Below are positions 1 to 64,000 of a stretch of 64,000 nucleotides of DNA, one piece after another (positions within the stretch are counted from its first letter, which is position 1; each line of letters opens with the position of its first letter). Source of the stretch: Argopecten irradians (Eukaryota > Mollusca > Bivalvia > Pectinida > Pectinidae). The notes below the pieces were generated by a model, which saw nothing but the letters and a program-made list of their open reading frames with translations, made no database searches and was not told the origin of the DNA. The position numbers were made by a program, and so were the translations under genes. The DNA lies in the NCBI RefSeq assembly GCF_041381155.1, contig NC_091139.1:10168383-10232382 (forward strand), given 5' to 3'.

Positions 1-410
1 AACTGATTATTTTTTATCAGGTTCAATTTAATAAAAATCTTACTTTCAACCGAGTCAATGTATTCAATGAAATTGTAATTTTCACTATTCACTTTTGAAC
101 CACTGTTTGTAATTTCCACTATTCACTTTTCAGCACCATAGTTAGAAGTATTAATGATGAGTTAGATTTCTCACTGACTAGAACATTATCATTATTAATG
201 ATTGTCCACATGAATAGTTTATAAAGTAAACACTCAATTCAACTGGATAACTCAACTATTGAACTAAACTAAACTACTAGAAATCAAGGTAGACTGCCTT
301 GAAATCTGAAGATTGCTAGGGATTATTTTGCCCTTTAACACAACAATGTTCTAACTACATATACTGGGAGCTAGCACTATTTTACAAACTAAAGTATACA
401 TATATTTGAA
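1..410. other. Non-coding AT-rich flank, no gene seen
   Basis: No splice-bounded open frame or recognisable domain. The last ~50 bases (about 365-417) resemble a stretch at about 2480-2530 on the other side of the palindrome: both contain a 'catactg...agctagc' block followed by 'gaaccggttagg'. Confidence 0.5.
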
Positions 411-417
411 CCGGTTA

Positions 418-2406
418 GGTATGAACTTGCGGTCGAGAAAAAACGGACCTATTTTTTAAAACATGTCTATCCGCTGGGTTATATACAACTTTCGACGGAT
501 ATCTTACCTTAAAGAGAAATAATTTATCTTTCCATTGAGTGCTTGATGAACAAAATTGGCCAAGTATTGACGAAGTTATGGCTTGATGAATCGAGAAATT
601 TACGAAAAATATGCTAGGTAGACATTTCCCTGTCCGGTCGAAATGTCGTCTCGGCTCTAATGGGCACCTCAAAAACCAAGCCAAAACCCACAAAATCTAC
701 GCTTGTGGTGGTAAACAGTACCCATCAAACTGTGTTCATCCCACAACCTCCTTTGGAGGTGTCATGACCCGTACCTTTGTAGAAAACTCCATTTAAACAT
801 CGTGTAGCTCACTTACTTTAACCGTCACCGCCATGTTCATTTGTTTTTCGGAACGCTTCTCGAGTTTACCTACAAGCACAACATTACATAATTTGCATAA
901 TGTAGTCACGATATGTAAAGTCGAGAAGCGTTCCGAGAGAAAAATGAACATGGCGGTGGTCGTACGGTTAAAGCACAGGGTGTTCGTTTCTAATATAAGT
1001 ATAAGTATAATACTGGGTCAAGGTCTATAACTCGGCCGGCCATATAACACTACCCAATTTCAGTAAAAGTATGATTATTATCCAACCGTATAGGATATAA
1101 ATTATAATAATAGAAATACTCTCAATCGACAGCCAGATAATTTATCTTTAATTTGGTATATGATACAATATATATCATGCCGTATAAATGTCACTAGGTA
1201 TCCAGAAACATCGGAAAAAACAGCCAGATTTCAACTGGTCGGACACTGTGGTGTCCTCCGATAAACACGCTAGGGCTCTAATGGGTAGTTTCAAAAACCA
1301 CTGCATGTCAACACTTCAGCTTCATAGCGAATTAAAGTTTGGTAAAAAAACAAACTTACCGGTATGTTAGTGTTTATCTATGTACCATCCATTTGCGCAA
1401 TACAGCCTTTTGAAATTTCCGATTGAAAAAATGTGTGTCTCTAGCCGTCATGTTGATATGTGTGTAGTACATTTGTTTTCTCGGCGTTGATTGGTCAATT
1501 AATTTTCGAGAGCCAATCAACGCCGACAAAACAAATCTACTGCACACATACTTACATGGCGACTAGAGACATAATTTTTTTCAATCGGAAATTTCAAAGG
1601 GCTACGTTAGGCAAATGGATGGTATTTATCCAGGGATTTACTAACCGGTAAGTTTGTTTTCTACCAAACTTTCATTCTTATGACGCTGAAGTGTTGACAT
1701 GCAGTGGTTTTTGAGCTACCCATTAGAGCCCTGGCGTGTTCATCGGAGGACACCACTGTGTCCGACCAGTTGAAATCTGGCTGTTTTCCGATGTTTTTGG
1801 ATACCTAGTGACATTTATACGGCATGATATATATTGTATCATATACCAAAATAAAGATAAATTATCTGGCTGTCGATTGAGAGTATTCCTATTATTATAT
1901 CCTATACGGTTGGTTAATAATCATACTTTTTCTAAAATTGGGTAGTGTTATATGGCCGGCCGAGTTATAGACTATACATGTATTAGAAACGAACACCTGT
2001 GGTTAAAGTAAGTGAGCTACACGATGTTTAAATGGAGTTTCTACAAAGTACGGGTCATGACACCTCCAAAGGAGATTGTGGATGAACACAGTTATGGGTA
2101 CTGTTTACCACCACAAGCGTAGATTTTGTGATTTTGGCTTGGTTTTTGAGGTGCCCATTAGAGCCGAGACGACATTCGACCGGACAGGGAAATGTCTACC
2201 TAGCATATTTTTCGTAAATTTCTCGATTCATCAAGCCATAACTTCGTCAATACTTGGCCAATTTTGTTCATCAAGCACTCAATGGAAAGATAAATTATTT
2301 CTCTTTAAGGTAAGATATCCGTCAATGTTGTATATAACCCATTTATTAAAATAATCATGGTTTAAAAAAAATAGGTCCGTTTTTTCTCGACCGCCGAGTT
2401 CATACC
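418..2406. repeat. Giant (~2 kb) inverted repeat / foldback palindrome
   Basis: The left arm (418-1495) and right arm (1513-2406) are near-perfect reverse complements. They meet at a small loop where 'cggcgttgattgg' faces 'ccaatcaacgccg'. The outer ends are 'ggtatgaactt' on the left and 'agttcatacc' on the right. The left arm is longer because a second small hairpin lies in it. Short open frames in the two arms are mirror images of one another and show no domain, so I do not treat them as genes. The size suggests a foldback-type transposable element. A recent inverted duplication is an alternative. Confidence 0.9.
816..973. repeat. Nested hairpin insertion inside the left palindrome arm
   Basis: The sequence runs from 'ctttaacc' through 'gtcaccgccatgttcat' to the complementary 'atgaacatggcggtggt' and 'ggttaaag'. 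The corresponding place in the right arm (near 2003-2012) lacks this ~150-bp block, so it was inserted after the palindrome formed. It looks like a small non-autonomous foldback element. Confidence 0.75.
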
Positions 2407-2587
2407 CTTGATACTATAATATTTATACGTGTATGTATACTATTGGTTAAAAAATTTTCGTGCCAGGTCCCTGTGACACATACTGCTAGCTAGCCTATTT
2501 GCAAACAAAGTCTTTGAACCGGTTAGGCAACTTGCGTTCCCTGGTTGGACGGTTCGGTATGGGACTGTCTATCCGCTCGGACACTTT

Positions 2588-3470
2588 CTACGGAGTAGGT
2601 GGAGTCTGACTCTGTTTGACCGGAGTCGCAGGTGTTACAATACTCGGTGTAACCTCGGGTTCATTCGAAACCACGTGTGGTTCGAACTCATGATCCACTT
2701 CTGGAGTCTCGGCTGTGCTTGTGTTCCACTCTCCGTAGTCTGTTCGTTTTTCGCACATGATCGATGTAACGTTTGATCGTGTGTCCTTCATTTATGGTCA
2801 CTGTATAAGAAACTGGACCTGTTTTAGCTTCAATCTTCCCTGGTAACCACTTAGGACCTTTGGCGAAATTCTTAACATAAACCTTGTCCCAGGTTGCAGT
2901 GTAGATGTTCGATCTTTCGACGACTTGTTGTGATACATCTTTTTGTTTACTCTGCCGTTCTGTAACCTTTAGTTTTAAGTCTGGTCGTACCCTATCGAGT
3001 TTGGTTCGAATCCGACGTCCCATCAGTAACTCACAGGGAGCCACTCCAGTGGTTGTTTGTGGTGTTACTCTAAAAGTCAACAGAAATCGAGCTAATTTCT
3101 GTTCTACAGTCCCCTCGAACTGTTTGCGAATTCCATCCTTGATTGTTTGCATGGCTGGATGACCCTCATGCAGACTCTGGAGCATGGTTGGTTGACCCTT
3201 CAGGGGTATGATTACTCTGCTCCCCTGTGGTATACATCCGTCTTGAATACTGAGCTCTGACAGGATCTTGAAATAAGGTGTGATTAACTGGTCTGGACTC
3301 TTAGCTGGCCAACCTGATTGCACAAAGTTTCGCACTCTGGACATGACTGGTTCTTGATCTGTCCACTGCTCAATCTGGGTTGCGTTAATGGGCGAGTCCT
3401 CGATCTGTTCCATGGCAAGGATTACTTCCCTGGTACTGGAGGTTCTTTGGATAGTTATAGTGTGATTCAC
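2588..3470 (-). pseudogene. Ty3/Gypsy-like pol remnant with integrase core deleted
   Basis: The minus-strand frame 3470-2688 reads as the end of a Gypsy-type polyprotein. It has the region before integrase ('LHEGHPAMQTIKDG') joined directly to the integrase C-terminal part ('RVTPQTTTGVAPCELL', 'LMGRRIRTKLDRVRPDL'), then a chromodomain-like basic tail. The zinc-binding HHCC region and the DDE catalytic core that should lie between are absent. A frameshift near 2700-2790 moves the C-terminal tail into another frame (2588-2791). Upstream of 3470 the frame meets a stop within a few codons. It is a dead retrotransposon fragment. The family assignment rests on visible motifs; the subfamily is not resolved. 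Confidence 0.85.
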
Positions 3471-3910
3471 ATTGTGACTCTGTATCTAGAGAACCAGAAT
3501 TATATGTATGAACTTATATTGAGGCGTTGATATATTCTTTCCAATAATTGGTTAATCAGATGATCTGTGATCACAACGCAGTATAATAGACTTGAGTGAG
3601 GAACCCTCAGTAGTGTCCTCGTCATTCGTTTCAAATTTATAGTCATTTGCAATTTAGATGGAGTAAATGCAACAAAAATGCAATGCACCACGTTGAGATA
3701 TTCAGGTTTAAGTTGGATTTCCATTGACCAGTCATTACTTTAAAAATGTCAGAATTACGGAGAAAACAAATCCTTCTAGAATCATAAATGAAAATTGCTT
3801 ACGTCATTTCCATATTCCTTACGCCGGAAATGGCTGTTCACTTACAATATTATTTTCATATTTCCGTGTCTAACGTTATTCCACGGGATTCAATTTCGCG
3901 ATTTAAAGAT

Positions 3911-4210
3911 GATGTTCCCCAGTTGACCAATAATGGATGTTTGATCGTGTATATATATGTCTAATTAACACAAAAACTAATATAAAATAATTTATTTCGC
4001 CTTTGGTGCATGCGCAACCAGTACTTCCTTCCATATAGGATGTAGTGACACGGATTTTTTTTTCGGGATGCAATTAATTATTATTAGAAGCTCAAACTTT
4101 TCAATGGTGGTAATGGTGTAAAGTAAGTAACTTTTGTAACTGAAGAAAAAAACTAAATCGTCTGCTTCTGTTTTTGATGAAAAAATACCATTTGTCAGCG
4201 GTGGAGCATC
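3911..4210 (-). repeat. MITE family A, copy 1
   Basis: The element shares its ends and interior with copies at 11308-11663 and 45701-46060. Its right end reads 'gtcagcggtggagcatc'. The interior contains 'tttggtgcatgcgcaacc', 'ttcgggatgcaattaatta' and 'aagctcaaacttttcaatgg'. It is in the same orientation as the 45.7-kb copy and opposite to the 11.3-kb copy. There is no coding capacity, which fits a miniature DNA transposon of about 300-360 bp. Confidence 0.85.
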
Positions 4211-4229
4211 TTCAAACTTTAGTTTTACT

Positions 4230-5560
4230 GTAATGCCACTGTTGCAGCGATTGATTTTCCCAATTTCATATCACCAGCGAAATAAGTAAAATCTAATCGC
4301 ACGCATAAATATATGGTTTCAAATATACATTTTAGTGAAAAGAATAATTCCATTAGTATGGACAAAAATAATGCAAAATTCGAGGCGATCTGTCACATTA
4401 TCAAGATACAAAAAGAACAAACAAAATTTCATGTAAATGACGTCGTGGTCAAAATGCCCACATACTCTCATATATTTTTTAGATAATAACACAAATAGGC
4501 TGGTTAATATTAGTGATGATAGTGATGAGCATCTAAGCTACTCTTGTGTGTCTGTATCGATCGGTATGTACATATTCAATATCGTTGTCGCCCGGGAATC
4601 ACATGATCAAAAAAGTGAACTTTCCATGAATCAAATCATAAAAAACAAGATTTCCACTTTTTATTTATATGTTTCTCAATGCAAAACACATCATGTGGCC
4701 TAAAAACGATATCATATGTAAGTTCCTTTTGCTTGAAAATTGCTGAAAATTATAAATATGAGCGATTTGTAATGACATTTTTGCGCAAGTGACTATACAG
4801 GTTTTTTTTAATTAAAACAAGCGATAATACAGTTAAGTAACAAGCGACTATGTAAAACTATTTCGTGTATGCATATCTTAAGATATGTTTTTAGCCACTT
4901 TCTAATTATGAATGGTGTAGAATAAAGAAACTGTAAATAAATAAATAATCAAATTACTCATATAAGTTACAATCATAACATGTATTTCAGGAAAAACTGG
5001 GGGAAACACAATTTCCTCCGAAAACTCATCGCAGTTTTGATCGCAATTCAGTGATTGCACTTCGATTCTTATATATAACTAACATTATTTTCAAATTCAT
5101 GTTCATGGATTTTTTAATATACATGTTATGAGGACGTCTATAATGTTACACATATTTGTAGTTACGAATAATGCCGATATTTGGTGTTTTACCGACCTGC
5201 ATACCATGCTTGTTTACAGCCCTCCCGCTTCGATACTCACAAGTGACGATACAAAAAGCAACTAACGATTATACTATACACTTCCCTTCATACACTGTGT
5301 TAAGAATGCCCTTATATGTTTTTATGCTACTCTACATCGCTGAGCAAAAATGACAGCACTAATTCAAATACAACTTCTCTAAGAATTACTTGGAACCTGT
5401 GTAAATTAAACAAATAGCCATGCTGACATCATATAAATGTGTATCACCTACCACTATTCGGCAGGCAATGTATTAACTGTAAATGATCTGTTGTCATCAA
5501 AGTAGCATACGGACACCCACCTTTATTTCTACCACTAGACCTGCACAATTGTTTTCTACC
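4230..5560. other. Intergenic, no gene seen
   Basis: AT-rich sequence without convincing exons. Short open frames here show no domain, biased composition or splice context. Confidence 0.5.
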
Positions 5561-5565
5561 ACTTT

Positions 5566-5655
5566 GTCTAATAATGAGGCACAAACGGTATAAAGCTAGT
5601 ATATTAATAATCCGAAATAAAAGGCCAAAATAAATTCAAAGTAAAATAAAAAAAA
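5566..5655 (-). repeat. Short dispersed repeat, copy 1
   Basis: This ~90-bp stretch ('acggtataaagctagtatat', 'aaaaggccaaaataaattc') occurs in reverse complement at about 49140-49225 with only a few differences. Confidence 0.75.
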
Positions 5656-5741
5656 ATCATCTCTTTGTCTAGTTCGTTTCTTATCTTTTAAAAACCATTG
5701 ATTTATCGACAAGTCTGTCCTTGGTTAAGATCAATACTTAC

Positions 5742-5905
5742 CATGATGTATGTATATAATGTTGATCACCTGTATTCGGTATACCTGTCCTAGGTCTACC
5801 TTCCACCAGGCTTTGGTCCACATCTGTGTGAGAACAGTGTCCGCTCTCTAACACATCCGCCAGAACTATATCCACAACTCGACCGGCGTCGACGTAAAAC
5901 CAAAT
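5742..5905 (-). pseudogene. Fucolectin-type (FTP / F5-8C-like) exon with frameshift
   Basis: Read on the minus strand, one frame gives 'VVDIVLADVLESGHCSHT'. The next frame gives 'KAWWKVDLGQVYRIQVIN', which is the characteristic middle of a fucose-binding F-type lectin domain (CSHT ... WWxVDL). The two halves lie in different frames separated near 5830, and the second frame has a stop just upstream of the join. A consensus donor (gtaagt) follows at 5741-5736. I read it as a broken exon, or one with a sequencing error, that was related to the lectin exon at 14237-14525. Without transcript data it cannot be assigned to a gene. Confidence 0.6.
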
Positions 5906-5949
5906 ATGTTGAGCTTTGTGTCGCTGTTTTATTTAGAGCCAAATTTTCT

Positions 5950-6400
5950 GAACAATAAGGAAAATTATTAAATTCTGGTTATAAAATGCATTATTTATTA
6001 TTTAGATTTTCTTTGTGGTACAAATTATCTTTGCATGCATACATGTAGGTACCTTCGTATTTACACCTGCGCATAAGTTCAACGAGAGAAAGCATACGAT
6101 TGGAGTGGTGATTTTCTTTATCTTTAATACATAAACGTTGATTCTTAAAAAAAACACTTTCACTAGTCACCTTATATTGTTTTTTCATAATGATTTTAAT
6201 ATTGATGTATCTGTAAGGATGTCTATAAATGAAATTTACACAAAAGATACATAATTTCTTTGGAAAAAACATGTGATAAGCTATCCGATTTCCATAAATA
6301 GTTCCTGTCAGTGTAAGAAATATTGGTTGATATTTGTTGATGATAATTTCATATCAGAAAGCACAACCTTAAAAATAACCTTTGATAATCTACATCGACT
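5950..6400. other. Intergenic, no gene seen
   Basis: AT-rich sequence leading into the minisatellite. No splice-bounded exon or recognisable domain was found. Confidence 0.45.
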
Positions 6401-6401
6401 G

Positions 6402-7215
6402 TATCTATATCACAGGCCACGCCCCCGTCACATTGACATCGTCCTACCGGACACGCCCCCGTATCTATATCACAGGCCACGCCCCCGTCACAGTGACATC
6501 GTCCTACCGGACACGCCCCGTATCTATATTACAGGTCACGCCCCCGTCACAGTGACATCGTCCTCCAGGACACGCCCCCGTATCTATATTACAGGCCACG
6601 CCCCCGTCACAGTGACATCGTCCTACCGGACACGCCCCGTATCTATATTACAGGTCCCGCCCCCCGGCAAAGTGACATCGTCCTCCCGGACACGCTCCGT
6701 ATCTATATCACAGGCCACGCCCCCGTCACAGTGACATCGTCCTCCCGGACAAGCCCCCGTATCTAAATTACAGGATACGCAACCGTCGCAGTGACATCGT
6801 CCTCCGGACACGCCCCCGTATCTATATCATAGGCCACGCCCTCGTCACAGTGACATTGTCCTCCCGGATACGCCCCCGTATCTATATCACAGGCCACGCC
6901 CCCGTCACAGTGACATCGTCCTCCCGGACACGCCCCGTATCTTTATCACAAGCCACGTCCCCGTCACAGTGACATCGTCCTCCCAGACACGCCCCGTATC
7001 TATATTACAGGCCACGCCCCCGTCACAGTGACATCGTCCTCCCGGACACGCCCCTGTATCTGTATTACAGGCCCCGCCCTCGTCACAGTGACATCGTCCT
7101 CCAGGATACGCCCCCGTATCTATATCACAGGCCACGCCCCCGTCACAGCGACATCGTCCTCCCGGACACGCCCCCGTATCTGTATGACAGGCCACGCCCC
7201 CGTCACAATGACATC
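6402..7215. repeat. GC-rich minisatellite, ~60-bp unit, ~13.5 copies
   Basis: Head-to-tail units of 59-61 bp are built from 'gtatctatatcacaggcc', 'acgcccccgtcacagtgaca' and 'tcgtcctcccggaca', with scattered single-base changes and variable runs of C. The array is much more GC-rich than its surroundings. It reads through as repetitive Pro/Arg/His-rich or Cys/Gly-rich peptides in several frames on both strands, which is expected of a tandem array and is not evidence of a gene. Confidence 0.95.
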
Positions 7216-7299
7216 GGAGACTACAGGACAGCCCCATCCACCCTGTCTGACATCCCTTGACGTCACGAGAGAAGATTTGTAATAGACTAATAGGTATTT

Positions 7300-9685
7300 A
7301 ACTATACTCACGTGGTGTGCTCACGGAATAAAGCACAACGTAAACAAGGAAAACATTGCAGCTCCTGGTCGATTCCGTATTAAGCTAAGATGAACATTAA
7401 AAACTCTGATCAACAGACTAGGACTTTATATATATGTTTCACTGATTACAAGGAAGTAAAATTCCTCCATTACACGACACAGATAGCAATAGGATGGCCA
7501 TGTCATCAGTGAAACAGAAATCATATGTTCGCAAACCCTAGTTGCGCATTTGTGTGTGATTTGTGTTTTTTTTTTTTTTTTTTTTTTTTTTGTTTTTTTT
7601 TTATACATAAATATCCCTGTTATCTGGGATGATTTTAAAAACACACCTTAATAACAGAGTTACCTTGTGGCTAATGCCGCGGATCAACAATACGCAGTTT
7701 CCCGAATTCAATTTTCAATCGATGAAGTGAGGTGACTGTAGTTATGTAACTATCATCAGCACTTTACTGCATTCAAAAGCGAGCAGAATATAACACATTA
7801 TAAAAAGAATCATGTAAGTTGTATGTGCTATAACTGTACGAAAATGTTATTCTTCCCTTTGAGTCAGTAATTTACTAAAAACTATCAGGTTGTATGAATT
7901 AAGCTTTCAAAAACGTTTAATTGGACAGACAAACAAAATGCGATTTCTTATAAACTTAATTTTTAACAAAGAATGCACGCATTGTAAAATTCTTGTTTTT
8001 ATGTTCTATGTATGTTTAGATGAAAACGTATCCTCAGAAATCATTTTCAAATTACTTATATCACTTAAAAAATATGAAATGAAATTGTAGATCAAATTTT
8101 TGTTTCATCGTCCGACCATGCATATATACTCACTGTGAGCGTAAATATAACGACGTTTAGCATACTGCTAACATTAATTTGAGCTCATATTTGTACTTTG
8201 AAAATTTAAACCTATGCCTTTTAAATATTGAAATTCTCAAATGTTGATAACTTTTGCTGGTGAATGACATGTATAAACGTCTACTTCGTATGAAAATTAC
8301 ACATATAACTTTAACACACCCATTTAAACCTTGATGGAAATGCATAAAAACACTCAATCAGGTCATGACATGTAAGTCAACACTGCCTCATGGCAGTTAT
8401 AATTTGTGGCGTCTAGAGTATTATGTGATAAAAAAGCTATAAAATTTCCAACGACCACATGACCATATCACCAATTTCTCCTACCAACAAGTGCTCCTGT
8501 ATCCTGACATATTTCGCTACTTCGTCTGATAATGATATTTTCACCTAATTAACATCTGGCACTTAGGCTAGAAAACTATATGTCTGGTAAACCCATTACT
8601 GATTACTTCACGGATCAATTGTTCACGATTTGACGGTTATATCGATGTTCCTCGAGTCGTGACAAGATCAACCTTGCAAATATTACCGGTTATATGTCGA
8701 TATTAATTATATAAACAGTACAAAGCATGGATAATAGTTCTAACGCCATTGTTCTACATTTTAAAAGTATATTCAAAGAGGATTTATCGTTCTTTGTATC
8801 TGTATCAACTCGTTCAAACATTGATATATGTATGTACTACGTGATTGTATGGTATTTATTGTTGCCTTTTTTCTTCAAAGGTTTAGTTTTACAATATAAT
8901 GGAAAAAAACAAAAAGCTCTACTTTCATATAATCAAAAATAATGTAATGTACAATGCATTCATCTGCACACAAATAACATTTAACCACTTCTTCATATTG
9001 TAACTTTGCATATCACAGAGTTACTTCCCTCTAGGTATCAACTGTATCATCATTGTTTTATGAGTGAAGGAAATATATAACAATAATGTATAACCACTCT
9101 CTAATACTCACTATGTGCATTAACGTTTTCATCACAAAATAAAAGTCAGATGAAAATATCAATTCTTTAATGATACAGAGATGTGGTATCAGATATGCCA
9201 GAGACCAAAAGAAGTGTGACGAAGGGTATCTATTACATTGCTCGTCAGCTAGCTACTCACTTGTCTTTTATCATTAATTTTGTAAAATATTATCATTGCC
9301 GTGTTTCAAAAATCTGAATAAATAAAAAAATGAACACCAAGGAAGTATTACAATGCCATATATAATCACACTTCAATATGATTTATTATACTAAATGGTA
9401 ATACACGAGGAAATTTATTACTATGTAAACACTACGAAGAAAACACCCGTTAGGTTTGTCAGCAAACAAAGATAGAAATAGGCCAACTGATGGCGTAAAG
9501 ATAAGACCTGGGTGTATATGCTTGGTGTATATAATAGGTATACATAGAGACGATTTACTTTATTCCGGTATCTATTACAAAGTATACGTAGTAACATAAT
9601 ACCTGGATAACCGAAGTCATTTATGTCTATTAATCTATAGCTTTATAACCCGTGGCGTTTACCTGAACTAATATTATAAGACTCT
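7300..9685. other. Intergenic, no gene seen; contains a poly(T) tract
   Basis: No supported exon. A long poly(T) tract with a single G interruption lies at about 7565-7602. Near 9015-9035, 'cagagttacttccctct' resembles the end of MITE family C (see 41926). Confidence 0.5.
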
Positions 9686-9689
9686 TTCA

Positions 9690-9835
9690 TATGTGGATAT
9701 GAAGGATAGGGATATTCTACCCGAGGGTCACAAAATGTAGTAAAACCCGAGGCTTGCCGAGGGTTTTGCAACATTTTGTGATCCCGAGGGTAAAATATCC
9801 CTATCCTTCATATCCATTTATGAAAGAGTATTTTT
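9690..9835. repeat. Palindromic MITE family B, copy 1
   Basis: Long hairpin: 'gatatgaaggatagggatat' on the left is answered by its complement 'atatccctatccttcatatc' on the right. Inner arms carry 'acccgagggtcacaaaatgt' and its near complement. A second, more diverged copy lies at about 21030-21150. Confidence 0.85.
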
Positions 9836-10236
9836 TCTTTCATACCTCAACGTTTCATAGCAATTTTACAACTATAATATCCCGCCATTTTGAAATAAAT
9901 TCGAAGAAATCCACGGCTGGAAGTCAATTTTTCATATATGAAAAATTACGTGGTATTTTCAACAATCATTCCGTTGTTTGCAGCTTTTATATGGTAAAAC
10001 CAGTCAAATTTGTAAAAATATGTTAAAACTTTACCGAGGAAATAGAAATTTCGTTGACGCCGTGACGTCACGAGGCTTTATTGCATGGGTAGCCATGCAA
10101 TACAGCCTCAGGCGACATGAGTGTATTGCCCTGGACCAGCCAGTATTACACCCGTAGGTGTGATATGCTTGGTAATATTGTCTAGATAGCAACGTGACCT
10201 ACTTGATGTGATTCGTTTGTTTGATTTAACACCCTA

Positions 10237-10445
10237 GGGGACGCGTTGGCCGAGTGGTTAAGGCGTTCCAACCCATCACCACAAGTCCTCAACCTCTGGG
10301 TCGCGAGTTTGAATCCCATGTAGGGCGGTTGCCAAGTACTGACCAATGGTCGGTCGTTTTTCTCCGAGTACTCCGGCTTTCCTCCACTAACATACCTGAC
10401 ACGTCCTTACATGTCCCTGGTTGTCGATTGATATGACGTAAAAAC
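10237..10445 (+). repeat. tRNA-derived SINE with conserved core domain
   Basis: The head resembles a Ser/Leu-type tRNA: an A-box-like 'ttggccgagtggttaagg' and a B-box-like 'gggtcgcgagtttgaatccc'. The tRNA 3' half does not pair back to the 5' end, so it is not a functional tRNA. The head is followed by a core ('gttgccaagtactgacc', 'tactccggctttcctccac', 'cacgtccttacatg') that recurs in four other places in the window. Such a core is typical of the Meta-domain SINEs described from bivalves. Confidence 0.8.
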
Positions 10446-10449
10446 ATAT

Positions 10450-11080
10450 AACACTCTATACACATAAAGCGTTATATTAAAATGTTTCAGGTCTAGGAGA
10501 TGGGGAAAACTGGAAACCCGGAGGCATAGGGGGCATCGAGATAATGTCAGTAGATCTTAACCACTCGGCAACTAAACAATATTGACAGTTTTAACGTTAT
10601 ACATGAACATGTAAAGGAATAGTTAATTTCAGAATATTTTTTGGCTGATAGTATATACTCAGAAATTGATAAGGTTATAGAAGCCTTCTTGTTGAATAAA
10701 TATCTAGATACAACAGTCGTAACATGGACTGCCGAATTACAATCAAAATACTAATGACGTTTACGTGCACCGATGAAGGACTATCAAAGTTATGATAGCT
10801 TTTACGTAAATCGTAGAAAAACAAAATTGGCAGTAAAATAAACATGAATGAATATCTACTTTATCTGGGCAGAACGAATATTTGACTAAATTGATGAATG
10901 AATAACTTTAGATACAATCAAGTTAACACTAGCAGTACTGATGAATAACTCTAAAGTGTAACAATAAATTTTATGATATTAAGCAAATACCAGTTAGAAT
11001 AATGCTTTTATAAACAAAACAAAAGTATATTGTATAGATAATACAAGATACAAAAAGACAAAAAATATATCAATCCATAT
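10450..11080. other. Intergenic, no gene seen
   Basis: AT-rich sequence between a SINE and a nested repeat pair. No exon with domain or splice support. Confidence 0.45.
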
Positions 11081-11084
11081 ATAA

Positions 11085-11820
11085 TTAATTTTCTCATTGT
11101 TTCTGGCTTTCTGATTGGCTTATTCATTTTTTTCATTCCACGATGGAAAAAAATCCGAGAATGGCGCGGAAACCCGACGTTATCGTGACGTCACAATAGA
11201 CACATTGACGTTGCGTATTGATTTGGAAAAAATAATTCCCTGGAAAAAATCAATGGAATCGTACGTGTAAATGTATTTCATTTTATAAAGTAGCCTGGAA
11301 AATTAAAGATGCTCCACCGCTGACAAATGGTATTTTTTCACTATCGAAAACAGGAGCAGACGATTTAGTAATTTTCTTCCTTTACAAAAGTTACTTACTT
11401 TACACCATTACCACCATTGAAAAGTTTGAGCTTCTAATTTTACTTTAAGTTGAAAATATAAAAAATAATTAATTGCATCCCGAAAAAAATCCGTGGCACT
11501 ATATCCTATATGGAATGAAGTACTGATTGCGCATGCACCAAAGGCAAAATAAATTATTTTATATTATTTTTTGTGTTAATTATACATATATATATACAAG
11601 ATTAAAAACCAATTATTGTTCTAATGAAGAATGCTATTTATGCTCTGTCGGCGATGGAGCATCTTTAATTATAAGCATTGAAGTCACTATTTTTGAATTT
11701 CATCGGGTTATGAAATAAATTTCGTTTGCAAACTTTTGTGAGAATCCGCTACTCGGATTCACACAGTTTGCAAACAAAATTTCTTTCATACTCCGATGAA
11801 ATTAAAAATTAGGAACTTCA
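11085..11820. repeat. Dispersed repeat family D, copy 1, split by a MITE
   Basis: The outer parts (about 11085-11307 and 11664-11820) match repeats at 35805-36090 and 41060-41412. Shared strings include 'gagaatggcgcg', 'cgacgttatcgtga', 'tgacgttgcgtattgatt', 'tttcatcgggttatgaaat' and 'ccgatgaaattaaaa'. In this copy a complete family A MITE sits in the middle, so the order of events is visible: D first, A later. Confidence 0.8.
11308..11663 (+). repeat. MITE family A, copy 2, nested in repeat D
   Basis: The ends are 'gatgctccaccgctgac' and 'gtcggcgatggagcatc', inverted relative to each other; the complementarity continues outward through 'attaaa'/'tttaat'. The interior matches the copies at 3911-4210 and 45701-46060 in reverse orientation. 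Confidence 0.9.
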
Positions 11821-11839
11821 ATCCATATATAAAAACAAC

Positions 11840-12350
11840 AAATGACTGTTAACAGCTTCCATGTGACAAATCTTGTCCAAAATATGATTTCTACAGAAAA
11901 ATTTTTATGTATGTTCGATCAGTAACAAGCATATTTATGGTTGCTTTTAGTATGTCAAAACAATAAAATTATTTTACAACGTTATAAAAAATTCTCCAAA
12001 GCATTATATACCTTTCAGATTTTTGTCAGTACCATTCGAATTGAGAAGACAGTTTAAGTATTAAAGAAACTTTTATTGGTCACCATGAGCTGTATATGGC
12101 ATTTCTATTTGTTTAACTATGGCCTGGAATAGTTCCTTATTGTGCTGTGAACTTGAAAAAAGTATGATTCCCAATAACTATATAATATTATATATAACCT
12201 CTCATTGATGTTTGTACTTCATAAAGCACTACTTGCATTACATGGTGGTATTCAAGTATCTGCTTTCAAACTGCTTTAACGGGACATATAATCCTCCAAC
12301 GGAATAGCATTAAATTAACTTCCTTGTTGAGTTGGGATCGCCATCTACTC
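11840..12350. other. Upstream region of the 12354 signal-peptide exon
   Basis: No other exon is recognised. There is no convincing TATA box; 'catataatcc' near 12285 is a weak candidate about 70 bases upstream of the ATG. Confidence 0.35.
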
Positions 12351-12353
12351 AAA

Positions 12354-12432
12354 ATGGCGATGGATAAGGTGACGATTAGAAAAGCTGTGTTTCTGCTCAT
12401 GTTCATCATGTATCAGGGAATTATGTCTGAAC
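12354..12432 (+). CDS. Orphan first exon encoding a signal peptide
   Basis: An ATG opens a 26-codon frame with a basic N-terminus followed by a hydrophobic core ('KAVFLLMFIMYQGIMS'). It ends one base into the next codon at a consensus donor (gtaagt). This is the expected shape of a first exon of a secreted or membrane protein, leaving in phase 1, the phase that accepts EGF-type extracellular exons. A second in-frame ATG lies two codons downstream. I could not find a matching acceptor exon downstream on the plus strand before the receptor gene, so the product is unknown and the exon may be an orphan. Confidence 0.45.
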
Positions 12433-12439
12433 GTAAGTA

Positions 12440-14220
12440 CAGATGTTAAATACAGTAACAAGAACAAAAAATAGAGAAATAACAACAGATAGATTATTTT
12501 ACAATGATATTTTAATATCATTAAATCCTATCCCGATTTACAATATGTTGAGTTTCAAGATTTATCACTACAAATCTGGTACTTAATCGTGGGAAGGTAA
12601 TTATTATGTGAAATATATTGTTGTGTTTTCTGCCATAATGCATTTGTTAAAAAATATTGATTAAAAAACAGCGATAGTTCAGTAAGCTGTAACACTAGGC
12701 ATTTATTAAATATTAAAAGTAAAATAGTTGTATCTTATAAGAAATACCGACTATGATATTTTAAAATTCTAACGGTCCTTTACAGTTGTACTTCCTATAT
12801 GGTTTATAATAGAAATAGTCGAAGGAATTATAATGATATTGACTCACTTTGGACGATTTCAATTACACGGCGAATATAAAAGAAAGTGTGAATAATGGAT
12901 AGAATTAAGAACGGCGGTGACTAACTAATACAAGGTACCGAGTACGGAAAACTATTAGGCTACATTGCATACTAGATAAAGTCTGGTAAAGAAAGGGAGC
13001 ATTGTAAAATCTTTTTAACGCGTTTTGTTGCGTTGTATAATTTAAATGGTTGAATCGGCTTTATTCTAAGCTAAATAATCCCGATGCAAAAATCGTCTAA
13101 TTCTTGTAACGACAGACGGCAGCGTCCATAAACCGAAGATTGTAAGAGAAATCATTCCATCTGAGTGGCCGACACAAAATAACGCTAGTCGGCGTCACCT
13201 AAGCTCTTCTGACTAGACGACAAAATACAAGGCAAGGAAATATATATATGTCCATTTATTTTTAATTGTATTGTTATAGAACTAATCACTAACACAACTC
13301 ATTTTAATATCTTTAATATTAATGTGCAATGCTATTAATGTGTCCAATCTTGTGAAAGTATTCGTCATTTTGTCAAAAATGGATTATTAAATGACGGCCT
13401 TTTCATTTCTCCCGAAGGCATAATACGATCTTAAACAAAGCACGTTTTCTCTCTTTTTTTTTTTGCTTTAGGTACTTTTCAAAAACAATTCATTCGCACC
13501 CATGAAAAATAACAAAGTTTCCACCTCACTCGATGAAACATAACTGATATTCATCAAGAAACAAGGACTATTCTATTTATTACATTTGTTTTCTCGCTTC
13601 CATTTACAGAAAACCAGCACTACTAGTTCCGCCAAAGGTTTATTCCGCCATTGTATTTTACAGAGTTATTTGCCCTTGACGTAATAATCACATTTTTGTA
13701 AGTATAACGTCATACTTCTACACAAAAATACGACATCATTTTTTGTGCACAAACTATTTACCTAACAATCAAAATTATATTTTCACTGTCTATGCTGTAT
13801 TCCGGTTGGTCAAAAGCGAGTGAAAATATCAAAAGTGACGTTTACACTCCAGTGAAAATATCACTTATATTTTCACCATAAAACCTTACATTTGATTGCG
13901 AAAATGTAATATAAAAGTATATTCGAAATAAATAATTAATTGAAAAATGGTTATCTATACATTTTTGTATATCGATTTCGAATTTATTGATACCATCATG
14001 CATCACTATTCAAAATATTATTTTCTGAAAAATTTCACGATAATATGTTCAGTAACATGACGCAAACAACTTTTTTAACGACTGTTTTTATTGCAAAATA
14101 CTATATAAATTGACTGAAAGGTTATTAGTTTAAGATATTGGATATATAGTAAGGAATAATTACAACCCTTAAAGCTCATAATCAAATGAATTTTTTTTCA
14201 TGATAATATGTTGCCGGCCA
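12440..14220. other. Intergenic, no gene seen; degraded MITE debris
   Basis: No supported exon. 'tttacagagttatttgccc' near 13660 resembles the end of MITE family C. A stretch at 13770-13890 has repeated 'atattttcac'/'gtgaaaatat' motifs in inverted positions, typical of short foldback repeats. Confidence 0.45.
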
Positions 14221-14236
14221 GAAGTGTCATACCTAC

Positions 14237-14525
14237 CGAAGCCTGAGTCACCTCTGTTTACAATACTGACGGAAATGACGTCATATTGTTGCTGTAGATC
14301 GACCTGCCACCATGACGTATCCTCGTTTGGAGCCGTGTGGCTACATGACCCTTCAATGTAGTTCGGGTTATCATTACCGTCGTTAGCTCTCCAGGCGTAA
14401 CCAGCTGGTATGTCGTAGAAAGCGGATCCCTCATACAATGAGGAAAGGCTGGCTGGCTTGTTCAAGGACAAATTATGGAAGAGTACACTAGTATCTCGAA
14501 CACATGCGACGCTGCCAGTGAGAGT
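14237..14525 (-). CDS. Fucolectin-type (F-type lectin) domain exon, partial gene
   Basis: The exon begins after a 'cttagcag' acceptor and stays open for 96 codons to a 'gtaggt' donor, leaving in phase 1. The translation holds the first two thirds of an F5/8C-like fucolectin (FTP) domain: 'NLSLNKPASLSSLYEGSA', then 'GYAWRANDGN', 'GSCSHTAP', 'SWWQVDLQQQYDVISV' and 'SIVNRGDSGFG'. Such domains bind fucose-containing glycans through a His and two Arg residues that lie partly beyond this exon. A preceding exon must supply the start; the signal-peptide exon at 21190-21247 is the nearest upstream on this strand, but its phase (1) does not match this phase-0 acceptor, so another exon is missing or the two are unrelated. 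The downstream exon completing the domain was not found. Confidence 0.75.
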
Positions 14526-14599
14526 CTGCTAAGATAAGAAGTGTACAACATAAGATGTTCCGTCTTTTAGTCTCAGGTGACAGTTATATCCTCGTTAGG

Positions 14600-14760
14600 G
14601 GGGGGGGGGGTTGCTACGAACGTGTCTATTGTCTCCTATTGATCTAATGCTAACTGCTGTGTGATGGTGTGAAATGCCAAATATCTCTCGACCAATCAGA
14701 ATATATAATTCTCACTTGAGGTATAATCATAGGCACTGTCACCCTGTAATGTATGTAGTA
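14600..14760 (-). repeat. Dispersed repeat family E, copy 1
   Basis: Read on the minus strand it matches 36165-36310: 'tatacctcaagtgagaat', 'ctgattggtcgag', 'gatatttgg', 'caatagacacgttc'. A run of 10 or more G sits at about 14598-14610, at the point where the match ends. Confidence 0.7.
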
Positions 14761-15777
14761 TGTATGTAATATAATAGTGGGGGAGGAGAAATTGGTACCC
14801 ATGTACCCCTCTGGCAGTTTTTCGAAACATGGTTTTTTAGGACCGGTATGATGTCTAGTTTGATTTTATGCTTGCTGCCATTGACAACTCATGTCCCATG
14901 GGGGTCATATGGCGGCCATCTTGGATTTCAGGTATCAAAAATGGCCAAAATGACACATTCGCATATATGCGCATAGATAGAGAACCAGACAACATTCAGA
15001 GACAAATAAACACATTTTTTGATATGATTGAAACATGCTGAATACGATTAAATCATAATAATGACGTTACGTCTTCTTATTTTTGTGAAATGACGGGAAA
15101 ACAATGAAATTTTCAGCTTTTTTTCCCTAAAAAATCGATAAATGTCATAATTTTTATCACAAGTAAAAAATTGATGGACAAATCACCTTGTAACAGTCAT
15201 TTCGAATTGAACCAACTCTTATGTAAACATATGTGTATTATAAAAAGACAGATCGCATCAATGAGGTCGGAAAAAGAGAGGGAACCCCTCCCCCTAAAAA
15301 ATTCACAAAAAATGGCCAAAATGACACATTCGCATATATGCGCATAGATAGAGAACCAGACAACATTCAGAGGCAAATAAACACATATTTTGATATGATT
15401 GAAGCATGCTGAATACGATTAAATCATAATAATGATGTTACGTCTTCTCATTTTTGTGAAAGACGGGAAAACAATGAAATTTTCAGCTTTTCCCCCCTAA
15501 AATATCGATAAATGTCATAAATTACATCACAAGTAAAACATTTGATGGACAAAACAACTTTTACCAGTCATTTCGAATTGCACATACGCTTGTGTAAACA
15601 TATATGTATTTTAAAAGGATTTTATGTTTTTTAGCAGAAGAATCGTGGACATCCCCCCTCCCAACACTACTCATAGGGAAAAAACCCTCATTATTATTAT
15701 TACATAAATTACATATTTCCTGATCTATGATTCAGACAGTTTCAAACTACAATTACATTTTTTAACAGCCATGGTCA

Positions 15778-15930
15778 TGTAAGGATGTGCCAGGTTTATT
15801 GGTGGAGGAAAGGCGGAGTTTCCGGAGAAAAAACACCGCCAGCAGTCAATACCTGGCAACTGCCCCTGTAAATTCGAACAAGCTACCCAGAGGTGTAGGG
15901 ATTGTGGTTATATGTCGAGACAATCAGCCA
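15778..15930 (-). repeat. SINE (same core family), inside the foldback element
   Basis: On the minus strand it reads B-box-like 'ggtagcttgttcgaattt', then 'cagttgccaggtattgac' and 'cctttcctccaccaataaac', ending 'cacatccttacatgaccatg'. This matches the SINE at 10237-10445. Confidence 0.75.
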
Positions 15931-16212
15931 TCCCGGCCCCAATTACAACTAGAACGTGGTTAGAACCGTAATAATCCTCTCTTTTAGTGAACAACTGGAA
16001 ACATAGAATTTTTCATAAATTTTCGGCTCGTGCCAGAACGAAACGTACCACTGTGTTCGAATTATTATCCTTGGTTTTTTTGTCCTGAAGACACGATGGT
16101 ATAGCACAGCTCATTACCACAAAACTAAATCCTTTCGGTATTACGACTGTTACTTTGGTTTTCATCAAACTGCTGCAGGTTGGCGTAGGTTTTCATCACT
16201 CCAGGAAAATAA

Positions 16213-17570
16213 ATGTACACATCTATTTCGACGATTCCCTCATACTCCAACAAGTCTAGGAATCGTGAGCGAGAGATGACAAATGACATGTTGGGGGCTT
16301 CTTACCTCGACGGCCATTGCCAGTCGGGGGAGTGGTCTGGGGATCAGGTCTCCGAGCACATCAACGTGCTGGAGATAAGGCTGTTCGGTTGGCGCTGCAG
16401 GCTTTTCGGAAGATTCTACATTCCAAGGTGGTTTGTGTGACTACAGACAACTCTACAGTTGTCGCGTATCTGGAAGGAAAGGGTGGGGGGCAAAGTCCCA
16501 CGTCCTTTGTGCCCTCGCTATTCGTGTTCTTCTTATCTGTCAGGAAATGCGGTTGACTCTCTTAGTCAAGCATCTTCCAGACAGGTTGAATGTTCTGGCG
16601 GATAGTCTTTCCAGGCGCCGCAAGCCGGTTGTGACAGAAAGGCAGCTAAATCTCCCGATCTTTGAGGGCATTTGCTAGATGTGGAACATACCTCATATAG
16701 ACCTTTTCGCACTTTGCCACTAATTGTCCCTTTTTGTCTCTCCGGTGCCAGACCAAATGACTTGGGCTGTGGACGCTCTATCTCTAGATTGGGAGGGGAT
16801 ACATGCTTATGCATTCCCTCCATTCAACCTGGTGGGCAGGGTTCTAATAGAAGTTTCGGGAGCATCATTTCCCCCTCCTTCTGATAGCGCCCCTGTGACC
16901 GAGACAATCCTGGTTTCCGGAGCTCTTGTCGTTTCTCTTGGTGGATATTCCTCTGGTTTTCCCACTCAGAACCAATCTCCTGCGCCAGCCTCGGTCCCGG
17001 AAGATCCATTCAAGAGCGTGGAAGCTATCTCAGGAGGCCTCGCTCAGTCAGGCTTTTCTTAAGACTTGTCAGCTTGCATCGCCCGATCAATAAGTCTTCC
17101 TCACCTGGCGTCTAACATTCATGGAAGATCTTCTGTGATTGGTGTATCGACAGGAAGATTGATCAGGTCAAATCCCCTGCCCAGCTGATTGCGGATTCCC
17201 TTCTCTATTTGTTTAGGGAACGCAAACTTGCCTCTACTACTAATGCAGGCTATCACATGGCTATTTCCAGTGTACTGTATTCTCATGGTAGACCAGAGTT
17301 AGGGTCTTCCAACTCTTTGTCTACCTTGATTAGGTGGTTCAGTCTGGACAGGCCTAGGGTACAGCAGTTAGCTCGACAGTGGAATCTAGCACTTGTGTTA
17401 CTGAAAGGGGCTCCTTAAGAGCCTTTGGTGTCGGTCTCCATTAAGGTTTTTACTTTTGACTTCCTGCTTGCTTTTGCCTCAGGCCGTAGACGGAGTGATA
17501 TCCATCTATTCACTTTTCGTGCTTCGTTGGGCCAGATATAGCTCTGTTACCCTACTCACTGATCTTGCAT
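16213..17570 (+). pseudogene. Decayed DIRS-like retroelement: RNase H and tyrosine recombinase parts
   Basis: Several overlapping frames carry pieces of one ancestral protein, so frameshifts have occurred repeatedly. Around 16310-16480 there is 'EWSGDQVSEHINVLEIR' and then 'TTDNSTVVAYLEGKGG', an RNase H-like segment. At 16560-16620 comes 'KHLPDRLNVLADSLSRR', typical of the end of DIRS RNase H. From 16730 'SPVPDQMTWAVDALSLDW' follows. Near 17212-17400 'FRERKLASTTNAGYHMAISS' and 'LIRWFSLDRPRVQQLARQW' resemble the N-terminal part of the tyrosine recombinase. Reverse transcriptase upstream is absent. It is dead as a mobile unit. Confidence 0.75.
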
Positions 17571-18739
17571 TTTACAAGGTGTTTTGTCCAAAAATTGTTT
17601 TATTTTTGATGTAAATTATGACATTTATTGATTTTTTAGGGGAAAAAAGCTGAAAATTTCATTGTTTTCCCGTCATTTTACAAAAATGAGAAGACGTAAC
17701 GTTATTATTATGATTTAATCGTATTCAGCATGATTCAATTATATTTAAAAATGTGTTTATTTGCCTCTGTGTGTTGTCTGATTCTCTATCTATGCGCGTA
17801 TATACGAATGTGTCATTTTGGCCATTTTTTGATAATTTTTCAAGAGGGGTGCTGTCTCTCTCTTTTTGCGACCTCATTGATGCGATCTATGTTTTTTATA
17901 GTACACGTATGTTTACACAAGGGTCGGTTCAATTCGAAATGACTGTTACAAGGTGATTTGTCCATCATTTTTTTACTTGTGATAACAATTATGACATTTA
18001 TCGATTTCTTAAGGAAAAAAGCTGAAAATTTCATTGTTTTCCCGTCATTTCACAAAAATGAGAAGACGTAACGTCATTATTATGATTTAATCGTATTCAG
18101 CATGTTTCAATCATATCAAGAAATGCGTTAATTTTCCTCTGAATTTTGTCTGGTTTTCTATCTATGCACGTATATGCGAATGTGTCATTTTGGCCAGTTT
18201 TTGATCAATTTGTATGGGGGGGGGTCCCTCTCTTTTTCCGACCTCATTGATGCGATCTGTCTTTTTATAGTACACATATGTTTACACAAGGGTTGTTTCA
18301 ATTCGAAATGACTGTTACAAGGTGATTTGTCCATCAATTTTTTTACTTGTGATAAAAATTATGACATTTATCGATTTTTTAGGGAAAAAAAGCTGAAAAT
18401 TTCATTGTTTTCCCGTCATTTCACAAAAATCAGAAGACGTAACGTCATTATTATGATTTAATCGTATTCAGCATGTTTCAATCATATCAAAAATGTGTTT
18501 ATTTGCCTCTGAATGTTGTCTGTTTCTCTATCTATGCGCATATATGCGAATGTGTCATTTTGGCCATTTTTGATACCTGAAATCCAAGATGGCCGCCATA
18601 TTGACCCCCCATGGGACATTAGTTGTCAATGGCAACAAGCATAAAATGAAACTAGACATCATACAGGTCCTAAAAAACCATGTTTCGAAAAAATGCCAGA
18701 GGGGTACATGGGAACCTACTTCTCCTCCCCCACTATAAA

Positions 18740-20490
18740 ACCTATTCCAAATTCAATGAGGGTAACTTTGTTCTATGGGTTTAATAACGTAGAAGTTTTA
18801 AGCCAATAATAAGAGACATTACAAAAAGCTTTTTGTAGCTTTATAAAGCTTTATTTTTTTCTCAATTTCAACAAATTTTATGTCAAAAAAAATATTTGAA
18901 AAAGGAATGAACAACAGGCATAACCTATATGAAATATCTCCCTTTATTAAACCAATGAAAATGCTCGGTATAGGCAAGATAGACTTTTAAAGGATTTAAA
19001 TTTTTTTTTTATTTTTGAATTCATTAATTCATAGACTTACATTCACACTCAGCACTTTCATATTTAACAAGTATGTAATTGTATTCATCAATGCACTTGC
19101 ATTCATACAGAACTTTCTTACTTGACATGGTTACATATTTAATCTAATTGTAAATATTTTCAATCAACACACTAATAGTTTGCACATATACATTACATGA
19201 ATGACAATTTTATAAACGTACATAGATATAAACAGTAGCTATTGTAAAAAGAGAGAGAAAAGTATTTGGTTTTTGTTTAATTACAGTTCATCAGTTTTGT
19301 ACATTAAATGTCTATCAGTCCAATGTATTGATAAAAGAAAAGAAAAAAAAAAACAAAAAAAACCCAACAACATGAATTTATGAAAGATAGAAAAGAAGAG
19401 GAAAAAACAAGGTGAACAAGATTGTATTTTAGAAAAATATGGGTAGGATGGCATAACATAAAGTAGACATATAAATACTAAAACATTTTTTGACACCAGT
19501 AAATAAACAAAAGCTGTCACCTACCTGCGTATGTACACTTGGAACGAATTGCTAACAGTATAAAACATATACTTCTGATCGCTGTTTCCTTGCACATTCT
19601 GAATTTAGGACTCAGCTGTGATTTTTACATAAGTTCGATTAAATATCTTTCTTTTTCCGTAGGTTAAAGAGTACGTCCAAACTACACAGTTAGATTAAAT
19701 TCCATTTTAGCAATGTTTTAAACAGATTAAAAATGTTTAGTTTCAGTACAAATTACTAGCAGAATTTTTACGAAATGTCGGGATGTTTCTATACAGGGAA
19801 AGCGCTGCACTAGAATATACCAAACATGGAGCCGACTGCATGCAAGAATAAGTCGCCAAGGTGTATACGTGTTATGTTATCCTACGATGCTGATACTGAT
19901 AAATATTTAATTTAAAATTAGATAACTATCGAGTTAATAAAACCTAGCTCATATAGTTTTGGCGGATCGATTCCTTCCTACATATATTTATGTAAAAATC
20001 ACATTTTTGAACATTTTTCACATCGTGTTTTTATAGAAGAATTACACGGATTAATGCCAATTAAGTCCTTGAACAAAATGTTAATAATAGTAATTAGTTA
20101 CAAATGGTTTTAATTTTCAAACTTTATACTTAATCAATATTGTGTTACCAGTTGATGAATTTTATTGTCCTGAGTATATTTAAGTTATAAGAACTATGTA
20201 TGGTTTGTGCTTTTTTCCCCATCAAAATTGTCGAGTTTTCAAACCTGATAGACAATGATTTGAATTCAATATGGTGGAGGTGATTTCGTGCACGCCGTCC
20301 CCGATACCGTACCCGATCCCCGTACCAGAAATTATGTTTATTACAGATTACTCGACAATAAAACAAGCTACATGTACGATAATAATTTTGGTACGGTTAG
20401 ATTTGGAATTCAATTTTACTTCATTGTATCTTAAATGTATGTTTATGTAACGTGATCGAGTAAATTACTTAACGCTTCTCTGTTATTGCT
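18740..20490. other. Intergenic, no gene seen
   Basis: AT-rich sequence with A/T homopolymer runs near 18990-19010 and 19340-19365. No supported exon or domain. Confidence 0.5.
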
Positions 20491-20493
20491 TAC

Positions 20494-20555
20494 TTAAAAC
20501 CCTAAATCACTTACACGCACGGTGTTGTGCGTGCTTGTAGGTGATTTAGGGTTTG
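20494..20555. repeat. Short near-perfect hairpin
   Basis: 'aaccctaaatcacttacacg' is answered by 'ttgtaggtgatttagggttt' around a short loop containing 'gcacggtgttgtgcgtgc'. The stem is about 27 bp with very few mismatches. Confidence 0.8.
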
Positions 20556-21029
20556 AACCGTATACAATACTGAAAGAAAGTTTCGTCTCAAGCTATATTA
20601 GTTTTTCTGTATTAAATTGCTATCCATTCAATAGAGCATCGTAACGCAACAGCGCCAGCAATGTTAATAATTATATATTGTTTTTAGAAACTAGTCTGCT
20701 TTTGTTTTTAAAGATGCAAACAACGGAATTTACGTTGAAAATATCATGCAATTTTCATGTATGGAGAATTGATTAGCAGTCGCGCTTTTTTTCGAATTAT
20801 ATAATGAGATGAATATTTGATCACATACCATAAACAACATAGAGGAAATTTAACCAGACTGATACGAACAGGACATGGGCATCACACGAATAGCTGTAAA
20901 TCTGACACCTGCAAAGTCCGGGAGTAATAACAATAGTATGTGAATTTATAATGAAAATATTATATTATAGTTATTTCAAAACGTCGAAATATCATTCAAT
21001 TTTAATTAAACGTCCAGGTATGATTATCT

Positions 21030-21160
21030 CTCATACGTGAATATGAAGGATAGGGATATTCTATCATCGGGGTCAAAATGTTCACTTAAAAAACCCTCGG
21101 CAAGTTTCTGTGTTTTTCAAAATTGTGTGACCCACGCGTAGAATATCCCTTTATTTAGTC
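21030..21160. repeat. Palindromic MITE family B, copy 2 (degraded)
   Basis: 'gaatatgaaggatagggata' and 'gtagaatatccctttat' correspond to the ends of the copy at 9690-9835. The inner part retains 'aaaccctcggcaag'. Confidence 0.7.
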
Positions 21161-21189
21161 TTATGTATATGTTTGATAAACGTACTTAC

Positions 21190-21247
21190 CATCTATTGAA
21201 TGGTATGCGGTAACGATGGTCAATATCAAGTAAGAATAGTGAAGCAT
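21190..21247 (-). CDS. First exon encoding a signal peptide (partial gene)
   Basis: On the minus strand an ATG opens 19 codons with a strongly hydrophobic run ('YLILTIVTAYHSID'), then splits a codon after one base at a perfect donor (gtaagt). It would be the first exon of a secreted protein. A TATA-like element lies about 100 bases upstream, giving a short 5' leader. The next minus-strand domain exon I recognise is the fucolectin exon at 14237-14525, but the phases differ, so an intermediate exon would be needed to link them. Confidence 0.5.
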
Positions 21248-21346
21248 GATATCCGCAGACTTTGCTTCTTGTATATGAGCCGGGAAGAGACAGCACGTCA
21301 GGTGTACCGACTCCACCGCTTTGTTAAATTTGTCTTGAATTGCGTC

Positions 21347-21354
21347 ATTATATA
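21347..21354 (-). promoter_or_regulatory. TATA-like box for the 21247 start
   Basis: On the minus strand the sequence is TATATAAT, about 100 bases before the ATG. The position fits a core promoter with a ~70-base leader, but in AT-rich DNA such matches are common. Confidence 0.3.
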
Positions 21355-21854
21355 TCAGGGTAGTTTGTAACTTGATTTAGTTTTTTGCTTGCTCGTGCAG
21401 CTGTAAACCACATGGCATGGATCACGTAACACAACACCACATACCCCAAAAAGTCATGGTATTTACACTTAGTGTTTATTGTTACCTCGCGTTGTTCTTA
21501 CATAAATAGCTCGGGACATCTTAACCACTTGAACCATGTAGGATAAGAGTACAAGACATGTTTTACTAATATATCATCAATCTATTTAAATCTACAAATA
21601 TCATTTTTTGTTGATATCACAGCTAGAAGTTAGAGCCCGCATAGTAAAACCAATGTGCCTGGGTTAGATACACATCCCCATTCAGTCGTAAAAAGGAATG
21701 TTTTTTTTTAAATAAAAACAAATTAATTGGTGTGCATTTACAATGACAATGAATCGGTTATACCAACCATTCCCCATCCATTAAATGGATATTCTGTCAG
21801 ATTTATTTCTCCATCACTACATCACTAGTGATGTCTGTAGTACTAAGTTTAAAG

Positions 21855-21980
21855 GTTGCCAGGTACTGATCGCTGGTTGGTGGTTTTTCTCTGGGTACTC
21901 TCGCTTTCCTCCACCATCACACCTGGCACATCCTTACATGATCATGTTAATACGACGTTAAACTAATAAACCCTGAAACC
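21855..21980 (+). repeat. SINE core fragment
   Basis: It holds 'ggttgccaggtactgatcgc', 'ctctcgctttcctccaccat' and 'cacatccttacatgatcatg', then 'acgacgttaaactaataaac'. The tRNA-like head is missing. It matches the core of the SINE at 10237-10445. Confidence 0.75.
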
Positions 21981-21984
21981 TAAA

Positions 21985-23570
21985 CTATAGTACTAAGTAA
22001 TGCTTCGCTGAAACAGATACAAACTATTTTGGCTAATATGTAAATTAACCGGTTTGTATGCATTCCATTCGCTTCATTAGAATCGATCAGATTTAATTTC
22101 AATCTCAAACAATTTTATTGAAAATGGCTAAAAGATTATACATCATATGCTACCTATTTACATATATGTCTTCTCCCTAAAAATACCATGCTGTCAACCT
22201 GTCAAGCTTATGGAGAAACGACTTAACTTTGAATGTTTTCCTGATTAAAGTAGTAAGCTAAAATTTAATCTACAGCAGTTTACCTTAAGCTTAGTTAAGA
22301 TGGGTGGAACTCTATACTGAATCACTCAGTGACAGTTAGCTTGTCGTTAGCGTGTCTCGTTACTGGTATATATTTTTTTCAACTTTGGGATAACCTTAAA
22401 GTGAATAGTCGGGCAAAGAAAACCAGTCTAAATGCGTTCATTGGCCTTCCAAAAGTTCTCACATATTAATACGACGGTCAAGTTCTGCTTAGTTTCCCAG
22501 TTCTGACCATTAAAGTAAAGAAAAGTTAAAATTGAAAGCAAGGCTGCGTGGAAATGTAACCACGGACATAGTGAGCCGGGAGGACGTTTTAGAATTTCCA
22601 TACTTTAAATTAATTTCTTCGTACGCAGACAGATTTTGACGAGAGATTTTATTTTTCCATTTCATAAGAAATTATACTGGATACATTCACACCATTTTCA
22701 CCGACTTTAGCCATCCTTGCCCGACTGTTCACTTTAAATTATTTCATCATAATTATTTTTCTGCATTATTTATCACAAAATATATAACTTACAATATTCT
22801 CTTTCATTCATTTAATGTTATTAAAGTTCATTCATGTCAGACACGTAATCTCAATATTGAGGAAATAAAGAATCTGCCTGTCTGTGTGTGTATATTGATC
22901 TGTTACAAAATAAATAAGTAAATACAAACAAACATGTAAAAACAAAACAACTGAGTTATGATACCTTAAATATAAAACAATATATGATGTGTTAATAAAT
23001 AATAAGGCTACAATGATCTCAGAATTATCAGGAGATGGACTGATAAATAGCAAGTAAACTTTGATTCTAGAACAAAAATGGAAGAAAAATGCGTCGATTG
23101 TCTATGTTCAAAGTCTTAAGGAGGGACTACAAGCATACTGAAGCATGCTGAGAACTTTTAAAAACCATCAAACCAAAACCCCAGGCAAGGCTATAAAGAT
23201 GAAGAAGAGAAGGTAACCAAAATGTCTTAGGCGTATCATGATCCCAAATTGTTTAAGTACAATGGCTGAACACTCAAAAGTTTTTGCTAAATTGCCAACA
23301 TTTTATGTATGCTGAAATTTGTGTCTATCAGTTCTTGCGAACGGTAAATTATACATATTTCACATCCTCTTGTCACGTGTATACACGTAATTTGTTCAGG
23401 CCTCTAAGGAAGTTTAACATATAAATATTTTGTGCTTAATAAGGAAAACCCTGCTACGATCAAGAACTTTTTAAGCAATTTTAATTCAGGTATTGTCGTC
23501 GTTTTTTTCTACAGGTAAGTTAACTTACACCAATTTGTCTGAAATGGTTTGTGGTATCAGAGATAAAACT
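21985..23570. other. Intergenic, no gene seen
   Basis: No open frame with splice context or domain. Composition resembles the introns of the receptor gene. Confidence 0.45.
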
Positions 23571-23574
23571 TAAC

Positions 23575-23797
23575 AGTTGAGTTAACTGTTCATTTGAAAG
23601 ATTGGGGCGTTGACTGCTACTATGATCATGACTACATAGCAGGTAGTGCTATGGATGAAGTCAGAGGTTTCTATTGCTCTAAAAAACAGCACCTTATAAA
23701 TAAAGCTAAGCTATCCTATCTCAATGTTTCGACTATTTGTGATGTGCTTTTAACTCATAGTGAACATCCCGATTTTTATGTTAGAGATTTAATGTAA
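23575..23797 (+). CDS. Candidate terminal exon, unknown protein
   Basis: An open frame of about 70 codons ends in TAA, preceded by a possible acceptor ('cttaacag'). The translation is not of low complexity and has a protein-like mix of residues: 'LKDWGVDCYYDHDYIAGSA', 'DEVRGFYCSKK', 'STICDVLLTHSEHPDFYV'. The 'DVLLTH' string faintly recalls metallophosphoesterase-type proteins, but no full motif is present and I do not assign a function. No partner exon was found. It may be a last exon, an exon relic or chance. Confidence 0.3.
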
Positions 23798-23809
23798 GGT
23801 TCTTAACAA

Positions 23810-24455
23810 AGTGGATGGGGTTTAAGATTAAAAATAAATTTTTGTTGAATATATAATTTTGGGTCAATTGTTAGAAACATTAGCGACGTTCATATTAGCT
23901 GTTTATAGCTTAATTGCCGGCGTGATATTTTGCACACGAAAACAGATTTTGTCAGGAACGTAACGTTAACTTATTCTAAACAAATTATAATTATAAATAG
24001 TACATTTCTTATAGAATTATGATATTTCGTATAAACGATATAAAAACTAACCAAAAATATTTGGCTATTCTTTGTGTCTTTATGTTCTGGAAAAAACCGC
24101 ATGTTATCAGAGATTGGAACTTTTGTAAATAATCCTATTAATTCCAAGACATCCGCGGACTACCCGCCGGCGGTTTTCACAATATATTACATTTATTTTG
24201 TATACATTAATGAAACGTATTGGTGACCTATTTCAATTTTATATTTCCTGAAATCTATCTGGCAATATATAAATGATGCTTTTAAAAATCATTCCAAATC
24301 CCATTTCATTTTCTACTCTAGTGAAAACGTCTGTGAACATAAGACTACTTGGCAGATCAAATGAATCTACCGGCGTTGTCGAAGTGTACTACATGTACGA
24401 TGGTCATTGAGGAAGTGTATGTACCTCCTTACAGAGAACAACCAACTAAATAATT
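23810..24455. other. Intergenic, no gene seen
   Basis: No supported exon, hairpin or repeat match recognised. Confidence 0.4.
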
Positions 24456-24459
24456 TTAC

Positions 24460-24790
24460 ATAGACCACAGTGTTAAACTTTGTTAAAGTTTGGTAATGTA
24501 TTATTAAAACAAAGGAACATTAGTTAGCTATTGTGTTCTATAATTAAAGTCAATGTTCTCACATAACACTAGATAGAAAAAAAATGGGTACTTCAGCTCA
24601 AACTCAAACCAGGGTACATGTAGTTATATTGAAATCAGGCGCATTTTTCACTAAAAAGTACTGAAATTCTAATGTTTTTACTAATTAATTATCAAAATTG
24701 ATATTTTGAACCTAAATCTCAATCTAAATTTCCAAATTCATATCATGGTTATCTAGGAAAAATTACCCGTCAGAAAACATTTTTACTTTT
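24460..24790 (+). repeat. Diverged duplicated block, copy 1
   Basis: This stretch aligns along most of its length with 57825-58145 in the same orientation. Shared landmarks are 'tttacatagaccacagtgtt' (versus 'agatcgcagtgtt'), 'ataattaaagt', 'actagatagaaa', 'cttcagct..aactc', and 'ctaaat..caatctaaattt'. Neither copy appears to be coding. It could be an old transposon or part of a segmental duplication that also produced the receptor paralogs. Confidence 0.65.
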
Positions 24791-24799
24791 GAAATTCAT

Positions 24800-27700
24800 A
24801 ATTAGCCTGCCAATCAGCGGCCGGTTGTAAAAATTCTATCCTGGGCTGAATCTTGTATACACAGGGAACATTTCGAAGGTATTTTCTTTATTTAGTTGGT
24901 TGTTCCCTTACATGATTTTCATAACAGTAGTACGATGGTCGCGTGTAGAATGCTGAATTATGTGTGTTTGTTTTGTAAATATTTTCACTGAAATCGGACT
25001 CGATGAAAATACTTAAAATGTCCCGTTTCATTTACTATGAACTTGGCTAACCTAGATATACATCGGTTTTCGCACACGAAAATATTCTAACGTTATACCT
25101 ACTTTAACCTATTACGTATACTATCTTCGTACTAGGCCTGCTGTAAATTTTAAAAGTTTTTGTTTGTAAGTGAAAGTATCATGGACAAATTTCTACAATT
25201 TTAAGAAAATTTAATAAACTCTCATTTTGCAGTTTTATCATTAATGTTGATCACATCGTCCTTTTACCGTTTTACTGACCCATGTTTATCATATCTTACG
25301 GTACTGAATAAGACGATACCATATTCTATATAACAGTGAATTATAAATATTGTATTAGATGCTATCAAAAGTGTTTTTCTGTTGTGATGTTGTGATACCT
25401 ATATGACAGAAAATAAATAAATCATTATAATACTGTGTATCTCTTTTAACTATTCAACAAACCCTCAGCTGTACATCAGTCTTTAAGTAAAGAGACAAAA
25501 CGTATTATATAATTACGAAGCATTATGACTTAATTGATATGCCAATCTGGCCAAACCCGTTGGTTTTTCTTTGTAAACTCGACTAAAAGCTATACATATA
25601 TTTATAACACAAAAGATCGTCAAGTTAATTATATTATTACTTATTCTAAAATTATGTTGAGATAACGTCTGTTTTTATAGGATTATTTTCATGATCTAAT
25701 CCCCGTTAGATTCATAGAAATGTATGACATTGTTGTGGTGACATCAACGTTAACGTTACACTGCTTTCATATTATCATATGCCCATGACATTGACAGTGT
25801 AGACGAACTGTTAATTATAAAATTTAATGTTATCGAACGTAATAGAAATGATTCCAACGTTTTTGATCTAGGCAAAGTGATCGTAGAGCAAGCTTCACAA
25901 TTACGGCCGTTTCGTCGATTTTATAGACAAATATTGTAAGATTCTTTATAGACAGACGTCATGGAAATACAATAAATGTAATGATAAACAATCTAATTGA
26001 TAATCTTGACAGAAAATGGAATTAATGCTGCATTTTTTACACCACGTATGACATCGCAGGATGAACAATGTGATTAGCTGCGGAAATTTCAAGTGAGCGG
26101 AGCTTTGTGATATCATAATGTAAGAAGCAATCTGATTGTCTAATGGTTAAGTAGCGGGACGATCTCAAATTACTTTATAGCTGACGAATTTTGGATAAAT
26201 TTTAAGGAGATATATATACGACATTGTATGCATCACTGCATCCTTTATAATTTTAGAATGAGGATAGAACTTCAAACGTCTCGTGTTATAGCTAAAATCC
26301 ATTATCTATTTTCCAGAGTAGTCATAAAAAATGACATTCCATCCCCTAAATAACAGGCCTTAGGACCGTAATGATATACAGCCATCACGATTCTTCAGTC
26401 GTCTTCCGCAGTCCGTCACCCTTGGCCCACCATGAGTGATGCTTAAATTAATTTACCAATGGAAACCAACAAATGATCCAGTGATTGGGGGATGGTTATT
26501 CGATTATATTTATTAAGATATATTTACATATGCCCTTATAGTCAACGGAAGGGGAGTTGTGTTCAAATTAGCTGGAGCGGATGACAACCAAATTTGTGTA
26601 AAATATATTGAAAAAGGACAATCAGTATTAATATAGATTACATTCATCCAACCTCAGGTGTCTCAAATTTTCATGTATGCATTAAAAGTATTCTACATTT
26701 TGATATAAATATATGAAATTTGACGTGAAACGTCACTGTAACACTACAAGCATTTGTCTTATTAAATAAGTCTAGTACATCAAAGTTGATAATATCAATA
26801 TATTAGGAAATTAACAATCTAGCACTGAAAAAACCCCACAGAAATCACACCGACATGGATGTGGGATAAGCACATATTGAAATAAAGGTAGACTTGTTAC
26901 TCGAATGCCGCGGCGCGCCTGTAATTGGCAAATAAGGTGAATATTCCTATCACGAAATACGGTAGTAAATCACGGTGAACACACCATTACACGATATGAG
27001 TAAATGTATGTGTTTATATAACACATGAATGGAAGCGATATGAAATTAAAATAATAGTCTGATTTAATGAGTAATGATAGAATGTGTCTTTAACAGAAAG
27101 TACATCTGTATATTTTATCACAGGCTTAATAAGAACAAATTCTTAATCACGTTTTACCATCAAATAATAATATTTATGGTGACATTTTTATGCCAAATTT
27201 TGGCCAGACACACATTTCACATCTACATGCATTGCACCGACTCAAACATTAAACATTTGGAACTGGTCCAACCTAAATACCCAACCAGCAGGCTCCGAAA
27301 CATTCACCTCTCTATGAAATCTGCTGTCTAAAAGGGTATTTCCAGAAATTTATTTTTAGTTTAGTTCAAATGATGCTAATCACGAAATCTAACCCTAGAT
27401 ATTAAAGCCACTTTTTAGTGACATTGTTTATCTGTACCAGGAAAAGATGGTGATGTAAACTGTATGTACTAATGATAACATCGGGTTACATTATATTGAT
27501 ATACATGTCTCTGTATCATAGCCAGATTATTAAAGGCTCACTACATTTCCGAAACAGAAATTAAAAAAATTCATAATATGTAATATTTATGGCATAAATG
27601 GGGTCCGAACTCTTCCGAAACGGGTCATGAACTTTCCGACTTCCGTTCGGCAATAATCGTAACTTCTATGGCGACCAGTTTAAATGAAGGAACGTTTACA

Positions 27701-27950
27701 TATATCGACTTTCAACAATTGCTGAACCAAAGTTATTAAAAACATTTTAATATTCTTTAATATATCTTAATTACAACTACATCTACAAATCCTAACAATA
27801 TCGGAGTCGAATTTAACTTGAATTTTCGTTGATAGTTACGTATAGTGTGATTTTAATAATGCGGGACTCTACAAAATTATCAATCTGTTTACAATTAAAT
27901 TTTATATATCAAAAGCCGTTCCGGTTATGGTATGCACTTTTATAGTTTAC
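24800..27950. other. Long intergenic region upstream of the receptor gene, no gene seen
   Basis: AT-rich sequence of about 3 kb without domain-bearing or splice-bounded exons. It probably contains the receptor's regulatory region, but no specific site can be supported from sequence alone. Confidence 0.5.
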
Positions 27951-27961
27951 CAACAAAATTA

Positions 27962-27969
27962 TATAAATA
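27962..27969 (+). promoter_or_regulatory. Putative TATA box of the receptor gene
   Basis: TATAAATA followed by G is a good match to the core-promoter consensus and lies about 300 bases before the receptor ATG. Transcription would start near 27990-28000 with a leader of about 270 bases. The leader has overlapping open frames on both strands that show no domain. Confidence 0.35.
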
Positions 27970-28269
27970 GATTTAGTAAACGAGGAAGAACGAGTAGGTC
28001 ACATGAAGCATCACTTGCGACAGAGGTACTGCTCAGATAAGAATCATTGAGACTATCAAGGTACATAAATTATCTGGATATCAACATCCAATCATCAGTG
28101 TTAGGAGCGTTAACTTCATCAATACGGAAGTTGTCATCTTTAACCTTTAATTCTGGACCTTGTGACTTGATAAGTAGATTCCCGAATCTGGATGATGATA
28201 ACTGCGCTTTTCTGAAACGTCCGCGGTAGTTCATACCGACACCCAGGCACACATCAAGTGAACACAACT

Positions 28270-31200
28270 ATGGCAACTCGACTTGGTTTTTATGTTGTTA
28301 TTGCATGTTTTTACATCGACCTGTGTCTAGGGTAAGTGTACAGACTTTTTTGTTTATACAGCTTTTATTGCACATCCTTAGATGCTATCGAAATGAAAAA
28401 CTATATTTATATAAATGAAAACAGTTTCATAAGTTTATTATTTAATATACGTATAAATGTTAGATACCGAGATGTATGTACCAGCAGTAGATATTATAGT
28501 GTATTGTTAGATATAAAAACATGAAAGACCTACGATCCCTATCTTTGGGCATACGTAGAAGAATGGAAAAAAAGTTTTATAAATATCTGTAATGCTGAAA
28601 TGAATAACCTCTTTTTGCAGAAACACTCATGCGAACCTTATTTCATTGTTATGTCAATCACGAAATATTTTGCACAGGCTAAGTTAGTTTCCTTGATACA
28701 GGGTCCGCAACGTAAATAAATATTAATGACCAAAAAGTTGCGTCACTACATGTAGATAACTATCAAGACCGGATAACTTATAAGTTTTAACTGCAGATTA
28801 ATCTTTTAATCTTTTTATGATGATTTTGAGGATGTGTGGCTTTTTGTTTGCAGTAACTCTTGTTACTTGTATTCTCAAAGTGTGAAATACAGAACGGAAC
28901 ACGTCAAATCTGGCTGGTAAGAAACTCACTGAACTTAACCATTTTATTTTCATGGCATACAAATGTGTGCGTTATTTTGCGAGAAAGAACGCAAATTGAA
29001 TGTTTTTTCGTGAATAAATGTAAATGTTTCATGAGATATTATATACAAGTAGTATTATATACGGTTTGCAGGAGATAATCTGCACACGTATAGACTAATA
29101 CAGAAACAATTCCTAAGTCATTTTTTAGTCCCATATGAGGTGATTGAGAATTGAAAGCAAAACTTTAAGTGTTAAAAAAGAACTTCTATTTTATGTTGAT
29201 AGTACTATTTTGTTTTATAAAATCATTAATTGATAATTAAAGTAATGTTTAATGCAGTGTTGTATTTAAAGTATATCATTTTGAGATGGACTCTCTAAAG
29301 TAGATGTTTTCAAAAATACATGTCAGGAAAACACGACCGTATCATTTTGTTTTATAATTTAGTGTATATGAATGTACTTCTCTCCTCCGATTCAGGTAGA
29401 CCAACTTCTTTTCTTAATTTTGCGTTTTTATACTTAGGCTTTTATTGCGACGTTTTCTTGATTTTGTTGTTTCTAATTTATAGGTGGGGTAGAAAAACCG
29501 TTGTTCGAACGTATTATGTAAGGAATTCGCATTGTTGTGATGGCTACTACTATGCATCCTGTACTCCTCGTAAGTATTGGCAATACACTCCAGAATTGTT
29601 CACACGTCACGTACACATGCAGTAAATTATATAATCATTATTTTCTCCAATACTTGACAGGGTTATCCCGCGATTGCCAGGGAAAAGATAACTCTGTCTT
29701 TTACAGGGTAGGGAAATGACAGCTCACACGTGCTAGACAATGACGTGACGTCATCATTACATGCGGTGACTATTGTCGACGACGTCATTGATTTTGACGC
29801 ATTGCGGCATTCTTATGATGGTGGCGCTTCGGGAATGTTTCTATATAACTGTATTTTCATCATGTTTCGTTTAAGTATAGGAGAAAAAGATTCAAACATG
29901 AGCCTGTCAGGTGGACAGGGATATCTCAACCTTCGTGAAAGATTTTGGCCGTCAATCCTCGGCAAGCCTCGGGTTGACCAGCCAAAGTCTTTCACTTGGG
30001 TCGAGATATCACTGTCCACCTCACAGACCCATGTAAGATTATATTAATCTTACTTTGTACAAAATAAAAAAGATGAAAAATGAATTCCAGTAATGTTCGA
30101 CAATACCGTGTACTGCAAACAAGCTTGCGACATAGTTTCGTCCTATTTTACAGTGATTTTTCTTGATTTAAACATATATGGTTCTACTCGACATGTGTTT
30201 CATAATTGATTTTCCCGTTTAGAAATGGCCTAGAAAATACACGAAATTTAATCTCACGAAGGAATAAGAATATAAGTAAATAAATATATGTACTTTTCCT
30301 TAATTTTGAAGAAAACATCTGATAAAGTGTGACATATCATTTCGCTTAATAATAATGGAGTTCTCTGGAAATTCTTTGAGTTCTGTTAGACATAAGCCTT
30401 ACTAAGAACGTCTCGAAAACTCATGAGTTTCATAGGGAAGAGGCACAAAAAGTTAAGGGATCTGTAAGAAACACGTTTAAGAAATGTTGTATACCGCTTA
30501 TTAATTTTATCACTTCAATTTTTATAGCTGTCTGCAATCCTCCCTGTGTTGGTGGAAGATGCGTATCCCCTAACAGGTGTCAATGTGACCACGCACATAC
30601 TGGAAGCCATTGTCAGACAGGTAAAATGATGAATTGGTGTCATCCGGGTGTAAATTGTTAAAGTACAAACCACAGTGCAATCAATTTTAAGAAACAAAAA
30701 CGATATCAAGAAATTATTTAAATATCGAAACCACTGCATGAATTTTTCATTTACACCAAGCCTATGTGAATTTTTTTTTTGTAACCTAGCATAGGTGACC
30801 CACATTAAGCAGAAAAAAGTTCTACTACACGTGCAAATAGTCTCTATAATTCCTAGCTTTAGAGAAGCTGCAAGGCAAGTTATGTAGATTACATATAGAC
30901 AACCATAAATAGAGAATTTTACGTCAACAACAAATTTACGAGACAATATACAATGCCGGCACATGATCTTGTGCACCTAAGAGTTTCATAGCCGATAGAT
31001 AATTCGTTAAATATTTATTTATTGTTATATAATGGTGGCAGCAAGGAACAAGCATTTGTTTTTCAGTACCTTCCAAAAATAAATGGTATTTTTTCAGTTT
31101 ACCAAAAATAAACGAAAAACATTGACCTTACCCCATGTTGAAACTGGAAGTAAACACGGCACATGATCTTGCGTAGTACACTACAATCCAATTTTAATCA

Positions 31201-34200
31201 TATTATGATATTCAATTTATTTAGCTGACCATTCAAATTTCAATGAAGAAAAAAATAATTGAATTATAAATCACCTTGCAATTTTTAAAAATGTCAAATA
31301 AAAAAATGCTGGCGACTTTTTAAATCAGACAGCGATTTCCGCCATTCTTCAAATATCATCCCATTGTAACACGGCACGTCTGCATCTTAGACTAAAAACT
31401 GAGATTGTTTTAGAACTTACATTGCCATTCTATACTATATATGTCTGAAAAAGTTCGTTTCTTCATTAAAATCAGAGGAAATTACAAGTGTGTGGCGCGC
31501 AAGATCATGTTACTTTAGTGTATCAGTTATCCCGTATACGCAGAGATCGTAACTGTAGGTTAATATATTTTCTCATTCTACGTTCTAAATAATAAACAGT
31601 GTAATAGTAAGCATATATCAGTCACATCCCGTTTTTTATTAACAGATAACAGTTATCAAACTTATGATATTGCCTTTATGATTATGAACAGTGGACACTT
31701 ATATATCAGTGAGATAAGTTGATGGCAACTGTATGACGGATATATTTGTCGTTTATCATTTTTATCTTTTATCGTCAGGCTGTTTTTAATTTAAAATTTT
31801 GATTTGAAAAAAATAACATTGAATATTGTTGGGACAGTGATTCATTGTTGTCACTTAATTGTAAAAATGAATGTAATCGCGTGTGGATATTTTCGCGCAG
31901 ACAGCTTTCAAACAGTTCACAGTGTGATAGTTTAAATATTCATTGATCAAAATTTCTACAAGTTCGCACATAAATACATGAGGAGTTGTATAGACAAATT
32001 GTTACCTGACTCTCTATATAAATGTAAATGAAGTAATTTCGCATATTGACCGGTCAATAGTTTGACTGTTGACAGGGGCGGAACGTTTGCATGCGTTTAT
32101 TGTTGACATCGTAGTTAAATGTTGAAGTCATTAAATGTTGAAGTCATAAACACCGGCGTGCCCGATCGACCCAAATACCGGTATTCTTTCGGCGAAAGTC
32201 TTTCTCACAAGAAGCTCAGTGATAAGTTTGGAAACAGTTTATAGGGTTGGTCCCAACACCGAAGAAAGTGTTTTGACTGTTGACTGAAAAGGCATGAAAC
32301 AACTGTATAATGTCCACGCCGCGAATAATTCCATTTTTACATTATTTAACTTCTCGTTTTGGCAATTACAGTCAGTGGCCATAATACAGTACGCAAGTGG
32401 ATTTTTTTACTATATATTTTTAGTAATTTTAGATTTTTAAAAACTCCTCTCCAGAAATCAATTGAAAACGTTAAACATTCAAAGTTGACAACAAAGAAGC
32501 TAGGTACCAAGTGCTTATTTTAAAATAATGAAATGATCTTCCGTTGCAAAAGTTTTGAGCGATAACATCCAAACAACCTTTAATGACATCGCCATTTCCT
32601 TCTTTTTCTATTGTAAAATGGCGTCACAAAAATGACATAACTATAATTAAGATCGATTTCTCGATAAATATGACACGGAAAATATTTTAAATAATTTGTA
32701 AAGGATGCAAATTTAGTTCTTAGTCAGTGTATAAAATCTTGTTATGATGAAAAGCAGAATGACTTAAGTTATGACAATTCAAAATATATAAAATTACTAA
32801 AAATTACTAATGATATATTGCAAAATTTTTCCTTGCATACTGTATTATGGTCACTGTATATCAGAGACACACTTCAATGACAATGGTAAGAAGAAAACGT
32901 TCATTGGTGTCATTTGTATTATACATGTATATCGGATCTTAAATTAATGTTCATTTCATAAAATCTCATATGCAATGGACACGAATTTAAAATATTTTTT
33001 ATCAACTATAAAAACCTACCTTTCAAAGAGTCTCACGTCAAAATGTGTTACTAAAATCCAGAGGTGACCGCATTTTGTCCTACCGTCCTCGAAATCCTGC
33101 CGTCATGCTATATTTCCTGACGTCATTTTATTGTTTCTGTCTTGACATCACAGGGAATTTCCAGCCAGTAAAAATCGCTTCAGGTCATATTACACTAGTG
33201 ACACATGCACTGTATATCAAGCGGATTATGAGATAAAGATTCATCTGTAATTATTCTGTATATATTTGAATGTTCAACTACTTATGGAAAATATAATCGA
33301 CATATTTGTGTAACCTATAGCTTAACCTTTTACTTGTTAATAAATATATATAAGTTTCACAAAAAATAGAGCAAGGATTGTGATGAAAACTATGAGAAAC
33401 TGTCGTCGGGATGTAGTTATTCGGAAGCAAACCATATTGGTTAATGAATGTAAGATGCCAGTAATTTATTGAAGAACGTTAACTCGCTAACTTAACTCTC
33501 TGAAAATATAAGGATTGAAAATTGACTTATGACTAATGATTATTTCCGATGATAATGCATGGTTATAAAAATTATCCTCAAACACAAAAATATAATATGT
33601 ATCCCTTTAACATTTATACTGATATCTGCGTAATGTGAAAGGATAATAAGAAACCTGAAAGACTATCTACACAGCTGCACAGTGATTTTTAATGGACGTT
33701 GCAAAAGAAGCAGTATACAATTGGTAATACAAATTCCAATGTAATCAACGTTCCTTATTTTTCAGGAACTTAAATTTTCAATAGGTTATTAAAAGAGAAG
33801 TTTTTATTAATTTGTGCCTACTATGGAGAATTGTTGATAAAGTAGTATCCTTAAGCTTTAGAATACCGATAAAACCATTCCCACATATTTTATAAGATGA
33901 ATAAATATCTTCTGCTTCTTCTCAACTCTGTTCTATCAGAGTTACTTCCCTTCGCTTCATACTTTTCATCTCAAATCCAGGTAAATTAAAATTGAGTCTG
34001 AAATTCTCTCTGTTTACAGTTACGTGCTCACACTTGTATCCTTGCTTTCCTGGAACTTGTACCTTTCCACACAACTGTCACTGTCAGGCAGGTTTCTCAG
34101 ACAGCACATGCTTAACATGTAAGTATAGTATACATGGATTCAAGTAACAACAGTTACTGGCTATAAAATATTGCCTTGAAATACACTATTCTTTATAGTT

Positions 34201-37200
34201 TATTACATAGATTAACTTTAACTTTTGCTATAATACGTACACTTTATCATCCAATAATGTAAAGCCAGTAAGTGTCCTTGGGGGTCATCGCTTTCACCCT
34301 ACAGATGGTCATAAAATCCGTACTGTGAGAGATGAAGAAATAGTAGCTAGATCGAGGAATTTAGACTCGCTAAAATCTATTTTTACCATTTTAGGTTCAA
34401 ATTTTGAAAAGTTTGAGTTACGAAAATGATCGCTTATATGGCACTATAAAAGCATCTATAAGTAAACAAATTTTCGTGAATTTAGAATAAACCTTTAAAA
34501 ATTATTTCATATATATTGTTTTTGTCTGTTTGCTGTAGTGCAAAAAGACCAATCACCCACCATTCTTCGAGCCAGTGCCTACCTAATCAACAGAGAACGG
34601 ACAAGTGGTCAAATATTCGGCAAGTTGTTGGCGGATTCTACGTCACCAGACAGTGATTATGTAGATACCATCTGGGTGCTGAAGCACGATTTCAACATCA
34701 TCAACATTTACTTTGAATCAATATACAACGCTCCGGTACTACAAGGGGACGGTATTTATATCGGTTATCATAGCCTTGGCTTAGTCGACGCTAGGGCACA
34801 ATTGACATTGTCAAAAATTCAACAGCAAGGTAAGATTGACAAAAGATTTTAGTCATGGGATTTGTTCACGGAAGTTTTTTATTATATAAATTTTGAAATT
34901 GTTAGAGGAGAATATAAATGACTTTTCAACTTCTCATGTAATTTTCTTTTTCTATTTCCATATGGTGATAGTAGTTGCTATCTAAGATGACAACAGTTTA
35001 GGGAAGTACCATGACATTGTTGATAACTCATGTTGAGCATCTGAACACTTGATTTTCTAATAAAAAGAGATGGTGTATACTCACAAGCATTCAATAGTTA
35101 TGACCAAGTGTGACCAATCAATGTTAAGCAGTGTTTCCTTTTAAAAGATAACTGATCTATTTGTTTATTTTAAATTCATTCATCGTTAAGATACCATTCT
35201 AATCTAAATGTAAATTTGATTAAACATTGTTATCTAAGTTAAATAAAACAAAAAAAAACATGACAGCATAATAGGAAAGCAAAACAAGTAAAAGGGATGT
35301 AACTCTATGATCACAGTCCACTTATATTAAAAATTTGAAAGTAATAACTTCGTTTAGATAAACAATGTTTTGATTTTCTTGATATTACCTAAAATAAAAC
35401 TTAAAAAAAATTTAAATTGGTTCGTAGCATTGATTTTTATCTCATGTCATTTCCAGCAAAGTCGAATGATTCCAAACAATATTGATGATATAAAAATAAA
35501 TTGCATTGAAAACAATAATATTCATAACTGTTATATTAATTCCATACATTGTTAGAGTTATAATTTCCGTATATTGTTTTCGTATGAGTATACGTTTATC
35601 CTCACAGGATCGTCGACGACGTATAGGCATCAGAAGACCTACACCTGTCCGCAAAATCCAACTCCATCGTCCCCTCACAAGGATGTGTTAAAATGTAACA
35701 TAACGGACAATGACTTCGACTGGTTGTTAGAGAACGGCGATACGTAAGTTCGAACAATGATATAATATTCATTTAACAGAAATTAATTTCCCTTGTTTTT
35801 TTATAATTAATCGTACTTTCTGATTGACCAGATTCTTTTTACCAAGGACAGGTCCGAGAATGACGTAAAAATCCGACCTTATCATGAAGGCACAATAGAG
35901 ATATCGATGTTGCTAAAATATTCCTTTGGAAATCAATAGAAACATAAGTTTAAATATATTGTATTTGATCAAGTAGCTTTAAAAATATAAGCATTGATGT
36001 CACTAACGTTTAATTTCATCGGGTTATGAAATAGATTTTGTTTGCACTCATTCCCGATGAAATTAAAAAAATAATGATATCAATGCATAAACATATTTTT
36101 TTTCTAAATAGTACTTTGTTATTGTTCTGGAAGATAAATATATCATATAATATTTATCATTATTATACCTCAAGTGAGAATCCTGCATTCTGATTGGTCG
36201 AGGGATATTTGGTATTTTACACTATCACACGGCAGGTATCATTAGAACAATATGAAACAATAGACACGTTCATAACAACCCATAGCAACGGGTGATAGTG
36301 TATTTTTGACAGTGCAAAATATTAACCGCCCGACAGAAGCGCACTCGTTTCTTTTTTGTTGCCATCTTTGTTTTTTGAAGCACCGCTTCAAAGTTTATCT
36401 GGAGCTATTAAGTAATAGATTTGCCAAATTAGTCTGTTTATCAATACCCTTTTTTCACACGGAGAGTTTTCACATTAAGTACGGAGAGCTCCGTTTACAA
36501 ATTTCGCTTATCGTCAAAGCGCTATATGTTAGTATATTAATACCGTCGATGATTAGGTGAACGAAAGACATGCGATTACAAGCGTTTTCGTGACGTTGCT
36601 AATGTTGTAAAAAGACGACGGGACGAAGCCTAAATTTGTTGAGATTTACAAAAACGTTAATATTTTAACAAACTCAGAAGACAAGACAACAAGAATATTT
36701 CACTGAATGCTTGTTGGGAGTATCATTTTTCACAATATAACGGTAATAAGCGCTGCCGAGTACAGTATGGACGCTGATATGTTATTTTACTGTCGCCGGT
36801 AAGTTTTCGACTTTTGCAAATATAAGTAAAATATTTAAATAAATTGCAAATATTTGGAAACTAGTATTATTACTAGACTTTTGGTATAATAAATTGAATA
36901 CTACTTGCATTAGAGGATTACAGTGCCCAGTGTCACCCCTCGGAATAGCACTGTCACCCTCGGGTTCGCCTCGTGTGACAGTGATATCTTCGGGTTGACA
37001 AGTACTGTCACCCTCTAATGCAGGTAGTATTTATATATTATTGCATCAAACGACATATCGGATAGTTTTCTTTGTATAATCTCATCAGTATACTTGTCTA
37101 TCTACATATATATATGGCAATTTTCTACTTGTGGAACCAATCTTTACCGGCCAACGATGCTGCTGGTTACGGTGACATCCGGCATAGAAAGTTACTTATT

Positions 37201-40200
37201 ATACCAATACGTTTCAGTATGGTGGTTACGATATCAACAAAAAGTGGGGGATTCCGAGAGCTATTGTCTTTGGAAACGCACAGCCACTACAGTACTGATT
37301 ATTATGGAAACCAGACATCAACAAAACAGATGAAGTTTCTGTTTGACTATCATCCACCTTACCATTGTGTTGAGAAGAGAAATTGTTCTTCACACGAACA
37401 GCCGCTTATCATCAGCAACGACATCTCAAAGGTACGTTTGCAATTATGTACCCATGGCCGGGTGATGTAGCGGTTAAGCAATTCGCATTTCGCCAAGCCG
37501 TCTGGGGTCCGTTCCCAGGTAAGAACATGAAAAGACCAAGGGGTACCTTCCCCATCACGTGTCTTTTCTCTTGGCACGTCGGTTTCCTCATTAATTAAAA
37601 CTCCTTGCTACTACTAAAGCATCAGTGGTTTCGGCATTTATTTTGAAAACAAATGTAGGACAAAATGGCAAAGATGTGTTCATCTTTTGTTCCGTTCAAT
37701 TTCATATGAATCTAATTGTATTTTGTCCTTTACACGTTGAAATGTTCGCGGTTACTTAATTTCGAGTGTATTATCCGTATAATCGTTTGTTTCCTACAAC
37801 CTGTCATTATTGTATTTATTTATTCTTGTTCGGATGCCAACATGCAATCATCATTTATCGCCCAAGATAACGTTCCAACCAAGTTCTCGTAAATTAACAA
37901 AATTGATCCGAAGGACTTACTTATCCGCCTTTATCATTTAATTGTATGGTGGACTTCACAAAATATAGTTATAACGCCGTAGGGAAAATTTCGCGATCGA
38001 TCAAACTTCGCGTAATTAGCGTAAATTTACCCCTTGCGTTTTTTATGTATACAGTATTTGCATTTACAGGGACCAATCAATATATCCTGGGCTGGATGGA
38101 GAGATCTGTTGTCGGGTGTCTACGTCTATAATATCCAGGTATATCCTTTAAAACCAGACCGAACTGGCGATCTAACGGAGGAGAACCCAAACAGTCCCAT
38201 CTACGTTCTAACCAACGCAACTCTACCGTCTAACCCGACATACCTACCACATTCACCTGGGATGTACTCTATACTGCTAGAGGTCGGCGACAAAGCGAAT
38301 AACACCAAATACAGCCGCAGGTTGCTGTTGTTTGACAATGAATCAAACGTTACCATGACAACCACAAATCCTATAAAGGTCGAAGGCGCAGTAGGTGAAG
38401 TGACCAACCAATGGATCAGCAGTCTTTATGATCCAATCGTGGTCAATTGGCAAGGTCATTTTCAAAATGCAGATCACGAAAAGTATCATCTTCTGAACGC
38501 AGTTGCTACTTTCAAGCCACAAACAATAATGCACTTTCGGCATAAGAACGTGTCCTCTGCTTTGGATGACAATGAAGGTAAGCGTACCATAAAGAAAATT
38601 GCCAACAAACATGGCATCACCAAAGTAGAAATAACTCACCGCCTTAAGGACCATGGAGGACTTCAACCTTGGGCGAATGTGGATGGCTTTCTTGAAGAAC
38701 GTACCAGTCTTAACGTGTCTCGTTTGGACGGTGATACCATTATAATACCACTGAAAGCCTATGACGCGATGGAAAACGTCGCAGAAGACTTCGTATTATT
38801 GAATGTAGATTCCACGCCACCAACGGTGGAGACTCCAACGCTGATACCAAATATCAAGAATGGAACATTTGCCTTCTCGAGTAGGTAAGTGGTATACAAT
38901 TGTACATTTCTTGCTTTGATAATACATTCTTCACTTACTAAGCGTATATATCTCCTGTTATGACTTTACATTTCCTCTATTGCCATTTTGTTACTTCATT
39001 AGATTAAATGTTCTGACATATGATGAAGATAGTGGTATAACCTCGCTCAAGTGGAGGATCATGCCGAACGACTCCGCAGAAATATTTCATCAAGGAGAGT
39101 CGGAAGGAAACAAGACACAGGTAAACAACATCTATACATTGGGCTTTCGAATAAATAAAAGCCTTATGACTTGAAAGTCAATGAAAAGTAAGACTTCACT
39201 ATTAAACACAATACAAGGAACTCAATAGTGATTAACTTAATATCAATTGATTTAAACTGGTAAATTAGTCAGCTACTGGAATTTCTATAAAATGAATGTA
39301 GTTAAATATTTCATGGGAATTTAAGTTAAGTCACTGTAATTAAATATTTCACTGGACTTGACCCGACTGATAGAACTAAAGATTTAAGAATATAAAGCAA
39401 AATATTTAACGCTCCTAACTGAAATTATGCCAGTTCTGACGTTGCAAATACTACAACGTATGGACTATAACTGTGCAATAAACGAAATGATAAGTAATGA
39501 AATAAAAAGCAGCTCTGTAACAAAACATTAAAACGAAATGGACGCAAAGATCGCTTCATGAGAAGAGAAGCAAACGTCTATATTATATTCAATAAACAAG
39601 TTGTGTTAATGAAATTCACGATGAATAGAGAACTACATATTAAAAAATATTTACAGATTCATCCCTCTAAGGAAGATGGAGATTGCAGTAGCGCTGGAGG
39701 CTGTTTCTACTATCTCCATCAGTTCGAAATCAACAACTGCTGGCTGAAGGTACACAAAGATAAATTAGCGACACAAGTCATCGACATTCACATCGATGTC
39801 TACAACCTAGCGATGCTCAACTCGTCAGCGAGTACCGAGGTAGAGTAATTACTTCATTGACCAAAATATTACACTTTATTACACCCTTGGGAATATCCTC
39901 AGTCTCAGGTAAAAATCGTTTATTTAACCCTGGATATATAGATAGCATGTTGTAAACGTCTTATGTAGGTCAAGGAACGAAACCATAGAATTTGTATGAT
40001 ACCGATATACCATCTCCATGGTTTATCAAGTTACGTACAATGTATACAGAAGTACACACGTGGTTGAACATCAACATTGATTGGTCACAATGTCCGCCTA
40101 CAGCCTAGGTGGAACCAGTCATAGAAGTATATTTCGTCACCTAGTTGTGTATGATGCTTCAAACGTAATACATTTAATGTATATTTTCAGATAACTCACC

Positions 40201-43200
40201 TACCTTCATTTGATGGTTTAGAGGAATGTAAGTATTACTCATCCCCATTTTAGATTTGTTCCATAAAAATAAAAAAATATGTTAGAATAGTGTCAGCAGG
40301 ACAGGTAGCTCTCAATATCTTAGATGATATCTCTTTAAATTCTTGATAAAAAGTTATTATTCTCTATGAGAAAGGCAGTGTTTGCAATTCCTTTAAAGAC
40401 AAGTGAGAGCAATCAATATTTCTATTATTTGGAAAAATCTTTAAACATCATGAACCACTTGAAATTTATTTTGCAAAGACCATTATTCTTGTATTTGGCA
40501 TATACTATACACTTGTACAATATGCAACGTTTAAGTGATCATAGTATAATATGTTTCATTGCTAGTTGATATAGACGTCGTTTTAAAAAATTGTCTTTCG
40601 TGAAGTTTAATATATACCAATATTGGACTGCTAATCGCTATTTAGACTTTGGACCATTGGACCTAAAGGTAACAGGAACTTCGTCAGACAGTGCCAACGT
40701 CCAGTGGAGTTTCGGACCGAGCTGTTACGACCGAACAGACATACTTCTGGTGTACAATGCCTCGGGCAGCGAAACACAGATAATGCATCCCCAAAAAGAC
40801 TCTAATTACTACACCCTTGGAAATCTTGATGCTGAAACTGCATACACTGCCTACATGGTATTTGAATACGGAACTGAGAAAAGTGATCCAATACAAATCT
40901 CATTTACGACAGGTACGTACAGCGTGAAAAGTCGACAATTATGGTAAGATGGAAGTACAGCTTCCAGTAAAAAAAACTCTGAAGTGTAAAATTTCGCATT
41001 TTCATTCCTAACGACGTTTTCACGGCGATTTAATTTCACGATTTACAGTTATTTAATTAAAATGTTTTGTTTTCTTCCAAATCGGACTTTCCATTTTTTT
41101 CATACCAGTATGAATATAAAAATCTGAGAATGGCGCGAAACCACGACGTTATCGTGAAGTCACAACAGAGCCATTGACGTTGCGTATTGATTCAGAAAAA
41201 AATCTCTTGAAAACTGTCTAGAATTATACATTAAAACGTATTTCATTTTTTAAAATAGATTATGAAATTACTTATAAGCTTTGATGTCACTATTTGTTAA
41301 TGTCATCGGGTATTTAACAAATTGTTGTTTGCAAACTGTGTGAATCCGCGAATTCTCGCAAACATTTTGTTATACTCCGTTCAAATAAAAAATAGCGACA
41401 TCAATGCTTAAATGGTTCTATTTTTTAAAATTCATAGTTTTCGCAGCGATTGATTTTCGTGATTTCTTATCGCCTGCCTATATACGAACAAGTTAATCCC
41501 ACGCGAAAACATCATAACATTTAATGCATTACAATGATGCTTTGTTGTTTTAGGGGCCCAAGAAGGGTTGTCTGTTGGGCTTATAGCAGGGATTTCTTCA
41601 GGTTTGTGAATAATTACTCCAGCGTTCGTGATATAATGTAAATATATTACATCACATTTCAAATTTAAAAAAAATATTAAAACAACGTCTCCATGAACTT
41701 ATTTCTATGCCAGCAAAATCTGAAAAAATAACATTGCTATCAGCAAAAGATAATCAATGAGTAATTTATACGGTGTGAAAATGAATATCGATGTATTTGT
41801 TCGCTTATTGGTTCAGAACTTCCAAACCATATGCCAGTATTATAATTTGTAGTGTGGAAATAGTATTTTCTTATACTATATGTTATTGCAATAAAATGAT
41901 AAAGTACAATGATCAAAATTATGGTATTCCGTCTTTGCATATTACAGAGTTAGCTCCCTTGCGGTAGGTATCGATTGTTACGTCATAATTTCACGTCATT
42001 TTCTCCGAAATGTATGACGTTACGCTCGCAAAAACATGACGTCACAATCAATAACTACCCGCAAGTGCAGATAACTCTGTAATATTCAAATCCGGAACAC
42101 TAAATTATGTTTTCTTGTGTTGCTGTTCCAGTAAGCGTGATACTTGTGGCTGTAATAATCGCCGTTTTAGTACTATGGCGAACTGGGAAGCTAAATCGCT
42201 ACAAGGAATCTATATACGGGCATATAGGCCTACAAAGACGGACGGTCAGGCTTAGGAAATCCAACAGTTATTCTGACTCAAAGACAATTGAACAAGCAAA
42301 CGACAGAAAATCCTTTGCGGTAATTATTTATATCAATTATCGATGGTGTAATATAGTATATTATTCCGTCTTTGTATACTTCAAAGTTATCTGCCCTGTG
42401 GGTATGTATTTATTGTGACGTCATGTGTTTGTGAGCGTAACGCCATACGTTAATGACGTGATATTTGTTTACATAAAATTACGTCACAATGGCTACCTAC
42501 CCCCAAGTGAGGTAACTCTGTAATATGCAAAGACCGAATAGCTAACTCTAAGTTACGATATTATGATACATTTGAAAAAGTCATACAAAGAATTACTATC
42601 AATTTATCATTTTAATCATTTAGTTAATAAATATTCTTTTATTGGCCTCTATTTTATATTAGATAATGTTCTTAGTTGAAGTGGAGTTTTCGGACCATCA
42701 CTATTTTAATATGTCATTGTTGTGTTAACACGACCTTGATGAATTTGCAATAATGACGTTTTACTATTTTGGGCTATTATATTTGATTTTACCAGGTTCG
42801 TAAACCCTATTGATGAGTTATAACCGATAAACATATCTATGTTTAGAGAATATATGTATATGTGAGAGAATGAATCACAAGCTGTGAGAAGAGAAGAAGG
42901 CATCGTTAGTATAACAGATCAATGTTTTTTTTATGAGCTCAATGTGAACAATGAATCATTTTTAGAACTTAGCCTATTCTGACGTCGGCGATGAGGACGT
43001 GTACCTGTATGGCCAGATGGTGTTTGAGGAGGATCAAGCATGGAAAGTTCGGCACGATCAGGTCTCCCTAGTTGAGAAGATGACTGTAGGACGGTTCGCT
43101 GACATCTTTAAGGCTTCGCAAAAATCCAAAAAGAACAATAGAAGCACCGTTATCGCAAAGGTTCTAAAAGGTTTGTATGTAATATTGGGCTGGTCAGCAA

Positions 43201-46200
43201 TATTTTAAGATATCAAGCTCTGAAACGGTATTACATCTTAATTTAGATAATAGATGTTTAGTTACTACTCTGGATATAATGTATTCCTAAATTGAAGCAA
43301 ATGATTCATCATGCATCCCTACTTGCAACAAGATTCCAATTATGATTTCAACCAACTTATTTGAATCTGGATAAGAATTAAAGGATTTCTTCTAATCATA
43401 AACTAGTCTTAATGAAAATGCGTTATGCAAATTAAATATTACGAACATATTTATCATCACAATATTTCATTCTACCATTCTGCCTTCTTGATGTCTTCTC
43501 TTCGCTATGCTGCATCTGACTATATCAGGATATTTACTGAAAAAAACAAAGGACTGAGTATATAAATAAGATACAAATAATAGTAAAAACAGTTATTGAT
43601 AAATAATGAATAACATCAGGACAGCTAACGAGTTACAGCATCTGACTTAGGTTCAATCTACTTACTGAAGTTACAATTTTGAAAATGTTTCCATTCCAGA
43701 GTCGCAACAGAAATAGACGAAATGGTTATGACCGCCAAGATAAACTTCTTTGCAACAAAGGTCGGATCTCACCCCAACGTCGTTCAGTTTGTTGGCGCTG
43801 TTCTTGACAACGAACATTGTAGGTATTTTTCAAATATGTTATCAATTTGTTTCCTGTTTCAGAATCATTTTATTCATTTTTGTGTGCTTTCGTTCTGCCG
43901 ATAATTACACAATTATATTTCAGGTTTTGCAAAACTAAACTTAATAGTATTATTCAGGGCTATGGTGAATTCGCCAATGCCTTCCTCAAAAAAACGCGTA
44001 TGGTCTATTTTCACTTTCGCAATAAGATTTAGATTTTTTCAGATTTTCTCTTCGATACTGTTTTGATACGCTGTGAAAACTAGTATACTTCCTCGCTTAA
44101 GAAGTGGCTGCATATGGCTAAATTTACAGTAGACAACGGATGATATCTCCTTCTTTCATTGTCTGTTCAGTGGGTCCCTTCATGTTGCTGGAGTTCTGTG
44201 AGACAGGGGTAATGAGGACGTGGCTACAGAATCAGAAGACGAAAGTAACCGACAGTATCGTAGATACCTTGTTCCGAATTACTTTCGACATTGCAAGAGG
44301 AATGGAGTATCTCGCCTCCAACAAGGTTTTACTGCAACTCTGAATTTTTTTCTATCGGAAACTGTTAACGTACTTATCTTATTTTGGCACTCTTTAATAT
44401 TGGAGTAAAATTATATTGAACATGATGGCGCAATGGTTTGTGACTTCGCGCAATCAACAAAATAAATATATGAAAGATATACAGGGAATACAATTGGCAC
44501 ATTCTTATTTTAAGTATTTCTGGCTCTAAAACCGCTAAAATATAAATACCGCTAAATTATGTAAATTTACAGTACGTATGGACAAACGTGATTCGAAATA
44601 TCTGACTGTGTCATTATAGATTAGAGGAAACATATTCGATCATGGTTTTTACATAGATCCCGAGTTATTATTCTCCATCTATCCACAGTTTTGGTTTTTG
44701 AGTACAGTAAGTGGAGACGTATGATCGATGTTTGTAAAACATTTTGCCTTTTAATGCATGCGATGTGACCATGACATATGGAGAATACAATTTGTTGAAA
44801 TGAAATGAAAGCACTAAAAACACTAAACATTATCATGTATTGTAAGACATAGTATCCGGGACATTAAAAAGCCTACGAATAATATAATTGTTTTTTAATG
44901 ATTTTTTAAAGATTATACACCGCCACCTCGCTGCTAGGAATATTCTTTTGACATCGTCACTGGAAGCCAAAGTAGCAGGATTCGGTCCCACCAGAGAAAC
45001 CGAACAGGATCAGGACAAGGGAAAGGTTTGCTCTTTGCCATTTAATATGGAAGCTTAATTTAGATATATGTATTGTTAATATAAGAACAAACATTAGTAA
45101 TGCAGAAACGTTGAAACTGGAAACAATTTTTAAATCCTTTATTTGTGTAAACAATTTCTAAATTCCACATTATACACATAAAACGTTAACAGGGGAGACT
45201 GTTTGATAACATTGATTGTTAAATATATTCATGTTCTCAAGGGAAAGGTAGCGATTAAGTGGATGGCTCCGGAATGCATGACCACCGTGAAGGACGCCAC
45301 CTTACAAAGCGACGTCTGGTCCTATGGGATAGTCCTGTGGGAAATATTCTCTATGGGTAAGATAATTGGTGTCACTGAATGTACTGGAAAGTCGTGATAT
45401 ATATAATCGTCTATCTTTGTAAGGTGATATCACACATGAAAACCTTAAAAGTGATATCGCCTTTTTGCATCGGTGATGACACTAATTCGAATTTGCTAAA
45501 AAGTGATATTTTGATGCTCCATATGTCTTTGATAAATGTTTATCCTGGGTCAAGCGCATTCCATTGAATGGGATTAAAAAATAAATGACGATATTTTCCG
45601 CAATATTTACAATTATATTAGAGACACAATTAAACTCATAAACATTAAATGAATTTCGTTGCAATTCATTAAAAGTTTATGAGTTTAATTGACATCTTCA
45701 ATGCTCCACCGCCGACAGAGCATAAATGATACTCATCATTTAATATTAAACAATAATTTGTGTTAAATCGTGTATATACATGCCTAATTAACACAAAAAA
45801 TAACAGAAAATAATTTATTTCGTCTTTGGTGCATGCACAATCATTACTTCAATCTATATAAGATATAGTGTCATGGAATTTTTTCGGAATGCACTTAATT
45901 ATTTTTCATATTTTTAACTTGAAGTAAAATTAGAAGCTCAAACTTTTTAATGGTAGTAATAGTGTACAGTAAGTAGCTTTTGTAACTAAAGAAAAATACA
46001 AAATCGTCTGCTCCCGTTTTTGATAGTGAAAAATACCATTTGTCAGCGTGGTGGAGCATCTTTAATTATTCTCACGAACAAACATATTTGACTAATTTCG
46101 TTTCTATAACGTTGCTCGGTGTTAACTTAATATATGTACATGTAATATCTTTTTAAAGCAAAATCAATCACGATAAATTTGTTTCAAGTATAAAAACTAA

Positions 46201-47268
46201 TGTATTAATATTTTGGACTATATATAAAGGGGCGTAACTCATTGAAGATCTTGGTATTCTGAACAGCATATGTTTATAATAAACCGGAAAAAATAACTTC
46301 AATTTTTTACCAAAGACTTTCTGTTTTATAAATAAGATATTTTTCATTAAGTTCAAATGTTGATTAAATAATATGTTAATGTTTATAATGTATGTATAAC
46401 ATTATTTAAACCAAACGCAGGAAACAAAGAACTAATTATTTATCTCGTAGCATCAAAATATGTTATATTGTTCATTGGCATTTATTCAAATCAAAATCGC
46501 ATTTTCACCTATTCGGGCATTACATATACATTTTAATAGGTGATAACACTTATTTATATTCGAATCGGCGATAAATGCGTCCTATAGTTTCAAAGGTTTG
46601 GTAATTCGTTTTTCTTTTAAGGTGAAACGCCATATCCTGGATTAAGGAGCACGGAAGTGGCCACGAAGGTATCCAGTGGGTACCGCATGAGTCGTCCGGA
46701 GTTCTGTGCTGACATGTAAGTTTAGTATTAGGGCTAGATGTCTAATTGTTATTCGGTATATATCTTAAATTCTGAAATGCGATACATGTACCTATGCTGT
46801 TTTCTTGTTAGTTCAAAACTTTAAGGAAAACTACTTATTGAGTATTTTGCATGTGAGTTAACTGTAAATACATCCTTTGTAATCGTTTTGCTTGTCAAAT
46901 GTAGTAGACCTGTCTATAAAGACCACCCGCATAATAGAGGGAACTCGGTCTTTCTAACCAGGTGGCCTTTATGCATAGTTTGAATAGTGTTGTAAATGGT
47001 CTTTTGGACCTTATCAAGCAGGTGATTTTCATATGTACACGTATGTGGTCACTAAGGCAAGTTTTATAATTGTATAATGATAAGCAATCAGTTGATATTC
47101 TGTCCTACTTACATGTTTTACCTTAATATGTACAGGCATTACGAGTTAATGAAGAAATGCTGGAAGGATAAACAGTCATCACGTCCGAAATTCTCCGCCA
47201 TTGTACAGGAGATCAGTAGTACTTTCAGCTCCAGCACTGACGATTATTATTACTACGCCACTCAGTGA
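28270..47268 (+). CDS. EMI-EGF-FN3 receptor with tyrosine pseudokinase domain
   Basis: I joined 22 exons: 28270-28331, 28854-28916, 29484-29569, 30528-30620, 34020-34118, 34539-34829, 35608-35743, 37089-37431, 38070-38884, 39003-39120, 39657-39839, 40191-40227, 40646-40912, 41554-41601, 42132-42319, 42966-43170, 43702-43818, 44171-44325, 44912-45025, 45242-45356, 46622-46715, 47136-47268. All junctions are GT-AG, phases match throughout, and the total is 3762 nt (1253 residues). Domain order: signal peptide 1-21; EMI-like 22-70; two six-cysteine EGF-like domains 72-134; a large ectodomain ~135-775 with many N-glycosylation sequons; FN3-like ~780-864; transmembrane helix ~872-896; juxtamembrane with '[14 protein letters not shown]'; kinase-like domain ~975-1235; tail ending 'DDYYYYATQ'. 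The N-terminal architecture recalls Draper/MEGF-type receptors, but the cytoplasmic part is of the tyrosine kinase class. The ligand is unknown. Signalling must be kinase-independent or by partner kinases (inference). The least certain boundary is the start of exon 8. Confidence 0.9.
29904..30026. repeat. Palindromic MITE in intron 3
   Basis: 'ctgtcaggtggacagggata' and 'gatatcactgtccacctcacag' form the ends. The interior arms include 'gtgaaagattttggc' and 'gccaaagtctttcac' in inverted positions. It lies between exons 3 and 4 of the receptor. Confidence 0.8.
32369..32856. repeat. Terminal-inverted-repeat element in intron 5 (non-autonomous DNA transposon)
   Basis: The left terminus 'cagtggccataatacagta' faces the right terminus 'tactgtattatggtcactg', about 480 bp apart, with the inversion continuing inward ('tagtaattttag' / 'ctaaaaattacta'). 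TA dinucleotides flank the ends, as in Tc1/mariner-type insertions. No coding capacity. It lies in the intron between the two EGF exons. Confidence 0.75.
32930..33240 (+). repeat. Dispersed repeat family F, copy 1 (in intron)
   Basis: Matches 50600-51035 in the same orientation: 'tgttcatttcataaaatctc', 'tctcacgtcaaa.tgtgtt', 'ctcgaaatcc', 'ttcctgacgtcattttattg', 'aggtcatattacactagtga'. No coding features. Confidence 0.8.
35805..36090 (+). repeat. Dispersed repeat family D, copy 2 (in intron 7)
   Basis: It shares 'tttctgattg', 'tataagcattgatgtcacta' and 'tttcatcgggttatgaaata' with the copies at 11085-11820 and 41060-41412. This copy lacks the family A MITE. Confidence 0.75.
36165..37030 (+). 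repeat. Repeat family E copy 2 with palindromic end, abutting exon 8
   Basis: The left part matches 14600-14760. The right part (36905-37030) is a hairpin in which 'actacttgcattagaggatt' faces 'ccctctaatgcaggtagt', with inner 'cactgtcaccctcggg' repeats. The repeat ends only about 60 bases before the exon 8 acceptor of the receptor gene, so the acceptor environment may be partly repeat-derived. Confidence 0.65.
37447..37605 (+). repeat. tRNA-derived SINE of a second type, 15 bases after exon 8
   Basis: A-box-like 'ggccgggtgatgtagcggtt' and B-box-like 'gtctggggtccgttcccagg' lie at tRNA spacing. The body ends in 'ggcacgtcggtttcctcatt'. The core differs from the 10237 family. It inserted just inside intron 8. 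Confidence 0.65.
38070..40227 (+). other. Receptor ectodomain exons 9-12, including an 815-nt exon and a 37-nt microexon
   Basis: Exon 9 (272 codons) has two beta-rich segments. The first starts '[20 protein letters not shown]', a pattern common in FN3/Ig-like ectodomain repeats of marine invertebrates; the second runs to '[16 protein letters not shown]'. Sequons such as NIS, NAT, NVS and NGT indicate glycosylation outside the cell. Exon 11 carries a cysteine-bearing segment ('[17 protein letters not shown]'). Exon 12 is only 37 nt ('[12 protein letters not shown]') and is needed to change phase 0 to phase 1 before the FN3 exon, which supports its reality. Confidence 0.75.
41060..41412 (+). 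repeat. Dispersed repeat family D, copy 3 (in intron 13)
   Basis: It shares 'ctgagaatggcgcga', 'cgacgttatcgtgaa', 'cattgacgttgcgtattgat' and 'gacatcaatgctta' with the other two copies. Confidence 0.75.
41926..42096. repeat. Palindromic MITE family C, copy 1, just upstream of exon 15
   Basis: The ends are 'ttccgtctttgcatattaca' and its near complement ending 'tgtaatattcaaatccggaa'. Inner arms are rich in 'tgacgt' ('tgttacgtcat', 'atgacgtcaca'). It ends 35 bases before the exon 15 acceptor. Confidence 0.85.
42363..42540. repeat. Palindromic MITE family C, copy 2, just downstream of exon 15
   Basis: The ends are 'attccgtctttgtatac' and 'gtaatatgcaaagaccgaat', with the same 'gtgacgtcat' / 'ttacgtcacaat' inner arms as copy 1. 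It begins about 43 bases after exon 15. Confidence 0.85.
45615..45690. repeat. Hairpin beside MITE A copy 3
   Basis: 'caattaaactcataaac' faces 'gtttatgagtttaattg' around a loop containing 'gaatttcgttgcaattc'. It lies in intron 20 immediately before the family A MITE. Confidence 0.75.
45701..46060 (-). repeat. MITE family A, copy 3 (in intron 20)
   Basis: It runs from 'atgctccaccgccgacagag' to 'gtcagcgtggtggagcatc', with the full interior shared with 3911-4210 and 11308-11663. It lies between the APE/DxW exon and the next kinase exon. Confidence 0.9.
46900..47060. repeat. Probable dispersed repeat in intron 21
   Basis: Short internal echoes of 'aagaccacc' / 'ggtcttt' / 'ggtggccttta' alternate in both orientations. 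No second copy was found in the window, so the identification is tentative. Confidence 0.3.
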
Positions 47269-47536
47269 TGACAAGAGATACTTAAGCCCTGAAAAATACT
47301 ACTAGGGCATATCGTATACTCAGTTTATTTACGCGATCAAAAGGTTTTAGCTCAAAAACTGAAAATTGTATTTTAGCGGTTTTAAATGTTCGCGATCCGT
47401 CTTTCAAAGCATTTTTCAATTGAATATTTTTTTAATATTTCGCGGATCACAATTTTCAAGGTCATTGCTATGCTACCCAAAATATAAGCTGGGTATTCGG
47501 TGATAACGTTCTTTTTAAGCTACAGAAAACGTGCAA

Positions 47537-47542
47537 AATAAA
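47537..47542 (+). terminator. Putative polyadenylation signal of the receptor gene
   Basis: AATAAA lies about 270 bases after the TGA at 47266-47268 and is the first exact match downstream of the stop. A second lies near 48065. Confidence 0.4.
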
Positions 47543-48119
47543 TCCTAATTTGTTGTGAAAATGGGAGTTTTAATTAGAATTTTATGAATTTAAATGTCTA
47601 TTCATTTTCTGCAAAGGTATCTTAAAAACGTACGGTTTGGTTACATCATCTACTTAGCCCAAAAGCAATTGTTTGCGAAATTATATTCACTTATGTGCTA
47701 GAGCGATAAAGCTAAAAAAAAATAACATTCACGAATCGATAGTGATTTACAGTAAATAGACGTTTGACAGTCAATCAATGTAATAAGTATCTGCTAGCTG
47801 CTGTTTTATTGTGAAATTTCGATATCTAAAATAGATGAAATATATAGCCTTCCTTTCTGGATTGTTTGTGTACAAAATTACAGAAGAGAGCTCGATACTT
47901 CATATACTTTTTTACCACAACGATGAAACTAGAATACTGAAAGTCAGAAAGGGCCCTGCAAAATGACTCAACCGGGATATCAGACTCTATCACAAGAATT
48001 AAAGCAATGTATATGTGAATTTCTTTCTTTTGTTTTAAAATCCAAAATACCTGAATAATTATGAATAAAGTTTGTCCAAATTTTTACACACATCTAGATG
48101 ACATAAGGAAAACATCCTA

Positions 48120-48560
48120 GCACATTTGAGAACACTACTCCACTTTCTCCATACAAAACTTTATCATTTTTTATTGTTAAAATCAAAGATGTCCGTTTAG
48201 CAGTCATGTTGAATCTGGTTGAAACAAAGTTATACAGCAGATCTAGATATCTTGGGGGATCATTCTACAAAGTCTTAGAATAAAAAACAATTCCTTCAAT
48301 ACAAAACATTCATTTTTTGTCATTTTTGAAATCTAAGATGGCCGCTGAACAGTCATTTTGAATCTGGTTAGTCCAAAATGTTTCACAGTATTTATAGATA
48401 CCATGGGGGATTACCCTATTAAATTTGAGAGCAATAGACAAGTCTACATCCTCCAATAATAATTGTAAAAAAACATAAAAAAAAAACAAAAAATAAAAAC
48501 CGGACAGACACACGGAAAACCTGATTACTATAGGGCACCCGCAACTCGACGAGGGGACCT
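48120..48560. repeat. Dispersed repeat with two internal units and a poly(A)-rich tail
   Basis: Two related units contain 'cagtcatgttgaatctggtt' and 'cagtcattttgaatctggtt', each followed by 'agatacc/tctt.ggggga'. An A-rich tract follows, then 'aaacctgattactatagggc', an ending shared by many molluscan repeats. No coding frame. Confidence 0.5.
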
Positions 48561-48643
48561 AGTAATTTGTAGATGTCACGTTCATTTAGCTCCTTTACGT
48601 CTATTAATAATTTTGGGTGATGTAAAGACTTGCTGTGTTTAAT

Positions 48644-48815
48644 GGTGGGTTAAAAACCCGATCCGGTGGAAAATCATCGACCAGCGGTCAGTAAGTACCT
48701 GGCAACTGCCCCACATAGGTTTCGAACTCGCAACCCAGAGATGGACGGATTGTGGTAATATGTCGGTACATCTCAACCACTCGGCCACTTCAGCTCTTGA
48801 ATTAATTACATACAT
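48644..48815 (-). repeat. tRNA-derived SINE, head and partial core
   Basis: On the minus strand, 'agtggccgagtggttgagat' (A box) and 'gggttgcgagttcgaaacct' (B box) are followed by 'gcagttgccaggtacttact'. It belongs to the same family as 10237-10445. It is not a functional tRNA because no acceptor stem forms. Confidence 0.8.
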
Positions 48816-49139
48816 ACATGGCTTCATTATTTGATATAAATAAAAGTAAATCCTTGTCTCATTACAGTTGATTTAACTTACGTAAGTCATTAAACATCAA
48901 GACTAAAAATGTAATGTCATTTTCATATTCCGTTAATAAAAATGTGAACACGTTTATTTGACATTCTATATGACAAAATGATATAACGACATTAGCTTGG
49001 TTTGGCTTGATTGTTTAACATCCCATTAACAGCCAGTGTCATTTATGGACTAGGCAGTGTTATAGTGTTAAAAGGCAAAACATTTATGTATTTGGAAGTC
49101 TGCACAATGTTTGTGCTGATAAGTTTATAATTAGAGATT

Positions 49140-49225
49140 TTGATTTTACTTTGAATTTATTTTGGCCTTTTATTTCGGATTATTAATATACTAGCTTTAT
49201 ACCGTTTTACCTCATTATGAGAGTT
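49140..49225 (+). repeat. Short dispersed repeat, copy 2
   Basis: Reverse complement of 5566-5655 with few differences ('ggccttttatttcggattat', 'atatactagctttataccg'). Confidence 0.75.
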
Positions 49226-49581
49226 ATATCCCTTTATCATCATTTTCATTATCAAAATGCTTCCCATAATCCTTTGCTACTTGCCAAAGGGAAATAACTG
49301 TAGTTTATGTTCTGGGAAATGATAACAAAGGGAAATAACTCTTTTAAACTATTTCGCATAAAAACGCTGAAGTATATTGTTTTCTTTGTAATACTTCTTT
49401 AACAAGACTATTTACTAAAAAATATTTTCAAGAAAGCATATTCACGTCCTATATATACAAAATACAATATTACATCCAACTGTTATTTCATAAATCACTA
49501 AAGTATATATTTTTATGTTGTTATGACTCAGCATAGAAACTGTCATTAATGATAATATTCAATATCTAAAATATTTCTTAC

Positions 49582-49643
49582 CCGTAACAACTTTTGAAAA
49601 CGAATCTTGTTATCCGAGGGGGAATCCCAGTGGTTATTCCCAT
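49582..49643 (-). pseudogene. Decayed signal-peptide exon, third paralog of the receptor N-terminus
   Basis: This block and its flanks match the first exon of the minus-strand paralog at 55071-55135, including the start context and the donor ('ttacgg|gtaaga'). It keeps 62 nt and phase 2, the same length as exon 1 of the receptor and of the 60998 gene. The translation 'MGITTGIPPRITRFVFKSCY' has lost the hydrophobic core, so it can no longer act as a signal peptide. No EMI exon follows on this strand before the end of the receptor gene. It is a relic of a further duplication, later split from its flank by a retroposon. Confidence 0.7.
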
Positions 49644-49744
49644 AGTAGATTTAGTCTGTTGACATACTGACAGGAAAGGACATTAACATAATTTAATAAA
49701 GACAAACTAGTAATGCAAAAAGTGCCACTCTTTATATCATGATT

Positions 49745-50276
49745 TAACCCTGCAGGTAGGGCGTTAGAATTGTACCTCCCCTATTGCATGATCGTAAAAG
49801 GCGACTAAATTTAGGATCTTATCTTTTCTTTCTTCCTAACTTACTTTTTTTCTTCCTAACGTCTCCCTTGACACCACCTCACTTTTGGTCTTTGGTGGAG
49901 CGATCGCCGTTATGAGGAAGGCTCTGGGTTTTGTCCTATGGCCGAGACACACCAAAGTCTATAAAACTGGTAGTTTCTGCTCCTGCTTAGCGCTCAGCAT
50001 AACGGGAGTGGGACGACTGGTTCGCCCGTTGTCAGTATAATGTGATCGGGTGGGGTGTGTGGCTTGGTGTCTTCGGCGGCATGCTTCAGTGATATAGCAC
50101 TATATAAAGGGCAACAGTTCCACTTTACAAGAAGACACACAACACGAATATAACACATTCTCCCGAAACACGCATCTCGCACACATACACGCAACGCTGC
50201 ATACATGGGAGGCCGTCCTTACATGACCCTGGCTGTTAGTAGGACGTTAATTAATCAATAAATCAAACAAACAAAC
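49745..50276 (+). mobile_element. SINE-like retroposon with 11-bp target-site duplication, copy 1
   Basis: The element starts 'taaccctgcaggtagggcg' and ends in an A-rich tail ('aatcaaacaaacaaac') after 'ggccgtccttacatgaccct'. The 11-bp string atatcatgatt occurs immediately before (49734-49744) and after (50277-50287). The sequence outside the two duplicates joins into a continuous match to the flank of the paralog exon at 55140-55360, confirming the insertion. A second copy is at 51975-53003. It has no coding capacity. Confidence 0.88.
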
Positions 50277-50456
50277 ATATCATGATTCATATCTTATCAG
50301 TTGGATCATATACATTACCGTGTTGTCGTGTTCAATCTTGTATCATTTAATCATATGCGAATGATTATTGCATATTTTCTTCACATAACAAGAAGACATA
50401 TTTACTCTTTGATGAATCAATAATATAGATAAAACACATCCCAACTAGACACTAAC

Positions 50457-50586
50457 CATTTCTTCTGTAAATCTAGCTGCAATTTATCATCATTTTTGGC
50501 ATACCAGGGCTTTTCACATGCCCCTCGTGATATACAATCCATATCATTAACCTTGTGGATGTGTTGTTTCCAGTCCAATATATGGA
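50457..50586 (-). CDS. Candidate exon following the 51.8-55.1 kb EMI gene
   Basis: After a 'gattttcag' acceptor, 42 codons stay open to a 'gttagt' donor. The entry phase (1) fits the exit phase of the EMI exon at 51832. The peptide includes 'DWKQHIHKVNDMDCISRG' and 'ACEKPWYAKNDDKLQL' and has two cysteines. If the donor is not used, the frame ends at a TGA near 50420, giving a short secreted protein. No domain is recognised and the exon lies next to repeats, so it may be chance. Confidence 0.25.
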
Positions 50587-50599
50587 CTGAAAATCACAT

Positions 50600-51035
50600 A
50601 TAGGATCTTATATTAGTGTTCATTTCATATGAGATTTTATTAAACGAGTCTAATGTGTAATTTAAAAGTTTTTATTTTTGCGAGCCTTGGCGACCAAAAA
50701 TTAAAACTTCGAGGCAAGTTTCATAAAATCTCATATGAAATAACACAAATTTAAGATACTTTTTATCACATAACCTACAACAATCTATATTTCTAAGAAT
50801 CTTACGTCAAAGCGTGTTGCAAACAAGTGGAGACGGCCATTTTGTGCCGCCATTCTCGAAATCCAGAGGTCATGTCATTTTTTTCCTGACGTCACTTTAT
50901 TGCTGTTATTGCTGTATTATTGTAATGACGTCGCAGTGGATTCCCTTCGCGGCACAGCAAATGAAAATCACTCCAGGTCATATTGCACTAGTGACATATG
51001 CAAAAATATTACACGTGGATATCAGGCAGATTATA
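50600..51035 (+). repeat. Dispersed repeat family F, copy 2, with an extra hairpin
   Basis: Matches 32930-33240 over most of its length. Near the left end it has an additional inverted block, 'ttcatatgagattttat' ... 'ataaaatctcatatgaa', about 120 bp, absent from copy 1. Confidence 0.8.
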
Positions 51036-51831
51036 TGATAAATTATTATGTTTTTCCTCATCAGTTCTGGTACGATATCACCGATGTATGTAGTGCATAT
51101 CATTTTAAAATACGTTCTGATTGTTTTCAATGAGTAATATTTGTTTAGCGCAAATTACATAACATTTACATTTGCAGCTGTTCACAACAGATTTGTCCAT
51201 ACAAAACCAATTACTTACCAGAACGTCACGTGCATAAAGTGCAAACGGTATACAAACAAAAATGAAACCTACTTACCTGTAGTTACTTTGTTCATGTCAA
51301 GCAGGCTGATAGTAGGATACGTTGGACTATGCTTTTAGGGCTAGTTATACAGAGACATCTTTTACGGGGATAAGGTATGGGTTAACATAATTTCTTAAAA
51401 GATGTACGTAATAAGTATAAGAAGACAGCAAACGTTAAAATAATTAAGAAGTTATCATTTTTAAAATTATTATTGAATATATGAAAACAGTTTATGTTGA
51501 TATGGTTATGCATGATATCCTCTCTTATATATAAGTGAGATACAATATGACCTTTCTCATAAGAAAGTGAAATGAATTTAAAAAAAAAATAACAATGCAT
51601 AGAAAACGTCATTTAAGCATTTAATTAATCAAAAAAATGAATGAAAAAACGTAATATCATAAGAGGAGTTGGATAAAAGAGCACAAAAAAAACACACAAA
51701 AAAACAAACAAACAATAGAATTGTATACAAGTTTCAAGCGTTAACGAATTCGATTGATTTACAATTCTTTCATTCAAAACAAAATGAATTAAGCTAAACT
51801 AAAATAGGAAATAGAAGAAAACTCTACATAC

Positions 51832-54800
51832 GTGTATTACATCCGGGACCTTTGTAACCAGGGCAACATCTGTATGCTACTTGTGGTCTTGTTTCGTACG
51901 CACGCTTATACATCCAGCTATAACGAAACGTAACATGTTCATTTTCCGATATATGTATCTTTACCCGAGTAAATTAGCCCTGCAGGTAGGGCGTTAGAAT
52001 TGTACCTGCTGCCCCTATTGCATGATCGTGAAAGGCGACTAAATTTAGGATCTTATCTTTTCTCTTCTTCCTAACTGACTTTATCTTTCCTAATGCCTCC
52101 CTTGGCACCGCCTCACTGTGGCAGAATTGAAAGTAAGACTACGTGTGTGCGTGTGTGTGTTTGAGTCCTGGCGCCAAGGATATGGTTTGTGTGTGATAGG
52201 ATATATATATATATAAAATAGCGCGGGTAATTCTACCCGTAACTCAAATGATTGGCTAGCCTTGCGCGTGCAGGGTATAAAAAGAGCACACATACCTGTG
52301 CGCATGGCACACCAGAGCGACAGGCTCACCAGTGCGATTTATATATAGTATATCATTTACAGGGTCTGTGGGGTGGACATCGTGCGGTACAGTATTTTGA
52401 AGGTGCGTTGTACAAATGTACGTCTGCGTGTGAGAGTTGTCGGTATGTCTTTATATGTTGTCTTGTCTACTATGTGGTCGTCCTAACTTTAATAACTTTA
52501 ATAAATGACATGAACATGTTATCTGTGTTGTTATGTGATTACTACAAAGAGGCGGAACCCTAGGGATATAGCCTGGGTTGAACGTACACACGGAATATCA
52601 TTCCTACTACATCACTTTTGGCTTGAGTTGAACGTTCGCCCCTGTAAGGAAGGCTCTGGGTTCTGTCCCCTGGCCGAGACACACCAAAGTCTATAAAAGT
52701 GGTATTTTCTGCTCCTGCTTGGCGCTCCGCATACATACAGTTGGACGACTGGTCCGCTCGTTGTCAGTATAATGTGACCGGGTGGGATATGTTGCTTGGT
52801 GTCTTCGGCGACATGCTTCAGTGATATAGCACTATATAAAAGGCAACAGTTCCACTATACAAGAAGACACAACACGAATATACCACTGTCTCCCAAAACA
52901 CGCACCTCGCACAACATACATACAACACACTGCATACATGGGAGGCCGTCCTTACATGACCATAGCTGTTAATAGGACGTAAATTAATCAAACAAACAAA
53001 AATTAGGACGACAATCTTAGTTTAAACGTATTTATTGTCAAAAATATATGACAAGGGATTGGGTACAAGTTATTACAACTTAACAAAGACCCTGTCCCAA
53101 AATACAACAAAGTGAATACATACATATATACGCGTTGGTGGTTATAATGTGTATAAATATTCGGGGACAAGGTTATTATGCATTTTATCTAAAAGAGAAA
53201 GTTTACTTGTAGACATAAACGCGCTACATTGAATATGTCTGTATCCCATTGCGTTCATACCACCTTTAACACAATCAAAACACTGTTCAATATCTATTTG
53301 GATGTTGTGTTATAGGTTATATATTTACTCTTGCAAGACTTGTTCACTATACGCAAATAATAGCCGAGTTTGTTTACAATTAATGCATGGTAACATTGAA
53401 CTTTGAACTTGCGTATGAAAATGTTCTATCCAACGTAATCGATGATTCTACCGTAGATTATATAATCACATTGCTCCCAAGGATGTAGTATCGTCAAGTT
53501 AGACGACAATCTCAAACACATTGAGCTACTTGAACACCGGTGTTTTGACAACTTTGGCAAACTCCAGTGTGTAAGGTGCGTCAGCTTCGCCTCGCTGCAC
53601 AATAACGGTCACCGAGTTCATACATGAGTCCCAATACTTTCTGTTATTACGCTATATATTAACTTTTAGCAAAAATAAATACATATATTAAAATATCTGA
53701 TCTGCTTAAATAAAATTGTCTCTGAAAATCACTTTGTTTGTGATATTTCTTTTACGCTAAAATATTTCCAAAAATACTTTTTCGTCATCGCGGATAAATA
53801 ATTCTACCTTATGTGAAGAGTCATCATTTGTTGTTCAATTGAGTAAGCTCCTCTCATTTTTGACCGTTTTTTATTGAATAATTACGTCACTTTCAAATTA
53901 CGATTTCATTGCATAAAATATAAATAAAGCGCCCCATAGAATATATTCTTAGACGAATTGCACCACACAAGCATGGTTAACATAAAAGCGAAGTCCAATC
54001 CCTATATGAGTTAAAGCTAAATTATTTCGAACACTGTCGGTTTAACATTGAGTAAACAGAATAATTTTAAAGAAATGTTCAATATATGTAAACTCCAATT
54101 CCGGTGAACCCGGATATAACTGCAAATTTCATTATTTGTTTTAAAGAGTACTCACCATATTCCTCCCCAGTAGTTACCACATTTCATTTTTGTGTAGGAT
54201 ACACTGGTTGCGTAGGAACATGTAGACCTGTAACCCAAATATGTACCATATAGATACGCCAGATATTATCTTGTCTAGCTTTAAATTTGTTAAAAAAAAC
54301 ATGTTTAGTGAACGTAAATTAAAATTCCAGTTATCAGTTTTGTTTGAAATTATTAACGCAATTTAACTTAAGAAATAAATTGATTTTTATCAGCATGATT
54401 ATGATTAGACTGGTATGAATTAAAGTCCGTGTATCTACTAATGAACGAAATAATAGATATTACATTTTTACCTGCAATTGTGCCAATAAATGTCTATTTA
54501 CTAAAATATTCTATTTCTTAAAGGTTTTGGACCTTGGTTAAACTAGTGATATATCGCATGTCTATATACAATGTATTATTTCTTAGATGTTCCGGAACAT
54601 AACTTAGTTAATAAAAAGTGTCTATGAATCGGCCATACACATAGAGTCCTTTTTGACATTGTCCTGTGGACTTGATAAACTGACATTTACAATTTTGTGC
54701 ATATTTCGACGAAAGTTATAAGCAACAAACTAATCTACGACTCAACCTAAGGGTAGACCTGATACATACACACTTTTAGCAAATTAGTTACGTACAAATA

Positions 54801-55135
54801 CACCTAGGAAGTGATACATAGGCATAAAAAATATCACTAGTTTAAATAAAAGTCTTAAAACCTTAAACACACTTTCATATCTACAAATTACACATTTTAC
54901 TGCTTGTAATGGAAAACGGGCTGCCATATTACTGTAACTACTTAACAAGTCTATTTGTTTAGACCAGTCGTCATTTGTCAGAATAACAAGTATGTACATT
55001 TCATTTCAACAAATTTCATTACACATAAAAACATATATAAATGGATTTGATAAAAAAAAAACATTCTTACCCGTGACAATTTTTCACAACCAATGCTGTT
55101 GCCAGGAGGAAAACAGCAGTAGCAGTTATAACCAT
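51832..55135 (-). CDS. Paralog of the receptor N-terminus: signal peptide + EMI domain (partial gene)
   Basis: Three exons: 55135-55071 (signal peptide, 'MVITATAVFLLATALVV', phase 2 out), 54227-54156 (first half of EMI), 51917-51832 (second half). Exons 2 and 3 are 72 and 86 nt, identical in size and phase to those of the 60998 gene. The EMI domain has all six cysteines: 'STCSYATSVSY', 'MKCGNYWGGIC' and the closing 'YRCCPGYKGPGCNT', the family hallmark. The last exon leaves in phase 1, where an EGF exon would be expected, but none was found before 47.3 kb; a candidate non-EGF exon lies at 50586-50457. A SINE-like retroposon carrying a solo LTR occupies intron 2. Either a truncated gene copy or a short secreted EMI protein. 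Confidence 0.75.
51975..53003 (+). mobile_element. SINE-like retroposon, copy 2, interrupted by a solo LTR
   Basis: Both ends match the copy at 49745-50276 ('tagccctgcaggtagggcg' ... 'ggccgtccttacatgacc' ... 'aatcaaacaaacaaa'). A short 'aaatta' appears at both edges as a probable target duplication. The middle is split by the LTR at 52117-52611. The whole lies in an intron of the minus-strand EMI paralog. Confidence 0.82.
52117..52611 (+). mobile_element. Solo LTR, 495 bp
   Basis: It begins TGTGGCAG and ends CTACTACA, with the usual TG...CA borders, and is flanked by the 4-bp duplicate 'tcac' (52113-52116 and 52612-52615). Removing it restores continuity with the other retroposon copy ('cctcacttttgg'). 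Inside are a TATA-like 'ggtataaaaagag' near 52274 and AATAAA near 52499, as expected of an LTR promoter and polyadenylation site. A TG-repeat and an AT-repeat lie near 52145 and 52200. No internal retroelement sequence remains, so it is the product of LTR-LTR recombination. The LTR superfamily cannot be told from the LTR alone. Confidence 0.85.
53010..54150. other. Intron of the EMI paralog, nothing further seen
   Basis: AT-rich sequence between EMI exon 2 and the retroposon, with no additional exon recognised on either strand. Confidence 0.45.
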
Positions 55136-55139
55136 TATA

Positions 55140-57820
55140 GTAAGCTTCTCTTGTAGACATATGAACAGGAAACGAACACATAAAACAAATAATAACAATG
55201 ATCATATAGTGTGTTCCTTATATCATGATTTGCAAATTTCTGACGGTCCATTCTTATCAGTTGGATTACGTAATATCATATACATTTCTGTGTTGCTATC
55301 TTCATTCTTGTAGTATCAAATCATATGCAAGTGGTCATTGCTTAGTTTCTTGTGTATGTGGTATATGACCTTTTTGCAATGTGTTACTAAAAAGATTGTG
55401 AAATATATATTTATATATCTAATACGCGTAGTCTAAACATCTAAAACTTTATATGTATCAGTGTATGTTGGTAACTTGCGTGAATTTTATGGTAGCTATG
55501 CATGTAATGACATACATAATCCTCTAGAGCTGTGTCGCAGTGGTTTATTGATTTGAACAGAACGGGATGATTTGCATTCCGATGAGTTTGTTAATTAAAT
55601 GCCAATGATGCTACTATCCATATGCAATGCACCAATGAAAATTTAAAAAAAAACTTTAATATACACTGAAATATACACAATGTAATCATCATAAAAAACC
55701 AATTCTATACTATTTAAAAAGAGTTATCAACGCAATATAAATAATGTTTTCTCTATTAAGTAGAGGAAGTCGTGTCGTGAAGCGGGTATTTCCAAATCCA
55801 AGCGTTTTAAGCGTTCTAAGCCATGGATTTTTTTCTTTTCCATAGCCCAATGATTCACTGTATATACACAAATCACTTCAATTTAGATATGTTTATACTT
55901 TTTTGCTTTCTAGATATAATTAATTTCTATTATTTTGAAAGCTGTGTAGCTATGGAATCTATGGTAATTATTATTCCCTTCTATATACATAGAAGTTTAT
56001 ATTTCAATGTCGGTTATATGTCTTACGTTATTTTGAATAGCTAATATATTATACATACATAACGTCATGTGAAACGGTGCGTCTCAAGAGATGTATGTCC
56101 GAATAAGAAAACTGCAAACCCTATGCAATCGCTTTATGTCAGTATAATTGAGCTGTGTTTTGAAATAAATTCCGATTTTATTTCAAGAGAACTTCGTTTA
56201 TATGAACGAGATATACTTCAATATTGATTATGGAAATTAGTAATAAACCTACCGGAAGTAGTTTTACACGTTCGATAACAGCGTGATATGTAGATAACGT
56301 ATGGTGAACCTCCATGCAAATGAAAATCTTTCAGGTCTCACGCATTGAAATTAAACTACTAAATTTCATTGCTATTAATTTTGGCCCATATACAGTAATC
56401 AATTTGAGGTTAAGCAATTAAACAACAGCTATTTTGGTGAAATACTTGGTCCTTTTGCATATGTTTGAATCCACCAGAAAGTATATCTCAGAATAACAAA
56501 AGTTATATACGCTTCAAATAAAGGTAAGATATGAAACCCTAGACTTGCCACCAGACCTAAGTTGTTGATAAGACTTTCTCAGAAGTTCTTTACTAGATTA
56601 TCTCCCCCTAGTTTGAAACTTAGAATCAGGCATGTAGTAGAGACAAAAATGATCAAGCCAAATTTTAGTGATTTTTTTTAAAAATATTTTAGAGACTGGT
56701 GGCCAGTCTAAAGGAACCCGTAGACCCAAGCATTTCAATTCAAATCACGTTAAAATAGAGAACATGAATTTCTCACCAGTCTACTTTTGTTCTACCATAT
56801 CCATCAAAATTTCCGTACTTCTACTGTTCACGGTGCTTTTGTACAGTATACTGAAATAGATTTCATAGATGGAACATCATTTTTTGAATTCTTTATAACT
56901 CATATTGTTTTAAGAACAACAAAAGTATGTACATTCGATACTCATTTTTTTTATAAATGACAAGTTTTGTTGTGGAATAAGAATAGGGAACCTGTACCTT
57001 TAATTCCGATACAAAAACACCTACATTTGTATCTGAAAACCTAGATAATTTTAAAATAATAAAAGTAAAATTAAAATAAAGAATACATGATTACGTTTCG
57101 ATTATTTTTTCAATGTTAAATCTATACATGAATGATATATTTCTGCGATAATCAGGAAATACAACAAAAGAAAATCGATTTTTAAGACAGTTACCAAAAT
57201 ATCTTTGTTGGTTTGCAACAAAAGGCTTCGTCATTATTTACAGTGTTTGTTATATAATTATCAAAAAGTAATTAAAAAAAAATTGATTTGGACATTATCA
57301 GTTTGATGTTTACTTTTCGATTATTTATAATAAATGTGGAACCTCATACAAATTATCGATCAAAAGTCAATACATTGGTGTTGATGGAAAAAGTATGAGG
57401 AAAAGTTTAAATTCCCATCTTTATTCTAGCTCCCCGAAAGAACATGACATGTGGATTAACATGAGGACAGATCAATATTTCACTTTAGACGACACTTTTA
57501 AGTAGAAAATGTATAAAGACACAACAAACAAGGCATATCAACTGATATGAGGAAGTAAATTACCTTTCGTAGATGAAAACCTGTACAAGGAAGTTCATGA
57601 AGATTGTTAAGGAAGATTGTAACAGTGAATTGCTTTTAAGATTCCAACTAACCAGTTAACTTTTCACAAATCCATGTATTGATGTTGATGTCTAAATCGA
57701 TAAATCTGTTAACTTTATTGTTGATCCTGACAATTATAAGTAATAAATGTCATGATATCAAAATAGTGAACACCGACGTAAGTGAATACTGACATTGTAA
57801 GTTACTATACAGACATATCA
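55140..57820. other. Region between the two minus-strand paralogs, no gene confidently seen
   Basis: The first ~220 bases match the flank of the decayed exon at 49.6 kb. A weak minus-strand possibility near 56275-56330 contains 'YISRCYRTCKTT' before a 'gtaggt' donor but lacks a good acceptor. No EGF, FN3 or kinase exon could be recognised for the gene starting at 60998. Confidence 0.4.
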
Positions 57821-57824
57821 ACTA

Positions 57825-58145
57825 TATGTTTTTACATAGATCGCAGTGTTAAAGTGACCTCTACTACTAACACTACTGATGTTATCTGATCATGTTTCAT
57901 AATTAAAGTACAGGGTTCTCAAAATAACAATAGATAGAAAAAGTGGATTCCTTCAGCTTAAACTCTTACCAGAGTAACCATTTTGAAATAAGGTTTATAA
58001 TCTTCAGTGAAAATCCTGAAAGTATAACATTATTACATATTCATCTAAGTCTAATGGTATTTGGAAACTAAATTTCAATCTAAATTTTTGAAATGTATAT
58101 TATTGTTACCTATGGATAATTATCTGTAGAAAAATATCTCTTGGA
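57825..58145 (+). repeat. Diverged duplicated block, copy 2
   Basis: Aligns with 24460-24790 in the same orientation (see there). It lies downstream of the EGF exon of the 60998 gene. Confidence 0.65.
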
Positions 58146-58997
58146 AATCCAGCTTACCAGCTATCCAGTCGACAGGACAAAACTCTGTCTATTTTTTGCT
58201 TCTTTTTTATTGCGACAACTTTCGGAAAATAAATCTGAAAAAAAGTATTTACGTAAAACCCAATCTGATGACATAAGGTTGTAGGGAATAGAAAATATAT
58301 TACATTACACATACCATTCGACATTTCCAAGGTGAACCTGTGCTCTGCCTCGAAAGATCGAAGCTTCTTCAAGAATATTATTAAGCTAGAAAATACTTAC
58401 GAACTTATGTAAATCAAATCCTCATCCGCAGAATCATTGTTTTGATATAACAAAATAAAACAAACACTTACCTAATTCTTGGTTCATTTGCAATAATCGT
58501 CTGATTTGCTTCTAGTTTCTACACGTGTTTGTGACGGGACAAGGTCTACCATCTACATCACTAGGCTAATATACACATATTATGTATACAGAATAACATC
58601 AAAACATAGTTTAATCCAACACACGTGTAAACATTATTTAGAATATAAAGACTTGTTCATAAAAACTAAAAAGCAAACACACATACAAAACAAAATTTCA
58701 AACAAACAAACATGACCTTTTAATAATTTGCATATATGTAGTATGACATCATGATTTGTCTTAGGCGAGTATATACTGCCATTTTGTGACAAAAAGGGCC
58801 AGTCTTGCCTATAACGTTATTATATAACCCGAATTTGTTATCTAAGTAGATGCATATTCATACCTAGATTGTACATTATATTATTCTGAATATCATAACT
58901 ATGCAAATTTAAACTTTAAAATTTTAAATCATAAATACGTTTTTTCTATATTTTTTGGATGTTAAACGCAATAACAACTGCTACGATATATGCTTAC

Positions 58998-60998
58998 TCT
59001 TTTCACAAGTATACCCGTACGTTCCTGATGGGCATGTGCAATGATTCGGTGACTTACATCTCCCGTGATTTTTGCATGATGGTGAACAGATCGCTGAAAA
59101 AAAGCAATTATTTATCTATTGTTGACTCGTATAAATAAATAAAAAAAGAAAACATTTTTGGAGTTATTTCGAAAAAACAACATATATAATTTTTACACTA
59201 TCCATATATACAATATTAAAAATAAAAAATCATTAAATGACAATTGACAAAAACAACAACTACACTATAAATATAGAGTTCCAGCTATGGGATAAACGCA
59301 ATCCCCATTTACTCTCGTTAGTTAATTTTCGAATTTTGAAAAGACAGTCGCAATCCCTGTATAAATCTAAAAATTGGTATACATACGAGTATTACATCCA
59401 GAACCTATGTAACCATGACAGCATCTGTATCGTATCTCACTTCTATATTCCGTCTTGTGACTGTGGTGTGTGCTATAAAACCATGAGAAACAGCTTCGTT
59501 ATTATAGCAGATTCTTATTGAATACCTGTGACATGTGCATGACACTTAATCAAATTATAGATAAATATTCTAATTTTGCATACCTTCATGAAAAATTGTT
59601 AAATTAAAATGTAATCATAAGTTTGCTATTCGATTTGCTGATGCACAACTTGATTATGTCTTACAACTGTTAAGCTATCAAAAGAAAGGGATGGGAAGGT
59701 TCCGGCCGAATGTTCATGGTGAGAGCATGGGTATAGCTTCCGTTTATTGTTCGGAAAACTGGACACTCGGGCTGGCAGTGCATTTTCTCAGCGTCTGCTT
59801 AAGTTGGTGCTTGCAACTAAGCCCTGTGTCGAGTATAAGAAATAAGCTTAGCAGCTGGGACACCCGGACTTGGTTTGTCGGGTCGAAGACTAAAAACAGG
59901 GGAAGGGGAGAGTGCGTTTGTTCTGGATCGGGTCGACCAGGTGTCTCAATTTGTAGAACACCCGACAAGCTAGTGTTCGGCAGACTATGACGTCCGTTTT
60001 GGAATTCCGATCCCGAAATAAATCTGCATGCATACCCCCAATCCATAATGAGTATGTCTGTCACGTATCGTGGTTATTCAGTAGTTTCTGAGAACTTCTT
60101 TGAACTTTTTGCGGGAAAAGAAAGTGGAAGAACTAAAAAATACACCCATCCCATCCCCCCTTTGGTTTGGCGAACATATACATGTACATTGGAAAAATAA
60201 TAAACGAAATGCATCGTTTTGAGTTGTTACTTAATGAAACAGTATTATTGAAAAACATATCTTGATAACTTTATGATAATTCTCTTTAAAATTATGACAT
60301 ATATAAATGTTACATCTTGAGACAATTCGTAGAAAATATATTTTGCTATTCATTTCGTATAACAAATATATATTGTCATTGCTCTATGGCACTGGTTTCC
60401 ACTATCACAAAAATACACGCCACACATACGAAAATGTCCTAAAACAATTTCCTAGCATTTGTCATTCACAAGCATGTACATTTCAAATAGAACAGGCCAT
60501 CATGTATTTGCCTTATTTAGGTATCATTTTGGTAATAGTGTATATATTTGTGTGTCGGTAATTGTTTGACTCACCATTGTCCCCACCATTTTTGATCACA
60601 AACTGATGTCCGATATGCAGAGGTATATCTGTAGCTGCATGTCGATCTAAAAAATTACATAGTTTATGTACAAAACACAGCAAAATTACAGAACCATTAA
60701 ATAATCAAACAATTTATAATTTCGTATATCACAGCTCAACAATTTAATACTAGCATCTTTAATTTGGTGGCGTGTTCAGGAACATTCGTATATAATTCAC
60801 ACTTTTTATATCACGACAATACAGTGCTAAATAAAACAAAACAAAAAATCCTCATAATTGATCGAAATGTATTGATGTTCCTTAAATGTGATATGCATGA
60901 GAGTGCTGAAACCTGTTGCTTTAAAACAATACTTACCCACAACAAACTCCAAAAGTAACACTTGCTATCACCAGGACAATAAATATTCTTATCCACAT
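58998..60998 (-). CDS. Paralog of the receptor N-terminus: signal peptide + EMI + EGF (partial gene)
   Basis: Four exons: 60998-60937, 60646-60575, 59472-59387, 59093-58998; 316 nt, 105 residues so far. Exon 1 ('MWIRIFIVLVIASVTFG') is 62 nt and phase 2, exactly as in the receptor. The EMI domain has six cysteines ('STCSYRYTSAYRTSVC', 'KWWGQC', 'RYRCCHGYIGSGC'). The fourth exon is a six-cysteine EGF-like domain ('ICSPSCKNHGRC', 'CTCPSGTYGYTC') bounded by phase-1 introns. The gene must continue, because the EGF exon ends at a consensus donor (gtaagc). Short candidate exons at 58511-58472 and 58230-58157 have donors but no recognisable domain. No transmembrane or kinase exon was found before the next paralog starts at 55135, so this may be a short secreted protein or a truncated duplicate. 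Confidence 0.8.
59695..60070 (+). other. Possible solo LTR or other insertion (GC-richer island in intron 2 of the paralog)
   Basis: This ~370-bp block is clearly richer in G+C than its flanks. It contains 'cccggacttggtttgtcggg', 'ggtgtctcaatttgtagaac' and an AATAAA at about 60018. The flanks show 'agggatggga' on the left and 'cccatcccatcc' further right in inverted orientation. Open frames on both strands have no domain. Borders and target duplication could not be fixed. Confidence 0.35.
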
Positions 60999-61009
60999 GA
61001 CAACAACTA

Positions 61010-61755
61010 GCTAATTATTTTATAATAAGAACTATGATAAAAACAAAATTATCCAAATGTGTGTTAAATAAAAACAGCTACCGTTACAATACATTAGAAA
61101 ACCTCTATTTACATGCAGGTACGAAATATCTTTGGACATCATGTTTCAATTTTGATTATAAAACATAAATATGAAAATATTACTCATAAATCAAAGGTGT
61201 ATTAACCTTTCTTTGAACGTTTACATTTAATCAAAAGAAACAATGACGCATTCTATTTATCAGCATAATTTATGTATTTTTTATCAAAATGTAAAGACTG
61301 AAAAAAATAAAGCGAAGATGAATTCATGAGGATTGTGATTGTTTCATTATGTATCAAGAACGTTCACTTTTGCTGTCAAAACATGAAAATGAAATTGTCT
61401 GTCCAGAATAGTAAAGGTACGGTGGCCGAGAGCGTCTTTACATTGTAGGATTAATATAATTCCAAGAGTAAAGAAAAAAACTAGGACAAATTATTCACAT
61501 AATAAATATTGTTACTTTAAATCAATACACGTTTAACAACGTCAAGTCCGAGATGAGCATATACAACTATCAAGTGCATTATATAAATATGTTTTGTTCG
61601 GTCTATGATTGGCGGAAGGATTACTGGTTGCATTTGTCTTCTGCTTATACCTGTTTTTGGTTTTATTTCTGTCGATCTCACATATACATATTCGCATTAT
61701 GAGTCCTTAATGAAGGGGCATCTATGAAAACCTAATTCAAAAAGAGACTTTTCAT
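61010..61755. other. Upstream of the 60998 gene, no gene seen
   Basis: AT-rich. TATA-like strings occur very close to the ATG (near 61015-61025) but are too near to be a credible promoter. Confidence 0.4.
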
Positions 61756-61761
61756 AATGGG

Positions 61762-61910
61762 GCCGCGATGGCCGAGTGGTTAAGATGTCTCGACATATTA
61801 CCATAAGCCTAGTGCAGTTGTCGGGTACCGACCGCTGGTTGGTGGTTTTTCCCCCAGGTACTCCGGCGTTCCTCCACCAACATACCTGCCACGTCCTTGT
61901 AGTTATTTTA
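61762..61910 (+). repeat. tRNA-derived SINE, 5' head and core
   Basis: 'gatggccgagtggttaagat' (A box), then an abbreviated head joined to 'gcagttgtcgggtaccgacc' and 'tactccggcgttcctccacc'; ends 'cacgtccttg'. Same family as 10237-10445, with the B-box region deleted. Confidence 0.8.
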
Positions 61911-61914
61911 ATAT

Positions 61915-63220
61915 AAAACAGTAATCTTCATGATATCAAATTATGCCGACGACTAAAAAGGAAGACCAGGAGGTCAACATTTACTGGTTTATCAATATGA
62001 TCCAATATCTCTGACCATTGAACTATGGTAAAACTTGATCACTTACCCTGTGTTTTTACAAGTTTTAGATTAAAGTTAGAAATATTATGTACATAGATAA
62101 TGTCGATTTATTTAACTAGATGTTTCCACGACATGTCCTTTTATAGGTAATTTTAATAATTTTCTTTCATAGAGAACTGTAAAAAGGATTTAATTGGAAT
62201 TGTAGGTAAAACACAAAATTAAATTGTCATTCCCTTCCCTTTACGTTTTAACAACTATACATATATTGTAGTTTGCATTGTGACGTCATTGCTGTTAACA
62301 CAATAGTTTTATGCAAAATCTTCAAAAAAATATTATACCTATTCTTAGATTTAGTTAATAAGGACAATGAAAATGTGAATTTTCACCCTTTGACATTTGA
62401 CCCCTAATATTTCCAGAAAAAATCGGATATTCTAAATAGCATACAATATGCAGCTGGCCCTAAGGTATCTTCATACAAAAGACTTTGCTTATAACTGAGT
62501 GGCCGTAGAATGGCCCAAAGTGATACCCCTCCTTTCGCGGATATTTATCAATGAAAATGATGTAGATAATACTTAAGCCAACATGATAAGGTAATACTAC
62601 CCTGCATTATAGGTTTCAAATATATTGTTCGAATGGTTAAAGGAAACATATGCTGGTTGCTATTGATGTAATAACTGATAGATGTCTGTAAGTATATGCC
62701 CTAGTCTACAATTGATATTGTGGGTGGCAAACGTTTTCTTTTGTTTGGCACTTTTTATATTTAGTTCCATTTGTCAATACGCCTAACTACATTTTGTAAG
62801 TTGGTTTATAAAAAAAAAGAGTTTAGTTTTTGTTTAACAAATGTTGCTTATTGTCAAATATGCCGCCAGTATATTAGAGTTCTTATCGAAAGGATACATT
62901 TGAAGATAAGAGGTTTGTATATTCTATAATGCAGTGCCTTACCATCAGGACATAACACTCGATTTGTTTTGACAATTGAATGCCTAACATCTATAATCAA
63001 AGTTCATTGGTAGGTTTGTTTGTTAATTGTGCCTAGCATCATAAACAAACGTAAGGTATTCAGAGACAATCTCCCCTGTATGTAAGTGGGGCTATTGTGT
63101 TTTGGGAAACGGGGAATGTTGGTGTTGTTTTTCTTAGCAATAATGGAACTCTGTGTCATGCTATAATACCCTAACGTATCTATACCCTCCATTCTACAAT
63201 TCAATCGTATTAAAATATAC
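61915..63220. other. Intergenic, no gene seen
   Basis: No supported exon or repeat match within the window. Confidence 0.45.
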
Positions 63221-63221
63221 C

Positions 63222-64000
63222 GAAGCCACTAAAGCGATGAACGCCATCTGATAACATTATACCGACACGGGACAGACACAAGTAAACGTTTACCAAGAGC
63301 TGAAACGACAATGTACAATCTAATGCGTGTATCGGTCAGAGGCTAGATTCCGGAGCCTTCCTACATGTAAAAGGGGGCGAACGTTTGACTTCATGACACG
63401 TGAAATGTGGATGTAGGAATGTATATTCCCATTCCCATAATGGATTCTTTTGTTTGTAATCCTAGTGATAAGGATAGGCTATAACAGCTTCTAAACTTGA
63501 ATTCACAGGGATAAGGGAAAGTAAGCGAATCCAGACTCGTAAAATTGGAAAATACATATTTTATTAGAAAAGCAAATCATCAGTCGGCAATAGAGCGCAT
63601 TTATATAATTGGGGAAATTAAAACATATAATAAAAATAAAACCTTATCAATGTTCTTACAATAACATCATACGTCAGGGTTTAGCTAAATGTAGAAGAAA
63701 AAAAGTGATACAAGAAATCTCTAAATATATACCTTATATATACATATAAGGCATGTTGTGATGAAGCCACTAAAGCGATGAACGCCATCTGATAACATTA
63801 TACCGACACGGGACAGACACAAGTAAACGTTTACCAAGAGCTGAAACGACAATGTACAATCTAATGCGTGTATCGGTCAGAGGCTAGATTCCGGAGCCTT
63901 CCTACATGTAAAAGGGGGCGAACGTTTGACTTCATGACACGTGAAATGTGGATGTAGGAATGTATATTCCCATTCCCATAATGGATTCTTTTGTTTGTAA
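63222..64000 (+). repeat. 541-bp tandem duplication running off the window
   Basis: The segment starting 'gaagccactaaagcgatgaa' at 63222 recurs at 63763 and is identical over the 238 bases to the window end. The period is 541 bp, so at least 1.4 copies are present. There is no coding frame. Perfect identity implies a recent event, active homogenisation or an assembly artefact. Confidence 0.95.

Follow-up and report, generated by a model that had tools for sequence, protein, structure and literature searches.

A 64,000-nucleotide stretch of the Argopecten irradians genome (hereafter the window; C6:10168383-10232382 in an 845.8-Mb assembly) carries a receptor gene whose kinase domain, as judged by sequence, is a member of a lineage-wide receptor pseudokinase with a charge-reversed active site. 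The HRD aspartate is replaced by arginine, lysine or histidine, the DFG aspartate by glycine and the alpha-C glutamate by lysine, and the activation loop is acidic and tyrosine-less. The family looks like an old, actively preserved group of mollusc receptors that would signal without catalysis. The same dead receptor architecture is seen in bivalves, in gastropods and within a tandem array; specified, near-invariant residues have taken the place of its catalytic acids, and such natural replicates offer a way to learn what selection favours in a pseudo-active site. Moreover, mollusc proteins named FGFR, KIT, Tie, CSK or VEGFR in databases include probably inactive kinases, and work resting on such names would be affected.

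The gene was modelled by joining exons through their splice signals, followed by correction against P0001, a protein of 1,047 residues encoded on a contig of 4,414 nt. The resulting model comprises 22 exons on the forward (+) strand between positions 28270 and 47268 and encodes 1210 amino acids, a shorter product than the 1253 residues proposed in the preliminary description. Aligned over 1,047 columns, the model and P0001 disagree at 12, and their kinase regions are 97% identical. As the exons of P0001 cover about 12.6 kb of genome, its shorter contig is most simply a spliced transcript; P0001 begins in exon 6, and exons 1-5 are without transcript support.

Exon 1 (28270-28331) provides a signal-peptide-like start of 20 residues, exons 2-3 (28854-28916, 29484-29569) a Cys-rich N-terminal module and exons 4-5 (30528-30620, 34020-34118) two EGF-like modules with matches to Pfam EGF_TEN, EGF_PEAR1L (E 0.014) and EGF_DL_JAG. 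Exons 6-11 (34539-34829, 35608-35743, 37218-37431, 38070-38884, 39003-39120, 39657-39839) encode a beta-rich ectodomain, as indicated by the fit to P0001 and the fold of the relative P0122, followed by a membrane-proximal FN3-like module in exons 12-13 (40191-40227, 40646-40912; fn3 E 0.0012). In the window protein, both EGF and fn3 score below the Pfam cut-offs; among relatives, the fn3 cut-off is passed by P0009 and P0002 but not by P0010. An EMI domain, which defines MEGF10/PEAR1/Draper type proteins, had also been proposed but is unsupported: neither the first nor the final window protein model gave a Pfam EMI match with E up to 1. For the ephrin-binding and SAM domains of EphA10 and EphB6, a Pfam scan of the window protein up to E 1 likewise gave no match, which is a mere absence of match.

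Predicted transmembrane and juxtamembrane regions lie in exons 14-15 (41554-41601, 42132-42319). A single transmembrane segment is predicted between ectodomain and kinase, based on a hydrophobic stretch of 16 residues from residue 838 and on a helix predicted for the corresponding part of P0001 (665-690). Two related palindromic elements (41920-42100 and 42357-42540), with inverted arms of 32 nt and 63 nt and a resemblance to miniature inverted-repeat elements, flank the transmembrane exon. Elsewhere in the window, at 23567-23797, a 75-residue open frame showed a sub-threshold RAD51D_N match (E 0.018), possibly by chance.

Exon 16 (42966-43170) encodes NLAYSD (42966) and VYLYGQ (42999), a degenerate glycine loop, TVGRFADI (43083), and the beta-3 lysine (43158-43160). 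The alpha-C helix follows in exon 17 (43702-43818, with the acceptor at 43702 in the model), the hinge up to alpha-E in exon 18 (44171-44325), the catalytic loop HRHLAARN, GFG and the acidic activation loop in exon 19 (44912-45025), WMAPE (45260) and SDVWS (45308) in exon 20 (45242-45356), and the C-lobe in exon 21 (46622-46715). Exon 22 (47136-47268) encodes the C-lobe end, the C-terminal tyrosine cluster DDYYYYATQ (47239) and the stop. The window protein matches the kinase profile (PF07714, E 1.3e-69), and the fold is of the tyrosine-kinase type, as seen from FGFR1 and c-KIT fold matches of P0001 together with the LAARN and KWMAPE motifs of the window protein.

Inspection of exon 19 (a translated stretch of 29 residues, with an earlier part of 10 residues leading to AGFGPT) bore out the two substitutions that had first drawn attention to the gene: codon 44924-44926 is CAC, placing His at the HRD-Asp position, and codon 44978-44980 is GGA, placing Gly at the DFG-Asp position. 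The beta-3 lysine, the AARN asparagine (44939-44941), APE and DxW are retained in the window kinase, as had been claimed, and alignment with relatives revealed a third loss, namely Lys at the alpha-C Glu place (43737-43739). A base-calling slip behind HRH and GFG was rejected because the 114-base exon 19 is identical in two other copies of the same genome, P0001 also reads HRH/GFG and the losses are common to relatives. We further rejected a one-off inactivation of the window gene, as the losses recur in relatives that form a single clade.

The intact reading frame and splice sites of the preliminary description did not hold throughout. Compared with the downstream copy (65 kb away) and contig C1285, exon 17 of the window gene lacks one base. 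Splicing at the usual acceptor (43700) then leads to a stop at residue 974, whereas use of another AG, two bases further along (43702), maintains the frame. The shortage would be compatible with an error in the assembly, with a broken allele or with a shift of the acceptor. Other breaks affect C1285 in exon 22 and the array copy L066 in its catalytic exon, and may be indel errors in the assembly or signs of decaying copies. Taken together, these breaks leave some room for the window copy being a decaying pseudogene or broken allele, a reading that we consider rather unlikely: no fault appears in the rest of the frame or in the splice signals, P0001 is intact while differing at 12 of 1,047 columns, and an assembly indel or alternative acceptor explains exon 17 equally well. 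The family-level finding is unaffected by the status of this copy.

The window gene belongs to a tandem array, which continues beside the window on the other strand (C6:10234900-10538500, L065-L071) and whose members read HRH or HCH in the catalytic loop. The catalytic exon was read in ten copies: those of the window and C1285, the downstream one, and seven more within 10.23-10.54 Mb. His occupies the HRD-Asp place in all ten (HRH in eight, HCH in two), as does Gly the DFG-Asp place, with the frame-broken L066 reading GLG there. Seven other genome loci matching the motif pattern (L001, L002, L003, L006, L007, L026, L030) served as controls and showed H-x-D and DFG. Exon by exon, identity between the window copy and the downstream copy is 98-100% for exons 16-22, whereas exon 9 of the downstream ectodomain shares only 49% protein identity with P0001, indicating a common or converted kinase half beside a divergent ectodomain. 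Family ectodomain pieces were also observed on another chromosome (C4:52229678-52233439), including an FN3 exon 92% identical to P0001. As a separate observation, the A. irradians protein P0122 (746 aa) consists of the ectodomain without a kinase.

Searching with the kinase region returned 3,598 matches, of which we took the best 120; after removal of four multi-kinase rows (P0008, P0012, P0100, P0117), 116 relatives remained. Within this set, the HRD-Asp place was occupied by Arg (98), Lys (11) or His (7), the DFG-Asp place by Gly in 115 and Arg in one (P0087), and the alpha-C Glu place by Lys in every row. Orthologs with an intact HRD or DFG would have spoken against the pseudokinase assignment, and neither aspartate occurred in any of these 116 close relatives. 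At the same time, the beta-3 Lys, the Asn, the APE Glu and the DxW Asp were each kept in 116 out of 116. Twelve relatives are unnamed and two have names without an organism; all others come from bivalves and gastropods. The dead receptor is not singular but one of a large family, bivalve and gastropod in its named rows. Several members carry database names of active kinases, namely FGFR, KIT, Tie-1, c-src or VEGFR1 (P0002, P0013, P0066, P0068, P0108, P0110, P0113, P0135, P0160).

Complementarily, a search with the ectodomain of P0009 alone gave 21 matches, P0009 included, and the 17 with a kinase showed the same three changes without exception. The others, P0122, P0124, P0125 and an unrelated catfish EGF protein, gave no kinase match. 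In a set of 208 proteins, four were without one. A query with a snail member (best 120 of 1,515 matches) reached beyond the family into active receptor tyrosine kinases and added the bivalve Solemya (P0158), in which the GFG place is unreadable. When rows were re-scored with the window kinase, the lowest family row reached 189 bits and the best active row 146; the gap was narrower for the snail query (173 versus 161.5 bits). We rejected a ranking bias hiding active relatives near the rows listed, as the three residues cost 7.8 and 9.3 bits; active relatives at a much greater distance may exist. Two Mytilus proteins with HCD and DFG (P0151, P0152), named JAK or JAK-like, fell outside the clade. 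Seven further Mytilus proteins (P0108, P0112, P0115, P0116, P0148, P0157, P0159) combine the same pseudokinase with a von Willebrand A domain (PF00092) and EGF modules, so that more than one kind of ectodomain has been coupled to the dead kinase.

A tree computed after masking of the three diagnostic columns placed 145 such kinases, the window included, in one clade with a support of 0.953, and none of 48 others fell inside. Left out were P0008, P0012, P0200, P0158, P0159, P0160 and P0128 by name, and P0150, P0163, P0176, P0189 and P0207 for being less than 60% complete. These results are not circular: the 116 rows were chosen by search rank, the 17 by ectodomain, and the tree did not see the diagnostic columns. 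The inferred ancestral residue at the HRD-Asp place is Arg, with three changes on the tree, making HRH a scallop variant of HRR. By the gene tree, catalysis would have been lost once, in or before the common ancestor of bivalves and gastropods.

We derived the signature of the family from 148 rows chosen by R, K or H at the HRD-Asp place (148 of 148 there by definition) and compared it with 50 rows having both aspartates, a narrow control of mostly vertebrate CSF1R, PDGFR and KIT types. The beta-3 Lys was present in all 147 aligned rows and the catalytic-loop Asn in all 148. The glycine loop kept its first Gly in four rows, its second in 146 (two gaps) and its third in one, with Ala at the third place in 144, and its tip was basic (R, K or H) in 136. 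Directly behind GFG stood Pro in 146 of 148 rows, the same place being Leu in 49 of 50 active rows, and the activation-loop Tyr, present in 49 of 50 active rows, was absent from 144. Activation loops contained 29% D/E versus 10% in active rows, with a mean net charge of -2.9 versus +1.1. Tyrosines elsewhere were retained: a C-terminal YY run occurred in 130 rows and a YxYG-like juxtamembrane motif in 109, with NxxY upstream in 64 of the latter.

Selection over the kinase exons, an analysis that the preliminary description had called for, was estimated on exons 16-20 in ten tandem-copy pairs, four of which gave an estimable dS. Their dN/dS values ranged from 0.06 to 0.19: 0.07 for the window and downstream copy (5 changes only), 0.06 at a dS of 2.4 and thus near saturation, 0.08 (dS 0.47) and 0.19 (dS 0.27). 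In the other six pairs dS was saturated, with dN between 0.11 and 0.20. Introns of the window and downstream copies differ by 0.7% (24/3,360), close to exon divergence, so this pair alone shows little about selection. With the Mizuhopecten protein P0002, identity was 84% in the kinase and 69% in the ectodomain. These data support purifying selection on the kinase, unlike what would be expected of a dead site in a decaying gene. The earlier notion of a tyrosine kinase fold lacking catalytic residues is supported, and purifying selection keeps that fold; the intact gene of that notion is not confirmed for the frame of the window copy.

The gene is predicted to encode a single-pass receptor with a receptor tyrosine kinase fold that lacks the residues for normal phosphate transfer. 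As the most likely mechanism, to which we give roughly an even chance, it would signal in trans through its dead domain, as in HER3-type systems. Ligand binding would bring the receptor beside a catalytically active tyrosine kinase, for which the dead domain, which we infer to be inactive, might act as allosteric partner and platform. The juxtamembrane YxYG and the C-terminal YYY cluster could then be phosphorylated in trans and recruit adaptors, by analogy to HER3. The scaffold or allosteric role suggested at the outset stays plausible. Against this model stand the exon 17 frame problem, the occurrence of NxxY in just 64 of 109 YxYG rows, the small number of changes (5) in one dN/dS pair and the high dS (2.4) in another. 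In addition, HER3 keeps DFG and its GXGXXG loop, both missing from the mollusc family, so the analogy is loose, and the dead domain could serve otherwise, for example in a decoy. As a dominant-negative or decoy receptor, the protein would bind ligand without signalling. The ectodomain-only relatives P0122, P0124 and P0125 among the 21 ectodomain matches would suit such a role, although P0124 carries a partial label and the models of P0122 and P0125 could be incomplete. We regard a decoy as quite improbable, since a kinase that is better conserved than the ectodomain (P0002) and under purifying selection is unexpected for a merely inactive part.

Other readings assign a function to the altered cleft itself. 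Basic side chains that vary little or not at all (the beta-3 Lys, the alpha-C Lys, the Arg of HRR and often the glycine-loop tip) occupy three to four sites and could hold ATP without magnesium, or another anion, and occupancy could change a conformation read by partners. GC-C, with HGR and a degraded glycine loop, is listed as ATP-binding, and CASK is active despite GFG (PMC2639636, Table 1). The same source ties glycine-loop loss to lost ATP binding and describes VRK3, with GFG, as unable to bind ATP; two of three loop glycines are lost here, and a nucleotide- or anion-sensing switch therefore appears unlikely. Alternatively, the acidic activation loop may plug the basic cleft as a charge-swapped lock, freed by ligand binding or partner contact. 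The acidic loops and the basic site residues speak for such a lock, yet the active control is narrow, the loop has low pLDDT (blocks of 59-60) and its acidity could instead imitate phosphorylation, making this an improbable reading. Cryptic catalysis, analogous to CASK, could draw on the retained beta-3 Lys and catalytic-loop Asn, but CASK keeps its HRD Asp (PMC2639636, Table 1), which no clade member does, and the alpha-C Glu is also reversed; we consider it highly improbable. A broader proposal, to which we attach a distinctly low probability, is a large, tandemly expanding mollusc repertoire in which fast-changing ectodomains are paired with a single pseudokinase, highly conserved and charge-reversed; its basic cleft together with the acidic loop might form a new metal-free, non-catalytic switch, perhaps in recognition or immunity.

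A literature search, with one likely source outside its reach, found no earlier description of a mollusc dead-kinase receptor family. The accessible text of the oyster kinome paper counts 40 receptor tyrosine kinases and does not contain the word pseudokinase (PMC4883820), and that of the holozoan tyrosine kinome paper contains neither 'mollus' nor 'lophotrochozoa' (PMC8662651).

Known receptors differ from the window gene in several respects. The FGFR3 and VEGFR2 rows of our comparison keep HRD and DFG, unlike the HRH/GFG of the window kinase. Other FGFR, KIT, VEGFR and Tie receptors generally keep both motifs, and their ectodomains appear to differ from that of the window gene, Tie having an Ig-EGF-FN3 arrangement. 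EphA10 and EphB6 have a SAM domain; GC-C includes a guanylyl cyclase, and its kinase-like part is not of the LAARN tyrosine kinase type. The human genome encodes eight receptor tyrosine pseudokinases (PMC13259870); each is altered differently, and none is listed with a basic residue at the HRD Asp (PMC13259870, Table 2). EphA10 resembles the family in having GFG for DFG and a lost HRD Asp (HRG), as well as FN3 modules in the Eph ectodomain; however, its alpha-C Glu and glycine loop are intact whereas its beta-3 Lys (VAVH) and loop Asn are gone, the reverse of the situation here (PMC13259870). EphB6 and STYK1 share a basic residue (Arg) at the alpha-C Glu place and an altered DFG (RLG and GLG, respectively), but EphB6 reads HRS and is missing the beta-3 Lys, STYK1 keeps HKD, and neither is basic at the HRD Asp (PMC13259870). 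HER3 is likewise a receptor pseudokinase with an altered HRD (HRN), a retained beta-3 Lys and loop Asn and a trans-signalling model, in contrast to its retained DFG and GXGXXG loop and its different ectodomain (PMC13259870). In the GC-C kinase-homology domain, too, the HRD Asp is replaced by a basic residue (HGR) and the glycine loop is degraded, but DFG is kept (PMC2639636, Table 1). At the level of sequence, every single change in the mollusc family has a precedent, while their combination is without precedent among the kinases compared.
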